Below, in pieces: positions 1 to 64,000 of a stretch of 64,000 nucleotides of DNA. This DNA is from Methylotenera sp. (GTDB lineage Bacteria > Pseudomonadota > Gammaproteobacteria > Burkholderiales > Methylophilaceae). Numbering within the stretch: the stretch's first letter is position 1; each line of letters begins with the position of its first letter. The position numbers and the translations under genes were made by a program. The notes under the pieces were generated by a model. That model was not told the DNA's origin and searched no databases. It worked only from the letters and a program-made list of their open reading frames with translations. Location of the stretch: positions 1 to 64,000 of the forward strand of contig JAKFVD010000005.1 in the NCBI GenBank assembly GCA_021732365.1, written 5' to 3'.

Positions 1-808
1 GACGGTCTCCAAAGGCGGTTTCTGCAATTTCTTGTAATTTAATATCAGCAGACAGCACCAAATTGTTGCCAGAAACTGGCGCAGTACTAGAAAGCACTCT
101 AACCGCTTTGCCATCTGCATCGATTTCTACTTGCTGAAACCCCGTTGTGCCATGCAATTCAGCTTCATAAGATTGCTCGATGCCGCTTTTACCAATATGA
201 TCAGAACCTTTGTAATTAGATAGCACATCATTTTCAGCTAATTTAATCAGATCTTTATCATTAATACGGCCGATATATCCCACCATATGCGCGCCCATTT
301 TGCCGTGCGGGTAGTGGCGAAATAGACGTGATTTAATTTCAACGCCAGGGAAGCGATAGCGATTAACTGCAAATTTTGCCGCCTCTACTTCATTTAAATG
401 TGTGCGTATCGGCACACTTTCAAAACTATGGCTTTGCGTTTTTAGCTTCTTAAAACGCTTTAAGTCGACACTGTTAATTTCCACTAATTGGGCTAATTCA
501 GCAATTGTGGATTCTAAATCGGCTATTTTGGATGGCGTAACTTCTAAGGTATATACAAAAAAGTTATGCGCTAATACCACCCCATTTCTATCGGTAATTA
601 AGCCACGGTTGGGCGCGATTGGCACAATTGAAATACGGTTATTTTCGGCTAGTGTTTGGTAGTAATCGTAACGATTAATTTGCAAGAAATAAAATCTAAA
701 TGACAAAACGCTAAATGCGATCAGTACCAAAAAACCCAGCACAGTAAGGCGCAACCTAAAGTGATGCAGCTCATTTTGGTGATTTTTAAGTTCGTTGTTG
801 TAGGCCAT
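1..808 (-). CDS. mrdA: Penicillin-binding protein 2 (MrdA), N-terminal part
   Basis: Transpeptidase of the elongation machinery, which cross-links lateral-wall peptidoglycan together with RodA and MreBCD. Only the first 269 codons are present; the gene leaves the window at base 1, so the catalytic SxxK domain is not seen. A cytoplasmic tail is followed by one membrane segment (about residues 19-41), then the conserved NRGLITDRNGVVLA block (about 68-81) of the PBP dimerisation domain, including later IGKSGIEQSYEAELHG. The start is the ATG at 808, 17 bases after the end of mreD on the same strand. The mreB-mreC-mreD-mrdA order is the classical shape operon, which makes the call firm. Confidence 0.95.
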   Translation of the reverse strand, partial: MAYNNELKNHQNELHHFRLRLTVLGFLVLIAFSVLSFRFYFLQINRYDYYQTLAENNRISIVPIAPNRGLITDRNGVVLAHNFFVYTLEVTPSKIADLESTIAELAQLVEINSVDLKRFKKLKTQSHSFESVPIRTHLNEVEAAKFAVNRYRFPGVEIKSRLFRHYPHGKMGAHMVGYIGRINDKDLIKLAENDVLSNYKGSDHIGKSGIEQSYEAELHGTTGFQQVEIDADGKAVRVLSSTAPVSGNNLVLSADIKLQEIAETAFGDR

Positions 809-825
809 ATAAGCTGTGCAAATAG

Positions 826-1302
826 CTATCTAGTTTTAGGTCTGGTTAATGCACCAAACATCAGAATCATCAACTGCCACAGAATTAACCCTGAAAACAC
901 AGGCAAAAAATAAGTCCAGCCAGGGTAATCATTACCCTCAAACAGTTTTAAAAATAACATTAGTAAGCGTTCAAATATCAGCAAACCAAACACATAACCA
1001 GCTAATTGCCATGGATTAAAAAGTACTAATCTGCGTTGATAACTCAGGCCAATGTAGGCCGTTAATGTAAAACTTAACGCATGTTGGCCAAGCAAACTGC
1101 CTGTCGCCAAATCAACTAGTATGCCCGCAATCCATGCCGTGCCAACGTTGCAAAGATTAGGCGCGCGTAATAGCCAATACAATATAACCACCAACATAAA
1201 ATCGGGGCGCAGAATGATACCTTGCCCAACCCATGGAAAAAGTTGGCATATAAGCGCGATTAATAAAGTGATAATAACGGCAACAAGGCTAGTTGGGCGC
1301 AT
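826..1302 (-). CDS. mreD: Rod shape-determining protein MreD
   Basis: Small integral membrane protein of the elongasome, 158 residues, about the usual length. It is almost entirely hydrophobic with about five predicted membrane segments, starting MRPTSLVAVIITLLIALICQ. The sequence is poorly conserved in this family, so position between mreC and mrdA is the main evidence. Its ATG at 1302 overlaps the end of mreC by 14 bases, indicating translational coupling. Confidence 0.93.
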   Translation of the reverse strand: MRPTSLVAVIITLLIALICQLFPWVGQGIILRPDFMLVVILYWLLRAPNLCNVGTAWIAGILVDLATGSLLGQHALSFTLTAYIGLSYQRRLVLFNPWQLAGYVFGLLIFERLLMLFLKLFEGNDYPGWTYFLPVFSGLILWQLMILMFGALTRPKTR

Positions 1303-2299
1303 TGGGCTTCGCCTTGTTTTTAAATGCTGCTGTTTGTGATGATGGTTGAGCGCTGGCGGCAGCAGAAGTATCAGCAGATTTTTTTTCTACAACAGGCTTG
1401 TTTTCCGCTTCTACTGGTTTTGTAATTAGAGGCGGTTCTTTTACTTGTGGTAGCTCTAGTATTAGCAACTGTAAGTGGTTGCTTACTTCTGCAACTGGCG
1501 TACTAATAATTTTAGCAAAAGGTGACTCTGGATTTTGTAGAATTTTAGTCACTTTTGCCACTGCCAAGCCCGCAGGATAAATGCCATCGATGCCAGATGT
1601 CACTAGTTTATCGCCCACTTTAATGTCCACATTGGCGGGTAAATACGGAATATCTAGTGTGTTATTACCCTCGCCAAAGGCAATGGCACGCAATTGATTG
1701 CGCTCAATTTGAATCGGAATCGATAACTCTTTATCGGTAATCAGCGTGACTTCACTACTAAATGGAAAAACTCGGGTGATTTGACCAATCACACCTTTAG
1801 AATCAGCCACCGCCTGGCCTGCTTTTACATTGTGCTGGCTACCGCGATTAACCACCACAACCAAGCTAAACGGATCACGCCCAGTGTGAGAAATCTCACC
1901 TAAAATTGCTTTTGGTTGAATGGGAATATCGCCATTTAATAAACTACGCAAGTGCGTATTTTCAGCTTCAATTGTGCTTAAGCGCTGTAACCTAACACGG
2001 TGTTCAAAGGCTTGTTGCTTAAGCGCATAATTTTCTTGTACAAGCTGATTATGCGCAGAAAAATATCTATTCACATCGCGTACCCAATTGCTAGGAGCTT
2101 TAGCAACCATTTCCAAAGGGTGCAGCGCCGCAATAAAGCCTTGGCGTATTTGTGAGAGATAATTTAAGCGCGCATCAATCGCCATCATGGTAATAGACAG
2201 TGCGCAAAAAAACACCATGCGAGAGAACGGGCTAGCGCCACGAACAAAAAAAGCGGGGGTTTGTTGCGGCTCTAGCTTTTGATGAACACCCTTAAGCAT
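1289..2299 (-). CDS. mreC: Rod shape-determining protein MreC
   Basis: Bitopic inner-membrane protein linking cytoplasmic MreB to the periplasmic wall-synthesis enzymes. 336 residues. A membrane helix lies near residues 28-45 (MVFFCALSITMMAIDARL), followed by a probable coiled coil (about 75-118) and the beta-rich periplasmic domain (about 125-280; GRDPFSLVVVVNRGSQHNV, TSGIDGIYPAGLAVAKV). The last 40 residues are a Pro/Lys/Ala/Ser-rich low-complexity tail, variable in this family. Between mreB and mreD on the same strand. Confidence 0.96.
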   Translation of the reverse strand: MLKGVHQKLEPQQTPAFFVRGASPFSRMVFFCALSITMMAIDARLNYLSQIRQGFIAALHPLEMVAKAPSNWVRDVNRYFSAHNQLVQENYALKQQAFEHRVRLQRLSTIEAENTHLRSLLNGDIPIQPKAILGEISHTGRDPFSLVVVVNRGSQHNVKAGQAVADSKGVIGQITRVFPFSSEVTLITDKELSIPIQIERNQLRAIAFGEGNNTLDIPYLPANVDIKVGDKLVTSGIDGIYPAGLAVAKVTKILQNPESPFAKIISTPVAEVSNHLQLLILELPQVKEPPLITKPVEAENKPVVEKKSADTSAAASAQPSSQTAAFKNKAKPNAPN

Positions 2300-2352
2300 G
2301 CCAACACTAATGGGCGTGTTGATGAGTGAATAAGAAATTTAAAGACGACTGC

Positions 2353-3587
<1,235 letters not shown>

Positions 3588-3902
3588 ATGGCTCTCAACA
3601 TCACCGATATTAAACGGATTGCGCATTTGGCACGCTTAGAAATTAACGAACAAGAAGCCAGTCAAACGCTCACAAAACTCACTGGTATTTTAGGCTTAAT
3701 CGAGCAAATGCAAGCGGTTGATACCGCAGGTATTACACCGATGTCGCATTCGCAAGATGTTGTACAAAGACTAAGAGAAGATGTGGTGACTGCAACTAAT
3801 CAGCGCGAAGCTTTTCAAGCTAACGCCCCTATTTTGGGTAATGGGTCGGCAGAAAAAGCGGTGGATAGCGGTTTGTATCTTGTTCCAAAAGTAATTGAAT
3901 AG
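3588..3902 (+). CDS. gatC: Asp/Glu-tRNA amidotransferase subunit C
   Basis: Small subunit of GatCAB, which converts misacylated Glu-tRNA(Gln) or Asp-tRNA(Asn) to the correct amidated form. 104 residues, typical. It begins [19 protein letters not shown], a strong family signature, and ends with the conserved YLVPKVIE. First gene of the gatCAB operon; gatA begins 10 bases downstream. Confidence 0.97.
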
Positions 3903-3912
3903 AAAAAATAAT

Positions 3913-5412
3913 ATGATCAACGGTAGCCTTAAAAATTTAAGCCAAATGCTGGCAAAAAAAGAAATTTCCAGCGTTGAAATGACGCAAACGTTTCTTGACC
4001 GAATTAATAAATACAACCCAACAATCAATGCCTACGTCGCCTTAGATGCCAATAAAACATTAGCGCAAGCCAAGGCAGCTGATGTGCGTATCGCAAATGG
4101 CACGGCAGAGCCACTAACAGGCATCCCCTTTGCGCAAAAAGATATTTTCTGTGCCAAAGGCTGGCAAACCACTTGTGGCTCTAAGATGCTGGCGAATTTC
4201 GTTGCCCCTTACGACGCGCATGTGATTACACAATTTGACAATGCAGGCGCCGTTAATTTGGGTAAAACCAATATGGATGAATTCGCAATGGGTTCCTCTA
4301 ACGAAACCAGCTATTTTGGCGGCGTCAAAAACCCTTGGGATTTTGACCGTGTTCCTGGCGGTAGCTCAGGCGGTTCTGCTGCGGCAGTGGCTGCTAGGCT
4401 TTGCGCCGCAGCAACGGGTACAGATACTGGCGGTTCAATCCGCCAGCCAGCCTCACTATGTGGCTTTACTGGTTTAAAACCCACTTACGGTTTGGTTTCA
4501 CGTTACGGCATGATCGCGTTTGCTTCTAGCCTAGACCAAGCGGGACCAATGGCAAAAAGCGCGGAAGATTGTGCCTTGATGATGAACGTGATGACAGGCT
4601 TTGATGAGCGCGATTCCACCAGCTTGAATCGCCCTAAAGAAGACTACACGCGTGGCTTGGGTAACATGCAAGGTACGCAACCATTAAAAGGCTTGCGGAT
4701 TGGCTTGCCAAAAGAATATTTTGCCGATGGTTTAGACGCCAACGTGGCAAAAGTGGTGCAAGAGGCGATTGCCGAATATCGCAAATTAGGCGCAGTAACA
4801 GTGGATATTTCGCTGCCAAATAGCCAATTATCTATCCCAGTCTATTATGTATTGGCGCCAGCGGAAGCTAGCTCTAATCTTTCACGCTATGACGGTGTGC
4901 GCTACGGCCATCGTGCAGCGGAATATGATGACTTGATGGATATGTACATGAAAAGCCGCGCTGAGGGCTTTGGTGCAGAAGTCAAACGCCGTATTTTGAT
5001 TGGTACTTATGTATTAAGCGCGGGTTATTACGATGCTTATTATTTAAAAGCTCAGCAAATCCGTCGTTTGATTGCCGATGATTTTACCCAAGCTTTCAAG
5101 CAATGTGATGTGATTATGGGCCCAACCGCGCCTTCTACCGCATTTAAAGCGGGCGAAAAAGCCGATGATCCAGTGGCGATGTATCTGCAAGACGTTTATA
5201 CCATCGCTACCAATTTAGCTGGCTTGCCGGGTATGAGTATTCCTGCGGGATTTTCGAATGGCTTGCCAGTAGGTTTGCAGTTAATGGGTAATTATTTTGA
5301 TGAAGCGCGCATGTTGGACGTGGCGCATGCTTATCAACAAGTAACAGATTGGCATACCCTAATACCAAATTTGGACAAGCCAAACTTAGTGTTGCCAGAG
5401 GGAAAAGTATAA
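3913..5412 (+). CDS. gatA: Asp/Glu-tRNA amidotransferase subunit A
   Basis: Glutaminase subunit of GatCAB; supplies ammonia from glutamine. The amidase signature is intact: the lysine of [14 protein letters not shown], the Gly/Ser-rich loop [13 protein letters not shown] and [13 protein letters not shown] carry the Ser-cisSer-Lys triad. A longer frame reaches a TTG at 3895 inside gatC, but the ATG at 3913 gives the usual N-terminus ([13 protein letters not shown]) and a normal 499-residue length, so it is preferred. The stop codon overlaps the gatB start (TAATG). Confidence 0.97.
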
Positions 5413-6902
5413 TGGAATGGGAAGTTGTTATTGGGCTTGAAACCCACACGCAGTTAAGAACCAAAAGCAAACAATTTAGTGGTGCCTCCATCACTTACGG
5501 AGCACAGCCTAATACGCAAGCCGATGAAGTGAGTGTTGCTTTGCCGGGTGTGTTGCCCGTTTTAAATAAGCAAGCGGTGGAATGCGCCATTAAATTTGGC
5601 TTGGCGATTAATGCCGATATTCCAGCTCGTTCAGTATTTTCACGCAAAAATTACTTTTATCCCGATTTGCCAAAAGGTTATCAAATCAGTCAATTTGAAT
5701 TGCCGGTAGTGGGCAAAGGCGCGGTGACGATTCAAGTGCCAGCAGTTGGCAAAAATGCAGCCTATGAAAAAGTAATTAATATCACCCGCGCGCATTTGGA
5801 AGAAGATGCGGGCAAATCTGTTCACGGTGCAGTTGAAGGCATGAGCGGAATCGATTTAAATCGCGCTGGTACACCTTTGCTAGAAATTGTGACTGAGCCT
5901 GATATGCGTAGCGCAGCTGAGGCTGTGGCTTATGCCAAAAAACTGCATGAGCTGGTGCAGTGGATTGATATCTGCGATGGCAATATGCAAGAAGGCAGTT
6001 TTAGGTGTGATGTCAACGTATCTGTGCGACCAAAAGGGCAAGAAAAATTTGGCACGCGCCGTGAGATTAAAAATTTAAACTCGTTCAAATTTATGACGCA
6101 AGCGATTGAATATGAAACCCGCTGGCAAATAGAAACACTAGAAGATGGCGGCACTATTCAGCAGGCCACCGTTTTGTTTAACCCAGATACGGGTGAAACA
6201 AAAGCCATGCGCTCAAAAGAAGAGGCTAATGATTACCGTTACTTCCCAGATCCTGATTTATTGCCATTAGAAGTGACCGCAGCTGATAAAGCGCGTGTAC
6301 AGGCGACCATGCAAAAATCACAGAACGAAGAATATTTGAGATATGTGAATGACTTGAACATGTTCCCAGACGATGCTAGAGCAATTACTTCTTCAAGGCA
6401 AATTTACAATTACTTTGAATCTGTGTTGGCTGAACTTAGAAAAATAGCTGTACCAACAGCTACTCAAACCCAGGATAATGCGAATGCAAAGTCAGTTGCT
6501 AATTGGGTAATTAACACGTTAGGCTCATATTTAAATAAGACAAACCTAGATATATCAGAAAGCCCAGTTAGGCCTGAGCAATTAGCAAAAATGCTTTCAA
6601 AAATATTTGACAATACCATTTCAAATAACGCAGCCAAGCAAGTATTTGAAGCGATGTGGATGGGTGAAGGTGAAGCAGATGCAATTATCGAAGCCAAAGG
6701 CCTAAAACAAGAATCCGATAGCGGTGCGATTGAAGCGATTTTGGATGAAGTTTTAAAAGCCAACCCAGCGATGGTAGAAGAGTTTAAAGCGGGTAAAGAA
6801 AAAGCGTTTAACGCACTGGTTGGTCAAGCCATGAAAGCATCAAAAGGCAAAGCCAACCCAGCGCAAGTGAATGACTTATTGAAGAAAAAACTGGCGTTTT
6901 AA
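5412..6902 (+). CDS. gatB: Asp/Glu-tRNA amidotransferase subunit B
   Basis: tRNA-binding subunit that phosphorylates the misacylated amino acid before amidation. 496 residues from the ATG at 5412. The frame is open back to a TTG at 5349, but [15 protein letters not shown] is the canonical N-terminus. Other signatures: [36 protein letters not shown] and a C-terminal YqeY-like helical tail. About 15-20 residues longer than most homologues; the extra length appears to lie near residues 350-385, which looks unlike the flanking conserved sequence. Confidence 0.97.
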
Positions 6903-6953
6903 CTTAATTGAGATGCTCTTGAGATAAAACTTAACCAATTTTTTTGGTCGAAT

Positions 6954-7616
6954 TTATTGAGTGGTATTAACAGTAACTGCAAATGCAGCAGTACTTGATG
7001 AAGATGGCTCGAGTGCGTTGAGATTATTTTCCTTAAGCGCAATAAAGCGGTCTTTTTCTTCAGCGTAATGTTTGCGTGTGTTTACTATATTTAATTTGCG
7101 TTGCTTAATTTGTTTGTCAATACTATCTGATTCGAGCTTTGCTTGTTTAAGTTCATCGCTTAAATAAGCAGGTAAAGGTTTATTGGCTTTTTTTAACTCT
7201 TGTGCTGTTTTATTATTGCGAAGCGTTCTGTTAGTGGTGGTTAGTTTGTGTTGCGCCAATGCTTGCAACGCTGCGTGGTCTGTTTCTAAATTGCGATCGC
7301 GCGCTAAATCAATTTCTTGGGCATTGGTATAAGAAGCCAGCAATATTTTATCGCGACGCACTTGATCTAACTTTTCTTGTTCTTTTTGTTTGTCTAATTC
7401 GGCTGTTTGTTGATTTGAAATGATATTCTTTTTAAGCACAACACCATTAGTATTCATTTCAGTATTACTACGATTGTTTTCCTGTGTAGGCAGTTTATCG
7501 CCATAATGTGTCACGCCTTTGCTATCAACCCACTTAACAATTTTGTTGCCCTCTGCAAACGCATGCAAAGAAGTTAAATTTAAGCAAACACATATTATTA
7601 AAATTATTTTTTGCAT
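6954..7616 (-). CDS. DUF4124-domain secreted coiled-coil protein
   Basis: Function unknown. A signal peptide (MQKIILIICVCLNLTSLHAFA) is followed by a short DUF4124 segment (KIVKWVDSKGVTHYGDKLP), a domain common in secreted proteobacterial proteins. The rest (about residues 60-200) is highly charged, Lys/Glu/Gln-rich and likely coiled coil. An in-frame ATG seven codons upstream (7637) is possible, but the downstream ATG gives the cleaner signal peptide and a GGA element at suitable distance. It lies just after pyrE on the same strand. A second DUF4124 protein of similar design is at 45238-45768. Confidence 0.75.
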   Translation of the reverse strand: MQKIILIICVCLNLTSLHAFAEGNKIVKWVDSKGVTHYGDKLPTQENNRSNTEMNTNGVVLKKNIISNQQTAELDKQKEQEKLDQVRRDKILLASYTNAQEIDLARDRNLETDHAALQALAQHKLTTTNRTLRNNKTAQELKKANKPLPAYLSDELKQAKLESDSIDKQIKQRKLNIVNTRKHYAEEKDRFIALKENNLNALEPSSSSTAAFAVTVNTTQ

Positions 7617-7642
7617 GGTATTTATCCAAACGTTCATTTAAG

Positions 7643-8311
7643 TTACATAATGACGCCATATTGTTGGCGGTACGCTTGAACTTTAAGCATATTATGTGCC
7701 AAATCTTGTTTGGTTTGAATGTACTGTAATAAATCTGTCAAATTTGCAATGCTACATACAGGTAATTGATGCAGTTTTTGTACTTCCTGCACGGCGGATA
7801 ATTCTCCTAGGCCTTTCTCTTGGCGGTCTAGCGCAATGGCTACTGCGCAAGGCGTAGCGCCGTTTTTCGTAATTAAATCAACCGATTCGCGCACCGATGT
7901 GCCTGCCGAAATCACATCATCAATGATTAAAACACGGCCCTTTAAAGGGCTGCCAACAATTAAGCCACCCTCGCCATGATCTTTTGCTTCTTTACGATTG
8001 TACGCGTAGGGCAGATTATGACCATTTTTGGCAAAAGCGATTGCAATTGCCGCTGCTAAAGTAATGCCTTTGTAAGCTGGGCCATATAGCATGTCAAACT
8101 CAATGCCTGAGTTTTGAATGCTCTGGTAATAAAACTCGCCCAGTTTAAGCAAGCTTTCACCATCATTAAATAAGCCAGCATTAAAAAAATAAGGGCTTAA
8201 TCGACCTGCTTTGGTTTTAAATTCACCAAATTTTAATACCTGCTTTTCAATAGAAAAAGCGATAAAATCTTGGCTTAACTGCTCTACATTTGTCAATTGT
8301 TGGGTATTCAT
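7643..8311 (-). CDS. pyrE: Orotate phosphoribosyltransferase
   Basis: Catalyses orotate + PRPP to OMP in pyrimidine synthesis. 222 residues. The type I PRTase PRPP-binding motif VLIIDDVISAGTSVRES is intact, and the N-terminal FGEFKTKAGRLSPYFFNAGLF and YGPAYKGITLA blocks are typical of PyrE. Divergent from xth; the two starts are separated by 26 bases, so their promoters must overlap or lie within the genes. Confidence 0.97.
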   Translation of the reverse strand: MNTQQLTNVEQLSQDFIAFSIEKQVLKFGEFKTKAGRLSPYFFNAGLFNDGESLLKLGEFYYQSIQNSGIEFDMLYGPAYKGITLAAAIAIAFAKNGHNLPYAYNRKEAKDHGEGGLIVGSPLKGRVLIIDDVISAGTSVRESVDLITKNGATPCAVAIALDRQEKGLGELSAVQEVQKLHQLPVCSIANLTDLLQYIQTKQDLAHNMLKVQAYRQQYGVIM

Positions 8312-8337
8312 TATTATTTAAAAATCGAAAGTCAATA

Positions 8338-9126
8338 ATGCGCATTATAACTGCGAATTTGAACGGAATCCGCTCAGCGGCTAACAAGGGATTTTTTGCT
8401 TGGCTGCAAACGCAAGAAGCAGATGTGGTGTGCCTACAAGAGGTGAAAGCCCAAGCTGCTGATATGACAGCAGAAATGCTAGCACCTGCGGGATACCACG
8501 GCTACTTTCACTATGCAGAAAAAAAGGGTTATAGCGGTGTTGGTATCTACTGCAAACAAAAGCCAGACGCAGTGATTGAGGGCTTAACCCACTTTAATCA
8601 AAACATGGCAGATATTGATAGTGAAGGCCGTTATTTAGAGGCGCGTTTCGGAAACTTAAGTGTCATTTCGCTTTACTTGCCTAGCGGCTCAAGTGGAGAA
8701 GAGCGGCAAGCGTTTAAATTCAGTGTGCTTGCGCGCATTATGCCGCACTTGGAAGTGTTAAGAAAAAGTGGTCGCGATGTGGTGGTGTGTGGCGATTGGA
8801 ATATTGCGCATCAGGAAATGGATTTAAAAAACTATAAGGGCAATAAAAAGAATTCAGGCTTTTTGCCTGAAGAGCGTGCTTGGCTGACTGATTTGTTTGG
8901 GCGTGTTGGCTGGGTAGATGTCTATCGTGCCTTGCATCCTAATACCACGGATGACTGCTATACCTGGTGGAGTAATCGCGGTGCAGCCTATGAAAAAAAT
9001 GTAGGTTGGCGGCTTGATTACCAAATAGCCACACCTGAATTAGCATCTCGTGCCATTCAAACCACTATTTATAAAGCACAAAAATTTAGCGATCACGCGC
9101 CGTTAATCATTGATTATCAGCCATAG
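8338..9126 (+). CDS. xth: Exodeoxyribonuclease III (AP endonuclease)
   Basis: Mg-dependent 3'-5' exonuclease and AP endonuclease of base-excision repair. 262 residues from the ATG at 8338 (the frame extends to a TTG at 8290, rejected because MRIITANLNGIRSA is the normal N-terminus). Catalytic blocks: CLQEVKA (metal-binding Glu), GYSGVGIYCK, VVCGDWNIAH (Asp/Asn) and FSDHAPLIIDY (Asp-His). Stand-alone gene, divergent from pyrE. Confidence 0.97.
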   Translation: MRIITANLNGIRSAANKGFFAWLQTQEADVVCLQEVKAQAADMTAEMLAPAGYHGYFHYAEKKGYSGVGIYCKQKPDAVIEGLTHFNQNMADIDSEGRYLEARFGNLSVISLYLPSGSSGEERQAFKFSVLARIMPHLEVLRKSGRDVVVCGDWNIAHQEMDLKNYKGNKKNSGFLPEERAWLTDLFGRVGWVDVYRALHPNTTDDCYTWWSNRGAAYEKNVGWRLDYQIATPELASRAIQTTIYKAQKFSDHAPLIIDYQP

Positions 9127-9265
9127 CCAAGTGTTAAAGGCGCCCTAATTTTGGCTTTAAATTTCGCTTAATTTAAGATGCAATTTAAATTGTAAATAGA
9201 TAATAAAAATTTGTAAGGCATATGCAACCATTGCGACTAAAGCAATGTGTAGTGGTGATGAATCC

Positions 9266-9334
9266 ATTTTATCTTGATTTTATCTTGCCGCACGTATATT
9301 ATCTACTTCTACCTTTCTAACTGAAAATGGTAGA
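9266..9334 (+). promoter_or_regulatory. Regulatory leader of the bufferin operon: 11-bp tandem repeat and hairpin
   Basis: The 237-base gap after xth holds two structures before bufA. First, ATTTTATCTTG is repeated exactly in tandem (9266-9276, 9277-9287); 11 bp is close to one helical turn, as for a regulator or ECF-sigma recognition site. Second, 9308-9334 can form a hairpin: TCTACC pairs with GGTAGA and TTTC with GAAA, with a 5-base loop and a 2-base bulge. A strong ribosome site (AGGAAGGAA) follows just before the ATG. Function is inferred. Confidence 0.4.
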
Positions 9335-9363
9335 TTTTTCATAACAATTAGGAAGGAAATATT

Positions 9364-9699
9364 ATGTCTGTTCAAACTTCAAAAGGTGCAATGTTAGCAT
9401 TTGGCGCTGCAGCACTTATCATCTCTGGCTGTGCTGGTGCTGGTACTAAAACTGCAGCTAACGATGCCGCTGTTTCTTGTGTGGGTGTTAACTCATGTAA
9501 AGGTACTAGTGATTGCAAAACAGCTGCAACTAGCTGTAAAGGTCAAAACGCATGTAAAACAGCAAAAAATGCATGTAAAGGCCAAGGTTCTTGCGCTTCT
9601 GCAGCAAATGCATGTAAAGGTCAAAATGCTTGTGCTGGCCATGGTCACTTAGCATTAAGTGCTGCTGAGTGCGATGCTAAAGGCGGTCACGCAGTTTAG
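9364..9699 (+). CDS. bufA: Bufferin-type Cys-repeat metallophore precursor (BufA2-like)
   Basis: Candidate ribosomal precursor of a copper-binding bufferin; in characterised systems the MNIO enzyme modifies its cysteines and the product is exported to buffer copper. 111 residues. A Sec-type signal with lipobox-like ISGC (Cys23) is followed by the family signature CVGVNSCKG-SDCKTA. Ten further cysteines occur, nine spaced 6/7 residues apart (39, 45, 51, 58, 64, 71, 77, 84, 90), then Cys103 in the conserved tail LSAAECDAKGG. From Cys51 a 13-residue unit of the form CKTAxxxCKGQxx repeats three times. Strong Shine-Dalgarno. Immediately upstream of bufB and bufC. Confidence 0.85.
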   Translation: MSVQTSKGAMLAFGAAALIISGCAGAGTKTAANDAAVSCVGVNSCKGTSDCKTAATSCKGQNACKTAKNACKGQGSCASAANACKGQNACAGHGHLALSAAECDAKGGHAV

Positions 9700-9709
9700 T
9701 TTTTATTGT

Positions 9710-9770
9710 GAACATGTAAATGTTCATGCCATTCTCATGCAATTACTCCCCAAAATTGTGTGAGAATGGC
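9710..9770 (+). terminator. Tandem hairpins between bufA and bufB
   Basis: Two stem-loops fill the 102-base gap. The first (9710-9725) pairs GAACAT with ATGTTC around a 4-base loop. The second (9728-9770) has perfect 10-bp arms GCCATTCTCA / TGAGAATGGC, with partial pairing continuing inside. There is no run of T after it, so it is more likely an attenuator or an RNA-stabilising 3' structure that lets the abundant precursor be made in excess over its enzymes than a full terminator. Confidence 0.5.
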
Positions 9771-9801
9771 AACTTAACTATTCTATTATTGGCTGATAAA
9801 A

Positions 9802-10638
9802 ATGCCTGAAAATCCCCCCTACCTCGGTTTTGGCTTAGGTTTACGCACTGAACACTACAACGCAATTTTAGAGTCCAAACCAAATATTGATTGGTTTGAA
9901 GCGATTTCAGAAAATTACATGATACCTGGCGGTAAGCCGCTGCATTATCTAGATCGTATTCGCGAAAATTATCCTGTTGTTATGCATGGTGTCTCACTTT
10001 CTATTGGCTCAACTACGCCGATGGATGCTGATTATTTGCGCGATTTGCGTAAATTGGCCGATCGTATCGAACCTGTCTGGATCTCTGACCATTTGTGTTG
10101 GACTGGAGTGCATGGCCAGAATATGCACGATTTATTACCATTGCCCTATACGGAAGAAACTGCCAATCATGTTGCAGAGCGCATCGGCATTGTGCAAGAT
10201 TATTTGGGTCGCCAAATGCTTATTGAAAACGTATCCAGCTATGCCAGCTATGTAGATTCCAGCATGACAGAGTGGGAGTTTATTAGCTTAATTGCCGAAA
10301 AAGCAGATTGCTTGCTGTTGCTAGATGTGAATAATATTTATGTCAGTAGCTTTAACCATCAATTTGATGCAAAAACCTTTATTGATGGCGTTCCAAAAAA
10401 TCGTGTGCAGCAAATTCATTTAGCAGGCCACCAAAATCATGGCGATTATATTATCGATACGCATGATGCACCTGTGATAGACCCTGTATGGGATTTGTAT
10501 GGTTATGCGCTGTCACGCTTAGGCGCGGTATCAACGATGATAGAGCGCGATGATCAAATGCCTGAACTAGAAGAATTAATACAGGAACTACAAATTGCAC
10601 GCGATATTGCAGCAAAAGAATTAACGGTGGCGGCATGA
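9802..10638 (+). CDS. bufB: MNIO-family (DUF692) peptide-modifying enzyme BufB
   Basis: Multinuclear non-haem iron oxidase, a TIM-barrel enzyme that modifies Cys residues of its precursor peptide. 278 residues, the usual size. Candidate metal ligands lie in conserved blocks: MHGVSLSIG, WISDHLCWTG, LLIENVSSY, LLLDVNNIYVSSFNH, IHLAGHQ, DTHDAPV and MIERDD. Starts GLGLRTEHYNAIL near the N-terminus as in DUF692 proteins. The stop overlaps the bufC start by 4 bases (ATGA), indicating coupling. Substrate assignment to the upstream Cys-repeat protein is from context. Confidence 0.92.
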   Translation: MPENPPYLGFGLGLRTEHYNAILESKPNIDWFEAISENYMIPGGKPLHYLDRIRENYPVVMHGVSLSIGSTTPMDADYLRDLRKLADRIEPVWISDHLCWTGVHGQNMHDLLPLPYTEETANHVAERIGIVQDYLGRQMLIENVSSYASYVDSSMTEWEFISLIAEKADCLLLLDVNNIYVSSFNHQFDAKTFIDGVPKNRVQQIHLAGHQNHGDYIIDTHDAPVIDPVWDLYGYALSRLGAVSTMIERDDQMPELEELIQELQIARDIAAKELTVAA

Positions 10639-11420
10639 GTAATTCCAGCAGCCAATTAGCGCAGCTGCAGTCTGATTTTCAGGCCTATTTAATTGACGCC
10701 ACAAAAGGCGCTGCGTTTAAAAAGTTTATCGTTAACGATAAAAAAGTGGGCGTAACAACCAGATTAGGCATTTATGCAGATGCCTACCGCCTGCGCATTA
10801 TTGAAGCATTAGCAACCAGCTATCCCAAACTGAAAGCCTTGCTGGGCGATGATTTATTTGATGCTACCGCACGCAGTTATATCGATATTTATCCATCTAT
10901 GTATCGCAATATGCGCTGGGTGGGCGATAAAATGCAAACGCATTTAATCAAGACTTTACCGCAACATCCTATTGCTGCTGAGTTGGCTTCTTTTGAATGG
11001 GCGCTGGGATTAGCGTTTGATGCTGAAGATGCGCCAGTGCTGCAATTGCAAGATTTAGCCAGCATTCCGCCAGAAGCATGGGCTGATTTGCAATTGGTAT
11101 TTCATCCATCGGTGCAATTATTACCACTTAAATGGAATGCAGTGCTCACTTGGCAGGCTTTAGACGCGGAAGAAAATCCGCCAGCTGCTCAGCAAATCAA
11201 TGAATCATGCTTGGTTTGGCGCACGAATATGAGCGCGCATTATCAATCACTAGATAGTTTAGAAGACCGAGCCATTAAATTAGTCGCAACAGGTGCAAGT
11301 TTTGGTGGTATGTGTGAATGGCTAGAAGATAAATGCACAGACCAAGAAGCGACTATGCAAGCTGCGCAATATTTGTCTTCTTGGCTCAATCAAGGCTTAA
11401 TAGTAAAAACTGTGGATTAA
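10635..11420 (+). CDS. bufC: BufC, DUF2063 partner of the MNIO enzyme
   Basis: DUF2063 proteins accompany DUF692 enzymes and are thought to bring the precursor peptide to them. 261 residues. The N-terminal domain (about 1-100; LQSDFQAYLIDATKG, GIYADAYRLRIIEALATSYPKLKALLGDDLF) is the DUF2063 signature, and the C-terminal half is a winged-helix-like region of lower conservation. Overlaps bufB by 4 bases. No regulator or sigma factor gene is adjacent, unlike some bufferin loci. Confidence 0.9.
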   Translation: MSNSSSQLAQLQSDFQAYLIDATKGAAFKKFIVNDKKVGVTTRLGIYADAYRLRIIEALATSYPKLKALLGDDLFDATARSYIDIYPSMYRNMRWVGDKMQTHLIKTLPQHPIAAELASFEWALGLAFDAEDAPVLQLQDLASIPPEAWADLQLVFHPSVQLLPLKWNAVLTWQALDAEENPPAAQQINESCLVWRTNMSAHYQSLDSLEDRAIKLVATGASFGGMCEWLEDKCTDQEATMQAAQYLSSWLNQGLIVKTVD

Positions 11421-11458
11421 TGGTTAAGATTGAATAGATTTATTACAGGTAAAAATTA

Positions 11459-11492
11459 GGGTGTTTTAATGTGTTAAGTATTTAAAACACCC
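11459..11492. terminator. Bidirectional terminator between bufC and the DUF1223 gene
   Basis: A perfect 11-bp stem GGGTGTTTTAA / TTAAAACACCC with a 12-base loop lies between two convergent genes. On the minus strand it is followed by a T-rich run (CTAATTTTT), so it best serves the DUF1223 gene and probably also stops bufABC transcription. Confidence 0.7.
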
Positions 11493-11516
11493 CTCAATTT
11501 AAGTGTCTTTTAAAGC

Positions 11517-12305
11517 TTAAGAATCACAGAACTTCAGCGCTAAACTTTGTAAGATTTCACCATTTTGGTTATTTTGTACAAATACCACTGCACCCATATT
11601 TTCAAAGTTATACGCTTTATTTTTCAAATCTGGCTTTAACGTAAAGTTTTTAGTAAACGCATTTTGACTATTCATTTGATATGCGCCAAAGAATTCACGC
11701 ACGACATAATCGTGTTTTAATTCTCTGCCACTGTTTTCGCCTGCATTTACTTTGCTGACTAATTTGTTTTCATAAATCGCCACAAAAACATCGCTATGTT
11801 TGATATCGCTTGGTTTAACCGCTTCTGCATCAACTTTTAGCGTGATTTCACCATTAGCCTGTGTAATTGCGTTTAAACTTAAGTTAGCGCGCGAGGCTAA
11901 TTTTTTGCTTGATTCAACAATACCACTTAAATTTGAGCGATCAGCACCTTTAAAATCACGTCCGTTCATTACAAATTGAGGCGTGTAAACAAAACCTGCA
12001 CGATTAAAAGCGGCTAATTTGCGTTGTCTGGCTGTATATTCTGCGGTTGAAAATTTATCTTTCCAGCCAATATAATCCCAATAATCCACATGAAAAGCCA
12101 ACGGAATGAGTTGGTTAGAATCAGTCCTCAGATTACTTAACCATTTATCAGCTGGCGGGCAGCTGCTACAGCCTTCAGATGTGTAAAGCTCAAGCAAAGG
12201 CACAGTTGAAGCGCCACTTTTGGCAGAGCACTCTGCCGCAATGGCGGACTGGGTGGCGATATTTAACAGGCTAAGGGCGAAAAAAGCTTTAGTAAGAAAG
12301 TGCAT
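11517..12305 (-). CDS. DUF1223 secreted thioredoxin-fold protein
   Basis: Exported protein of unknown function. 262 residues: signal peptide (about 1-23, ending QSAIAA), then VPLLELYTSEGCSSCPPADKWL, where the CSSC motif is the thioredoxin-like active site of DUF1223 proteins, then VDYWDYIGWKDKFS and YTPQFVMNGRDF. The C-terminal half is beta-rich. It lies convergent with the bufferin operon; a link to thiol or copper chemistry is attractive but only inferred from proximity. Confidence 0.85.
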   Translation of the reverse strand: MHFLTKAFFALSLLNIATQSAIAAECSAKSGASTVPLLELYTSEGCSSCPPADKWLSNLRTDSNQLIPLAFHVDYWDYIGWKDKFSTAEYTARQRKLAAFNRAGFVYTPQFVMNGRDFKGADRSNLSGIVESSKKLASRANLSLNAITQANGEITLKVDAEAVKPSDIKHSDVFVAIYENKLVSKVNAGENSGRELKHDYVVREFFGAYQMNSQNAFTKNFTLKPDLKNKAYNFENMGAVVFVQNNQNGEILQSLALKFCDS

Positions 12306-12368
12306 GAGATAACTCCTTTTAAAGTTAGGAGTTAGTCGTCGACATGATGAAAACCTTACAGAAATACT

Positions 12369-12453
12369 CTTTCCCCCATTCTAGGGGGAAAGTTGGATGG
12401 GGGTAATAAAACATCAACCCTCTCCCTAGCCCTCCCCCTATAATGGGGAGGGG
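12369..12453. repeat. REP-like intergenic palindrome (GGGGAGGG type)
   Basis: Two hairpins, 12369-12392 (CTTTCCCCC / GGGGGAAAG, loop ATTCTA) and 12430-12452 (CCCTCCCC / GGGGAGGG, loop CTATAAT), are themselves imperfect reverse complements of one another, giving an 85-base palindromic unit. This pattern is like the C/G-rich REP elements scattered in many proteobacterial genomes. It lies downstream of the ampG-like gene, close to its stop, so it may also end that transcript. Confidence 0.6.
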
Positions 12454-12456
12454 ATT

Positions 12457-13740
12457 TTATAATGATGCTCCGTTTTCCTTAACCGTATTCCAAGGCGCAA
12501 CTTTTAAAAGCAATAACATGCCAGGAATTGCCAAAACAAAACACACGATAAAAAACTTAAACCAGCCAAGATTTTCTACCATATACCCAGTTGCTGCATT
12601 GGCAAACGTGCGCGGAACAGCTGCCAGACTGGTAAACAGCGCAAATTGTGTTGCGGTGTAAAGTGGATGAGTTGTTTGCGCGATATACGCCACAAACGCA
12701 GCAGTGCCAAGCCCCACGCCAAAAGCCTCAACGCCAATCACAATGCCTAGCCACAGTAAACTATGCCCAACGGTAGCTAAGTATGCAAATCCCAATATGG
12801 CAATCATCTGCACAAAACCAAATATCCACAGTGCGCGGTTGATACCAAGTTTAAACATCCATACACCACCCAATAAACCACCAATTACGCTGGGCCATAA
12901 GCCTGCATTTTTTGCAACTAATCCAATCTCGGTTTTGCTAAAGCCCATGTCTAAATAAAATGGTGTGGCTAGTGCAGTTGCCATGCTGTCGCCTAGTTTA
13001 TAAAAGAAAATAAACGCTAGAATTAGCATGGCCGTTTTTAAACCATTGCGTGACATAAACTCTTTAAAAGGCTCTATGACGGCCGCTTTTAATGTTTTCG
13101 GCCTGCCATCTTTTAATGCAGGTTCGCTGACAAAAATCGTCATTAAAATACCGGGTAACATAAACAAAGCGGTAATTAAAAACACACTACTCCAAGCCAT
13201 GTGGTCGGCTAAAATAAGCGAAAGTGAACCAGGTATTAAGCCTGCAATTTTATAAGCGTTTACATGCACCGCGTTACCTAACCCCAACTCGTTATCAATC
13301 AGTAATTCACGGCGATACGCATCCAATACAATATCTTGGGATGCGCTAAAAAACGCCACAACTGTTGCTAAATAAGCAATTGTCCAAATATCTAGCGTGG
13401 GATTAAATGCGCCAAAAGCGGGAATGCTGATGAGCAATAATATTTGCGAAATAATCAGCCAACCACGGCGGCGACCCATGCTAAATAATCCAAACTGTGG
13501 AATATAGCGGTCAAAAAAGGGTGCCCACAAAAATTTCCAAGTAAAGGGCAGGTTAATTAACGCAAATAGACCAATCGCTTTTAGGTTCACACCTTCGCTT
13601 CTTAACCACGCAGGTAAAAGGCTGATTAAGATATAAAGCGGTAAGCCAGAGCTAAAGCCAGTAAAAATGCAAATGAGCATTTTTTTGCTCATCAGTGATT
13701 GCCAAATAGAGGTGTTACTGATTGCGGTGTCGTTTGCCAC
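12457..13740 (-). CDS. ampG: AmpG-like MFS muropeptide permease
   Basis: Inner-membrane carrier of the AmpG family, expected to import GlcNAc-anhydroMurNAc peptides for cell-wall recycling. 427 residues with about 12 membrane helices. Family features: FTGFSSGLPLYILISLLPAWLR, PFTWKFLWAPFFDRY, MGRRRGWLI and FFSASQDIVLDAYRRELL. Third gene after metX-metW on the same strand with a 13-base gap. Substrate is by family, not shown. Confidence 0.85.
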   Translation of the reverse strand: MANDTAISNTSIWQSLMSKKMLICIFTGFSSGLPLYILISLLPAWLRSEGVNLKAIGLFALINLPFTWKFLWAPFFDRYIPQFGLFSMGRRRGWLIISQILLLISIPAFGAFNPTLDIWTIAYLATVVAFFSASQDIVLDAYRRELLIDNELGLGNAVHVNAYKIAGLIPGSLSLILADHMAWSSVFLITALFMLPGILMTIFVSEPALKDGRPKTLKAAVIEPFKEFMSRNGLKTAMLILAFIFFYKLGDSMATALATPFYLDMGFSKTEIGLVAKNAGLWPSVIGGLLGGVWMFKLGINRALWIFGFVQMIAILGFAYLATVGHSLLWLGIVIGVEAFGVGLGTAAFVAYIAQTTHPLYTATQFALFTSLAAVPRTFANAATGYMVENLGWFKFFIVCFVLAIPGMLLLLKVAPWNTVKENGASL

Positions 13741-13753
13741 TATTTAGCTGCCA

Positions 13754-14383
13754 TTACTGAGATTTCAAGCGATACATGGCTAGGTTACCAAATAGGTTTG
13801 GCATAAAGCTAATTTCTTGTGCGTCAGTAATGACCTTACGTTCAAGTATTGAAATATTGTGATTTTTACAAAATTGGTCAAAATCATGAATGGTACAAAG
13901 ATGCACGTTTGGCGTATTAAACCATTCGTAGGGCAGGCTTTTTGAAACAGGCATATTGCCACGCGTGATTTGAATACGGTTGCGCCAATAACCAAAATTA
14001 GGAAATGTGACAATAATTTCGCGTCCTACGCGCAGCATTTCTTGCACAATTGCTTCTGTATTATGCATGGCTTGTAGGGTTTGCGATAGGATTACGGTAT
14101 CAAAAGATTGGTCTTCAAAGCCCGATAAGCCTGCTTCTAAGTCCATTTGAATCACATTGGTACCATTTTGTAAGCAGGCTAGCCAATTTGCATCATCTTT
14201 TTCTACGCCATAGCCTTTAGTTTCCAAGCCACTACGCAAAAATTGCAATAAACTGCCATCGCCACAACCCAAATCTAATACTTTTGAGCCAAAACTCACC
14301 CAGCCCGCGATAATCGCAAAATCTTGACGGTATTTGGTCATTAAATTTGTATTATTTACATTATTTTGAGCGCTACTTAACAC
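13754..14383 (-). CDS. metW: Methionine biosynthesis protein MetW
   Basis: SAM-methyltransferase-like protein that works with MetX; MetX-MetW pairs are found in many proteobacteria. 209 residues with the SAM motif VLDLGCGDGSLLQFL and the MetW-typical GREIIVTFPNFGYWRNR and LPYEWFNTPNVHLCTIHDF. The start is a GTG at 14383, favoured by a GAGGT ribosome site at the very end of metX; the first Met-aligned position of homologues is the ATG at 14341. Three bases separate it from the metX stop. Confidence 0.94.
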   Translation of the reverse strand: MLSSAQNNVNNTNLMTKYRQDFAIIAGWVSFGSKVLDLGCGDGSLLQFLRSGLETKGYGVEKDDANWLACLQNGTNVIQMDLEAGLSGFEDQSFDTVILSQTLQAMHNTEAIVQEMLRVGREIIVTFPNFGYWRNRIQITRGNMPVSKSLPYEWFNTPNVHLCTIHDFDQFCKNHNISILERKVITDAQEISFMPNLFGNLAMYRLKSQ

Positions 14384-14386
14384 GTT

Positions 14387-15511
14387 TTATACCTCAATTT
14401 TTTGTAAATAGGATCGTAAAATGGCATGGTAATGTGCATCGGGCATTAAAAATGCGTCATGACCATGTGCGGCAGTCACTTCGGCGTAGCTAACAGTTAA
14501 TTCGTTATCCAAAAGTGCTTTCACAATTTCGCGCGAGCGCGCAGGCGAAAAACGCCAATCACTGGTGAAAGACACCACCAAAAACTGCGCTTTAGCCACT
14601 TTTAAAGCAGCACTTAAATCGTTATCAAATTCCAGTGCAGGGTCGTAATAATCAAGTGCGCGTGTCATGCGTAAATAGGTATTGGCGTCAAACTCGCCTG
14701 CAAATTTGTCGCCTTGATAGCGCAAATACGATTCCATCTCAAATTCCACGTCAAAACCATACTTAATGGTGTCTTTAAGTTTGCGGCCAAATTTTTCACC
14801 CATCGCATCATCGCTTAAATAAGTGATATGCCCTAGCATGCGTGCGATACGCAAGCCGCGCCGCGGTACCGTGTTATAAGCATAATAATCACCCGCATGA
14901 AACTCAGGGTCGGTCATAATCGCTTGGCGTGCTACTTCATTAAAAGCGATATTTTGTGCGGTTAAATTAGGCGCAGATGCTATGACCAAAGCGTGGCGAA
15001 CCAAGTCTGGGTAGGCAATTGTCCATTGCAAGGCCTGCATGCCGCCTAGACTACCGCCAACCACAGCCGCTAATTGTGAAATACCAAGATAGCTTAAAAG
15101 TCTCGCTTGCGAGTCAACCCAATCTTCAACAGTCACAATCGGGAACCTTGCACCAAACGGCACTTTAGTTTCAGGATTAATGCTAGATGGCCCAGAACTG
15201 CCATGACAGCCACCCAAATTATTAAGCCCAATCACAAAAAATTTATTGGTATCTAATGGCTTGTTCGGGCCAATTAAGTTATCCCACCAGCCCGCATTTT
15301 TGTCGGTTTCTGCATATTTTCCTGCTACATGGTGATTGCCCGAAAGTGCATGGCAAATGATGACGGCATTGCTTTTATCGGCATTCAACGTACCATAGGT
15401 TTCATAAACCAAATGAAATTGCGGCAACACCTCACCGCTTTTTAGCGTCAGTGGTGAATCAAAATACGCAGTGTTGGCTTTAACGATTCCAATTGAATTA
15501 ATTTCTGTCAT
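14387..15511 (-). CDS. metX: Homoserine O-acyltransferase MetX
   Basis: Acylates homoserine (acetyl- or succinyl-CoA) as first step toward methionine. 374 residues, alpha/beta-hydrolase fold. Nucleophile elbow [14 protein letters not shown], acid loop [16 protein letters not shown] and catalytic His in [11 protein letters not shown] are all present; the oxyanion region [11 protein letters not shown] is typical. Whether it uses acetyl- or succinyl-CoA cannot be decided by eye. First gene of metX-metW-ampG. Confidence 0.96.
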
Positions 15512-15584
15512 ACCGCAATTATACTATTGAAAAGCCTATAAATAACCCCGTTGCTAAGCCTGTCATTCTCAGCATTACCAAGTA

Positions 15585-16439
15585 TCACAGTTTAGATAAC
15601 TGCCCAATTGTTACGCGCAAAATTTCAGCTAAATCTTTAATATGGCTAATTTGACTAAAACCGTTTTCGGCCATAATTTCAGCTACATATTGAGCTTGGT
15701 TATAACCATGCTCAAACATTAGCCAGCCGTTTGGGTTTAAATAATTGGGTGCACTATAAGTAATCCGACGAATATCATCCAAACCATCTCTACCCGACGC
15801 CAATGCAGATAAAGGCTCAAAACGTAAATCACCTTGGTGTAAGTGGATATCATCGGCTTCAATATAGGGTGGATTACTCACAATCACATCAAATTGTTGA
15901 TGGCTTAAACCCAAAAACCAATCACTTGCTATAAATTGAACGTTTTGAATAGTTAAGTTGGTTGCATTTTCAATCGCAACATTAAGCGCCTGTTGAGAGA
16001 TGTCTGAGGCTACCACATTTGATTGCAGGCGATTGTGTGCAATTGCCAACGCAATTGCACCCGTGCCTGTGCCTAAATCCAGTATATTTAAGTGTGCAGT
16101 AACTGGTATTTTTGTTAAGGCTGCCTCCACTAAGGTTTCAGTATCAGGTCTGGGAATCAGCGTATCGTGCGTTACTTTTAAACGCAAACCATAAAATTCG
16201 CGATAACCTATGATATGAGCAATTGGCTCGCCGTTTATGCGTCGATTGAGTAGTGCTTCAAATAAAAGGTAATACTTGTCTGGTAATTCATCATATTCAT
16301 GAGCAATCAACCAAGCACGGTCAACTTGTAACGCGTGTTGTAATAAAAGTTGCGCTTCAAGTTTGGTAGTATGTTGATTTAGTTGGTTAGCATGCGCGAC
16401 TTGATTCGACGCGCAGAGTAGTACATCTTTTACAATCAT
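15585..16439 (-). CDS. prmC: Release-factor glutamine methyltransferase PrmC (HemK)
   Basis: Methylates the glutamine of the GGQ motif in RF1 and RF2. 284 residues: N-terminal helical domain, then SAM motif ILDLGTGTGAIALAIA and the catalytic VSNPPYIE. Its substrate gene prfA is elsewhere in the window (41512), not adjacent as in many relatives. Confidence 0.95.
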   Translation of the reverse strand: MIVKDVLLCASNQVAHANQLNQHTTKLEAQLLLQHALQVDRAWLIAHEYDELPDKYYLLFEALLNRRINGEPIAHIIGYREFYGLRLKVTHDTLIPRPDTETLVEAALTKIPVTAHLNILDLGTGTGAIALAIAHNRLQSNVVASDISQQALNVAIENATNLTIQNVQFIASDWFLGLSHQQFDVIVSNPPYIEADDIHLHQGDLRFEPLSALASGRDGLDDIRRITYSAPNYLNPNGWLMFEHGYNQAQYVAEIMAENGFSQISHIKDLAEILRVTIGQLSKL

Positions 16440-16468
16440 TAATTAAGATAAGTGTATCTACAAATGGC

Positions 16469-16669
16469 TTAAGCAGCAATTTTAGGTTGGCCACTATGAA
16501 AAGGAATCAAACCTGAAGTCACTGCGTCAAGAATCACCATTTGCACAATGCTATTGTCAGCTGCATAGCTTACATTCACATTCCAGTCTTGAGAAGTTTC
16601 ACGGGTAATTTCTTTATCATTAAATATTAGCTCTAAAATATCATCCTCAGGGTAATAAAGTGTTTTCAT
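16469..16669 (-). CDS. DUF2283 small protein
   Basis: 66 residues from MKTLYYPEDDILELIF; the domain is DUF2283 (acidic YDxEDDxL-type start). An alternative start at 16684 adds five residues. The gene begins inside the end of the upstream DUF4258 gene (stop at 16647), so the pair is translationally coupled. Function unknown; a two-gene toxin-antitoxin-like module is a hypothesis. Confidence 0.7.
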   Translation of the reverse strand: MKTLYYPEDDILELIFNDKEITRETSQDWNVNVSYAADNSIVQMVILDAVTSGLIPFHSGQPKIAA

Positions 16670-16922
16670 GTTTAATCCAATCAAAGTGATGCATTACAGT
16701 TTTAATAACTATAAGAGACTCTATTACGACAGCAATACAGAGTAAGTTATCATTTCTACTTGCATAAGATTTAAATATCCACAAATGTGTAGCATCCTTG
16801 TACTTAGTCGTGCCTGTTTCTAAAATATCAAGAATAATATCTTCACTTATCTGCCGCTCTTGCATCCGAATTTTAGCGTGATGGCTGATTCTAATATTCA
16901 ATGAAAATCTTTTGCTATACAT
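16647..16922 (-). CDS. DUF4258 small protein
   Basis: 91 residues with the DUF4258 pattern: ISHHAKIRMQERQIS near the N-terminus, DILETGTTKYKD, and the C-terminal strands AVVIESLIVIKTVMHHFDW. The size and strand pattern recall the RelE/ParE/BrnT-like folds, but no catalytic residues can be named. Coupled to the DUF2283 gene, which overlaps its 3' end. Confidence 0.7.
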   Translation of the reverse strand: MYSKRFSLNIRISHHAKIRMQERQISEDIILDILETGTTKYKDATHLWIFKSYASRNDNLLCIAVVIESLIVIKTVMHHFDWIKHENTLLP

Positions 16923-16994
16923 ATTTTTTTATAATAACGCTTTAGATTAAAATTTAATAGATTAAAACAGTTTTGATTAAAGAAACGGCAATAA

Positions 16995-17020
16995 AAAACG
17001 GCAACCTAAGTTGCCGTTTT
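16995..17020. terminator. Terminator of the porin gene
   Basis: An 11-bp stem AAAACGGCAAC / GTTGCCGTTTT with a 4-base loop CTAA. On the minus strand, the direction of the porin gene whose stop is at 17061, the hairpin is followed by a run of T, as expected for a rho-independent terminator. Confidence 0.85.
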
Positions 17021-17060
17021 ATTTTATTCACTTATTTAAGCAGGCTAAGCCTGCATTAAA

Positions 17061-18371
17061 CTAGAAGAATAAGATTGCGCCTAAAGAGATGTTATCTTCA
17101 TCAACATCAGCGGCACCGCCAGTTGCAACGTTGCTGTTTTGTGCTTCTGACTCAGTTTTTGTGTACTCAGCAACTAAAGTTAAGCTTTTTGTTAATGGGT
17201 GGTATGCACCAAATACCCATGAACTGTTTTTCTCAACTAGAGCACTATTGCGATCTACAGCATTTCCGTCTAAGTTAGATTCACCGTAGCTGGCAACCAC
17301 TTTAGTACCAATGCCCGGGATTTTGTAACCTAATTGAATGTAGCCACCGTCTGAATCACGCTCTTTACCGTTAACATCAATAGCGTCTAATAAAAATCCA
17401 GTAGTACCTGCACCGTCACCGTTGTAATAAGTTGCAACTAGTTCGAAATCGCCTAGTGTTAATTTAGTACCGATGTCCCAGATTGTTGCACGGATTTCTT
17501 GCACGCCCGCTGTAGCAGTTTGAATACCATCAACATTTTGTGTCCAGAAACTAGACCATACTTTGCCGCCTACATCGCCAGCCCATTCGTAAGTCGCTTT
17601 ACCTTGGAAACCAGGTTCACTGTAGTCATACTGTGGACCGCCTACAGGAGTAGTACCAACACCACCCAAAGCACCAAATTGATATGGCTCAACTACAGAA
17701 ACGCCGAATGAGAAACCATTCCAGTTAGGTGATAGGTAAGCAACTTGTGCTGTCCAGTCAGCGTACAGGTAACCAATACCGATACGACCTAATGAAGTGC
17801 CTGAGCTGGTCGCTGTGCGAGCGCCACCTTGGTTTGAACCTGTTCTGTAGTTACCACCAGCAAAGCTAGAACCTGTACCTAAGATAGTGATGTCGTTAAG
17901 AATTGCATCTGAACCAAATAGGCTGATGTCACGACCTAATTTAATTGTACCCCATGATTTGTCACCAAATGTTAAGAATGTTTGACGATTTTCTTGGTCT
18001 GTTGTACGCAATGCACCACCAGTAGATGTACCTGGTTGAATGCTGATGGTGAAACCGATGTCTAAATCGTTTTGACGTGTTTTACCTGAAACTTTTAAAA
18101 AAGCTGGCAACAAACCAGTACGTACATTGCTGATGCTATCATCAGAACCAGCTTGCGCTGAATCAATATTACAAGCTAGACCACCACCAATGCCACGGAA
18201 ACCAGCGCCAGTAGTGCGGTTATCATCGCAAGATGTGTAGTTGTAGAAAGTATTAACGTTACCACCGATGTCAAGAGTCCAATCGCCAGCTGGAATTAAA
18301 ATACCAGCGTTAGCGCTTGAAGCTACAGCTAATAAAGCTGATGCAACTGCTAAATTTAATTTTGTTTTCAT
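17061..18371 (-). CDS. Outer-membrane porin (Gram-negative porin family)
   Basis: Trimeric beta-barrel porin for small hydrophilic solutes. 436 residues. The start at 18371 (MKTKLNLAVASALLAVASSANA) gives a clean signal peptide and has a GGAG ribosome site 7 bases upstream; an upstream in-frame ATG at 18383 is less likely. The mature protein begins GILIPAGDWTLDIGGNVNTFYNY, has many alternating strands rich in Gly and aromatic residues, and ends LGAILFF with the terminal Phe used for BAM assembly. Substrate unknown. Confidence 0.9.
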   Translation of the reverse strand: MKTKLNLAVASALLAVASSANAGILIPAGDWTLDIGGNVNTFYNYTSCDDNRTTGAGFRGIGGGLACNIDSAQAGSDDSISNVRTGLLPAFLKVSGKTRQNDLDIGFTISIQPGTSTGGALRTTDQENRQTFLTFGDKSWGTIKLGRDISLFGSDAILNDITILGTGSSFAGGNYRTGSNQGGARTATSSGTSLGRIGIGYLYADWTAQVAYLSPNWNGFSFGVSVVEPYQFGALGGVGTTPVGGPQYDYSEPGFQGKATYEWAGDVGGKVWSSFWTQNVDGIQTATAGVQEIRATIWDIGTKLTLGDFELVATYYNGDGAGTTGFLLDAIDVNGKERDSDGGYIQLGYKIPGIGTKVVASYGESNLDGNAVDRNSALVEKNSSWVFGAYHPLTKSLTLVAEYTKTESEAQNSNVATGGAADVDEDNISLGAILFF

Positions 18372-18643
18372 ATGAATCTCCAAAAATTTATTTCTTAAAG
18401 TTTGTAACTTAAATTGCCCTTATTTTTAATATTATTAATAATAAAAATAAGAAAGTTCACCAACTTTCCCAATAAAACGTACTACTATTTATTGACTAAG
18501 AAGGTTTACACAGTATGCCAAAGATGCTGTTTTTACGGCAAGGTTTTTGTGACTTTTAGGGTTGGTTAATACTAATTGTTGTTTATATGCAACATTTTTT
18601 ACTATTGGTTTAGTTGTTTATTCGTTAACGATGTGGATATACG
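18372..18643. promoter_or_regulatory. Porin upstream region with a short palindrome
   Basis: This 272-base AT-rich spacer between the dGTPase stop and the porin start must carry the porin promoter. An inverted repeat GAAAGTT / AACTTTC with a 4-base spacer lies at 18451-18468, about 80 bases upstream of the porin start; it could be an operator or leader hairpin. No convincing -35/-10 pair was identified. Confidence 0.3.
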
Positions 18644-19768
18644 CTAAAGCTCAGCTTCAACGGTAAACAATCGGCGGTGCTCACGTATGGCAAATCGGTC
18701 GGTCATGCCTGCAATATAATCGGCAACAGCACGCGCTTTGTCTTGCTTGGCGTTTGTTTGATGTTCTGGTGGCATAAGTGTGGTGTCATTAAAAAACACT
18801 TCAAACAACTCGCGAATAATGCGCATGGCCTTTGCGCTCATGCGATTGACTTTGTAGTGATGATATAAATTTTTGCGTAAAAACTGTTTTAAAGCTAAAT
18901 TTTGTTGCGTAACCGCTGCGCTAAACGCAATTAAATAAGGTGATTGGCGAATATCTTGGATATTTTTAGGGTTAAGTTGCGCGATATTTTGTGCGCTGGT
19001 TTGACATAAATCGACTACTAAAATATTAATCATGCGGCGCACGGTTTCGTTTATCAACCGTCTTTGTTCTAATTTAGGGTGTTTGGCTCTGACGATTTCC
19101 AATTGCGAATTAAACAATTCAACTTGTTGCAGTTGCTCAATTGTAATTAATCCAGAGCGCAGGCCGTCATCAATATCGTGATTATTGTAGGCAATTTCAT
19201 CGGCAAAGTTGGTTAGTTGCGCTTCTAAACTTGGGTTGGTTTTATCGATAAAGCGCTGACCCACATCGCCCAATTGTTTGGCGTTTTTAAGTGAGCAGTG
19301 TTTAAGAATGCCTTCGCGCAATTCAAAGCTTAAATTTAATCCATCAAATTCGGCATAACGCTGCTCTAATTTATCAACCACGCGCAGTGATTGCAGATTG
19401 TGCTCAAAGCCGCCGTAATCGCGCATGCAATCGTTCAGCGCATCTTGGCCAGCATGACCGAATGGGGTGTGGCCTAAGTCGTGCGCCAGCGCTATTGCCT
19501 CGGTTAAGTCTTCATGCAGGTTTAGGGTGCGCGCAATGCCGCGCGCGATTTGTGCGACTTCTAGGCTATGCGTTAAGCGTGTGCGAAACAAATCGCCCTC
19601 ATGATTCACAAATACTTGGGTTTTGTATTCTAAACGGCGAAAAGCGGTAGAGTGAATAATGCGGTCGCGGTCGCGCTGAAAAGCGTTGCGTAGAGGTGAT
19701 GATGCTTCTTTAAAGCGCCTGCCAAGCGTGGTTTCTGGGTTGGCGGCGTAGGCGGCAAGAGTATTCAT
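18644..19768 (-). CDS. dgt: dGTPase-like dNTP triphosphohydrolase
   Basis: HD-domain enzyme hydrolysing dGTP or other dNTPs to the nucleoside and triphosphate. 374 residues, the type II short form. Motifs: DRDRIIHSTAFRRLEYKTQVF, the first metal His in FRTRLTHSLEVAQIAR, the HD pair in AIALAHDLGHTPFGHAG, and the later Asp in LTNFADEIAYNNHDIDDG. Downstream of aroB with a 3-base gap, so probably in the aroK-aroB-dgt operon. Confidence 0.93.
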   Translation of the reverse strand: MNTLAAYAANPETTLGRRFKEASSPLRNAFQRDRDRIIHSTAFRRLEYKTQVFVNHEGDLFRTRLTHSLEVAQIARGIARTLNLHEDLTEAIALAHDLGHTPFGHAGQDALNDCMRDYGGFEHNLQSLRVVDKLEQRYAEFDGLNLSFELREGILKHCSLKNAKQLGDVGQRFIDKTNPSLEAQLTNFADEIAYNNHDIDDGLRSGLITIEQLQQVELFNSQLEIVRAKHPKLEQRRLINETVRRMINILVVDLCQTSAQNIAQLNPKNIQDIRQSPYLIAFSAAVTQQNLALKQFLRKNLYHHYKVNRMSAKAMRIIRELFEVFFNDTTLMPPEHQTNAKQDKARAVADYIAGMTDRFAIREHRRLFTVEAEL

Positions 19769-19771
19769 TGG

Positions 19772-20848
19772 CTATGTGAGCGAAAGCGTTTCATGTAGTT
19801 TGTTTGCATCGTAATCGCTGGTAATCACCGCTTTGCCAATGCCTTGCTGTAAAACCAACCTTATTTTGCCATCTGCTACTTTTTTATCGTTTGCCATTAA
19901 GTCCAAATACTTAGTCACGCCTAATTTGGGTGCTTGCAAGGGTAAATTCGACGCATTTAATAGGTTAAGTATTCGCGCAAATTCGTCTGCATTTAACCAG
20001 TTCATCCGCTTTGATAAATCCGCTGCCATGATTGTGCCAGCGGCCACCGCTTCGCCATGCAGCCAAACACCGTAGCCCATTGCGTTCTCAATGGCATGGC
20101 CAAAAGTGTGACCCAAATTCAGCAATGCGCGCTCGCCTGTTTCGTGCTCATCTGCGGCGACTACTTCGGCTTTGTTTTGGCAAGAGCGATAAATGGCATA
20201 GCTAATGGCGGCTTCATCTAAAGCCATTAATTTACCAATATTCACCTCTAGCCACTCAAAAAAATCGGCATCACGAATCAGTCCATATTTAATCACCTCA
20301 GCCAGACCAGCAGATAGTTCGCGTGGTGGTAAGGTTTGCAGCGTGTCAATATCAGCCAATACTAATTTGGGTTGATAAAACGCACCAATCATATTTTTAC
20401 CCAATGGGTGGTTAATGCCAGTTTTGCCGCCAACGCTGGAATCCACTTGTGACAGTAATGTAGTAGGGATTTGAATAAACGGCACGCCGCGCAAATAGGT
20501 TGCGGCCGCATATCCCGTTAAATCGCCAATCACGCCGCCGCCTAGTGCAATTAACGTGGTGCTACGTTCACAACGATTTTTTAAAAGTGCGTCGTAAATG
20601 TGGTTAAGTGTTTCTGTGTTTTTATAAGCTTCACCGTCGGGTAAGATAATTTCAATGACTGTAACGCCAGCATTTTGCAGTGTGCTGGTCAGTTTTTCTA
20701 AATACAAAGGCGCAACAGTTGTATTAGTGATAATGGCTACATTTTTACGCTTAAGATGCGGCAGAATTAAATCGGCCTGACTAAGCAAATTTGAACCAAT
20801 ATGAATTGGGTAAGAGCGGTTATCGAGTGCTACGTGTAAAGTTTGCAT
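19772..20848 (-). CDS. aroB: 3-Dehydroquinate synthase
   Basis: Second shikimate-pathway enzyme, cyclising DAHP to 3-dehydroquinate with NAD and a divalent metal. 358 residues from [18 protein letters not shown]; an upstream ATG at 20869 would add seven residues and neither start has a strong ribosome site. Motifs: [36 protein letters not shown], and metal-binding HTFGHAIE and [10 protein letters not shown]. Follows aroK, the usual proteobacterial order. Confidence 0.95.
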
Positions 20849-20882
20849 AGTTTTTAAAGTTGGCACCATAAAGTGCTGTATT

Positions 20883-21410
20883 TTATTCGTGAAATTTTAA
20901 ATCCAAAGCAGATTGTATTTTGGCAATAATGCTACCTACGGGCTGATTACCCGTATCAATAATATGACTTGCCACTTCGGTATATAAAGGATTGCGCTCC
21001 GCATATAGTTGCTCTAATTTGGCGCGAATATCGACATTTTGCAAAAGTGGCCTATGTTTATCATTTCGCGTTCTATGCCAAAGTTCAGTCACATTGGCGC
21101 GCAGATAAATCACATGGCCATTGGCTTTTAATAAAGCACGATTTTCTGCCGCGATAACTGCACCACCACCAGTGGCCATCACAATATGTTGTTGGCTGAC
21201 CAAATCTTGAATAACCGCAGTTTCGCGCTTACGAAAGCCTGCTTCACCTTCTAAATCAAAAATAACCGGTATTTTAACGCCAGTGCGCTTTTCGATTTCT
21301 ACGTCGGTGTCATAAAACTGTTTATTAAGATGTTTGGCTAAAATTTTGCCAATGGTGGTTTTACCCGCACCCATCAAACCAATAAAAAAAATGTTATTTG
21401 CTTCTGTCAC
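20883..21410 (-). CDS. aroK: Shikimate kinase
   Basis: Phosphorylates shikimate with ATP. 175 residues. Walker [13 protein letters not shown], shikimate-binding [13 protein letters not shown] and FRKRET, and ATGGGAV. First gene of aroK-aroB-dgt, transcribed away from the pilQ terminator. Confidence 0.96.
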
Positions 21411-21437
21411 AATATTATGTCGCTTAATTTTTAAGCA

Positions 21438-21469
21438 AAAATGCCTATCAGGTTAATGATAGGCATTTT
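21438..21469. terminator. Terminator after pilQ
   Basis: A 13-bp stem AAAATGCCTATCA / TGATAGGCATTTT with loop GGTTAA. On the minus strand it follows the pilQ stop (21512) and is trailed by a T run, so it ends the pilMNOPQ transcript and separates it from aroK. Confidence 0.85.
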
Positions 21470-21511
21470 AAGGTAAAGCATGCGTTCTGTCAGTTAAGTC
21501 TTCAATTTAGC

Positions 21512-23680
21512 TTATCTTAAGCCCAAACTTTCATCCATAATTTTTGGCGTAATAAATATGAGCAACTCGCTTTTGTCATCTTGTTTAGTGCGACGTTTAA
21601 ATGCATTGCCAAGAATCGGAATATCACCAAAAAAAGGTACTTTTTCGACAGTATCACGCTGATTTTGCAGGAAAATTCCGCCTAAAACGGCTGTTTCCCC
21701 ATTTGAAACAAGTACCTGAGTATCCACACTGCGCGTATTAACAGAAGGTACGTTGGCAACAGTGTCGCCCACACTATCTTGTCGTACTTCAAGATCCATA
21801 ATAATTTTATCGTCAGGTGTGATTTGTGGTGTTACCTCTAAACTCAACTCAGCTCTTTTAAATGCAATATTAGCCGCACCACTACTGGATGCTTGTAAAT
21901 AAGGAATCTCAACACCTTGCGCAACCCTTGCTTTTCGTTGATTGGCAGTAGTGACTCGAGGGCTAGAAACCACCTTACCACGATTATCACTTTCTAGCGC
22001 GGATAGTTCTAGGTTTAGCAACAGACCAGCTGGCAGTCTGAATAAGCTAAATGCAATACTACCAAATGCGTTAGCAACGGGTAGATTTGAGTTTAAACCA
22101 CCTGTACTCGCAACAGCTGTTCCAGTCACAGTAGTTGTAGGATCTGTTCCTATAACTACTGGGTTAAGTGCTCCACCAATACTTAATGCATTTTGTCCTG
22201 GTGTTGTTGCACTTTGTACGCCAAATCGCGCACCTAAACTTTTAGCAAAACGCTCATCCGCCAGTACTAGTCTAGATTCAATTGATACCTGTTTTACAGA
22301 CACATCTACTTTATTGATAATTGCCTGAATTTCCTCTAGTTTTTTTGCAGTGTCTTGTATGAACAGTGTGTTGGTACGCGGATCATAATTAACATTGCCG
22401 CGTTTAGATAAAATACGGTTTTGCCCAGCGGCTCCTGCAGCTGCAAGGCCGCCAGATGAGTTGCTACCATCTAAAATTTTATTAAATTCTGAAGCTTTTT
22501 GATACTTAAGTGTAAAAGACTCTGTACGCAACGGCTCTAAATCTTCAATCGCTTGGGTCGCCTCTAGTTGCGCTTTATCTTTTGCAGTAACTTCTTCTGA
22601 AGGGGCAACTGTAATCACATTGCCTGATTTTCTCATCGTTAAGCCTTTGTTTTTCATGATGATATCCATGGCCTGGTCCCATGGCACATCTTTAAGTCTT
22701 AACGTTAAATTGCCTGTTACTGTGTCACTGGTAATAATGTTCAAACCAGTAAAGTCAGCAATCACTTGTAATACTGAACGTACTTCAATGTTTTGAAAGT
22801 TAAGAGATAGCTTTTCACCAGAGTAACCAGGTTTAGAGCCTTTAACTAGCTTATCTGGATCTTCAATCACCTGACGCACATCAATAATGAATTTCTTATC
22901 TGCCTGATACGCAGACTGCTCCCATATGCCTTTAGGCTCAATAGAAATGCGGCTATTCTTTCCTTGCTTCATCGTATCAATATATAAAACAGGGGTATTG
23001 AAATTAATCACATTCAAGCGACGTTGCAAATCAGCAGACACATCTGTATTCACAAAATCAACAATAATTAACTTGCCTTTTTGCTTAATATTAATACCTG
23101 AGTTGGCATCAGATAAATCCACAATAATACGGCCTTCACCATTTTTGCCACGAGCAAAATCTACATTGGTGATAGCGTGGCTTTGGCTGGTAGCGCGCGC
23201 TTCTGCAAAACGCGTTTCTGTGCTGGCATTTCCAACACTTGCTTCATTGCCTTGAAGCGTGATGATTACCTCTTTACCGTTTAAAACAGTATTGTAGTTT
23301 ACGTTTTTAGATAGATTCAGCACCACGCGTGTGCGATCTTTGGCTTGAGCAAATGAAACGCTTTTGAGAGCACCTTGCTCACTTGAAATATTGTTCTTGC
23401 TCAAACCGTTGGCTGTATTTGGAAAGTCCAAAGCAATGCGAGCAGGATTATTAAGCGTAAAACCAGCTGGTGGGTTGGTCAGCGCTTCTTTCATGAGTAA
23501 ACGAATACTGACGCGACCGCCAGAAAGTGCAGAAAAATCAATACTTTCAATTTTATTATCTAAGGCGGCGTTGTCCTCTGCAGCAAAGGCGCTCTCGGTA
23601 AGACCAACGTTAAGACTGATTATCAGTAGCGGCAGTGTAAAAATTTTTGTCATCATGTTAAGCATATTCATTCCCATCAT
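21512..23680 (-). CDS. pilQ: Type IV pilus secretin PilQ
   Basis: Outer-membrane secretin pore for the type IV pilus. 722 residues: signal peptide (MTKIFTLPLLIISLNVGLTESAFA), two AMIN-type peptidoglycan-binding domains (about 45-130 and 170-260), STN/secretin N domains (about 300-470) and the C-terminal secretin barrel with VPFFGDIPILGNAFKRR and ELLIFITPKIM. Several Met codons are clustered at the 5' end; the ATG at 23680 directly follows the pilP stop, while GATGGGA fits better with the Met at residue 6. Last gene of pilMNOPQ. Confidence 0.97.
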   Translation of the reverse strand: MMGMNMLNMMTKIFTLPLLIISLNVGLTESAFAAEDNAALDNKIESIDFSALSGGRVSIRLLMKEALTNPPAGFTLNNPARIALDFPNTANGLSKNNISSEQGALKSVSFAQAKDRTRVVLNLSKNVNYNTVLNGKEVIITLQGNEASVGNASTETRFAEARATSQSHAITNVDFARGKNGEGRIIVDLSDANSGINIKQKGKLIIVDFVNTDVSADLQRRLNVINFNTPVLYIDTMKQGKNSRISIEPKGIWEQSAYQADKKFIIDVRQVIEDPDKLVKGSKPGYSGEKLSLNFQNIEVRSVLQVIADFTGLNIITSDTVTGNLTLRLKDVPWDQAMDIIMKNKGLTMRKSGNVITVAPSEEVTAKDKAQLEATQAIEDLEPLRTESFTLKYQKASEFNKILDGSNSSGGLAAAGAAGQNRILSKRGNVNYDPRTNTLFIQDTAKKLEEIQAIINKVDVSVKQVSIESRLVLADERFAKSLGARFGVQSATTPGQNALSIGGALNPVVIGTDPTTTVTGTAVASTGGLNSNLPVANAFGSIAFSLFRLPAGLLLNLELSALESDNRGKVVSSPRVTTANQRKARVAQGVEIPYLQASSSGAANIAFKRAELSLEVTPQITPDDKIIMDLEVRQDSVGDTVANVPSVNTRSVDTQVLVSNGETAVLGGIFLQNQRDTVEKVPFFGDIPILGNAFKRRTKQDDKSELLIFITPKIMDESLGLR

Positions 23681-24202
23681 TTATTCTTGCAGATTAATAC
23701 TTGCGCTACGTTCAATCCAATCACCTGTGAGGTCATCTTGCACAATTTCTTTCAGTGCAATATCACTCTCATTAATTGCGGTTACTAAGCCGTAATTAGG
23801 GCCTAAATAATTACCGATTTTTACTTGCTGTAAGGTGTTGTCAGGCGTTTTAATGAGCGCATAGGTTAATTTATTGCGGCTCATTAACCCTACATATTTC
23901 AAACTTTCCAACGGATATGATTCAAGGGCTTCTTTGGGACGATTTGTGTTGGGCTGTAAAGAGCCATTTTTACTGGCGGCTTTACGTGGCCTAAATGGGT
24001 CGGCTAAGGTGCCATCTGCGTTATATTGAAGCGGTGAATAAGGCAATACTTCTGGTAAGGGTTCTACGCCCTTGCTCATATCGTTGGATGCGCCTGACAT
24101 GAATTTGTCTAGGTCGTCACCCTCGCTACCATTACAGGCCGCTAACAATAAACTTAACGCTAAAATACTAAGGAATTTTAATAGAGAGTTGTCACGTATC
24201 AT
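23681..24202 (-). CDS. pilP: Type IV pilus lipoprotein PilP
   Basis: Inner-membrane lipoprotein connecting the PilMNO platform to PilQ. 173 residues with a lipobox LLAAC near residue 23, a Pro/Asp-rich linker and the C-terminal beta domain (SLKYVGLMSRNKLTYALIKTPDN, VKIGNYLGPNYGLV). Overlaps pilO by 4 bases. Confidence 0.96.
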   Translation of the reverse strand: MIRDNSLLKFLSILALSLLLAACNGSEGDDLDKFMSGASNDMSKGVEPLPEVLPYSPLQYNADGTLADPFRPRKAASKNGSLQPNTNRPKEALESYPLESLKYVGLMSRNKLTYALIKTPDNTLQQVKIGNYLGPNYGLVTAINESDIALKEIVQDDLTGDWIERSASINLQE

Positions 24203-24834
24203 TTTTTAACTTCTTTCACTTCAGATGCTTTTTTAGCGGCAAGTTCTGAAGAATCAAGATAGCGATATGTTTTTGCTACTGCTTCTAATATTAAAGGACT
24301 ATCTTTGGCATCTTTATTTAATGGAGATATGGCCATATCGTTCAAGGTTACAATTCTGGATAGCTTAGAAATATCAGTCGCAAACGCACCAACGTCGTGA
24401 TAGCTACCCTTGATTTTAATTTGAATAGGCATTTCTGCATAAAAATCTGCAGAAGTTTCCTGACCAGGTTTAAATAACTCAAACTCTAATCCGCGGCCTA
24501 AGCCAGCTTGGTTAATGTCAGTTAACAATCCATCCATTTGGGATTTATCTGGCAACTGCTTAAGTAATGCACCGAATGTTTTTTCGATATCAATCATTTG
24601 CTGTTTGTAAGCATCAATTTTTACAGCTTGGCCTTTTTTAACCAAGAATACTTGACGCAACTCTTGCTCTTTTGCTTCAGCTTGATCAAACTCATCTATT
24701 TGAGGGCTCCATAAAAACCAGTATCCCAAACCGATTAAGATGATGAAGATAATGCCTAACAACACCAACTTAACAGGCATTGGCAAGCTACCTGCATTTT
24801 TAATATCAATATTATTAAAATCATCTAATTTCAT
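24199..24834 (-). CDS. pilO: Type IV pilus alignment protein PilO
   Basis: Bitopic inner-membrane protein that pairs with PilN. 211 residues: short cytoplasmic N-terminus, membrane helix about 22-45 (VKLVLLGIIFIILIGLGYWFLW), coiled coil (about 50-100) and ferredoxin-like domain. 5 bases after pilN. Confidence 0.96.
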   Translation of the reverse strand: MKLDDFNNIDIKNAGSLPMPVKLVLLGIIFIILIGLGYWFLWSPQIDEFDQAEAKEQELRQVFLVKKGQAVKIDAYKQQMIDIEKTFGALLKQLPDKSQMDGLLTDINQAGLGRGLEFELFKPGQETSADFYAEMPIQIKIKGSYHDVGAFATDISKLSRIVTLNDMAISPLNKDAKDSPLILEAVAKTYRYLDSSELAAKKASEVKEVKK

Positions 24835-24839
24835 AGCGG

Positions 24840-25424
24840 TTATGTCCCTTTGATTTTATTTTTGTTGGGTGCTTCTTCAGCTTTTTGAACTTTCAACGAC
24901 ACGTTCAAGGTAAAGTCATTTTGCTTGATACCGTTGATAGTCATCGCTTTAATTTCAATCAGATTGGGGGACTCCATCCAATTAGAAACGCTTAAGTTAC
25001 GCACAAGCGTTGCTACACGGGCATTTGTATCTGCAACACCTTCTAAGGTAATTAAGTTGCCCTGTTGTTTAATACTTTTTAAATAAAGGCCTTCTGGCAG
25101 TTGCCTTGACAACTCATCTAATATGACAACTGATTGACTGCGATTAGTTTGTAGATTCTCAACAATTTGTTTACGCTCTAATACGTTACTGATTTGATCT
25201 TTTAGGTCTTTAATATCTGCAATTTCTTTGTCTAAATTTGATATTGCCAGTTCCAAACGACCATTGCGCTCAATTTGAGAGTCTTTTTTAGCGCCTAGGT
25301 AAGTCCAGCCTGTAAACACCACAGCACCTGCCGCAACCGCTGCCATCAAAGCCATTAATCCAAACTGGCGTTGACGATCGGCACGTTTTAATTGGCGATG
25401 CGGTAATAAGTTAATGCGCATCAT
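24840..25424 (-). CDS. pilN: Type IV pilus protein PilN
   Basis: Inner-membrane partner of PilM and PilO. 194 residues. The N-terminal INLLPHR motif, which binds PilM, is intact (MMRINLLPHRQLKRADRQRQ), followed by one membrane helix (about 22-42), a coiled coil and a C-terminal periplasmic domain (LPEGLYLKSIKQQGN). Confidence 0.97.
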   Translation of the reverse strand: MMRINLLPHRQLKRADRQRQFGLMALMAAVAAGAVVFTGWTYLGAKKDSQIERNGRLELAISNLDKEIADIKDLKDQISNVLERKQIVENLQTNRSQSVVILDELSRQLPEGLYLKSIKQQGNLITLEGVADTNARVATLVRNLSVSNWMESPNLIEIKAMTINGIKQNDFTLNVSLKVQKAEEAPNKNKIKGT

Positions 25425-25425
25425 A

Positions 25426-26496
25426 TTAATCTATCCCCCGCATGGCTAAGCCACATGCAATCAGTAATGCTGGCGCATCAATAGAAGCTTGTTGCTGCTT
25501 AACTTTGGTTGCAAGTGACATTGCTTGAAAAGGATTGGCAATGATGGTGTTGACTTGAGTGCGGTCTTGCACCAATACTTCAATCGCGGGAATCGCCGCG
25601 CATCCGCCCGCCAACACTAAGTGGTCGACACGATTGTATTGCGTAGAGCTAGTAAAAAACTGTAATGCACGCGCGACTTCAGTCGACAGTGACTGCATAA
25701 AAGGCTGCAACACTTCATTTTCGTAGCTTTCAGGCAATCCACCTTTGCGCTTGGCAATTTCAGCCTCTTCTGCCGATAAACCAAAACGCCGTTGAATTTC
25801 TTGCGTCAGTTGCGTACCACCAAAAGCCTGCTCGCGCACGTATATAGATTTATTGTCGTGCAAGACATTAATATGCATGATGCCAGCACCAATATCCACA
25901 ATCATGACCGTTTGATCTTTACCTTTATTGGGGATTTGATTAGCGACTAAGCTGTAGGCAGCCTCTGTGGCGTAAGTATCAACATCCATCACAATCACTT
26001 TTAAGCCAGCATCTTCAGCAGCGGCTACGCGATCTTCAATTTTTTCTTTTCTAGCAGCGGCGATTAATACTTCTACTTCGTCATCACTATTAGCCGCTGG
26101 CCCAATTACTTGAAAGTCAATATTCACTTCTTCTAATGGAAACGGAATGTACTGGTTAGCTTCAGCCTCTACTTGTACTTCCATGTCTTCATCACGCAAG
26201 TCAGCAGACATCATCACTTTTTTGGTAATCACCGCGGCAGAAGGTAAGGCCAGTGCGGTGCGTTTTTCGCGTGAGCCTAGTAATTTCCACGCCAATTTTA
26301 CGGCGTCTGAAACTTGCTCTAGTGCGGAAATATTGCCATCCACTATTGCATCTTTGGGAATCGCAGCAATTGAGTAGGCCTCTAGACGATACGAACCCTT
26401 GCCTGTAGACGAAAGTTCTACCATTTTAACGGCCGAAGTACTGATGTCCACACCAATGAGTGGGGGAGTACTTTCATTGAAAAAATCGAATTTCAA
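25426..26496 (-). CDS. pilM: Type IV pilus actin-like ATPase PilM
   Basis: Cytoplasmic actin-like protein that binds PilN. 356 residues. The start is a TTG at 26496, giving the canonical MKFDFFNESTPPLIGVDISTSAVKMVEL; no ATG fits the family N-terminus. Nucleotide-binding motifs GVDISTSAVKMVEL, MIVDIGAGIMHINV and LAGGCAAIPAIEVLV are present. First gene of the pil operon, divergent from mrcA. Confidence 0.96.
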   Translation of the reverse strand: MKFDFFNESTPPLIGVDISTSAVKMVELSSTGKGSYRLEAYSIAAIPKDAIVDGNISALEQVSDAVKLAWKLLGSREKRTALALPSAAVITKKVMMSADLRDEDMEVQVEAEANQYIPFPLEEVNIDFQVIGPAANSDDEVEVLIAAARKEKIEDRVAAAEDAGLKVIVMDVDTYATEAAYSLVANQIPNKGKDQTVMIVDIGAGIMHINVLHDNKSIYVREQAFGGTQLTQEIQRRFGLSAEEAEIAKRKGGLPESYENEVLQPFMQSLSTEVARALQFFTSSTQYNRVDHLVLAGGCAAIPAIEVLVQDRTQVNTIIANPFQAMSLATKVKQQQASIDAPALLIACGLAMRGID

Positions 26497-26809
26497 ATTA
26501 AAATTCTCTTTCTATATTCATGGGTTACGCACAATAGTGATAATTTACATTAAATCCTAGCAACAACTTTACGCCCTGTAAAGCAAATTTTAATTTTATA
26601 TTTATTCTTTGACCATAATTACAACAGCTGTGCCATTTTTAATACAACGTTTTAATGCTAGTTAATGAGCGAAAATTATGTGAATTTTGCATGAAATAAA
26701 AATGAATATAATGCAAAATATTGATGCTATTTTTGGTTAATACATATTTAACTTATATACTGTGGTTTGTAATTTAAATGGTAATGATTCGTTTCGTTAA
26801 AAAATAGTG
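26497..26809. promoter_or_regulatory. Divergent pilM / mrcA intergenic region
   Basis: About 310 bases, strongly AT-rich, between two divergent genes, so it should contain both promoters. Hexamers resembling -10 boxes are frequent because of composition, and no pair can be singled out. No long repeat, structured RNA or small open frame with a ribosome site was recognised. Confidence 0.4.
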
Positions 26810-29371
26810 ATGGTTTTAAAGCATATGGCTCCAAAAAAATGGTGGCACTTTTTAATTTTATTTATCCTTGTTGGCGGCTTGACACTGTCTGCTATGGCAG
26901 CGCTGGCGGTTACGTTAATTTATCCGACATTACCCTCTTTAGAAGCACTGACTAATTACAAGCCTAAACTGCCTCTGCGCGTGTATTCTGCTGATGGATT
27001 TTTAATCAGCGAGTTTGGTGAGGAGCGCCGCGCATTCGTCAGCATTGATAAAGTACCGCAAAATTTAAAAGACGCAGTTTTAGCGATTGAAGATCGTCGC
27101 TTTTACCAGCATGGCGGGGTAGATACAAAAGGTATATTACGCGCCATTAAAAATAACGTCACTGGCAAAAGTCATGAGGGCGCTAGCACCATTACCATGC
27201 AGGTTGCCAAAAACTTTTTTACCACACCAGGCAATAAACGCACCATGGTGACCAAAGTTAAAGAGGCGCTACTGGCATTAAAGATTGAAAAAACATTATC
27301 TAAAGATCAAATTTTAGAACTTTATTTAAATCAAATTTATTTAGGTCAGCGCTCTTACGGCTTTGCAGCCGCTTCTCAAGTGTATTTTGGTAAATCATTA
27401 TCCAAATTAACTTTGGCCGAATCAGCATTGCTTGCTGGTTTGCCTAAAGCACCTTCTGGATACAATCCATTTATTCATCCCAAACGCGCTGCCAGCAGAC
27501 AACATGAAGTGTTACGTGATATGCAGCGTTACGGTTTTATAGATGAAGACCAATTTAATCTGGCGATGGAACAAAAGTTAACGTTTAAAACATCGAAACA
27601 AGCACGTGATTTGTCTGCAGATTATGTGGCAGAAATTGTGCGGCAGAGTTTGTATGAGCGCTATCAAGATGAAATTTATAGCAGTGGTTTAAAGGTGTAC
27701 ACCACCATTAAAAAGTCTAACCAAGAAGCTGCTAACAGCGCGGTGATGCAAGGTATTCTGGAGTACCAGGTTAGGCAGGGGTATCAAAAACCGGAAAAAA
27801 CGATTGATTTAAATAAGCTGCAATCAGCTGATTTAGCAGACGGTTTGCAAATAGCATTAGAAGATATTGAAGAATATAACGGATTTGTACCAGCCGTTGT
27901 TTTGGAGGTTTCTGCCAAGTTGGTTAAGGTGTTTAGTAAGAAAAATGAAGTGTTAGAAATCAGTGGCGCTGGTTTGAGTGTGTTGCAAAAAAACTTGGCT
28001 GATAAAGTGGTTAAGAATCATAAAATTAAACCAGGTTCGGTAGTGCGGATTATTAAAAGCCAAGGTATTTGGCATATTGTTCAATTACCACAAGTAGAGG
28101 CAGCGTTGGTTGCGCTTGACCCAGCAGATGGCGCAATTACTGCATTAGTAGGTGGTTTTGATTTTAATAAAAATAAATTTAATCATGTGACACAAGCATG
28201 GCGGCAGCCAGGCTCTAGTTTTAAACCTTTTGTATATTCTGCTGCTTTAGAAAAAGGCTTAACACCAGCTAGCATTATCGAAGATGAACCTTTTGCAATG
28301 ACAGCAGAGGAGGTAGGCGGAAATAAAGCATGGGAGCCTAAAAATTATGATGGGCAATTTAGCGGACCAATGCGCTTACGCACGGCGCTGACCAAGTCAA
28401 AGAATATGGTTTCTATTCGCGTCATTGAACAAATTGGCACACGTTACGCGCAAGACTACATCACTAAATTTGGTTTTTCACGCAAAGACCATCCTGCCTA
28501 TCTCACGATGGCATTGGGCGCGGGAGCAGCTACACCTTGGGGAATGGCGAATGGCTATGCGGTTTTCGCCAATGGCGGCTTCCGTGTTAAGCCACATTTA
28601 ATCAGCAAAATTACGGATAGTAATGGCAATATCATTGAGCAGATACGCTATCCAGTTGCAGGGCAAGACGCGCCAAGAGTCATTGATGGCCGCAACGCTT
28701 TTCTGATGACTTCAATGATGCATGACGTTGTGCAACGCGGTACTGCTACCAAGGCAAGGCAACTTGGACGTCAAGATTTAGCGGGTAAAACAGGCACTAC
28801 TAATAATCAAGTAGATGCATGGTTTGCTGGCTATAATCCAAGGCAAGTAGCAGTAGCATGGATTGGTTACGACCAGCCACGCTCGCTTGGGCGTGACGAA
28901 ACAGGCGGTAAAGCTGCATTACCTATTTGGATTAGCTATATGGCAACCGCATTAAAGGGGATGCCAGATAATCCAACCAAAATACCAGATGGTGTCATGA
29001 CAGTAAAAATTAACCCAGAAACAGGCGTGTTAATCAATGAAGATGAAGAGGGGATTAATGAATATTTTTATCATGAAAATCCCCCGCCAACTGCGGAGAT
29101 TGCTTTGCCTCCAATGGAAGAGCCAGACGTATCCAGCTTCCCAGAAAACATGATTAATCCATTGCAGTGGCAGCCATTACCTAGTAATCCATTGCCTAAT
29201 AATTCAGCGCCTAACAATCAAGATAAGCAAAACGAGCCGGCAACAAAATTAATGCGTGATTCAACGCAAGATGCAAAAGCAGCCAACAAAGCCAAGCCAG
29301 TTGTTAAACCCGCCAGCACAGTTGGCGGGTCAGATGCTGCCGCTCAAATGTTGAGTCCGTCTGGTTACTAA
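26810..29371 (+). CDS. mrcA: Penicillin-binding protein 1A (bifunctional)
   Basis: Class A PBP that polymerises and cross-links peptidoglycan. About 853 residues. Membrane helix near 17-40; GT51 domain with the catalytic Glu in EDRRFYQHGGVD and GASTITMQVAKNFF, EKTLSKDQILELYLNQIYLG; OB insertion (about 300-430); transpeptidase with SSFK (PGSSFKPF), SKN and KTG (GKTGTTNN). The C-terminal 90 residues are Pro/Asn/Lys-rich. A GTG precedes the chosen ATG by one codon; neither has a clear ribosome site. Divergence from pilM is the classical proteobacterial arrangement. Confidence 0.95.
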   Translation: MVLKHMAPKKWWHFLILFILVGGLTLSAMAALAVTLIYPTLPSLEALTNYKPKLPLRVYSADGFLISEFGEERRAFVSIDKVPQNLKDAVLAIEDRRFYQHGGVDTKGILRAIKNNVTGKSHEGASTITMQVAKNFFTTPGNKRTMVTKVKEALLALKIEKTLSKDQILELYLNQIYLGQRSYGFAAASQVYFGKSLSKLTLAESALLAGLPKAPSGYNPFIHPKRAASRQHEVLRDMQRYGFIDEDQFNLAMEQKLTFKTSKQARDLSADYVAEIVRQSLYERYQDEIYSSGLKVYTTIKKSNQEAANSAVMQGILEYQVRQGYQKPEKTIDLNKLQSADLADGLQIALEDIEEYNGFVPAVVLEVSAKLVKVFSKKNEVLEISGAGLSVLQKNLADKVVKNHKIKPGSVVRIIKSQGIWHIVQLPQVEAALVALDPADGAITALVGGFDFNKNKFNHVTQAWRQPGSSFKPFVYSAALEKGLTPASIIEDEPFAMTAEEVGGNKAWEPKNYDGQFSGPMRLRTALTKSKNMVSIRVIEQIGTRYAQDYITKFGFSRKDHPAYLTMALGAGAATPWGMANGYAVFANGGFRVKPHLISKITDSNGNIIEQIRYPVAGQDAPRVIDGRNAFLMTSMMHDVVQRGTATKARQLGRQDLAGKTGTTNNQVDAWFAGYNPRQVAVAWIGYDQPRSLGRDETGGKAALPIWISYMATALKGMPDNPTKIPDGVMTVKINPETGVLINEDEEGINEYFYHENPPPTAEIALPPMEEPDVSSFPENMINPLQWQPLPSNPLPNNSAPNNQDKQNEPATKLMRDSTQDAKAANKAKPVVKPASTVGGSDAAAQMLSPSGY

Positions 29372-29381
29372 TCAGCAAGTT

Positions 29382-30008
29382 ATGGCACGCGAAAATCAAG
29401 ATCATATGCGGCAAATGATTGCCCAGCAAGCCGCGCGTATGATGGCAGAAGATGGCATCAGTGACTTTGCCTATGCCAAGAAAAAAGCGGGTAAGCAATT
29501 GGGCATCAGCGAAAATAGCGTGTTACCTACCAATGCCGAAATTGAAGAAGAAATCAGGCTGTATCATGAAATCTACAACGCTGATGAGCAGCACTTAGAG
29601 TTAGAAAAGCTGCGCAAAGCAGCACTCATTACGATGCAATTATTTGAGCGCTTTAATCCGCATTTAACGGGAAGCGTACTGGATGGCACTGCAGGGAAGT
29701 TTTCACAAACCAATATTCATTTGTTTGCTGACAGCGCAAAAGAAGTGGAAATGTTTCTGCTGAATATGCAAATTCCGTTTGAAAGTAGCGAAAAATCGTA
29801 TCGATTATCTGACAAACCCAGCAAAGATAAAAAAGAAAAAGTGCGTAAAACCGTGCCAGTGTTTACTTTGGAAACAGAGCTAGGCGTGCAGAAGTTAAGT
29901 GTATTTGATGTGGATGATTTACGTATTGCCACCAAAAAAACCAGTGATGGCGCTAATGCGGAGCGCATGGATATTGCTGAGTTGAAGGCGATAATCTCAG
30001 TTTTTTGA
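29382..30008 (+). CDS. Conserved hypothetical protein, possible nucleotidyltransferase fold
   Basis: 208 residues, not confidently recognised. The N-terminal part is helical and charged (residues 1-85). The centre reads ERFNPHLTGSVLDGTAGKFSQTNIHLFAD, which resembles the GS-x-x-x-GTAxxxSDI pattern of minimal nucleotidyltransferases, although the second acidic position reads T-N-I rather than S-D-I, so catalytic competence is doubtful. The C-terminus (TLETELGVQKLSVFDVDDLRIA) could be a beta sheet. It starts 10 bases after mrcA, so is likely co-transcribed. Annotation as a nucleotidyltransferase is a guess. Confidence 0.6.
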   Translation: MARENQDHMRQMIAQQAARMMAEDGISDFAYAKKKAGKQLGISENSVLPTNAEIEEEIRLYHEIYNADEQHLELEKLRKAALITMQLFERFNPHLTGSVLDGTAGKFSQTNIHLFADSAKEVEMFLLNMQIPFESSEKSYRLSDKPSKDKKEKVRKTVPVFTLETELGVQKLSVFDVDDLRIATKKTSDGANAERMDIAELKAIISVF

Positions 30009-30073
30009 TGCTTTCTATGTGTTAAGTACATATAAACTTAGAGTGACTAAAGCGACTTAACCCTCAAATAAGC

Positions 30074-31078
<1,005 letters not shown>

Positions 31079-31097
31079 CTATACTTAACCAATTTTT

Positions 31098-31886
31098 TTA
31101 GGCAAAAACTTTCGCCAATTCGTCACCTGGCTCAGCTTGTCGCATAAACGCCTCACCCACCAAAAATGTATGCACATGGTTATCGCGCATCAATTTGACA
31201 TCTTCAGCGGTAAAAATGCCCGATTCAGTCACAATAATACGGTCGTCTGGCAACCTATCTAGCAAGCCCAATGTGGTTTGCAAGGTGACATCAAAGGTGC
31301 GCAAATTGCGATTATTGATCCCAACCAACGGTGTTTCAAGTTGCAAAGCCAATTCTAATTCGTCGCCATTGTGCACTTCTACTAATACCGCCATCCCCAA
31401 TTCATGCGCCACTTTTTCTAATTCACGCATCTGAGTCAGCTCAAGTGCCGCCACAATCAGCAAGATACAATCGGCACCCATCACGCGCGCTTCGTATACT
31501 TGATACGTATCAATCATGAAATCTTTGCGTAGCACAGGCAAATCACATGCGGCGCGCGCTTGTTTTAAATAATCGCTATTGCCTTGAAAATATTCAATGT
31601 CAGTGAGTACTGACAAACAAGCTGCACCGCCATTTTCATAGCTTTTAGCAATTTCTGCTGGATTAAAGTCAGCACGAATCACGCCTTTGGATGGGCTGGC
31701 TTTTTTGATTTCTGCAATCACAGCGGCATTGCCAGCCGCAATTTTGCTGCGAATAGCACCTATAAAATCACGCGGTTTTGCTTGCACATGTGCAAGTTTC
31801 TGTATCGCATCTACGCTGATAATCGCCTTTGCAGCAGCTACTTCCACTATTTTTGTGGCTAAAATTTTATTTAAAATATCGCTCAT
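31098..31886 (-). CDS. trpC: Indole-3-glycerol-phosphate synthase
   Basis: Converts CdRP to indole-3-glycerol phosphate in tryptophan synthesis. 262 residues, TIM barrel. Motifs: [75 protein letters not shown] and [12 protein letters not shown]. Last trp gene of the operon here; trpF, trpB and trpA are not in the window. Confidence 0.96.
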
Positions 31887-31953
31887 ACTGAATTTATCGG
31901 GCCTTAAAAATTGTACTTAACACTTATTTTGATGCAAATTTTTGTGATTTAAA

Positions 31954-32487
31954 TTATTGGTAAGTGTTGCCACTATGTTTAATCCAGCCGCCAAAATGGC
32001 TGCCTTGCGGGTCGCGATGCGTCCAATGCACGATGCCGCCTTTGTGGTTGTATACATATTCACCGCGAAAGCTGATGGAATCGCCAACTTCAATATCATC
32101 AATGCGCGGTGCTAAATCAATATTATGCGCAAACAATAACGTTTGTCCGCTGCTGACTCTCACTAAAAATTTTTGGTGACGTGAGCCGTTATTATCATCT
32201 GCCAAAATTTTAATCACTTTGCCACTATCTTCCACCTGTACATCGCTTAATTTGGCTAAAAACAGCGTATTTGTATTGCGCAAATTAGGCGCATCAGCAT
32301 CATTTAATATATCGGTTTTTAATACATTTGAACCCAGCGATTTTAACTGCAAATGCTGCGTTTGCGATTTAACAGCAGTTGCCGATTGCTTACTGCTACT
32401 TGAATCAACAGCAGAATCGCTTTGTGAGCAAGCGCTAACTAACAACACAAATGCCAGTAATGAATTTTTAAGGTAGCGCCCTAACAT
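31954..32487 (-). CDS. DUF3465 lipoprotein inside the trp operon
   Basis: Exported lipoprotein of unknown function. 177 residues with signal and lipobox LLVSACSQ (about 16-22), a Ser-rich linker and a C-terminal DUF3465 domain (about 75-175; HQKFLVRVSSGQTLLFAHNIDLAPRI, ISFRGEYVYNHKGGIVHWTHRDPQGSHFGGWIKHSG), an OB-like module. It starts 1 base after trpD on the same strand with trpC next, so is probably co-transcribed with them. Confidence 0.8.
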   Translation of the reverse strand: MLGRYLKNSLLAFVLLVSACSQSDSAVDSSSSKQSATAVKSQTQHLQLKSLGSNVLKTDILNDADAPNLRNTNTLFLAKLSDVQVEDSGKVIKILADDNNGSRHQKFLVRVSSGQTLLFAHNIDLAPRIDDIEVGDSISFRGEYVYNHKGGIVHWTHRDPQGSHFGGWIKHSGNTYQ

Positions 32488-33516
32488 TTAAGCAGCTTTA
32501 AGCGCAGTGAGTTTAGCCAGCGCCTGACCATTATCAATCACTAAAGCAGCTAGATTAATACCTGCTTGCAGGCTTTCTGCCACACCTGCTACATAAATCG
32601 CAGCACCTGCATTCATCAATACAATATCTCTGGCTGCACTAATTTTTGCATCTTTTTCACCGTTAAGTACCGCCAAAATCATGGCTTTTGATTGCTCTGC
32701 ATTTTGTATTTGTATGTTGCTTAAATCGTGACAATTTAATCCAAATTGCGCTGGATTAATGTTGTATTGGCTAATTTCGCCATTTTTAAGTTCTGCTATC
32801 ACCGTATCGCCAGTGAATGAAATTTCATCCATGCCATCTTTTCCGTGCACAACCAATACATGTTCTGAACCTAAATTTTGCAGTACTTTTGCCAAAGTTA
32901 ACGTTAAATCTTGCCTAAAAACGCCCATCACCTGCCGTTTGGCGCTGGCGGGGTTAGTGAGCGGGCCAAGCAAATTAAATAGGGTACGCACGCCCAATTC
33001 GCGTCTGACAGGCGCGGAATGTTTCATCGCGCTGTGATGATTTGGCGCGAACATAAAGCCAATGCCAATCGTATTCACGCAATTGGCCACTTGTTCAGGT
33101 GTTAAGTTAACGTTGACGCCAAGCACTTCTAATACATCGGCACTGCCGCAGGTGGATGACACTGAACGGCCGCCATGTTTGGCGACTTTTGCGCCGGCTG
33201 CGGCTGCCACAAAAGCCGATACAGTAGACACGTTAAAGGTTTGAATGCCATCGCCACCCGTACCACAAGTATCAATTAAGTGGGTTTTGTCATCAATATT
33301 GACTTTGGTGGATAGCGCGCGCATAACGGTTGCGGCAGCAGTAATCTCATCGACAGTTTCGCCCTTAATACGCAAGGCGATTAAAAAGCCGGCAATTTGT
33401 GCAGGCGTTAATTCACCCTGCATCACTTGCTGCATCATACTTAACATCTCAGAATGGCTTAAATCTTGGCCTGCTATCAGCGACTCTAATGCTTGTTTGT
33501 AATTGATTAACGACAT
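32488..33516 (-). CDS. trpD: Anthranilate phosphoribosyltransferase
   Basis: Transfers phosphoribose from PRPP to anthranilate. 342 residues with the glycine-rich PRPP motif DTCGTGGDGIQTFNVSTVSAFV, KHGGRSVSSTCGSADVLEALG-type block and RRELGVRTLFNLLGPLTNP. 5 bases after trpG. Confidence 0.97.
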   Translation of the reverse strand: MSLINYKQALESLIAGQDLSHSEMLSMMQQVMQGELTPAQIAGFLIALRIKGETVDEITAAATVMRALSTKVNIDDKTHLIDTCGTGGDGIQTFNVSTVSAFVAAAAGAKVAKHGGRSVSSTCGSADVLEVLGVNVNLTPEQVANCVNTIGIGFMFAPNHHSAMKHSAPVRRELGVRTLFNLLGPLTNPASAKRQVMGVFRQDLTLTLAKVLQNLGSEHVLVVHGKDGMDEISFTGDTVIAELKNGEISQYNINPAQFGLNCHDLSNIQIQNAEQSKAMILAVLNGEKDAKISAARDIVLMNAGAAIYVAGVAESLQAGINLAALVIDNGQALAKLTALKAA

Positions 33517-33521
33517 TACAC

Positions 33522-34088
33522 TTAATATGCCTTTAAAAAGTTGTTAAGTAAGGCATGGCCGTGTTCTGTTAATACCGATTCAGGGTGAAATTGCACGCCT
33601 TCTATCGGCAATGTTTTATGTTTAACACCCATAATTTCGCCATCTTCTGTCCATGCGGTAATCTCTAAACAGTCGGGTATGGTTGCGCGCTCAATTACTA
33701 ATGAGTGATAGCGCGTGGCGGTGTAAGGGTTCGGCAAATCTTTAAATACGCCTGAATTGGTATGATGGATTAAGGATGTTTTGCCGTGCATTAACGTTTG
33801 CGCTTTAACAATGCGCCCACCAAAAGCCTGACCAATACTTTGATGCCCCAAGCAAACGCCTAACAAAGGAATTTTTCCAGCAAATTCATGAATCAGCGGC
33901 ACGCTAATGCCCGCCTCGTTTGGCGTGCAAGGGCCAGGTGAAATCACAATATGGCGCGGATTCAAATTTTTAACGGTTGCTAAATCAATTTCATCGTTGC
34001 GATACACTTGCACGTCTTGACCCAGCTCGCCTAGGTACTGCACTAGGTTGTAGGTAAAAGAATCATAATTATCAATCATCAGTAACAT
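33522..34088 (-). CDS. trpG: Anthranilate synthase component II (glutamine amidotransferase)
   Basis: Supplies ammonia to TrpE. 188 residues, class I amidotransferase: [33 protein letters not shown], nucleophile Cys in [17 protein letters not shown], and the His-Glu of [14 protein letters not shown]. It could also serve aminodeoxychorismate synthase, as is common for such dual-use subunits. Separated from trpE by the GGDEF/EAL gene. Confidence 0.95.
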
Positions 34089-34148
34089 GGCGGCTCTGTC
34101 ATCTTATTCAATATTAGGTTGGCTTTTGAGTAAAGGGTTTAAATGCTG

Positions 34149-36734
34149 TTATTGAGATTCGACCAATTTTTCAAAATGGAAAGTGGATACTGGCTTGCTA
34201 AAATAAAAACCTTGAAAATAATGATAACCAAATTTCTTCAATAATTCAAATTGTTCTAATTGTTCAACGCCCTCTGCCACTATATTGCATTGAATCGTCT
34301 GTCCAATGGCTAAAATCATTTGAATAATTGCAAGATCATTAGAGTCGGCCAGCATATCATTCACAAATGAACGGTCAATTTTAATTTGTTGGATAGGTAA
34401 TTTTTTGAGATATACCAACGAAGATTGCCCCATGCCAAAATCATCCAGTGCAATTCTAACGCCTAGACTCCTTAATATTTTCATTTTTTCGATGACGTCA
34501 TCAATATTATCAATTGCTGCAGTTTCAGTAAGTTCTAATTTTAAAAGATCTGGATTAATGCCAGTTTTTTTAATTAAGTCACGCAATTCATGCACAAAGT
34601 GAATATATAAAAACTGCCTTGCGCTGATATTAACGGAAAGTCTGATTTTACTTAATTTTGGCGATGCTTCCCAAGCTTTCAATTGTTGACAAGCTTGTTC
34701 AAGCACCCAATGGCCGATTTTAATAATTTGATTATTTTTTTCGGCAATTGGTATAAATTCAGCAGGACTAACTAAACCAAGCACAGGGTGCGACCATCTT
34801 AGCAATACCTCTGCAGCAACAATTTGCTGTTGCTGATTAACAATACTTTGAAAATGTAAATAAAGCTCATTATTTTTAAGTGCAGTATGTAATGAAGTTT
34901 CTAGTGCAAAGCTTCGTTCTACATGCTCTTGTGTAACTTCATCATAAAAACGGAAAGTATTGCGGCCCGCACTTTTAGCCTGATACATGGCCGTGTCGGC
35001 ATGCCTTAAATGATCTTCAAAACGGAGCTGGTCACCATTAAACAAAGTAAGGCCCAAGCTGGCCGTTGTGTTAAATTCGAACAATTTAAATTGATAACTT
35101 CGGTTTAATTCCATGAGTAATTTCTGTGCTACTTCAGTGGCTTGGCTGTAGGCAATATTGTGCAGGTCATCCAAGTTTTCAATGACGACCACAAATTCGT
35201 CGCCACTGAGCCTAGCGACCGTATCACCTGCGCGGATGGTTTGCTGAATTCTGCTGGCCACTTCAATTAACAGGCGGTCGCCTGCATCATGGCCTTTGGT
35301 GTCATTTAACGATTTAAAGTGGTCTAAATCGATAAATATAAGTGCACAGTACGTTTTGGAACGTTTACTCGCAACAGATGCACGCTGAAAGCGATCCATC
35401 AGCAAGCGGCGATTAGGCAGACCAGTTAGTGTGTCATAGTAGGCAAAATTTTCAATTTCTTGCTGTGCCTTTTTTTGCAGCGATATGTCGCGAATAAATC
35501 CAGTGATTAAAGGAATACCATCTTCATTTAAAGAGGTAATCGTTAATTCCACTGGAAATTCTGACCCATCGGAACGCATAGCAGTTAATTCTAAACGCCT
35601 ATCAAATATATTTTTCTTGCCAGTTAACACAAATTCGCGGTGCTTTTTTTCGTGCGCATTGCGTAAGTTCGGTGGAATCATCACTTCTGACAGCGATTTG
35701 CCAATCACTTCTGCTTTTTTGTAACCAAAAATGCGCTCTGCAGCAGGGTTAAATTCGACCAAAGCACCCGTATCGTCAATGGTCACAATGCCATCTAGTG
35801 CGCCATTAATCACTGCGCGCAACTGTTTTTCATTATGACGTAAAGCGGTTTCTGCCAAACTGCGTTCAGATTGCAATACTGAAATTAATAACATAATGAC
35901 AACCAAAGTCACCATAAACATCCATAGTGAAAAGATTCCGTCACTGGCATTAATGCTGTAAAAAGATCCATAACCATTGGATGCAATCAGCACGCCAATC
36001 ACGGATAACACAATCACCACCAGTGAACCGCCGACAATACCAAAATTCATCGATGCCCAAACCAGTGCAGGCAATATCAAGAAAATAGTCAGCATAAATT
36101 GTTTGCTTAAGCTAGGCACTAATGCAGAAATAACCAATTCGCACACCACAAATAAAATCAGCCAGGCAATTAGCTGGTAAATTTGGCGCACATTAATGCG
36201 TACGCTTTTTTTGTGAATATTGAGTACTAAAGGCAATGCGAGCAAAACGCCAATAGTATCGCCCACCCACCATACAAACCAAATTCTGGTTAGTTGCTGC
36301 TCTGCGACTAAATTGCTGAGATATAAAGTGAGTGTGCCGCCAAATGCTGAAACAAGCATGCCTATAGCCGCCATGCCTAGCATTAATCCGATATCGCGCT
36401 GCTTAACAAGCTTATGGTTAAACTGAAATTTTTGTAGTAAATAGGCCGTTAAAAACGGTGCTAATGTATTACCGATTGCAACACCAATTGAAGTCAGAAA
36501 AGGCAGCCCAACCGAAAGCTCAACAAAAAAGGCTGCTAAAAAAATGGCAGGCAAAGTCAATTTGCCCCAACGCATGATTGCCCCAACGGCAATGCCAGTA
36601 GGCAGCCAGATTAAGGTGACGATTGATTCTTTGTAAGGCACCATTAACCCGAGTTTAGCCGTGACAAAATAGGCTAAAGCTACAAGCAAAAATCTCCCTA
36701 CATTCGCATTGATGTGTGTGAACATATTTATCAT
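34149..36734 (-). CDS. MASE1-PAS-GGDEF-EAL cyclic-di-GMP signalling protein
   Basis: Inner-membrane protein expected to make and/or degrade cyclic di-GMP. 861 residues in order: MASE1 sensor with about eight helices (about 10-290; YFVTAKLGLMVPYKESIVTLIWLPTGIAVGAI region), PAS (about 300-410), GGDEF (about 425-590) with active-type ARLSGDEFVVVIE, and EAL (about 605-855) with EVLLRW in place of EAL, plus DDFGMGQSSLVYL and AEGVEQLEQF. EVL variants are often active phosphodiesterases. It lies between trpE (43-base gap) and trpG (60-base gap) on the same strand. Confidence 0.93.
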   Translation of the reverse strand: MINMFTHINANVGRFLLVALAYFVTAKLGLMVPYKESIVTLIWLPTGIAVGAIMRWGKLTLPAIFLAAFFVELSVGLPFLTSIGVAIGNTLAPFLTAYLLQKFQFNHKLVKQRDIGLMLGMAAIGMLVSAFGGTLTLYLSNLVAEQQLTRIWFVWWVGDTIGVLLALPLVLNIHKKSVRINVRQIYQLIAWLILFVVCELVISALVPSLSKQFMLTIFLILPALVWASMNFGIVGGSLVVIVLSVIGVLIASNGYGSFYSINASDGIFSLWMFMVTLVVIMLLISVLQSERSLAETALRHNEKQLRAVINGALDGIVTIDDTGALVEFNPAAERIFGYKKAEVIGKSLSEVMIPPNLRNAHEKKHREFVLTGKKNIFDRRLELTAMRSDGSEFPVELTITSLNEDGIPLITGFIRDISLQKKAQQEIENFAYYDTLTGLPNRRLLMDRFQRASVASKRSKTYCALIFIDLDHFKSLNDTKGHDAGDRLLIEVASRIQQTIRAGDTVARLSGDEFVVVIENLDDLHNIAYSQATEVAQKLLMELNRSYQFKLFEFNTTASLGLTLFNGDQLRFEDHLRHADTAMYQAKSAGRNTFRFYDEVTQEHVERSFALETSLHTALKNNELYLHFQSIVNQQQQIVAAEVLLRWSHPVLGLVSPAEFIPIAEKNNQIIKIGHWVLEQACQQLKAWEASPKLSKIRLSVNISARQFLYIHFVHELRDLIKKTGINPDLLKLELTETAAIDNIDDVIEKMKILRSLGVRIALDDFGMGQSSLVYLKKLPIQQIKIDRSFVNDMLADSNDLAIIQMILAIGQTIQCNIVAEGVEQLEQFELLKKFGYHYFQGFYFSKPVSTFHFEKLVESQ

Positions 36735-36777
36735 TCCACATTCATTTTTATTAATTCGCTTTATATTAAGCGTTGTA

Positions 36778-38259
36778 TTATTGAATATCTAGCCCTGCTT
36801 GCACCAGTTCAGCAGCACGCAGCACGGCGCGCGCTTTATTCTGCGTCTCAACCCATTCCGAGAGTGGCACTGAATCGGCCACAATGCCAGCACCCGCTTG
36901 CACATATAGCCGATTATTCTTAATGACGCCTGTTCTAATTGCAATGGCGACATCCATATCGCCATTAAAACCCAAATAGCCTACTGCGCCTGCATAAATG
37001 CCACGTTTGCTTGGCTCTAGCTCATCAATAATTTCCATGGCGCGTACTTTTGGCGCGCCAGAAACAGTGCCTGCAGGAAATGTGGCTTTAATCACATCAA
37101 TCGCATCCATGCCTGGTTTGAGTTTACCCTCAACATTACTCACAATATGCATCACATGCGAATAGCGCTCTATCATCATATTATCCGTTACCTTGACTGA
37201 GCCAGTTACCGCAACGCGACCTACATCATTGCGGCCTAAGTCCATTAGCTGCACATGTTCCGCACGCTCTTTAGGGTCGGCCAATAATTCAACGGATAAT
37301 GCCAGATCTTCTTCACGCGTTTTGCCGCGTGGGCGCGTACCAGCAATTGGTCTGGCAGTCACTGTGCCGTTTTCAAGCCTCACCAAAATCTCTGGTGATG
37401 CGCCAACCACATGATGATCGCCCATATCGTAATAAAACATATAAGGCGATGGATTTAAGCTGCGTAATGCGCGATACAAAGACAACGGCGGTGCGCTAAA
37501 TTCTTGCGACATGCGCTGGCTTAATACCACCTGCATAATGTCGCCATCTAAAATATATTGTTGCGCACGTTTGACTGCAATTTTGAAATTATCTTCACCA
37601 AACTCAGATTGTGCAGTCGATTGAGCGGAGGCAACTGCTTTGGGGATTTCAACCGTTTTTCGTAACATTTTAAGCAGGCTGTCTAAACGACTTAACGCAT
37701 TTTGATAGGCATTTTTTTCGGCAGGATTGGCATACACAATAAAATAGAGCTTACCACTTAAATTATCCACCACCGCTAACTCTTCTGACACCATCAGCAA
37801 TATATCTGGCGTTTCAATCGCATCTGGCTTTTTAGTGTTGGCTAGGCGTTTTTCAATATAGCGTACTGTTTCGTAACCAAAATAGCCTGCTAAACCGCCA
37901 GTAAAACGCGGTAAACCTGCATAAGGCGGTGTTTTAAAACGCGCTTGGTAGCTTTTAACAAAGTCTAAGGGGTTAATATTCTCAGCGGATTCAATGACTG
38001 ATTCGCCTTCTATTACTTGCACATGATTACCATGCGCCACAATACGCGTTTTAGCGGGCAGGCCGATAATCGAATAGCGCCCAAAACGCTCGCCACCTTG
38101 TACGGATTCTAGTAAATAAGAAAAGGGTTGGTTGGCCAGTTTGAGATACAAAGAAAGTGGTGTATCTAAATCTGCAAAAGTTTCTAATACAAGCGGAATG
38201 CGATTGTAGCCTTGCGCACTAAGCGCGCTGAATTGTTCTAAGTTAATGGTACTAAACAT
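36778..38259 (-). CDS. trpE: Anthranilate synthase component I
   Basis: Makes anthranilate from chorismate. 493 residues. The feedback-inhibition motif LLES-x10-S is present near residue 49 ([15 protein letters not shown]), so tryptophan inhibition is expected. Catalytic region: [70 protein letters not shown]. Good AGGAAA ribosome site. No Trp-codon leader peptide was seen upstream. Confidence 0.97.
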
Positions 38260-38427
38260 AAATTTCCTAACAGTTATATCGGTCTATGTGGTTTGACTAA
38301 ATGAAGCAGATTATTTATCTACTTTTATTTATAAGCTTCGCCACCATCGCCAATTCGTTGTTGTTTTATTTTCTAGGAAATACATATTTAATTCATTATA
38401 AAAGTTATTATTTAAAGCAGATATTGA

Positions 38428-39099
38428 TTATTCTGTCACGATTAAATCTGTTATCTCGCCAAGCTGATCAATCAAAGCGTCAACTGAATCAATGGCTATA
38501 CTATACCCCTGATTATAGCCATAAGGCACGGCAAATATGCGACAACCTGCGCTACGCGCCGCTGCAATATCGGTTTTAGAGTCGCCAATTAATACCGTTT
38601 CATGCGGCAAAACAGAAAATTTTTCACAAATATGAAAAATTTGATCAGGTTCAGGTTTCTTTTTTGCCAGCGTATCGCCAGATACCACCAAATCAAAATA
38701 AGGCAATAAGCCACTTTTTTCTAGTAAAGGCATGGTAAAAGCAGCAGGTTTATTGGTGATACAAGCCAGCTTTAAGTCCATTTTTTGAATCTGCTGTAAC
38801 GCATGAATCACCTGTGGATAGGGTTTGCTTTCTGCCACGATTTGCGCATAAGCATCAAAAAACAAAGGCTTTGCAGCCGTTAATAATTCTTGTGTTGGCT
38901 CTGTATTAAGTTGTTGCGCTAGACATCGCGAAATGAGAATCGTAGCGCCTTCGCCAATAAAATTTTCGACTTTTTTAGGTGTTAACTCTGGCAGATTTAG
39001 TGCTTTCAACATGACATTTGCCGCCCGCGCAATTTCAGGCGCAGTGTGAATCAAGGTGCCGTCAAGATCAATCATGACGGCTTTCACCTTAAATTTCAC
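38428..39099 (-). CDS. gph: Phosphoglycolate phosphatase (HAD family)
   Basis: Dephosphorylates 2-phosphoglycolate. 223 residues with HAD motif I MIDLDGTLIHTAPEI, motif II ACITNKPAAF, and motif III/IV KKKPEPDQIFHIC and LIGDSKTDIAAARSAGC. The start is a GTG at 39099. Between rpe and trpE, as in other betaproteobacteria. Confidence 0.92.
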   Translation of the reverse strand: MKFKVKAVMIDLDGTLIHTAPEIARAANVMLKALNLPELTPKKVENFIGEGATILISRCLAQQLNTEPTQELLTAAKPLFFDAYAQIVAESKPYPQVIHALQQIQKMDLKLACITNKPAAFTMPLLEKSGLLPYFDLVVSGDTLAKKKPEPDQIFHICEKFSVLPHETVLIGDSKTDIAAARSAGCRIFAVPYGYNQGYSIAIDSVDALIDQLGEITDLIVTE

Positions 39100-39161
39100 G
39101 GTAACTTAACACTTTTAAAAAAATTAAACTATCTAAACAAATCTAGCTAAACAAGACTAGG

Positions 39162-39228
39162 CGTTGAAGAAAATTTAGACGCAAAGCATACATTAAGTAT
39201 GTGAGTCTTTATTTTCTGTTTAACAACG
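39162..39228. ncRNA. Structured spacer between rpe and gph (candidate RNA or repeat)
   Basis: A 67-base imperfect inverted repeat: outer arms CGTTG (39162-39166) and CAACG (39224-39228), middle AGAC / GTCT with A/T-rich partners, and an apical CATAC / GTATG hairpin (39187-39201) with loop ATTAA. The flanks (ACAAGACTAG before; ACGTCCAGAATGCAG after) look like part of a longer ordered element of about 110 bases. It resembles structured elements I recall from betaproteobacterial intergenic regions, possibly the 'betaproteobacteria toxic small RNA' family, but this identification is from memory and the coding strand is undetermined. Confidence 0.35.
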
Positions 39229-39265
39229 ACGTCCAGAATGCAGAGTTGTATCGAGATTTTAGTTT

Positions 39266-39973
39266 TTACACTGTTGCTAGCGAAGCACGCATAGCAGATA
39301 CAACCGTATCGTAACGGTTTTTATCGTTCTCACCAGGTGCACCAAAAATCGCGCTGCCTGCCACAAATGTATCCGCACCAGCACGTGCGATTTCGGCAAT
39401 ATTCATTGCATTCACGCCACCGTCTACTTCAAGCCAGATTTGACGGCCTGTTTTTTCGTAGTAGGCATCAATTCGCGCGCGCGCTTGTTTTAGTTTTTCT
39501 AATGTTTCAGGGATGAATTTTTGACCGCCGAAGCCAGGGTTAACCGACATCAATAAAATCATATCGACTTTATCCATAACGTGATCTAAGTAGCTTAAAG
39601 ATGTTGCTGGGTTAAATACCAAGCCAGATTTACAGCCTAATTCGCGCACCATCGCCAAGCTACGGTCAATATGGTCTGAAGCCTCTGGGTGGAATGTAAT
39701 AATGTTAGCGCCGGCTTTTGCAAAGTCAGGAATAATACGGTCTACAGGCTTAACCATTAGATGCACGTCAATCAGCGCGCCGACTTTTTTTGCGGTTTCG
39801 CGAATCGCGTCACAGACCAGAGGGCCGATGGTCAGATTTGGCACGTAATGGTTATCCATCACGTCAAAATGCACAATATCCGTACCTGAGTTAATCACAT
39901 CTTCAATCTCTTGGCCGAGTTTGGCAAAGTTTGCTGAAAGAATACTAGGGGCAATTCTAAAAGTTTTATCCAT
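39266..39973 (-). CDS. rpe: Ribulose-phosphate 3-epimerase
   Basis: Interconverts ribulose-5-P and xylulose-5-P; in methylotrophs of the ribulose monophosphate type it also regenerates the formaldehyde acceptor. 235 residues from [20 protein letters not shown]; upstream ATG (39982) and TTG (39988) are possible. Motifs: [54 protein letters not shown]. Confidence 0.96.
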
Positions 39974-40211
39974 GGCTAACATCCACAATTTTTATAAGTA
40001 TATTTAAATTAACTGTAACTAATGACAGTGCTTAGTCGTTATTTTAACGCCATTTTGCACTTTTAGGACATGCGCCTTGCTTAAGATGAGCTGATACTTC
40101 AAAATTGTGTGCGGTAATCTCACCAACTCCTAAATTGGGTAATCGACTTAAACCGCGTTTTAATATTCGTTAATGTTACTAATATGTTGAATGAGTTGGT
40201 AAAATAGCCGT

Positions 40212-41471
40212 ATGCAGCTTTATACAATTGGTGTGAATCACACCACTGCCCCTATCTCAATCCGCGAGCATGTTGCTTTTAATAGCGATATTTTGCATCA
40301 CGCATTAAGCGATTTAACCGCACACAATGTGGCGGAAGCAGCTATTTTGTCTACTTGTAATCGCACCGAAATCTATGTGCAATCGACAAACCCAGAGCCA
40401 GTGGTGAATTGGCTGGCGCAATATCACCGTTTAGATTTCAATCATATTCAGCCTTATACCTACACATTAAGTAATCAAGAAGCGGTCAAGCATGCGTTCC
40501 GCGTGGCATCTGGCTTAGACAGCATGGTACTGGGCGAGCCGCAAATTTTGGGTCAATTCAAGCAATCGGTAAAGGTGGCGCAAGACGCAGGTACTTTGGG
40601 CACGCTGTTACATAAACTGTTTCAGCGCACATTTGAAGTGGCTAAAGAAGTACGCACCAATACTGATATTGGCGGCAGTTCAATATCGATGGCGGCAGCC
40701 GCGGTTAAATTGGCGCAGCGCATTTTTGGTGATATTAAAAATCAAAAAATACTATTGATTGGCGCAGGCGAAATGATTGAGCTATGTGCTGACCATTTTG
40801 CGGCACAAAAACCTAAATCCATGACAGTTGCCAACCGCAGCATAGAACGAGGCGAGCTATTAGCCGCAAAAATCAACGCGCAAATGGTAAATGCAGAGGC
40901 GATTTTGTTGAATGATTTGCCAGCACGTTTTGCTGAATTTGATATTGTGATTACCAGCACCGCCAGTCAGTTGCCGATTGTCGGTTTGGGCATGGTAGAG
41001 CGTGCCATTAAAGCGCGCCGCCATCGTCCGATTTTCATGGTCGATTTAGCCGTGCCGCGCGATATTGAACCAGAAGTGGCGCAATTAGATGACGTGTTTT
41101 TGTATACAGTGGACGATTTAGCGCAAGTGGTGAACGATGGTATGGAAAACCGCCAAACCGCGGCGATTGATGCCGAAATGATTGTGGCGGCGCGCGTTGA
41201 AGGCTTTATGCAATGGCTAAAAAAACGCGATGCCGTGCCCACCATTAAAGCCTTACGCGACCAAGCTGAAGCGGTGCGCATCAATGAATTAGAAAAAGCG
41301 CTCAAGCTAATTCAAAAAGGCGAGAATCCTGCGATTGTGTTGGACATGTTAAGCAATGCGCTGACCAATAAATTTTTGCATGCACCCAGCCACGCGCTTA
41401 ATACTGCGCATGGCGACGAACACGCCAGATTAGAACAATTATTACGTCAGTTGTACCATATTAAAAATTAA
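40212..41471 (+). CDS. hemA: Glutamyl-tRNA reductase
   Basis: First enzyme of the C5 haem pathway, reducing Glu-tRNA to glutamate-1-semialdehyde. 419 residues. Catalytic Cys49 in STCNRTEIY, preceded by [36 protein letters not shown] domain [17 protein letters not shown]. Followed 40 bases later by prfA, a widely conserved pair. Confidence 0.97.
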
Positions 41472-41511
41472 TACTTAACACTTAAAAACACCCTAAAAAA
41501 AGAATCCCAGC

Positions 41512-42594
41512 ATGAAACCCAGCATGATTAGAAAGCTCGCTACTTTAAGCGAGCGTTTAGAAGAATTAAACCGCCTGATGAGCTCTGAGGGCGTCACCAA
41601 TAATATGGATAATTACCGCAAAATTACCCAAGAGCACGCTGAAATTACGCCAATTGTTGAGCAATATCATTTGTTTGAAAAAGCCGAAGCCGATATCAAA
41701 GAAGCCCAAAGCATGTTGAGCGACCCTGACATGAAAGAATTTGCGCAAGAAGAAATCGAAAATGGCAAAGCAACGCTAGAAAAAGTAGAGCTGGATCTAC
41801 AAAAACTATTGTTACCAAAAGACCCTAACGACGATAAAAATATCTTCTTAGAAATTCGCGCAGGCACGGGTGGCGATGAATCTGGGCTATTTTGTGGAGA
41901 TTTATACCGTATGTATAGCCGCTATGCCGACCGCCAGAAATGGAAAGTCGAGATTATGTCGGCCAACGAATCAGAAGTAGGTGGTTACAAAGAAATTATC
42001 GCCAAAATTGAAGGCTACGGCGCGTACTCTAAAATGAAATTTGAATCTGGCGTGCACCGCGTACAGCGTGTGCCAGATACAGAAACGCAAGGCCGTATCC
42101 ATACAAGCGCCTGTACAGTAGCTGTACTGGCAGAAGCAGATGAAATCAACGATACCATTATCAACCCTGCCGATATTCGTATTGATACTTACAGGGCATC
42201 AGGCGCAGGCGGTCAGCATATTAATAAAACTGATTCTGCTGTGCGTATTACACATGCACCGACTGGAATCGTCGTGGAATGTCAAGAAGGGCGAAGTCAA
42301 CATGCCAATAAAGCGCAAGCCTTGGCGGTTTTAGCGGCACGTATTAAATCTAAACAGGTGGATGAACAAAACAGCAAAATCGCCAGTGAGCGTAAAAGTT
42401 TGATTGGCAGTGGCGACCGCTCTGAGCGTATTCGAACCTACAATTACCCGCAAGGCCGCATCACCGACCATCGCATCAATCTCACCTTATATAAAATTGA
42501 CGCGATTACCGAAGGCGATATGGATGAGCTAATTGGCGCGTTATCAGCCGAACATCAGGCGGATTTATTGGCTAGTTTGGGTGAAGATAATTAA
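41512..42594 (+). CDS. prfA: Peptide chain release factor 1
   Basis: Terminates translation at UAA and UAG. 360 residues. Codon-reading PxT motif is in [18 protein letters not shown] and the peptidyl-tRNA hydrolysis motif GGQ in [18 protein letters not shown]; its Gln is the expected PrmC target. Convergent with ntrC. Confidence 0.98.
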
Positions 42595-42618
42595 CATGCG
42601 TAACAGTTGAAACGGATA

Positions 42619-44007
42619 TTACTCTTTAATATCCAATTCTTGAATCTTCCGCGTTAACGTATTTCTTCCCATCCCCAACTGATTAGCCGCTTCAATACGG
42701 CGGCCATCGGTATGTTGCAGGGCTTTCACAATCATCACACGTTCAAAATCTTTGGTGCGCGCTTCTAACACGTTTTGTTCGCCGCGATTTAGTGCATCGG
42801 ACACTTCTTGCGCCAGCGCTTCTTGCCAAGAATTAGCAGTAATGGTTTTGCTAGTGTCTTCTTTCAATTCTGGCGGCAAATCTACCACATCTACATTTTG
42901 CCCAGGCGCCATCACGGTTAGCCAATGACATACGTTTTCTAGCTGGCGTACGTTACCGCTCCAATTCACAGCGGTTAAGTAGCGCAATGCGGCGGCGGAT
43001 AATTGTTTTGGTTCTACACCTAACTGGATCGCGCTTTGCGCTAAAAAGTGTTTGGTTAAATGTGGAATATCTTCGCGTCGTTCGCGTAACGGTGGTAAAC
43101 GCAGACGAATGACGTTTAAGCGATGAAATAAATCTTCGCGGAACAGGCCTAATTTAACGCGCTCTTCTAAATCTTGGTGAGTGGCGGCAATCACACGTAC
43201 GTTGACTTTAATGGGTTGATGACCGCCTACGCGGTAAAATTGCCCGTCACTTAGCACACGTAAAAGTCGCGTTTGTAAATCGGCTGGCATATCGCCAATT
43301 TCATCCAAAAACAAAGTCCCATTATCGGCTTGCTCAAAACGCCCACGTCTCGCTGCGGCTGCGCCCGTAAACGCACCACGCTCATGACCGAACAATTCAG
43401 ACTCTAGTAAATCTTTTGGAATCGCTGCTGTATTGATGGCAATAAATGGTTTTTCTGCGCGCGGGCTGTGTTTGTGCAATGCGCTGGCGACTAGCTCTTT
43501 ACCACTGCCCGATTCGCCGTTAATTAGCACGGTTGCATGCGAACGACTTAACCGACCAATTGCACGAAAAACTTCTTGCATGGCGGGTGCTTGGCCGATA
43601 ATTTCAGGCGTTTCTTCTAGCACCACATTATCAACTGCTTGGCGCATACTTTCTTCAACCGCGCGCTTAATCACATCAATCGCTTGGTCTACATCAAATG
43701 GTTTTGCAAGATACTCAAATGCGCCACCTTGAAAAGCGGCAACTGCACTTTCTAAATCCGAATAAGCCGTCATGATAATCACAGGAATATCAGGATGGCG
43801 TTGTTTGATTTCAGCCAAAAACTCTAAACCAGAACCGTTTGGCATGCGAATATCGCTGACAACAACTTGCGGTTGCTCACGATTCAGCGCATTGAGCGCC
43901 TCAGCGACTGAAGAGAACGTTTTAAACTCTAAATCGGTGCGCGCTAGTGCTTTTTCAAACACCCAGCGAATCGATTTGTCATCATCTAAAATCCAAATTG
44001 GTTTCAT
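42619..44007 (-). CDS. glnG: Nitrogen regulator NtrC (NR(I))
   Basis: Sigma-54-dependent activator of nitrogen-limitation genes. 462 residues: receiver domain with phospho-acceptor Asp in VVVSDIRMPNGSG; AAA+ domain with Walker A GESGSGKEL, the sigma-54-contacting GAFTGA and Walker B GTLFLDEIGDMP; C-terminal Fis-type helix-turn-helix (RRIEAANQLGMGRNTLTRKI). Paired with the upstream ntrB; a likely target, glnA, is 2 kb away. Confidence 0.97.
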   Translation of the reverse strand: MKPIWILDDDKSIRWVFEKALARTDLEFKTFSSVAEALNALNREQPQVVVSDIRMPNGSGLEFLAEIKQRHPDIPVIIMTAYSDLESAVAAFQGGAFEYLAKPFDVDQAIDVIKRAVEESMRQAVDNVVLEETPEIIGQAPAMQEVFRAIGRLSRSHATVLINGESGSGKELVASALHKHSPRAEKPFIAINTAAIPKDLLESELFGHERGAFTGAAAARRGRFEQADNGTLFLDEIGDMPADLQTRLLRVLSDGQFYRVGGHQPIKVNVRVIAATHQDLEERVKLGLFREDLFHRLNVIRLRLPPLRERREDIPHLTKHFLAQSAIQLGVEPKQLSAAALRYLTAVNWSGNVRQLENVCHWLTVMAPGQNVDVVDLPPELKEDTSKTITANSWQEALAQEVSDALNRGEQNVLEARTKDFERVMIVKALQHTDGRRIEAANQLGMGRNTLTRKIQELDIKE

Positions 44008-44064
44008 ATTATTCTCATTAATACATCAAATTAATTGCATTATTTGGTTGTTACTTAACCACTA

Positions 44065-45159
44065 TTATTGCTGAATAATCGCGTGCTTCATCACAGTCGT
44101 TTCAACAGGCAATAATATGGTGAAACAGGTTTTACCAGGCTGACTGGCGCAATCAATCATGCCATGGTGTTGTGTGACAAAGGTTTGTGCTAAAGCAAGG
44201 CCCAAGCCACTGCCACCTTCGCGACCAGTCACTAATGGGTAAAAAATCTTATCGCGAATATCGGCAGGAATGCCAGGCCCATTGTCAATAATTTGTAACT
44301 TAATGGCAACGCGATAACGTTTTTTTGCCAGCGTTACTTGACGTTCTGCGCGCGTTCTTAAAATGACTTCTGCATTGGCAGTGCCGTTTGATTGCATCGC
44401 TTGCACCGCATTGCGCGCGATATTCAGTACAGTCTGTATCAACTTTTCGCGGTCACCAATTAAATCTGGCAAGCTGGTATCGTAATCACGGCGCACTTTG
44501 ATATTGTTGGGCGATTCGGCCAGCAATAGGCTGCGTACTCGCTCCAATACTTCATGAATATTGGTCGGCTCATATTTCGGCACACGATGCGGCACCAAAA
44601 GCCTATCCATTAAGCTTTGCAGTCTATCGGCTTCTTTAATAATGACTTGCGTATATTCGCGCAAACTGGGGTTGGGAAGCTCGTGTTCCAATAATTGCGC
44701 CGCGCCGCGCAGGCCACCCAAAGGGTTGCGGATTTCATGTGCCAAATTGCGCAACAATTCTGAGTTGGCTTGTTGTTGAATTAACATGCGCTCTTCGCGT
44801 GCGATGCGCAATTGTTGGTCCATTTGTTGAAACTCAAGTAGCAGACAAGCTTTGCTCATTTCAACAGGTGTTACTGTGCAAGTGACAGCGAAAGATTGCT
44901 GGCGCACGGTGGTAATTGCAAATTCATGCTCGCGATATGGGCTATCATTTTTAAGTGCGTTATCTATTGCAATCTGCAAAATTTCGCAATTTAAAAAAAC
45001 CTCTGATAAGTGGCTACCAGATATTTGTGTAGCGCTTAAAGCAAATAAAACTTCAGCGCTGGGGTTGGCATAAACTACTTGGTTGGATTGGTTAAGTAGC
45101 ATCACCGCAGTGGCGAGATGCTCTAAACCTGAAAAACCTGAGGGAACGTTATGAACCAT
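44065..45159 (-). CDS. glnL: Nitrogen sensor kinase NtrB (NR(II))
   Basis: Soluble histidine kinase/phosphatase controlling NtrC in response to PII. 364 residues without membrane segments: PAS domain (about 10-115), HisKA box with His in LRNLAHEIRNPLGGLRGAAQ, and HATPase domain (NIARNAVQAMQ, IIDNGPGIPADIRDKIFYPLVTGREGGSGLGLALAQ). 57 bases upstream of ntrC. Confidence 0.96.
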   Translation of the reverse strand: MVHNVPSGFSGLEHLATAVMLLNQSNQVVYANPSAEVLFALSATQISGSHLSEVFLNCEILQIAIDNALKNDSPYREHEFAITTVRQQSFAVTCTVTPVEMSKACLLLEFQQMDQQLRIAREERMLIQQQANSELLRNLAHEIRNPLGGLRGAAQLLEHELPNPSLREYTQVIIKEADRLQSLMDRLLVPHRVPKYEPTNIHEVLERVRSLLLAESPNNIKVRRDYDTSLPDLIGDREKLIQTVLNIARNAVQAMQSNGTANAEVILRTRAERQVTLAKKRYRVAIKLQIIDNGPGIPADIRDKIFYPLVTGREGGSGLGLALAQTFVTQHHGMIDCASQPGKTCFTILLPVETTVMKHAIIQQ

Positions 45160-45237
45160 GGCTTAAATACTACAGCAATAAAATAATTGCTTGTATATAA
45201 GCAAGACACAAGCCAGCTTTAATGCTTGCGTAAAAGA

Positions 45238-45768
45238 TTAATTATTCGCGCCAATTTCTTTGGTTAGCAAGTCAATATTACGTTGATGTGCATCAACATC
45301 GGCCTGCAAAGTACCCATTTTTTCTTGAAATTTAGCGACGTTACGAAAGGTTGACGTTGTGCCATTTGCATTCTTTTTTTGATAAACCTCAGGCTTAGAC
45401 TCACCCTCAATAAATGCTTCTTTTGCTTTGGCAAGCGCTTGCTTTTCCGCCTCTAATTCAGATATTAAAACCTCTTTACGTTTGGCGTCACGCAGATTCT
45501 GCGTGCCAGAATCTACTTTTGGAAAACTTGTTGGTGTTGCTGTTTTAGCTTGTGGTGCGCGATTAGCTTCGCGGCTAGCTGCGCTGTTGTCGCCACCGAA
45601 ATTAGTGTCTGCAGGCTCTAAATCTAGTTTTTTTGCGCCTTTAAGTTTCACGTTGGAATAGGTGACTCGGCCTTCTGCATCGACATGTTTATAAATTTCA
45701 GCATGCACTAAAGCAGGCACAATTAATGTAAATAATAGGGCGCTTAAAAATGTTAATTGTTTATTCAT
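45238..45768 (-). CDS. DUF4124-domain secreted protein
   Basis: Function unknown. 176 residues: signal peptide (about 1-23, ending ALVHA), DUF4124 segment EIYKHVDAEGRVTYSNVKLKG, a polar linker, then a Lys/Glu/Ala-rich probable coiled coil (about 85-176). Same layout as the protein at 6954. It lies between glnA and ntrB, an arrangement that may simply be conserved synteny. Confidence 0.8.
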   Translation of the reverse strand: MNKQLTFLSALLFTLIVPALVHAEIYKHVDAEGRVTYSNVKLKGAKKLDLEPADTNFGGDNSAASREANRAPQAKTATPTSFPKVDSGTQNLRDAKRKEVLISELEAEKQALAKAKEAFIEGESKPEVYQKKNANGTTSTFRNVAKFQEKMGTLQADVDAHQRNIDLLTKEIGANN

Positions 45769-45889
45769 AGCAATAGTTTAGATGAGACTGTTACAGTTAG
45801 CAACGAAGTATTTGTTATTCTGGTTGACGGGAATAGATTGAAGCAAATGATGTCATATTCATGCAATTAAATGAAGAATGACATGAAAT

Positions 45890-45919
45890 AAAAAAGGGCA
45901 GCTTGCGCTGCCCTTTTTT
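45890..45919. terminator. Terminator after glnA
   Basis: A 13-bp stem AAAAAAGGGCAGC / GCTGCCCTTTTTT with loop TTGC, 22 bases beyond the glnA stop. The T run on the minus strand fits a strong rho-independent terminator for glnA; the symmetric A/T ends would allow it to work both ways. Confidence 0.9.
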
Positions 45920-45941
45920 GGTGCAAAAAACTAGTTAAGTC

Positions 45942-47351
45942 TTAGCAGCTATAGTACAAACCAAACTCAACTGGGTGTGGAGTTTGACGTAACTTAGTCA
46001 CTTCTTCCATTTTCAATGCAATATAAGCATCAATCCAGTCATCAGAGAATACGCCGCCACGGGTTAAGAACTCGCGGTCTTTATCTAAATAATCAAGCGC
46101 TTGTTCTAATGAAGAACATACGGTTGGAATCAATGCATCTTCTTCTGGTGGAAGATGGTACAAGTCTTTAGTTGCTGGCTCACCTGGGTGAATCTTGTTT
46201 TGTACGCCATCTAAACCTGCCATTAGCAATGCTGAGAATGCCAAGTATGGGTTAGCAATTGGATCTGGGAAACGCGCTTCAACACGACGTGCTTTTTCAC
46301 CATGTACGAATGGAATACGAATCGCTGCAGAGCGGTTTTTAGCAGAGTAAGCCAATTTTACCGGTGCTTCGTAATGTGGTACTAAACGTTTATATGAGTT
46401 AGTGCCTGGGTTAGTAATCGCGTTTAATGCACGGGCATGTTTGATAATGCCGCCGATGTAATATAAAGCAAACTCGCTCAGGCCAGCATAGCCGTCGCCT
46501 GCAAACAGGTTTTTGCCATCTTTCCATACAGATTGGTGAACGTGCATACCAGAACCGTTATCGCCAAACATTGGTTTAGGCATAAATGTCGCTGTCTTGC
46601 CGTATGCGTGTGCTGTATTTAATACCACGTATTTAAGGATTTGAGTCCAGTCAGCACGTTGTGTCAATGTGGCAAATTTAGTACCGATTTCGCATTGGCC
46701 AGCCGTTGCAACTTCATGGTGATGCACTTCAACAGGCACGCCCATCGCTTCTAGTGTTAAGCACATGGCAGAACGAACGTCTTGTAATGAATCGACTGGT
46801 GGAACTGGGAAGTAACCGCCTTTAACCGCTGGACGGTGGCCTGTGTTGCCGCCTTCGAATTTCTCGCTTGAAGACCAAGCAGCTTCTTCTGAATTGATTT
46901 TTACAGAGCTGCCGTGCATATCTACAGACCAGTTGATTGAATCAAAAATGAAGAATTCTGGCTCAGGACCAAAATAAGCAGTATCACCTAAACCACTGGC
47001 TTTTAAGTAAGCTTCAGCGCGTTTTGCTAGTGAACGTGGGTCACGGTCGTAACCTTTGCCGTCTGTTGGGTCAACCACGTCACACGTTAAAATCAATGTT
47101 GGTTCGTCCATAAATGGATCGATGTTTGCTGTTGATGCATCCGGCATTAATTGCATGTCAGAGGCTTGAATGCCTTTCCAACCAGCGATTGAAGAGCCAT
47201 CAAACGCATGGCCTTCAGTAAATTTTGATTCATCAAACGCTGAAACAGGCACAGTTACGTGCTGTTCTTTACCACGCGTATCGGTAAAACGAAAATCAAC
47301 AAATTTGATGTCGTTTTCTTTTACCATTTTCATTACATTTGCAACTGACAT
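45942..47351 (-). CDS. glnA: Glutamine synthetase, type I
   Basis: Main ammonium-assimilating enzyme. 469 residues, the GSI-beta dodecamer type. Signatures: [26 protein letters not shown] region, [30 protein letters not shown], and the adenylylation Tyr in [13 protein letters not shown], so covalent regulation by GlnE is expected. GGAGAG ribosome site. Preceded by sigma-54/NtrC signals. Confidence 0.98.
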
Positions 47352-47478
47352 TGATCTCTCCTAGATTCTAAATGGCGGACTTTAATTGATGCGTAACGAT
47401 TAGTAATTCGTTGAGTAAATTGTATGGCGCAAAATGACGGAAATATTTGCACACAAACTTTTAACAAGTTATTTTAGC

Positions 47479-47493
47479 AGGAACTGTGCCAGC
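47479..47493 (-). promoter_or_regulatory. glnA: Sigma-54 promoter of glnA
   Basis: Read on the minus strand the site is TGGCAC-AGTTC-CTGC, matching the -24/-12 consensus TGGCAC-N5-TTGC with one mismatch and the invariant GG and GC doublets at the required 10-base spacing. It lies about 130 bases upstream of the glnA start, giving a leader of about 115 bases. Confidence 0.75.
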
Positions 47494-47551
47494 TAAAAAT
47501 AGAAAAAAGAGGCTTTGTGGCATTCACTTAGCAAATAAGCATAAAATGTAG

Positions 47552-47598
47552 CGCACATTTATTGGGCATATAAAGTAATTTTGCACTATTTTGGTGCT
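47552..47598. promoter_or_regulatory. Two NtrC-type enhancer sites upstream of glnA
   Basis: The stronger site (47582-47598, TGCACTATTTTGGTGCT) closely matches the NtrC palindrome TGCACC-N5-GGTGCA. A weaker one (47552-47568, CGCACATTTATTGGGCA) lies 30 bases nearer the promoter, about three helical turns centre to centre, suited to cooperative binding. They sit about 70-110 bases upstream of the sigma-54 promoter, typical of enhancers. They are also just upstream of the rhodanese gene on the other strand. Confidence 0.65.
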
Positions 47599-47693
47599 AA
47601 ATAATTACCAGCAAAAGTACGGCCCAAACCATGGGGTTGTCATTTAGTTTTTCGCGTTATAATTTATTCAAAATGATTTAGTTGGAGATTGGA

Positions 47694-48143
47694 ATGCAAT
47701 TATTGAGTGAGCTAATGAATAAAGCCAAACAACGCGCTTTGAGTAAATTTTTACCTTATGCTGGAGAGTTAACCCCACAAGAGGTGTTTGACTTTTTGCA
47801 GCAAGATCAAAATGCCGTACTTGTAGATGTGCGCAGTCAGGCCGAGCTGGATTTAGTTGGGCGTGTGCCAAATGCAACCCATATTGAGTGGGCATTTTAT
47901 CCAGGGATGGTGGCTAATACAGATTTTCCTGCACAATTGCAAAAGCAGGTGAGTCAAGACAAAACGATTATCTTTATGTGCCGTACTGGTGGGCGCAGCC
48001 ACAACGCTGCGCTAGTAGCGCAACAGCTGGGTTATAGCCAAGCTTACAATATGGTAGAAGGCTTTGAAGGCGAAGCAAATGAGGCAAAGCAACGTACATT
48101 GATTAATGGCTGGAAACATGCCAATTTACCGTGGACGAATTGA
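47694..48143 (+). CDS. Rhodanese-domain protein
   Basis: Single rhodanese domain, 149 residues; probable sulfurtransferase. The active-site loop is FMCRTGGRSHNAA, with the catalytic Cys, after the substrate-binding LVDVRSQAELDLVGRVPNATHIEW. Start at ATG 47694 with GGAG six bases upstream; the frame opens at a TTG four codons earlier. Four bases before aroE. Confidence 0.9.
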   Translation: MQLLSELMNKAKQRALSKFLPYAGELTPQEVFDFLQQDQNAVLVDVRSQAELDLVGRVPNATHIEWAFYPGMVANTDFPAQLQKQVSQDKTIIFMCRTGGRSHNAALVAQQLGYSQAYNMVEGFEGEANEAKQRTLINGWKHANLPWTN

Positions 48144-48146
48144 TTT

Positions 48147-48980
48147 ATGACAGATAAGTATGCTGTGATTGGGAATCCAATCGGGCACAGCAAATCGCCG
48201 ATTATTCATAAAGCATTTGCACATCAAACAGGTGAAGATATTAGTTACGAGGCGATACTGGCGCCACTAGATGGATTTGAAGTGACCGTTCAAGCATTGA
48301 TAGTGCAGGGCTATAAAGGTGTAAATGTCACGGTACCTTTTAAATTTGAGGCCTATCACTTGTTCACAACTACTAACCGTGCAATTGATGCAGGAGCTGT
48401 CAATACAATTGATTTTTCTGGCAGCCCGATTTATGGTGACAATACCGATGGGGTAGGTTTGCTAAGCGATATTCAGCAGAATTTAGGCATTACGATATCA
48501 GGTAAACGAGTGCTTCTCATAGGGGCTGGAGGGGCAGCAGAGGGCGTATTACATCCGCTACTTAATCAATCGCCTGCCAAACTGCTAATTGCTAATCGCA
48601 CGCTAGATAAAGCGCAGAACATGAAAAAGAAATTTCTGTCGAAAAACAACCCAGCATTTATATTAGAAGCAAAAACTTTAGATGGTTTAGCAGATGCGCA
48701 ATTTGATATTGTGATTAATGCTACCTCTACAGGCTTAACCGATACTGCGTTGCCGATTCCAAATAGTATCTTTGCAAAAAACTGCTTAGCTTACGACATG
48801 ATGTACGGCCGCGAAACGCCTTTTATGGCGCAGGCTAGAGTAGCAGGCGCACAGGTAGCGGATGGATTAGGCATGCTAGTGGAGCAAGCGGCAGAAGCAT
48901 TTTATATATGGCGTGGTGTAAGGCCAGAAACACAGCCTGTTATTCAGATGATTAGAGCGCTCCAAATGGAAAAATCTTAA
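48147..48980 (+). CDS. aroE: Shikimate dehydrogenase
   Basis: NADPH-dependent reduction of 3-dehydroshikimate. 277 residues. N-terminal NPIGHSKSPIIHKAF, catalytic Lys in GVNVTVPFKFEA, nucleotide-binding VLLIGAGGAAEGVL and NATSTGL. In a run rhodanese-aroE-mtgA with almost no spacing. Confidence 0.96.
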   Translation: MTDKYAVIGNPIGHSKSPIIHKAFAHQTGEDISYEAILAPLDGFEVTVQALIVQGYKGVNVTVPFKFEAYHLFTTTNRAIDAGAVNTIDFSGSPIYGDNTDGVGLLSDIQQNLGITISGKRVLLIGAGGAAEGVLHPLLNQSPAKLLIANRTLDKAQNMKKKFLSKNNPAFILEAKTLDGLADAQFDIVINATSTGLTDTALPIPNSIFAKNCLAYDMMYGRETPFMAQARVAGAQVADGLGMLVEQAAEAFYIWRGVRPETQPVIQMIRALQMEKS

Positions 48981-49715
48981 GTGCTACGCTGGCTATTTAA
49001 TAGCAAACCTAATGCAAGGCCACTTGGCTTTTGGGGATATTTCAATCGCGTAACCGTCTTATTTTTAACCTGGCTGGTTTTATATCAACTATGGATTTTT
49101 TTGCATATTTGCTGGTGGATAAAGTTTAATCCAAGCTCAACCGCGTTTATGGAAGACAGGCTTGCGATTATTCAGCAAACTCAGCCAAATGCAGAGTTAA
49201 AGCATAAATGGGTGGATTATGAAAAAATATCCACGCACCTCAAACGCGCCGTAATCGCCAGTGAAGATGCTAAATTTAAGCAGCACGAGGGTTTCGATTG
49301 GGAAAGTATTGAAAAGGCTTTCGATAAAAATATAAAAAAAGGCAAAATTGTGGGTGGTGGATCGACTATTAGCCAGCAGCTTGCCAAAAATTTATTTTTA
49401 TCTAGCGGCCGCACACCCTGGCGCAAAGCAGAAGAAGCCGCTATCACGTTCATGCTAGAAAAAATGCTCACTAAACGCCGTATTTTAGAAATTTACTTAA
49501 ATATGATTGAGTGGGGCAATGGCGTATTTGGGGCAGAAGCTGCCGCTAAACATTACTTTAAAACGACAGCAAAAGGCTTAGGCAAAACGCAGGCTGCAAA
49601 ACTAGCTGCGATGATTCCCAATCCACGTTTTTATGATGACCACCGAAACACACGTTATTTAAACCGACGCACCGCAACGATACAGGCTAGAATGCGGCTA
49701 GTAGATATTCCATAG
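48981..49715 (+). CDS. mtgA: Monofunctional peptidoglycan transglycosylase
   Basis: Polymerises lipid II into glycan strands. 244 residues. One membrane helix (about 24-45), then a GT51 domain: catalytic Glu in ASEDAKFKQHEGFD, GGGSTISQQLAKNLFL, RRILEIYLNMIEWG. It starts with GTG directly after the aroE stop. Confidence 0.95.
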   Translation: MLRWLFNSKPNARPLGFWGYFNRVTVLFLTWLVLYQLWIFLHICWWIKFNPSSTAFMEDRLAIIQQTQPNAELKHKWVDYEKISTHLKRAVIASEDAKFKQHEGFDWESIEKAFDKNIKKGKIVGGGSTISQQLAKNLFLSSGRTPWRKAEEAAITFMLEKMLTKRRILEIYLNMIEWGNGVFGAEAAAKHYFKTTAKGLGKTQAAKLAAMIPNPRFYDDHRNTRYLNRRTATIQARMRLVDIP

Positions 49716-49886
49716 AAGCGGTTTGTAATGCTTTAAAAATAGTGATTATCTACAATTAACTTGGCGCAAACGTAAGATTAGGAAAAGTGATGTCAATCGT
49801 GTATTGTTTTTTTAGTAACAAGTTTTGATGTAGGTTTGTATTGGTAAATTAGTCTCCAACTTAGTATTTTCGATTAAGGTAATTTC

Positions 49887-51263
49887 GTGCCTAATATTTT
49901 CGGCAGTTTAGTTTTTTATGGCTGGCCCTTAGTGGTGCTGTGGCTACTTTCTAAATACCCTGTCAAGCAAGCAATTTTTGCCGCTTTCACACTAGCCATA
50001 TTATTTTTACCTAACGGCTTTTCTGTTGATTACCCATTAATTCCACCCATAGACAGAGAAACACTGACTTCGCTTTCACTAGCGGCTTTTTTGTTCTTTA
50101 AAGGCAAAAAATTTAGTATATTTCCACCAGGCTTACCATCAAAAATACTGATTGGTTATTTAATCGTATTAATCATTTCGGTTTTGTTAAATTCTGATGC
50201 ATTTGTAATAGGGGACAAATATTTTCCTGGTCTTACTCAGCACGATATATTTTCAACAATCGTTAGAGTTTTACTGACATTGATGCCATTTTTTCTGGGC
50301 AGATATTTTTTAAACAATGTTGAGGATAACGAAAAGATTTTTAAAACTTTAGTTGTGATGGGTTTAATGTACACACCTTTTATGCTGGTTGAGCTTAGAT
50401 TGAGCCCGCAATTTCATAACTGGGTATATGGCTATTCAAACGTTGATTTTATGCAGCAGATGCGAGGTGACGGCTACAGACCAACCGTGTTTTACGGCCA
50501 TGGTTTAGCTTTAGCATTTTGGATTTCAACATGCATGATTGCCGCATTGGCATTGCAAAGAAATAGAGTAAAAATTTCGCTGTTTTCAGCTTCAAAAGTG
50601 ATCGCCTACTTAGCCATTATTTTGGTGCTTTGCAAAACTTGGTCAGCTATGGGTTATGCTTTATTGGCAATGTTGCTTATTTTTAAGTTAAAGCCAGTTA
50701 AACAGACCAAGTGGGCCTTAATTTTGGCACTAATTGTGTTTAGTTACCCTTTTGCTAAAACTGCTGGCATATTCCCCGATCAAGCAATTGTAAGCAACGT
50801 ACAACAATATAGCGCTGATCGTGCACAATCTCTAAACTTTAGGTTTGAGAACGAGAATATCCTACTCCAACGTGCTCTAGAAAGACCTTATTTCGGTTGG
50901 AATGGCTGGGGTAGAAATAGAGTTTACAATCAATGGGGTAGAGACATCAGTGTCACTGATGGTAGATGGATTATTGAATTAGGTGTGAACGGCTTCATGG
51001 GTTTTATATTTTATTATGCGATTTTGCTGATGCCCTTGTTTTATGCGCATAAAAATATTGAGAAAATACAAAATCCGAGGCACAAAGTTTATTTTGCAGC
51101 GTTAGCAATTATGCTATCTATTTGTATTATTGACTCCATACCTAATACAGGTATGGGTATTATGCATTTACTGTTTGCGGGTGCTCTATTGGGGCAGGCA
51201 GAGTCTTTAAATAATCAAAAAAATCAAGCAGGAAAAGAAAGTGCAAAATTTGGAGTCAAATAA
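49887..51263 (+). CDS. O-antigen ligase/polymerase-like membrane protein
   Basis: 458 residues with about ten membrane helices. The Wzy_C-type large periplasmic loop carries FRFENENILLQRALERPYFGWNGWGR, a pattern shared by O-antigen ligases and exopolysaccharide polymerases; the exact activity cannot be told by eye. GTG start with AAGG upstream. Its 3' end overlaps the glycosyltransferase gene by 23 bases, so the two act in one pathway. Confidence 0.8.
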   Translation: MPNIFGSLVFYGWPLVVLWLLSKYPVKQAIFAAFTLAILFLPNGFSVDYPLIPPIDRETLTSLSLAAFLFFKGKKFSIFPPGLPSKILIGYLIVLIISVLLNSDAFVIGDKYFPGLTQHDIFSTIVRVLLTLMPFFLGRYFLNNVEDNEKIFKTLVVMGLMYTPFMLVELRLSPQFHNWVYGYSNVDFMQQMRGDGYRPTVFYGHGLALAFWISTCMIAALALQRNRVKISLFSASKVIAYLAIILVLCKTWSAMGYALLAMLLIFKLKPVKQTKWALILALIVFSYPFAKTAGIFPDQAIVSNVQQYSADRAQSLNFRFENENILLQRALERPYFGWNGWGRNRVYNQWGRDISVTDGRWIIELGVNGFMGFIFYYAILLMPLFYAHKNIEKIQNPRHKVYFAALAIMLSICIIDSIPNTGMGIMHLLFAGALLGQAESLNNQKNQAGKESAKFGVK

Positions 51264-52509
51264 TACAAAACTAACAGTTGGTTTTACTACACCAGGCTGG
51301 CCAATGAGTTATTTCCCAAATGGTATTGTCACCTATGTGCACAATATTATTGCCGGCTTCGATGCCTCTATTAAACCGGTTGTACTGGCGGCACCTTTAA
51401 TTGGTGATGAAATCAAAGATAAATTTGTTGATTTATATCAATTAACTCCAAGCAAAAGTATGCCTCAACGACTAGTCGATAAAGTGTTGAGCAAGGTAAA
51501 TAACACGTACACACAACGTATTCAATACCAAATAAGCATGGGTGTTAATGCAAGAAAAATCGCACGTGCTACACAGTTATTGCAAAATCCGCTAGATATT
51601 TTAGAAATTGAAGAATCTTTTGGCACAGCTAGCGCATTAATAAGCATGGTCAAAGTCCCCATTGTTTCTCGAATTCATGGACCTTGGTTTACGATGGCTT
51701 CAATTATGAAAGTAGAGCAAGACTGGGATTACAAGCTAAAAGTGTTTTATGAGGGTGAGGCAATTAAGCATGCAAATGGTGTCACCGCACCAAGTTTGGA
51801 TGTTTTAAATAAGGTGCGGGAGTATTACGGTTTTGATTTGCCACATGCGCGCGTGATTCCTAACCCAGTTTTAGAGGTAAGTGTGGATAAACGCTGGCAA
51901 TATGATGCAAAATCTACACCTATTATTTTGTTTATAGGGCGATTTGATTCACACAAAGGTGGCGATATAGTGTTGGAAGCATTCCGCTTAATAGCAACTA
52001 AAAACAAAGACATTACGTTAATATTTGTAGGGCCTGATAGAGGCGTTATCGTTGACGGAATTGTGCTTAAAAGTGAAGCTTATATGCAACACTTTATCCC
52101 AGAGGCGCATATTAAAAACCGCATTCAATTTCTTGGGCATTGTGATCATAGCCGTATTTCCAGTTTACGAAAAAGTGCATTAGTCACAGTTGTTTGTTCG
52201 CGTTATGAAACATTTTCAATCGCATTAGCAGAGTCACTATCTGCTGGCTGCCCAACGATAGCAACTGCTGTTGGAGGCATGAAAGAAATTATTATTGATG
52301 ATTACAATGGATTATTAGCTGAGCCAGAATCACCAGAAAGCATTGCAGAAAAAGTGCTATTGTTGGTGCATGATCCAGAAAAAATGCAGCGATTATCTAA
52401 AAACGCGATTGAAGATTGCAAAAAGCGTTTTTCACCAGAAGTAGTAGCGGCGCAGACAGTAGATTATTACCAATCTGTTTTGGCGAGAGTATCAAATACA
52501 GCATCATAA
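51241..52509 (+). CDS. Glycosyltransferase family 4 (GT-B)
   Basis: 422 residues, predicted cytoplasmic transferase of sugars from nucleotide donors. N-terminal acceptor domain FTTPGWPMSYFPNGIVTYVHNI; donor domain with PIILFIGRFDSHKGGDIVLEAF and the E-x7-E motif ETFSIALAE followed by SLSAGCPTIATAVGGMKEII. GTG start at 51241 with an AGGAAAAG ribosome site, inside the end of the polymerase gene. Donor and acceptor unknown. Confidence 0.9.
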   Translation: MQNLESNNTKLTVGFTTPGWPMSYFPNGIVTYVHNIIAGFDASIKPVVLAAPLIGDEIKDKFVDLYQLTPSKSMPQRLVDKVLSKVNNTYTQRIQYQISMGVNARKIARATQLLQNPLDILEIEESFGTASALISMVKVPIVSRIHGPWFTMASIMKVEQDWDYKLKVFYEGEAIKHANGVTAPSLDVLNKVREYYGFDLPHARVIPNPVLEVSVDKRWQYDAKSTPIILFIGRFDSHKGGDIVLEAFRLIATKNKDITLIFVGPDRGVIVDGIVLKSEAYMQHFIPEAHIKNRIQFLGHCDHSRISSLRKSALVTVVCSRYETFSIALAESLSAGCPTIATAVGGMKEIIIDDYNGLLAEPESPESIAEKVLLLVHDPEKMQRLSKNAIEDCKKRFSPEVVAAQTVDYYQSVLARVSNTAS

Positions 52510-52556
52510 AAAAGTGATGCTGTATTTGATGCTTAAAAACGGTTAAGTTTTTGAGA
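52491..52556. terminator. Double hairpin between the glycosyltransferase and uvrA genes
   Basis: The first hairpin (52491-52530) has perfect 16-bp arms around an 8-base loop containing the glycosyltransferase stop codon, so the last codons form its left arm. The second (52532-52555) pairs CTTAAAAAC with GTTTTTGAG (one wobble) around GGTTAA and is followed by a T run. Together they should separate the convergent transcripts. Confidence 0.65.
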
Positions 52557-52566
52557 GGTTTTTTAA

Positions 52567-55380
52567 CTAAATCATCTGTTTTAAGTATTTCCCCGTATAA
52601 CTTTGTGTATTTTTAGCCAAGGTTTCTGGCGTACCTACTCCCACCACTATGCCGCCGCCATCGCCGCCTTCAGGGCCCATATCAATCAGCCAATCCGCGG
52701 TTTTAATCACATCTAAGTTGTGCTCAATAATCACAATGGTGTTGCCGGCATCACGTAGGCGATGAATTACATCCAATAATAATTGAATATCGGCAAAGTG
52801 CAGGCCAGTGGTTGGCTCATCTAGAATATACAAAGTACGGCCTGTGTCGCGTTTGCTTAATTCTAGAGATAATTTTACACGTTGCGCTTCGCCGCCGCTT
52901 AATGTGGTGGCAGATTGACCTAATGTGATATAACCCAAGCCTACATCCAGCAAGGTTTTCAGTTTGCGTGAAATCACTGGCTGCGCTTGGAAAAAGTCAT
53001 GCGCTTGTTCAACCGTCATTTCCAGTACTTCGCGGATATTTTTACCTTTAAAATTGATTTCCAGCGTTTCGCGATTGTAACGCTGACCCTTGCACACATC
53101 ACACGGCACATATACATCGGGTAAAAAGTGCATCTCAACGCGAATCACGCCATCGCCTTGGCAGGCTTCACAACGGCCGCCTTTTACGTTAAACGAATAT
53201 CTGCCTGGCCCATAGCCACGCGCGCGACTTTCTGGTACGCCTGCAAATAGATCGCGAATTGGCGTGAACAAGCCTGTGTAAGTAGCGGGGTTTGACCTTG
53301 GCGTGCGGCCGATTGGGCTTTGGTCTACATCGACTACTTTGTCAAAAAATGCCAAGCCGTCAATTTCGCTAAAAGGTGCGGGCTCTGCATTGCTGCCATA
53401 TAAATGCTGCGCAACCACGCGGTATAAAGTGTCGTTAATCAGTGTGGACTTGCCAGAGCCTGATACACCTGTTACGCAGGTGAGTAAGCCAACTGGGATT
53501 TCAACTGAAACATCACGTAAATTATTGCCAGTGGCATTGGATAGTTTTAACCAGCGTGATGGGTCGGGCTTGGTACGCACCTTTTTGTATTCAATTTGTT
53601 TTTTGCCACTTAAATATTGGCCAGTTAACGATTTTGGATTGGCTAAAATTTCGGCTGGCGTTCCTTCTGCGACAATCTGGCCGCCGTGCTCGCCTGCGCC
53701 AGGGCCAATGTCCACCACATAATCGGCTTCTAAAATCGCATCATGGTCATGCTCAACCACAATCACGCTATTGCCAATATCGCGCAGGCGTTTCAGGGTT
53801 TCCAACAATCTGTCATTGTCGCGTTGGTGCAAGCCGATACTCGGTTCATCTAGCACGTACATCACGCCTGTTAAGCCGCTACCAATCTGGCTGGCTAGTC
53901 GGATACGTTGTGCTTCACCGCCTGATAATGTTTCAGCAGAACGCGAAAGTGATAGATATTCAAGGCCAACATTGGTTAAGAATTTAAGGCGATTTTCAAT
54001 CTCTTTCACGATTTTATCGGCAATCGCCAGTTTTGCGCCTTCTAGTTGCAAGGTCTCAAAAAAGTGAAGCGCTACTTTAAGCGGCACTTGGCACACTTGA
54101 TGAATATTCTGGCCGCCTACTTTGACATGACGGGCTTCGCGACGTAGACGCGTGCCGCTACATTCTGGGCATGCTTGGTTATTCAGGTATTTAGACAATT
54201 CTTCGCGCACCGCGGTTGAATCGCTTTCGCGGTAACGGCGTTGCAGGTTATTTAAAATACCTTCAAACGTGTGGGTTTTACTAAAAAATGTACCACGCTC
54301 ATTTAAATATTTAAACGCCACTACTTCGCGCCCACTACCATTTAACAAAACGTCTTGAATGTTCAGTGGTAATTCTTCGAATGCCATTTCCAAATCAAAA
54401 TTATAGTGCGCCGCCAAGCTTTGCAGCATCTGAAAGTAAAACTGGTTGCGTTTATCCCAGCCTTTAATCGCGCCGCTGGCCAATGATAAAGTAGGAAAAG
54501 CCACCACGCGTTTGGGATCAAAAAAGCTGATATTGCCTAAGCCATCGCACTTAGGGCATGCGCCCATGGGGTTGTTAAACGAGAACAAACGCGGCTCTAA
54601 TTCAGCTAGTGAGTAGTCACACAATGGGCAAGAAAATTTGGCTGAAAATAAATGTTCTTTATCCGTATCCATTTCTACTGCAATGGCTTTACCATCGGCC
54701 AAACGCAATGCCGTTTCAAACGATTCGGCGATGCGCTGTTTTAAGTCCGCTTTGACCTTAATGCGGTCAATCACTACATCTACAGAATGCTTCACCGTTT
54801 TGGTTAATTTCGGCAACTCATCCATTTCATAAATCTTGCCGTCCACACGCACGCGTACAAAGCCTTGCGCTTTTAATTGCTCAAACAAATCCAGCTGCTC
54901 GCCTTTGCGATTCGCCACCACAGGCGCCAATATCATCAGCTTGGTGTCTTCCGGCAGATTTAAAACACTATCCACCATTTGGCTAACCGTTTGCGCTTCT
55001 AGCTTGATATTATGGTCTGGACACTCTGGGTCGCCAGCGCGTGCGTAAAGCAAACGTAAATAATCGTGGATTTCGGTGACGGTACCCACAGTTGAGCGCG
55101 GATTGTGCGAAGTCGATTTTTGTTCAATCGAAATCGCTGGCGATAAGCCTTCAATCAAGTCTACATCTGGTTTATCCATGCGCGCTAAAAACTGCCGTGC
55201 ATAGGCTGAAAGGCTTTCTACATAACGCCGCTGGCCTTCTGCGTATAAGGTATCAAACGCCAAACTAGATTTGCCAGAGCCAGATAGCCCAGTAATGACG
55301 ACCAGTTTATTGCGCGGAATATCCAGCGAAATGTTTTTGAGATTGTGCGTGCGAGCACCACGTATTTTGATATATTCCAT
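52567..55380 (-). CDS. uvrA: Excinuclease ABC subunit A
   Basis: DNA-damage-recognition ATPase of nucleotide-excision repair. 937 residues from [17 protein letters not shown]; an open frame continues 14 codons upstream but is not family-like. Two ABC modules with Walker [14 protein letters not shown] and [16 protein letters not shown] signatures [12 protein letters not shown] and [12 protein letters not shown], and zinc fingers CPLC/CPKC and CEAC/CDVC. Confidence 0.98.
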
Positions 55381-55488
55381 CAGCTTTAAACGAAAATTAA
55401 GGCAACCTGTTAATATACGCAATTATTGTGTTTTCAGCTAAATTATTCTGCTTCAAAATTATAAAAATTCTGTAATCAATTAGGCCCC

Positions 55489-56898
55489 ATGCAAATTTCC
55501 GACAAAATGACGCCAACTGAGTTGCGCGCTACCATCAGCTTGGCTTCTATTTATGGCTTGCGTATGTTAGGTATGTTTTTACTGCTACCCATTTTTGCAA
55601 TTTATGCCGAAAAACTTGATGGCGGCAGTAATCACACACTAATTGGCGTTGCGCTCGGGGCGTATGGCTTAATGCAGGTGTTGCTACAATTACCTTTTGG
55701 CATGGCGTCTGATAAATATGGACGTAAAAAAGTTATTTATATCGGGCTTATTTTGTTTGCCATTGGCAGTGCGGTAGCGGCAATGTCGCAGGATATTTAT
55801 ATCGTGATTATTGGCCGTGCGATTCAAGGTGCAGGCGCGATTTCTGCTGTGGTAACCGCTTTGGTAGCCGATTCAACTCGCGAGGAGCATCGCACCAAAG
55901 CCATGGCGATGATTGGTGCGACTATTGGTTTAACCTTTGCTATCTCTTTGGTGGCTGCGCCTTTGTTAAACCAATTAATTGGTGTGCCGGGTATTTTTTG
56001 GATGACAGCGGTACTGTCTATTTTAGCGATTGGTGTAGTGAAATATGCAGTGCCAGACCCAGTCAGCAGTCAATTTCACTCGGACGCGCAAGCTGCGCCA
56101 AGCAAAATTAAAGATGTGTTGCGTGATGCACAATTACTGCGTTTAAATTTTGGTACCTTTTGCCTGCATGGCGCTCAGATGGCGATGTTTATAGTCGTAC
56201 CATTTGCGTTAAAAGAAACCAGCGGTATCAATGAAAATCAGCATTGGCAAATTTACTTACCCGTATTAATTGCTTCTTTTGTATTGATGGTTCCAGCGAT
56301 TATTTATGCGGAAAAAAGAGCGCAATTAAAATTGGTTTTTATTACTGCAGTGGCATTAATGTTGGTGGCACAAATTGCGTTTGCACTTAATATCCACCTG
56401 TTTTGGGGTATTGTGGCTTCGCTTTTTGTCTATTTTGTTGCGTTTAATATTTTAGAGGCTTCACTCCCATCGCTCATCTCTAAAATGGCACCAGCCGCAT
56501 CCAAAGGCACCGCCATGGGCGTGCATAATACCGCCCAATCATTCGGCATGTTTTTGGGTGCAGTGATGGGCGGATATTTGTCCCATCAATTTGGATTCTC
56601 TGCTGTTTTTATCTTCTGTGCTTTATTAATGTCTCTATGGCTAGTGCTGGCATTTGGCATGAAAACGCCACCGAGTGTGCGCACAAAGATGTATCATATA
56701 GAGGGTTTAAATGATGCAACTGCAGCTGAGTTAACCATTAAAATCAGTCAAATTTCTGGTGTGCAAGAAGTTGTAGTGATTGCAGCGGAAGGGTCAGTGA
56801 TTGTTAAAATAAACAATCAGCAAGGTAAAAAAGCCTTTGCAGATATTGAGCAAGATATAGTTAAATTGATAGGAGCAGACGATGGCATCAGTGAATAA
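55489..56898 (+). CDS. MFS transporter, YajR-like with C-terminal YAM domain
   Basis: 469 residues with 12 membrane helices and MFS motif A ([14 protein letters not shown]), plus motif C-like [18 protein letters not shown]. The C-terminal 75 residues ([20 protein letters not shown]) form a cytoplasmic ferredoxin-like domain as in YajR. Substrate unknown, probably drug/metabolite:H+ antiport. Overlaps ssb by 17 bases; uvrA-MFS-ssb is a familiar betaproteobacterial arrangement. Confidence 0.88.
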
Positions 56899-57385
56899 AG
56901 TGATTTTAGTGGGTAATTTAGGCCGCGACCCAGAAGTGCGCTATATGCCGAACGGCGAGGCGGTTGCTAATTTCAGTATTGCAACGACTGAAAACTGGAA
57001 AGATAAGTCAGGCGTTAAACAAGAAAAAACTGAGTGGCACAATATTGTGATGTACCGCAAATTAGCCGAAATCGCGGGGGAATACCTGAAAAAAGGCCGC
57101 CCAGTTTATGTTGAAGGCCGCTTGCAAACCCGTAAATGGGAAAAAGACGGCGTAACGCGCTATAGCACCGAAATTATTGCTGATAGCATGCAAATGCTAG
57201 GCGGTAAGGATGGTGGTAGTTCAAATGCCAGTTATGATGGTGGTATGGATCAAGGCCAGCCATCTGATGACTTTAATCAATCGCAACCAAGACAACAAAA
57301 CACAGCGCAAAAGCCAGCTAGTCAGCAAGCGCCCGCTAAAACAGGCGGTAATTTTGATGATTTTGAAGACGATATTCCTTTTTGA
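56882..57385 (+). CDS. ssb: Single-stranded DNA-binding protein
   Basis: 167 residues: OB fold ([21 protein letters not shown] to about 110), Gly/Gln/Asn-rich linker and the acidic tip DDFEDDIPF that recruits repair and replication partners. Last core gene before the accessory region. Confidence 0.98.
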
Positions 57386-57400
57386 GGTCTACCTACTTTA

Positions 57401-57516
57401 AAAGTGTAAACAAACCCCATTAACTTCATGAGTTAATGGGGTTTTTCTTTATTTACATATTGTTTTGAGTCTGTTAAATTAATTTATTAAAATATACCTT
57501 CAGAAAGTGTAAACAA
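57401..57516. repeat. 13-bp direct repeat flanking the ssb-recombinase gap
   Basis: AAAGTGTAAACAA occurs exactly at 57401-57413 and at 57504-57516, 103 bases apart. The first copy is just past the ssb stop, the second ends at the A of the first recombinase start codon. This is a candidate attachment core or a pair of recombinase-binding sites at the left end of the mobile element; insertion sites of this kind are usual for tyrosine recombinases, but no other end is visible here. Confidence 0.6.
57412..57446 (+). terminator. Terminator after ssb
   Basis: 14-bp stem AAACCCCATTAACT / AGTTAATGGGGTTT with loop TCATG and a T run; a strong rho-independent terminator. Its left edge touches the first copy of a 13-bp direct repeat (57401-57413). 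Confidence 0.92.
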
Positions 57517-58805
57517 TGACTCAAAAATATCGTATAAAAATTATTGTCACTTCATCAGGAGAACGTCTTCCGATGTTGCTTGGTTGTGATGGTTTTCCGA
57601 TATTTGAACCAACCGTTTTCTCTTTATCAGAGGTGCGTGCGAGAAATAGAGCATCTAATACAATTGATAGTTATCTTAGATCCATCATGGTGTTTTTGTT
57701 ATTTATTGATTTAAGAAATATTAATTTAGAAGAGCGTTTGAATGCTGGTCAGTTACTTTCTTTAGGTGAGATCGAAGATTTGGTCGGAATATGTAGATTA
57801 CCAGTTGAAAATATTCATTCCTTGTTGGATGAAGTTCAAGTAGAGCCAAAGAAAAAAAACTCGTCAGTCGTTTCCTTAGAGAAATTAAGAATGTCTTCAC
57901 CAAATAATAATGTACTTAGAATTAACTCTGGCTCAGCTGCAACTAGATTGAGAAATATCCGTGATTATTTAAGATGGGTTTGTTTGGCCCGCATATCTAA
58001 GCACGGGGTAGATGCATCACTTCGCTTGTCGTTGGAATCATCGGTTCAATATACCTCAAATGCTATTGATGCTCGATTACCATCTGGCGCATACAATCAT
58101 TCAAGAGTTGATCAGCGCGAAGGATTGGAACCAGAAGTCGTTAGTCAAATTTTAAAAGTTATAAATCCACAATCACCTGACAATCCTTGGACTGATGAGC
58201 ATTCAAAGTTCAGAAACGAGTTAATTATCTTGTGGTTATTAAACTTTGGCTTGAGGCGTGGCGAGTTACTCAACATTAGAATAAGTGATCTAGACTTTAG
58301 AGAGTCTACAGCAGCTGTAGTTCGTCGAGCCGACGATCTCTCTGATCCGCGAACTAACCAACCCAAGGTTAAAACTAGAGGGAGAGAAATTCCGTTTACA
58401 CCCGGACTTTTAGATATGACCAACGCTTACATCATGAATCATCGTTCAGTTATACGAGGTGCAAGGAAACATGATTTTCTTTTTGTTGCTTCAGATTCTG
58501 GTTTTCCATTATCAATTCCTTCTTTAAACAAAATATTTACTGTGCTTAAGAAAAAATTTCCAGATGTTGCAAATCAACTATTCCCGCACATACTCCGCCA
58601 CACATGGAATGATAACTTCTCAGAAAAAATGGATAAAAATAGAGTTGGTGAGGAAGAGGAAAAGAAAAATCGATCCTATATGATGGGCTGGTCTGAAACG
58701 TCAGGAACTGCAGCAACCTATACGCGTCGGCATATTCGTAAGAAGTCACAGGCTGCATCGTTAGAACTACAAAAAAGTTTACTGGAAAAGTATGATTATA
58801 AATAA
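57516..58805 (+). CDS. Tyrosine recombinase 1 of a four-gene mobile cassette
   Basis: 429 residues. An N-terminal SAM-like core-binding region (about 30-180) is followed by the catalytic domain (about 205-420). Active-site residues appear complete: Arg in NFGLRRGELL, Lys in KVKTRGREIPF, HxxR in FPHILRHTWN, Trp replacing the last His (MMGWSETSG), and Tyr in AATYTRRH. It starts at the edge of the second direct-repeat copy with no strong ribosome site and overlaps the next gene by 14 bases. Comparable to TnpA of Tn554-type elements or GmtY in size and place; the match is by eye. Confidence 0.9.
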   Translation: MTQKYRIKIIVTSSGERLPMLLGCDGFPIFEPTVFSLSEVRARNRASNTIDSYLRSIMVFLLFIDLRNINLEERLNAGQLLSLGEIEDLVGICRLPVENIHSLLDEVQVEPKKKNSSVVSLEKLRMSSPNNNVLRINSGSAATRLRNIRDYLRWVCLARISKHGVDASLRLSLESSVQYTSNAIDARLPSGAYNHSRVDQREGLEPEVVSQILKVINPQSPDNPWTDEHSKFRNELIILWLLNFGLRRGELLNIRISDLDFRESTAAVVRRADDLSDPRTNQPKVKTRGREIPFTPGLLDMTNAYIMNHRSVIRGARKHDFLFVASDSGFPLSIPSLNKIFTVLKKKFPDVANQLFPHILRHTWNDNFSEKMDKNRVGEEEEKKNRSYMMGWSETSGTAATYTRRHIRKKSQAASLELQKSLLEKYDYK

Positions 58806-60348
58806 ACGCTTGCAGACAGCTTATTTAAGCCAATCTTTACAAGACTTGCCAGAAGAGATAACAACTTTTAATAAAATACGATTTAACCCTAAAAGCGATA
58901 GGTGGTCTTATAGGGATAGCACACAATCAGTAAGCATAAATTTTAAAAGTCTTAATGCGGCGGAAAGCCTCGCTCTTTCAATTAAAAAGGGGTTGATTTG
59001 GTACGCTGAAAATAAATCCTCTGCATACATGTTAGGTATTTTTTCGGTAGTTAAGACAATGTTACTAACTATCGAGCGAGAGAAAAATGAGATTCTATTC
59101 ATTACTGCAAGTGATCTGCTTAACTACAGGTCTACTCTAAGTGTTGAGAAAACATATTATCTTGGACGATTGTCAACATTTCTTAGAAAGCTGGATAGTT
59201 TAGGTCTTTTAGGTGTTAGTGACGATGCAATAACCCTTTTAAAACAACTTCGCCTAAAAGGTTGCGTTAAAGGCGAAGCTGTTTTAACAATGGATCCAAT
59301 TGATGGCCCATATACAGATATTGAAGTTCAATCGATCATTGATGCTGTTAATACGAGTTATGATCTTGGAAAATTTTCATTAGAAAATTACGTACTTGTC
59401 CATTTAATGCTTGCTCTAGGTGCGAGGCCCTCTCAATTCGCATCAATAAAGGTTAGTGATTTTGGAATTAGCGCAGCAAAGGATGGAGCTACTTTATACA
59501 CATTAAATATTCCTCGAGTTAAGCAAAGAGGTTATTTATCTCGTTCTCAATTTACCCAGCGCGTATTAATTCCACATATTGGCGAAAAACTAGCTCAACA
59601 TATTTTTGATTTAAAAATCATGTTTGCAGAAAAATTATCTGACTGTAGCCACGCTCCCCTTTTTCCAGCAAAGCAATCTAAACAAGATGAGCCAGCAGGG
59701 TTCGAATTTCATAAAACAGCTGGAAATTTGGGGCGAACAATAACGAAATCGCTTAATACTCTAGAGGTTTTTTCTGAACGAACCGGAGAACAACTACACA
59801 TTACTCCAATACGATTTCGCCGTACATTAGGTACTCGAGCCGCGATGGAAGGTCATGGAGAACTAGTTATTGCTGAGCTTTTAGATCATACAGACACTCA
59901 GAATGTCGGTGTTTACGTTCAAGCTACTCCTGAGATCGTTGGACGAATTGACAGGGCAATGGCATTACATCTTGCGCCACTTGCACAGGCGTTTTCCGGG
60001 GTAATAATTAAAAACGAGTCTGAGGCGAGGCGAAAGGACGACCCAACAAGTCGTATTTGCGAGCCGCGTTTTGAGCCTTCGATGAAACCGATGGGTAACT
60101 GTGGTCAATATGGCTTCTGTGGCCAGTTAGCGCCAATTTCGTGCTATACATGCCGCAACTTTCAACCCTGGTTAGATGGTCCACACGAAGCAGTACTAAA
60201 TCATCTTATTTCAGAGCGTGAACGTTTAATGGTTACAAGTGACTCCCGAATAGCTTCAATCAATGACAGAACAATTTTAGCTGTGGCATATGTTGTGAAA
60301 CGTTGTGATGAAATAAAAAATGGAATGAGTGAGACTGTTAATGGCTGA
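58792..60348 (+). CDS. Tyrosine recombinase 2 with Cys-rich tail
   Basis: 518 residues. N-terminal core-binding region (about 60-170), catalytic domain (about 180-400) with Arg in LALGARPSQF, Lys in VKQRGYL, Arg in ITPIRFRRTLGTR, His in LLDHTDTQNVGVYVQ with the Tyr following. The usual HxxR box reads IxxR, so one catalytic His is absent. After about residue 410 a Cys-rich tail (CEPRF, NCGQYGFCGQ, SCYTCRNFQPW) looks like a zinc-binding module, as in large TnpB-type recombinases. Overlaps both neighbours. Confidence 0.88.
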   Translation: MIINKRLQTAYLSQSLQDLPEEITTFNKIRFNPKSDRWSYRDSTQSVSINFKSLNAAESLALSIKKGLIWYAENKSSAYMLGIFSVVKTMLLTIEREKNEILFITASDLLNYRSTLSVEKTYYLGRLSTFLRKLDSLGLLGVSDDAITLLKQLRLKGCVKGEAVLTMDPIDGPYTDIEVQSIIDAVNTSYDLGKFSLENYVLVHLMLALGARPSQFASIKVSDFGISAAKDGATLYTLNIPRVKQRGYLSRSQFTQRVLIPHIGEKLAQHIFDLKIMFAEKLSDCSHAPLFPAKQSKQDEPAGFEFHKTAGNLGRTITKSLNTLEVFSERTGEQLHITPIRFRRTLGTRAAMEGHGELVIAELLDHTDTQNVGVYVQATPEIVGRIDRAMALHLAPLAQAFSGVIIKNESEARRKDDPTSRICEPRFEPSMKPMGNCGQYGFCGQLAPISCYTCRNFQPWLDGPHEAVLNHLISERERLMVTSDSRIASINDRTILAVAYVVKRCDEIKNGMSETVNG

Positions 60349-62389
60349 CATTATAATATTCCAACCCCAAGCCGAGATTGATGCTGCTGGAAATTTACGT
60401 ATATTTATTAACTTATGCCAAAAAGAGTTGAAGGTGTTTGGCGCAGAGTTACCCTTTAAAGAAGACACATGGGATATTTCTGACTCTATTAATTTAAATG
60501 GCCACGGTAATAAACGGCATCGACTGGTTTTTAGCAATCTGGAAACTGTTAATGATGACTCGCCTATTTCGATGGCTGAACCATTTTTATCTTTTGCTAA
60601 AGCCTACTTTCGCTACATGCAAGGATTTAGACCTGTCAATGGTACAGGCCCAAGGCTCGTTGCATTAAGAGCTTTGGAAGCGGCTTTGAGAGAGTCTGGC
60701 GGCGATGCCGATCCAATTCGATCTGACTTGCATATCTTTAACCGTGCTGCTCAGATGATTGTTGAGAAATACTCTGCCGCTGCCGCCTATAGACAAGGCG
60801 GTCAACTTGAAATGCTTTCTGAGTTTTTATGTGATAACAAACTTACAACAGTATCAGTGCGCTGGAGAAATTTCATAATGCGGCCAAAAGATACAGTTAG
60901 GGTTGGTAAAGAGTTTGATGAAAGACGTAATGACAAGATGCCAACCCAGGCAGCATTGGATGCATTACCTGAAATATTTCTCAGAGCAGTTGAGCCTATT
61001 GATGTGATTGTAAGTTCAGTTGCTGCATTACTATGTGCTTCTCCAGACCGAATAAGTGAGGTGTTATCACTGCCTCATGATTGTGAAGTCAAGCAAAAAA
61101 ATATTAAAACAGGAGTGGAGGCTTATGGTCTCAGATGGTGGCCAGCTAAAGGTGCAGAGCCAATGATTAAATGGGTTGTTCCCTCTATGGCTAGCGTTGT
61201 ACAAGTTGCTATTACAAAAATAAGTAAAATAACTGACGAGTCACGCCGCATTGCTCAATGGTATGAGAGCCACCCTAATCAGTTGTATTTATCACAAAGT
61301 ATCGAATATCTACGTTTGCAAGAATGGTTATCTATGGCTGACTTGAGATCCATTTTTGGATTTACACAAAGTAATAGTGCCTTGGCATGGTGCAAGAGTA
61401 ATAGCATTGAGGTTGATAAAAAATTGGGGAAAATGTATGTGCGATTTTCTCATGTTGAAAAATCCATAGTTAAGATGTTACCTGTTGGCTTCCCAATAAT
61501 GGATAAAAACACTGGTTGTAAATATAGCGATGCATTGTTTGTTATGCGCACTTACGAGTTAGGATCTCAAAAAGCGACTTTAAATTGTATGATTGAATCT
61601 GTAAGTATTAATCAGATAAACACTGGTCTTGGCGGACGCGTTGAACATGGACATGAGTCTATATTTTCTCGATTTGGATATACAGAACCTGATGGTAGCA
61701 ATATCAACATTTCTACACATATATTTAGGCATTATTTAAATACATTGGCACAAGCTGGGGGGTTAAGCCAAATTGATATTGCCAAATGGTCTGGCCGTAA
61801 AGATATAAAGCAGAACGTTGCTTATGACCATGTTACTCCAGGTCAAATGGTCCAGAAAATTAGAGACGCGATTGGTGATGAAAATATTATGTTTGGTCCA
61901 CTTACAGAATTGTCCAAAAAAACGCTTATTCCAAGAGATGATTTTGCTAGATTGGTAGTGCCTACTGCACATACTACTGAACTGGGTTATTGCATTCATG
62001 ACTATACGATGTCCCCATGCCAAACTCACTTAGATTGCATAAATTGTACAGATTTGATTTGCATTAAAGGCGACTTCGAAAAAGAATTAAAATTGCGAAT
62101 TCAATTAGATGAATCCAGAGAATTGATGCTTAAAGCAGAACTGGCAACTAAAGAACATTATTATGGCAGCGATAGATGGTTTGATCATCATAAGGTCACA
62201 TTCGAGCGATTGTCAGAGCTTTTGTCAATCATGGATAATCCTAGTGTACCCAAGGGAGCGGTGATACAGTTATCTCCACCGAAATCCCCAACCCAGATAA
62301 TATCTATGCAAAAGAAACTAAACAAATCAGCCAAGAATGTTAACAACCCAACTATTGCACTTAGTCAAGAAAACTTTAAAAAGGACTAG
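60341..62389 (+). CDS. Tyrosine recombinase 3 (large), with Cys-rich tail
   Basis: About 682 residues from the ATG at 60341, which overlaps the previous stop by 8 bases; a GTG four codons upstream is an alternative. A long N-terminal half has no recognised domain. The catalytic part (about 230-520) shows Arg in ASPDRISEVL, HxxR in STHIFRHYLNT, Trp in AKWSGRKD and Tyr in NVAYDHV. A cluster CIHDYTMSPC ... CINCTDLIC (about 550-580) suggests a zinc site, followed by a coiled coil and Lys-rich tail. Size and layout recall GmtZ or the third recombinase of trio elements. Confidence 0.85.
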   Translation: MADIIIFQPQAEIDAAGNLRIFINLCQKELKVFGAELPFKEDTWDISDSINLNGHGNKRHRLVFSNLETVNDDSPISMAEPFLSFAKAYFRYMQGFRPVNGTGPRLVALRALEAALRESGGDADPIRSDLHIFNRAAQMIVEKYSAAAAYRQGGQLEMLSEFLCDNKLTTVSVRWRNFIMRPKDTVRVGKEFDERRNDKMPTQAALDALPEIFLRAVEPIDVIVSSVAALLCASPDRISEVLSLPHDCEVKQKNIKTGVEAYGLRWWPAKGAEPMIKWVVPSMASVVQVAITKISKITDESRRIAQWYESHPNQLYLSQSIEYLRLQEWLSMADLRSIFGFTQSNSALAWCKSNSIEVDKKLGKMYVRFSHVEKSIVKMLPVGFPIMDKNTGCKYSDALFVMRTYELGSQKATLNCMIESVSINQINTGLGGRVEHGHESIFSRFGYTEPDGSNINISTHIFRHYLNTLAQAGGLSQIDIAKWSGRKDIKQNVAYDHVTPGQMVQKIRDAIGDENIMFGPLTELSKKTLIPRDDFARLVVPTAHTTELGYCIHDYTMSPCQTHLDCINCTDLICIKGDFEKELKLRIQLDESRELMLKAELATKEHYYGSDRWFDHHKVTFERLSELLSIMDNPSVPKGAVIQLSPPKSPTQIISMQKKLNKSAKNVNNPTIALSQENFKKD

Positions 62390-62390
62390 A

Positions 62391-62804
62391 ATGAAACAAA
62401 CTAGAGCAAAAAATCTTGATGATGCAGATATTAAAAAAATAGTTGAAATTTTAGATGGCTGGTCTGAAAAATTAACATGGGATTTGTTAATTGATGCTGT
62501 CGAATTACGTCTTCACAATCGCTACACACGACAGACACTCCACAAACATGAACGTATTAAAAATGCTTTCGAACTTCGAAAAGCTGCGCTAGCAGACGGC
62601 AACGAAGAAATTCGGGTTGTTCGCTCTCCAGAATTACAAAAGGCTTTAGAACGAATCGCAAGGTTCGAAGCGGAAAGTAAGCGGCTAGAATCTGAGAATC
62701 AACAATTATTAGAACAATTTGCACGTTGGGCATATAACGCTCATACGCGTGGACTAGATTCAAATTTCTTAAATAAACCGTTGCCACCTGTTAACCGTGG
62801 TTAA
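62391..62804 (+). CDS. Small accessory protein of the recombinase cassette (TnpC/GmtX-like position)
   Basis: 137 residues from ATG 62391 with AAGGA upstream, one base after the third recombinase. The N-terminal half (KQTRAKNLDDADIKKIVEILDGWSEKLTW region, then RYTRQTLHKHERIKNAF) looks like a helical DNA-binding module; residues about 85-118 form a coiled coil (LERIARFEAESKRLESENQQLLEQ). This design, helix-turn-helix-like head plus coiled coil, is that of Tn554 TnpC-type accessory proteins; function here is inferred from position. Confidence 0.8.
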   Translation: MKQTRAKNLDDADIKKIVEILDGWSEKLTWDLLIDAVELRLHNRYTRQTLHKHERIKNAFELRKAALADGNEEIRVVRSPELQKALERIARFEAESKRLESENQQLLEQFARWAYNAHTRGLDSNFLNKPLPPVNRG

Positions 62805-62922
62805 AAACAGATGCACCAATAATATTAATCCAGATTCAAATATGCGCTACTTAGACATTTGAATTTATACTAATAAATTGTAAGCAAGTTTCAATTCTGT
62901 AAGTTATAACAAAAATACAAAA
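62805..62922. other. Boundary between recombinase cassette and restriction cargo
   Basis: A 118-base AT-rich gap. It should carry the hsdR promoter. No copy of the 13-bp direct repeat, no hairpin with a T run and no open frame were seen. Confidence 0.4.
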
Positions 62923-64000
62923 TGATATCGAAAAAAGAGCTATCTGAACGTGACATTTGTACTAAGTATATTCAGCCCGCTTTAGAAAAAGCAGGCTGGG
63001 ATAAGCTCACTCAAATTCGTGAAGAAGTTAGCTTTACTGATGGACGAATTTACGTAAAAGGTAATCTTACTTCGCGAGGTAAAGGTAAGCGAGCAGATTA
63101 CATCTTGTATTACAAACCGAATATCCCGATTGCAATTATTGAGGCTAAAGACAATAAGCAGAGTATTAAGGCAGGTATTCAACAGGCCTTAGATTATTCG
63201 AATATACTTGATATACCGTCAGTTTTCAGCAGTAATGGCGATGGATTCTACCAGCACGACCGCACTTGCACAGATGGCGAAATTGAAAAAGAGCTGAGTC
63301 TTGATCAATTCCCCACGCCAGAAGAACTTTGGGAGCGTTATAAAAAATTCAAAGGTATTGTTACCGAAGAGCAGGAGCGTATTAGTGCGCAAGATTATTT
63401 CTTTGATGGCACTAATCGCAAGCCTCGCTACTATCAACAAATCGCCATAAACCGTACTGTAGAAGCTATTGCCAAAGGTCAGCAACGCATTTTGCTTACG
63501 ATGGCAACAGGCACAGGGAAAACTTATACCGCCTTTCAGATTATTCACAGGCTATGGAAAAGCGGCACAAAAAAACGCATTCTATTTTTAGCTGACCGCA
63601 ACGCACTTATAGACCAGACAAGGCGCGGAGACTTTCGTCATTTCAAAGATAAAATGACAGTCATTAAGCAAAAGAAGATTGATAAATCCTACGAAATCTA
63701 CCTCGCTCTTTATCAGGGTTTGACCAACTACGACGAAGACAAAGATGCTTATCGTGAGTTTAGTCCTGATTTTTTCGACCTCATCGTGATTGATGAGTGT
63801 CACCGTGGGAGCGCTTCAGAAGACAGTGCTTGGCGCGAGATTCTAAGTTATTTCAAAAGTGCTACCCACATTGGTTTAACAGCAACACCAAAAGAAACTG
63901 AAACAATCTCTAGCACTGAATATTTTGGCGATCCTATCTATACCTATTCGCTTAAACAGGGCATTCAGGATGGTTTTCTAGCGCCATATAAAGTGGTTCG
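62923..64000 (+). CDS. hsdR: Type I restriction enzyme R subunit (HsdR), N-terminal part
   Basis: The first 359 codons of a restriction/translocase subunit that runs off the window. N-terminal nuclease region contains the D...EAK pair ([20 protein letters not shown], about residues 45-65). The SF2 motor follows: Walker [19 protein letters not shown]-type IDECHRG and motif [16 protein letters not shown] start at 62923. It is 118 bases after the recombinase cassette; hsdM and hsdS are not visible and would be expected to the right. Confidence 0.93.

Follow-up and report, generated by a model that had tools for sequence, protein, structure and literature searches.

A ginABCD operon behind ssb in Methylotenera very probably marks the left end of a GInt defence island

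The window, the whole 64,000-nucleotide stretch of Methylotenera sp. DNA that we analysed, contains behind ssb a four-gene cassette. Almost certainly, this is the ginABCD operon with which a GInt (also Tn6571-family) begins on its left side, the island having inserted into the codons for the SSB tip. PMC5385486 catalogued GInts by their ginABCD genes and includes cases from Betaproteobacteria as well as insertions at the ssb end; PMC10214605 records ginC-ginD blocks in 69 betaproteobacterial replicons. The window element belongs to this known kind, to which it adds a Methylophilaceae copy whose cargo comprises type I restriction and CBASS genes; the assignment was made by published description (gene order, sizes, target, and cargo). 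The initial annotation had recognised a mobile module of recombinases that carries defence genes, inserted behind ssb in a betaproteobacterium, in agreement with the GInt match and the hsdRMS and CBASS genes; its view that the set matches no known element has to be given up, because these are the standard GInt genes in their standard order (PMC5385486). The locus is composed as follows:

56882 to 57385, forward strand: ssb, the host target gene, an ORF whose product SSB ends in EDDIPF before the stop
57377 to 57382, forward strand: attL core hexamer CCTTTT, the Pro-Phe codons of the SSB tip and putative exchange point, by homology to base-resolved attL/attB pairs of plasmid relatives
57383 to 57411, forward strand: putative left element end, with the TGA stop codon and the arm motif TACC-N11-TGTAAAC
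57412 to 57451, forward strand: terminator hairpin, 14-bp stem and T run
57493 to 57513, forward strand: second arm-like motif TATACC-N10-GTAAA, just before ginA
57516 to 58805, forward strand: ginA, tyrosine recombinase, 429 aa (PF00589, E 1.4e-15)
58792 to 60348, forward strand: ginB, tyrosine recombinase, 518 aa, four-Cys motif C-terminal (NF041502 integrase_1, 564.6 bits; model matches XerA and Cre)
60341 to 62389, forward strand: ginC, recombinase-fold protein, 682 aa, Cys/His motif C-terminal (model matches Cre and Tn1549 integrase)
62391 to 62804, forward strand: ginD, small auxiliary protein, 137 aa (aligned with 26 relatives)
62922 to 64000, forward strand, continuing to C9:65309: hsdR, first cargo gene, EcoAI/FtnUII family
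beyond the window, to C9:72533: hsdM, hsdS, SLFN_AlbA_2 (Schlafen/AlbA protein), yggL, capP-capH and a truncated CD-NTase

In the ORF listing, all four frames are open across 57516-62804. This upholds the earlier description, in which ssb is followed by genes for three large recombinases and a 137-aa protein; the restriction gene beyond them is hsdR, at 604 bits (cut-off 550). The four genes had been called overlapping; this holds for ginA/ginB (14 nt) and ginB/ginC (8 nt) but not for ginC and ginD, which lie one base apart. An alternative GTG start at 60329 would extend the ginC product to 686 aa. The Pfam phage-integrase model matches the ginA and ginB products, confirming two of the three tyrosine recombinases proposed; the third rests on its predicted fold, as the ginC product, like that of ginD, matched no Pfam or NCBIfam family above cut-off. 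The GinC structure model has matches of low TM-score to Cre and to the Tn1549 integrase, at the level of the fold only. This is the pattern of GInts, in which GinA and GinB carry a recombinase catalytic domain and GinC has the same fold, often unrecognised, and it was found in the window by family and model matches. GinC has been reported to be without the first Arg (PMC5385486) and described as without catalytic motif (PMC10214605). Here, however, R-K-H-R-R-Y is kept in 67/67 GinC copies, an apparently intact set that contradicts the published loss of the catalytic motif.

The insertion lies at the 3' end of ssb, the preferential site of these site-specific elements. Of 64 loci whose upstream sequence reaches 900 bp or more, 55 have SSB tip codons directly before the operon, 46 recognised by ORF and 9 by sequence, and the other 9 related operons are not behind an SSB tip. 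Read from these sequences, the target appears to be the stretch encoding the SSB tip DDIPF, with exchange at the Pro-Phe hexamer CCNTTY and a stop codon that is borne by the element. In 46 of 47 loci a TGTAA/TGTTAA motif begins 17-20 nt past the ssb stop, and the simple scan that gives the hairpin at 57412-57451 detected a terminator-like hairpin between ssb and ginA in 23 of the 47. The cassette had been placed after the ssb terminator; this hairpin is present, but homology to relatives resolved to the base puts it within the element. The motif at 57493-57513, similar in 8/47 loci, is a possible operator or recombinase site.

The order ginA-B-C-D is unbroken in 61 of 82 other loci examined, and the four-gene set is therefore not a chance assembly. 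The remaining 21 loci reach or stop near a contig end (9), have split or fused genes (7), or are without a called ginD (5). The ginC profile also matches GinB proteins, so that labels were given by best score, consistent with position and size. This neighbourhood survey, which had been suggested as a check, bears out the four-gene arrangement; the possibility raised with it, that the locus is core in close relatives, was rejected because ssb occurs without the operon in many of them. Among 61 genomes searched (own included), 60 had ssb matches, and in the 30 best-scoring ssb loci of these 60 a ginA-type neighbour was found in 4, own included, an fmdB-like gene (named by eye) in 9 and other genes in 13, 4 loci being too short. 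A search of 300 genomes with NF041502 gave matches in 166 at E 0.001, mostly ordinary integrases, and only one genome above cut-off. Searching phage records with GinB returned no match, although one P1-like plasmid record carries a GInt.

As expected for a GInt, cargo starts directly after ginD, with a gap of 117 bases before hsdR, and it reaches the contig end, where the CBASS cyclase (CD-NTase) is interrupted by a 127-bp repeat. This repeat is also present at one end of contigs C2, C19 and C14, and its opposite end opens C14 and C17 and closes C16. Inspection by eye of the reading frames (12-20 kb each) of the contigs sharing the repeat revealed no continuation of the cyclase, and cyclase profile matches elsewhere in the genome were weak. 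The right end had been singled out for searching together with empty sites: ssb without the island was found in relatives, but the right end (attR) of the window copy was not found at contig ends or by pattern search in this draft genome. Right-end patterns had no exact match in the window's genome, and with one mismatch they gave 9 matches against 29 in a reversed control. One of these sub-control matches, C1:343432 (minus strand; also in the twin MAG G014), was rejected since its neighbourhood is not that of this island. A stricter pattern gave 1 match, in G035, where the control also gave 1; in that genome, an attR at 223418 was discarded in favour of 222989-223018. In 9 relatives an fmdB-like gene comes after ssb; in the window's genome this gene sits elsewhere, so the empty site is not readable locally. 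The fmdB-like gene on C6 was rejected as far flank, being preceded by chromosomal-looking genes, and an 8-base resemblance of C6 to the sequence after ssb in G003 was discarded as coding sequence.

The interrupted cyclase and the absence of a right end in the draft genome are the observations that would fit an old GInt that is now dead and immobile, its genes surviving as a defence island. We consider this possible but rather unlikely, as all four gin genes are open and keep catalytic-type residues, and an identical ginC occurs at the same ssb in the twin MAG, which speaks for presence and not for activity.

A strict-sense Tn554-family transposon (TnpA, TnpB, TnpC) with one acquired gene is improbable. 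Tn554 also combines an ordinary and a large recombinase with a small protein and inserts site-specifically (PMC10214605); PMC8865565 places Tn6571/ginABCD elements as a Tn554 subfamily, and a low GinD-TnpC similarity is reported, without being shown, in PMC5385486. GinC could be the counterpart of TnpB by position, size and intact catalytic set. Nevertheless, Tn554 has three genes (tnpA-tnpB-tnpC) against four here, and all four are essential for excision and integration in another GInt (PMC5385486, which also describes the ssb target and restriction-modification cargo). RIT elements share the three adjacent tyrosine recombinases, but their archetype recombinases have 315-410 aa and they comprise three genes only (PMC10214605), so that membership was rejected given sizes of 429/518/682 and the extra 137-aa gene. 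A beta-proteobacterial or four-gene variant of gamma-mobile-trio (GMT) elements, which also join a multi-recombinase module to defence cargo, can practically be dismissed, as the four proteins matched no Gmt model in an hmmscan of NCBIfam (GmtX and GmtZ being covered by this whole-library scan only) and the best score of NF040693 (recomb_GmtY) in the genome, 24 bits against a cut-off of 340, fell at other genes. The separation from Tn554, RIT and GMT already made in the initial annotation thus stands, by gene number, recombinase sizes and the lack of Gmt matches.

The GInt identity accounts for the same four-gene order, the three large recombinases with a small helper, the ssb 3' end, the restriction-modification cargo right after ginD and, as seen in relatives, short imperfect att repeats with a 6-nt core. 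The complete catalytic set of GinC differs from the description, and otherwise nothing excludes membership; GInts have an AT-rich 3' end, and the window contig stops within the cargo. Strand-biased circularizing integrative elements (SEs) resemble the GInt in having four genes, the last encoding a small coiled-coil protein, a 6-bp core, and the target hexamer at attL with the carried hexamer at attR (2/2 informative cases, in a GInt relative). They differ in gene order (intA-tfp-intB-srap), and SE and GInt proteins fall in separate clusters, their genes being without similarity (PMC10214605).

The flanking imperfect direct repeats attL/attR were resolved in plasmid relatives, from which the attL of the window copy was placed by homology. 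Base-level occupied/empty pairs were obtained for pTROUS1 (versus p3541_2 and pCT14), pETN48 (versus F), an IncN plasmid (versus pD18-1 and p17285-IMP) and a P1-like plasmid (versus P1 and SJ46). An 11,896-bp GInt is 100% identical in the ssb of the IncN plasmid and in that of the P1-like phage-plasmid; identical copies at different sites show recent mobility of this relative. Both insertions keep the target hexamer at attL and have a foreign hexamer at attR (2/2 informative cases), the hexamer rule being based on these two insertions of one GInt relative plus one candidate. Comparison of related copies suggests that islands of this kind move among chromosomes, plasmids and a phage-plasmid.

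In the route that we propose, the three tyrosine recombinases GinA, GinB and GinC and the small helper GinD would work jointly, joining both element ends into a circle that carries the six bases adjoining the left end and that would then insert into another ssb tip. SSB would still end in DDIPF, since the element brings its own stop codon, plus a terminator in some of the copies. For the window copy, whose cargo is for anti-phage defence (type I restriction-modification and the first part of a CBASS locus), we infer activity (past or present), the exact boundary and the order of these steps. We lean slightly towards the general form of this model, in which ssb-tip codons are a near-universal landing site, also on conjugative plasmids and phage-plasmids, and the route is strand-biased: the donor Pro-Phe hexamer would travel with the circle to attR, where it would record the previous host, while the target hexamer would stay at attL. 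All three recombinases would keep the nucleophilic Tyr, and GinC would be a full recombinase rather than a degenerate relative that binds DNA. In the literature, we did not find the SSB-tip/CCNTTY target, the identical GInt on the IncN and P1-like replicons with its hexamer pattern, or the conservation of R-K-H-R-R-Y in GinC stated.

The shared target of very different GInts and ssb genes was called remarkable in PMC5385486, GInts are listed among defence islands with unclear mobilisation in PMC10121019, and their strand bias was called elusive in PMC10214605. The relatives offer an explanation both for the shared target and for how GInt islands spread, and the hexamer pattern makes the strand bias testable from sequence. 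If true, a strand-biased ssb-tip route would explain how defence islands spread between species without transfer genes.

The window spans C9:1-64000, part of a contig in a draft genome of 2.5 Mb, and the locus is arranged as follows:

before the four genes: uvrA-like and MFS-type genes (names assigned by eye), in this order, then ssb
57516-58805: gene 1, 429 aa, member of the phage-integrase family
58792-60348: gene 2, 518 aa, strong match to NF041502 (integrase_1)
60341-62389: gene 3, 682 aa, no family match above cut-off
62391-62804: gene 4, 137 aa, no family match above cut-off
directly after these: hsdR

The initial annotation had described four genes of these sizes behind ssb with a restriction gene beyond, and all four are indeed open. 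AlphaFold models of genes 2 and 3 were built from alignments of relatives. That of gene 2 (pLDDT 85.4) matched XerA (E 1.4e-8) and Cre (4.3e-8); for gene 3 (pLDDT 78.6), the best solved structure was Cre (3.0e-5), just ahead of the Tn1549 integrase (2.2e-4), both with low TM-scores. The same annotation held that the set matched no known element exactly, which is not supported: the ginABCD operon of the mobile islands called GInts has the same genes in the same order, as described in sections of PMC5385486. In that account, GInts are defined by three large recombinases and a small protein in this order, include Betaproteobacteria among their hosts, prefer the end of ssb, and carry cargo that begins at ginD and comprises restriction-modification genes; mutating any of the four gin genes abolishes excision and integration. 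Passages of two further papers report ginC-ginD blocks in 69 betaproteobacterial replicons (PMC10214605) and present the GInts of E. coli as defence-carrying islands, named Tn6571-family, with CBASS among the systems in a figure legend (PMC10121019). Because gene set, order, hosts, ssb site and cargo agree with these published elements, we read the window cassette as ginABCD. The end motif occurs again at 57493-57513, just ahead of the ginA start; this further copy, which may be an operator or an additional recombinase site, recurs in the closest relatives and in plasmid pTROUS1.

NCBIfam, PADLOC and Pfam searches identified as cargo hsdR, hsdM, hsdS, an SLFN_AlbA_2 protein, YggL, CapP, CapH and a CD-NTase of 234 aa, which stops at the start of a 127-bp repeat. 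This repeat, probably an insertion sequence, is also found at the ends of contigs C2, C19 and C14 and, because the CD-NTase breaks off at it, the CBASS locus is incomplete as assembled. A right-end-like sequence, GTTTAC-N8-GGTA-N3-ACAACCGTTC followed by TGA, occurs elsewhere in the genome (C1:343432-343448, minus strand) and in its twin G014 (G014:C36:4960); it has an AT-rich flank and is unlinked to the window island, and the short pattern alone was not above control.

A scan of GTDB contigs with the GinB alignment found 86 related loci, of which 80 were kept. We examined 82 loci (79 of those kept, the twin being left out, plus three from plasmids), a non-random sample drawn by GinB similarity; ginA-B-C-D was uninterrupted in 61. 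Catalytic roles were assigned from motif and fold, without superposition. In GinC, R237, K270, H460, R463, R486 and Y495 (682-aa numbering) were invariant in 43/43 aligned sequences, and in all 67 of a larger set numbered from a longer start. GinA had both arginines and the tyrosine in 74/74 and the first histidine in 47. GinB kept the lysine, second arginine, last histidine and tyrosine in 71/71 and an arginine at either of two adjacent first-Arg positions in 70, whereas its first His position was histidine in one. GinC of these loci therefore keeps a full R-K-H-R-R-Y set, in contrast with statements in parts of PMC10214605 (no catalytic motif) and PMC5385486 (no first arginine); since these concern other GInts, families may differ in their GinC catalytic residues. 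C-terminal to their catalytic domains, GinB (437-454) and GinC (551-569) have conserved clusters of Cys (and His) that look like zinc-binding motifs.

The target could be studied where the sequence extends 900 bp or more upstream, as it does in 64 of the 82 loci. An ssb gene lay within 400 bp of ginA in 46, and codons of the SSB tip were recovered by sequence in nine more (55/64 in total). The nine others were L097, L100, L106, L109, L123, L128, L149, L158 and L166. In L109, ssb lies 560 bp off. L100 and L099, two gin operons of Tepidimonas fonticaldi, share their ORF coordinates and lie on one contig, ~22 kb from each other, and L100 adjoins a GInt right-end-like sequence, which suggests a tandem insertion. 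In L149, one of four loci returned for Thorsellia anophelis, the operon follows a gene other than ssb; the protein that this gene encodes ends in DEMPF, and with the same hexamer the gene might be a secondary target. In the window and 46 loci, SSB ended in Ile/Val/Leu-Pro-Phe plus stop (43/47 by a stricter pattern), with a TGTAA/TGTTAA motif 17-20 nt past the stop in 46/47. Natural occupied/empty pairs locate the joint with single-base precision. For pTROUS1, the unoccupied site reads ATTCCGTTC|ATGGATCC, the left junction ATTCCGTTC|TGAAACCC and the right junction GAACCGTTC|ATGGATCC. From these joints we infer that the core is the hexamer encoding Pro-Phe, and that the stop codon and all sequence right of the joint, including any terminator, are the element's own. 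By homology, the window hexamer would be 57377-57382.

One GInt that carries Avs4 and AbiGi-family genes is shared by pETN48 (IncF), an IncN plasmid and a P1-like IncY phage-plasmid, and sits in each at the replicon's own ssb. Between the IncN and P1-like replicons, the element shows 100% identity over 11,896 bp. The IncF copy has an additional IS3-family transposase gene; the two parts of it that were compared with the IncN copy match at 99.97% and 99.95%. The ssb genes of the IncF and IncN plasmids share 62% DNA identity. The hexamers at the empty site, left junction (attL) and right junction (attR) are CCATTT, CCATTT and CCGTTC for IncN, and CCGTTT (P1, SJ46), CCGTTT and CCGTTC for the P1-like replicon; those of IncF, with F as empty site, are all CCGTTC and uninformative. 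Hence, both informative insertions keep the hexamer of the target at attL and have a carried one at attR, as in the rule described for strand-biased circularizing integrative elements (SEs) in PMC10214605. Genome G035 (attL CCGTTT, candidate attR CCATTT, without an empty partner) would fit. With both directions equally likely, chance alone would give such agreement of two cases at a probability of one in four, and excised circles showed both resolutions in PMC5385486, so the rule is a lead for GInts. A tblastn search of 72,556 plasmid records found a GinB relative in 143, and in 44 of these the match covered 80% or more of its length. Ten were opened, picked non-randomly for variety. An ssb gene or codons of the SSB tip lay immediately upstream in nine, by annotation in eight and by sequence in Azospirillum; none were seen upstream in the Caballeronia record. 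Literature listings and the portions searched of PMC10214605, PMC10121019 and PMC8865565 contained no earlier statement of the tip-codon target or of plasmid ssb sites; plasmid-borne GInts as such are probably already known, for instance from the IncpRBL16 plasmid paper cited by PMC10121019.

In the P1-like replicon of E. coli AR_0372 (L210:4501-6107), a 74-bp stretch directly 3' of ssb resembles the left end of a GInt (90.5% identity). The next gene encodes an anti-phage dGTPase; gin genes are absent, and no right end was apparent. About 50 plasmid records (one opened) match the stretch at 90-95%, and phage record vB_EcoM-673R5 contains it as well. It is possibly a non-autonomous GInt derivative.

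GinC relatives were present in 6 of the 120 genomes searched, this one included. In G014 the copy is identical and occupies the same ssb; G035 has a 74% identical relative behind ssb, with another type I restriction set (by eye) in its cargo. G068 and G070 each have a more distant set of four genes that matches all four profiles and is not behind ssb. The SSB beside the G035 island (G035:C1:204131-204589) is just 45% identical to the window's, less than in other compared genomes of the family, with the MFS-ssb linkage retained. In the best-scoring 30 ssb loci fetched, the next gene was of ginA type in four (this genome, G014, G021 and G002), fmdB-like in 9 and another gene in 13, and four were too short. 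The island is therefore variable and not core genome, the condition that the initial annotation had named as refuting its reading.
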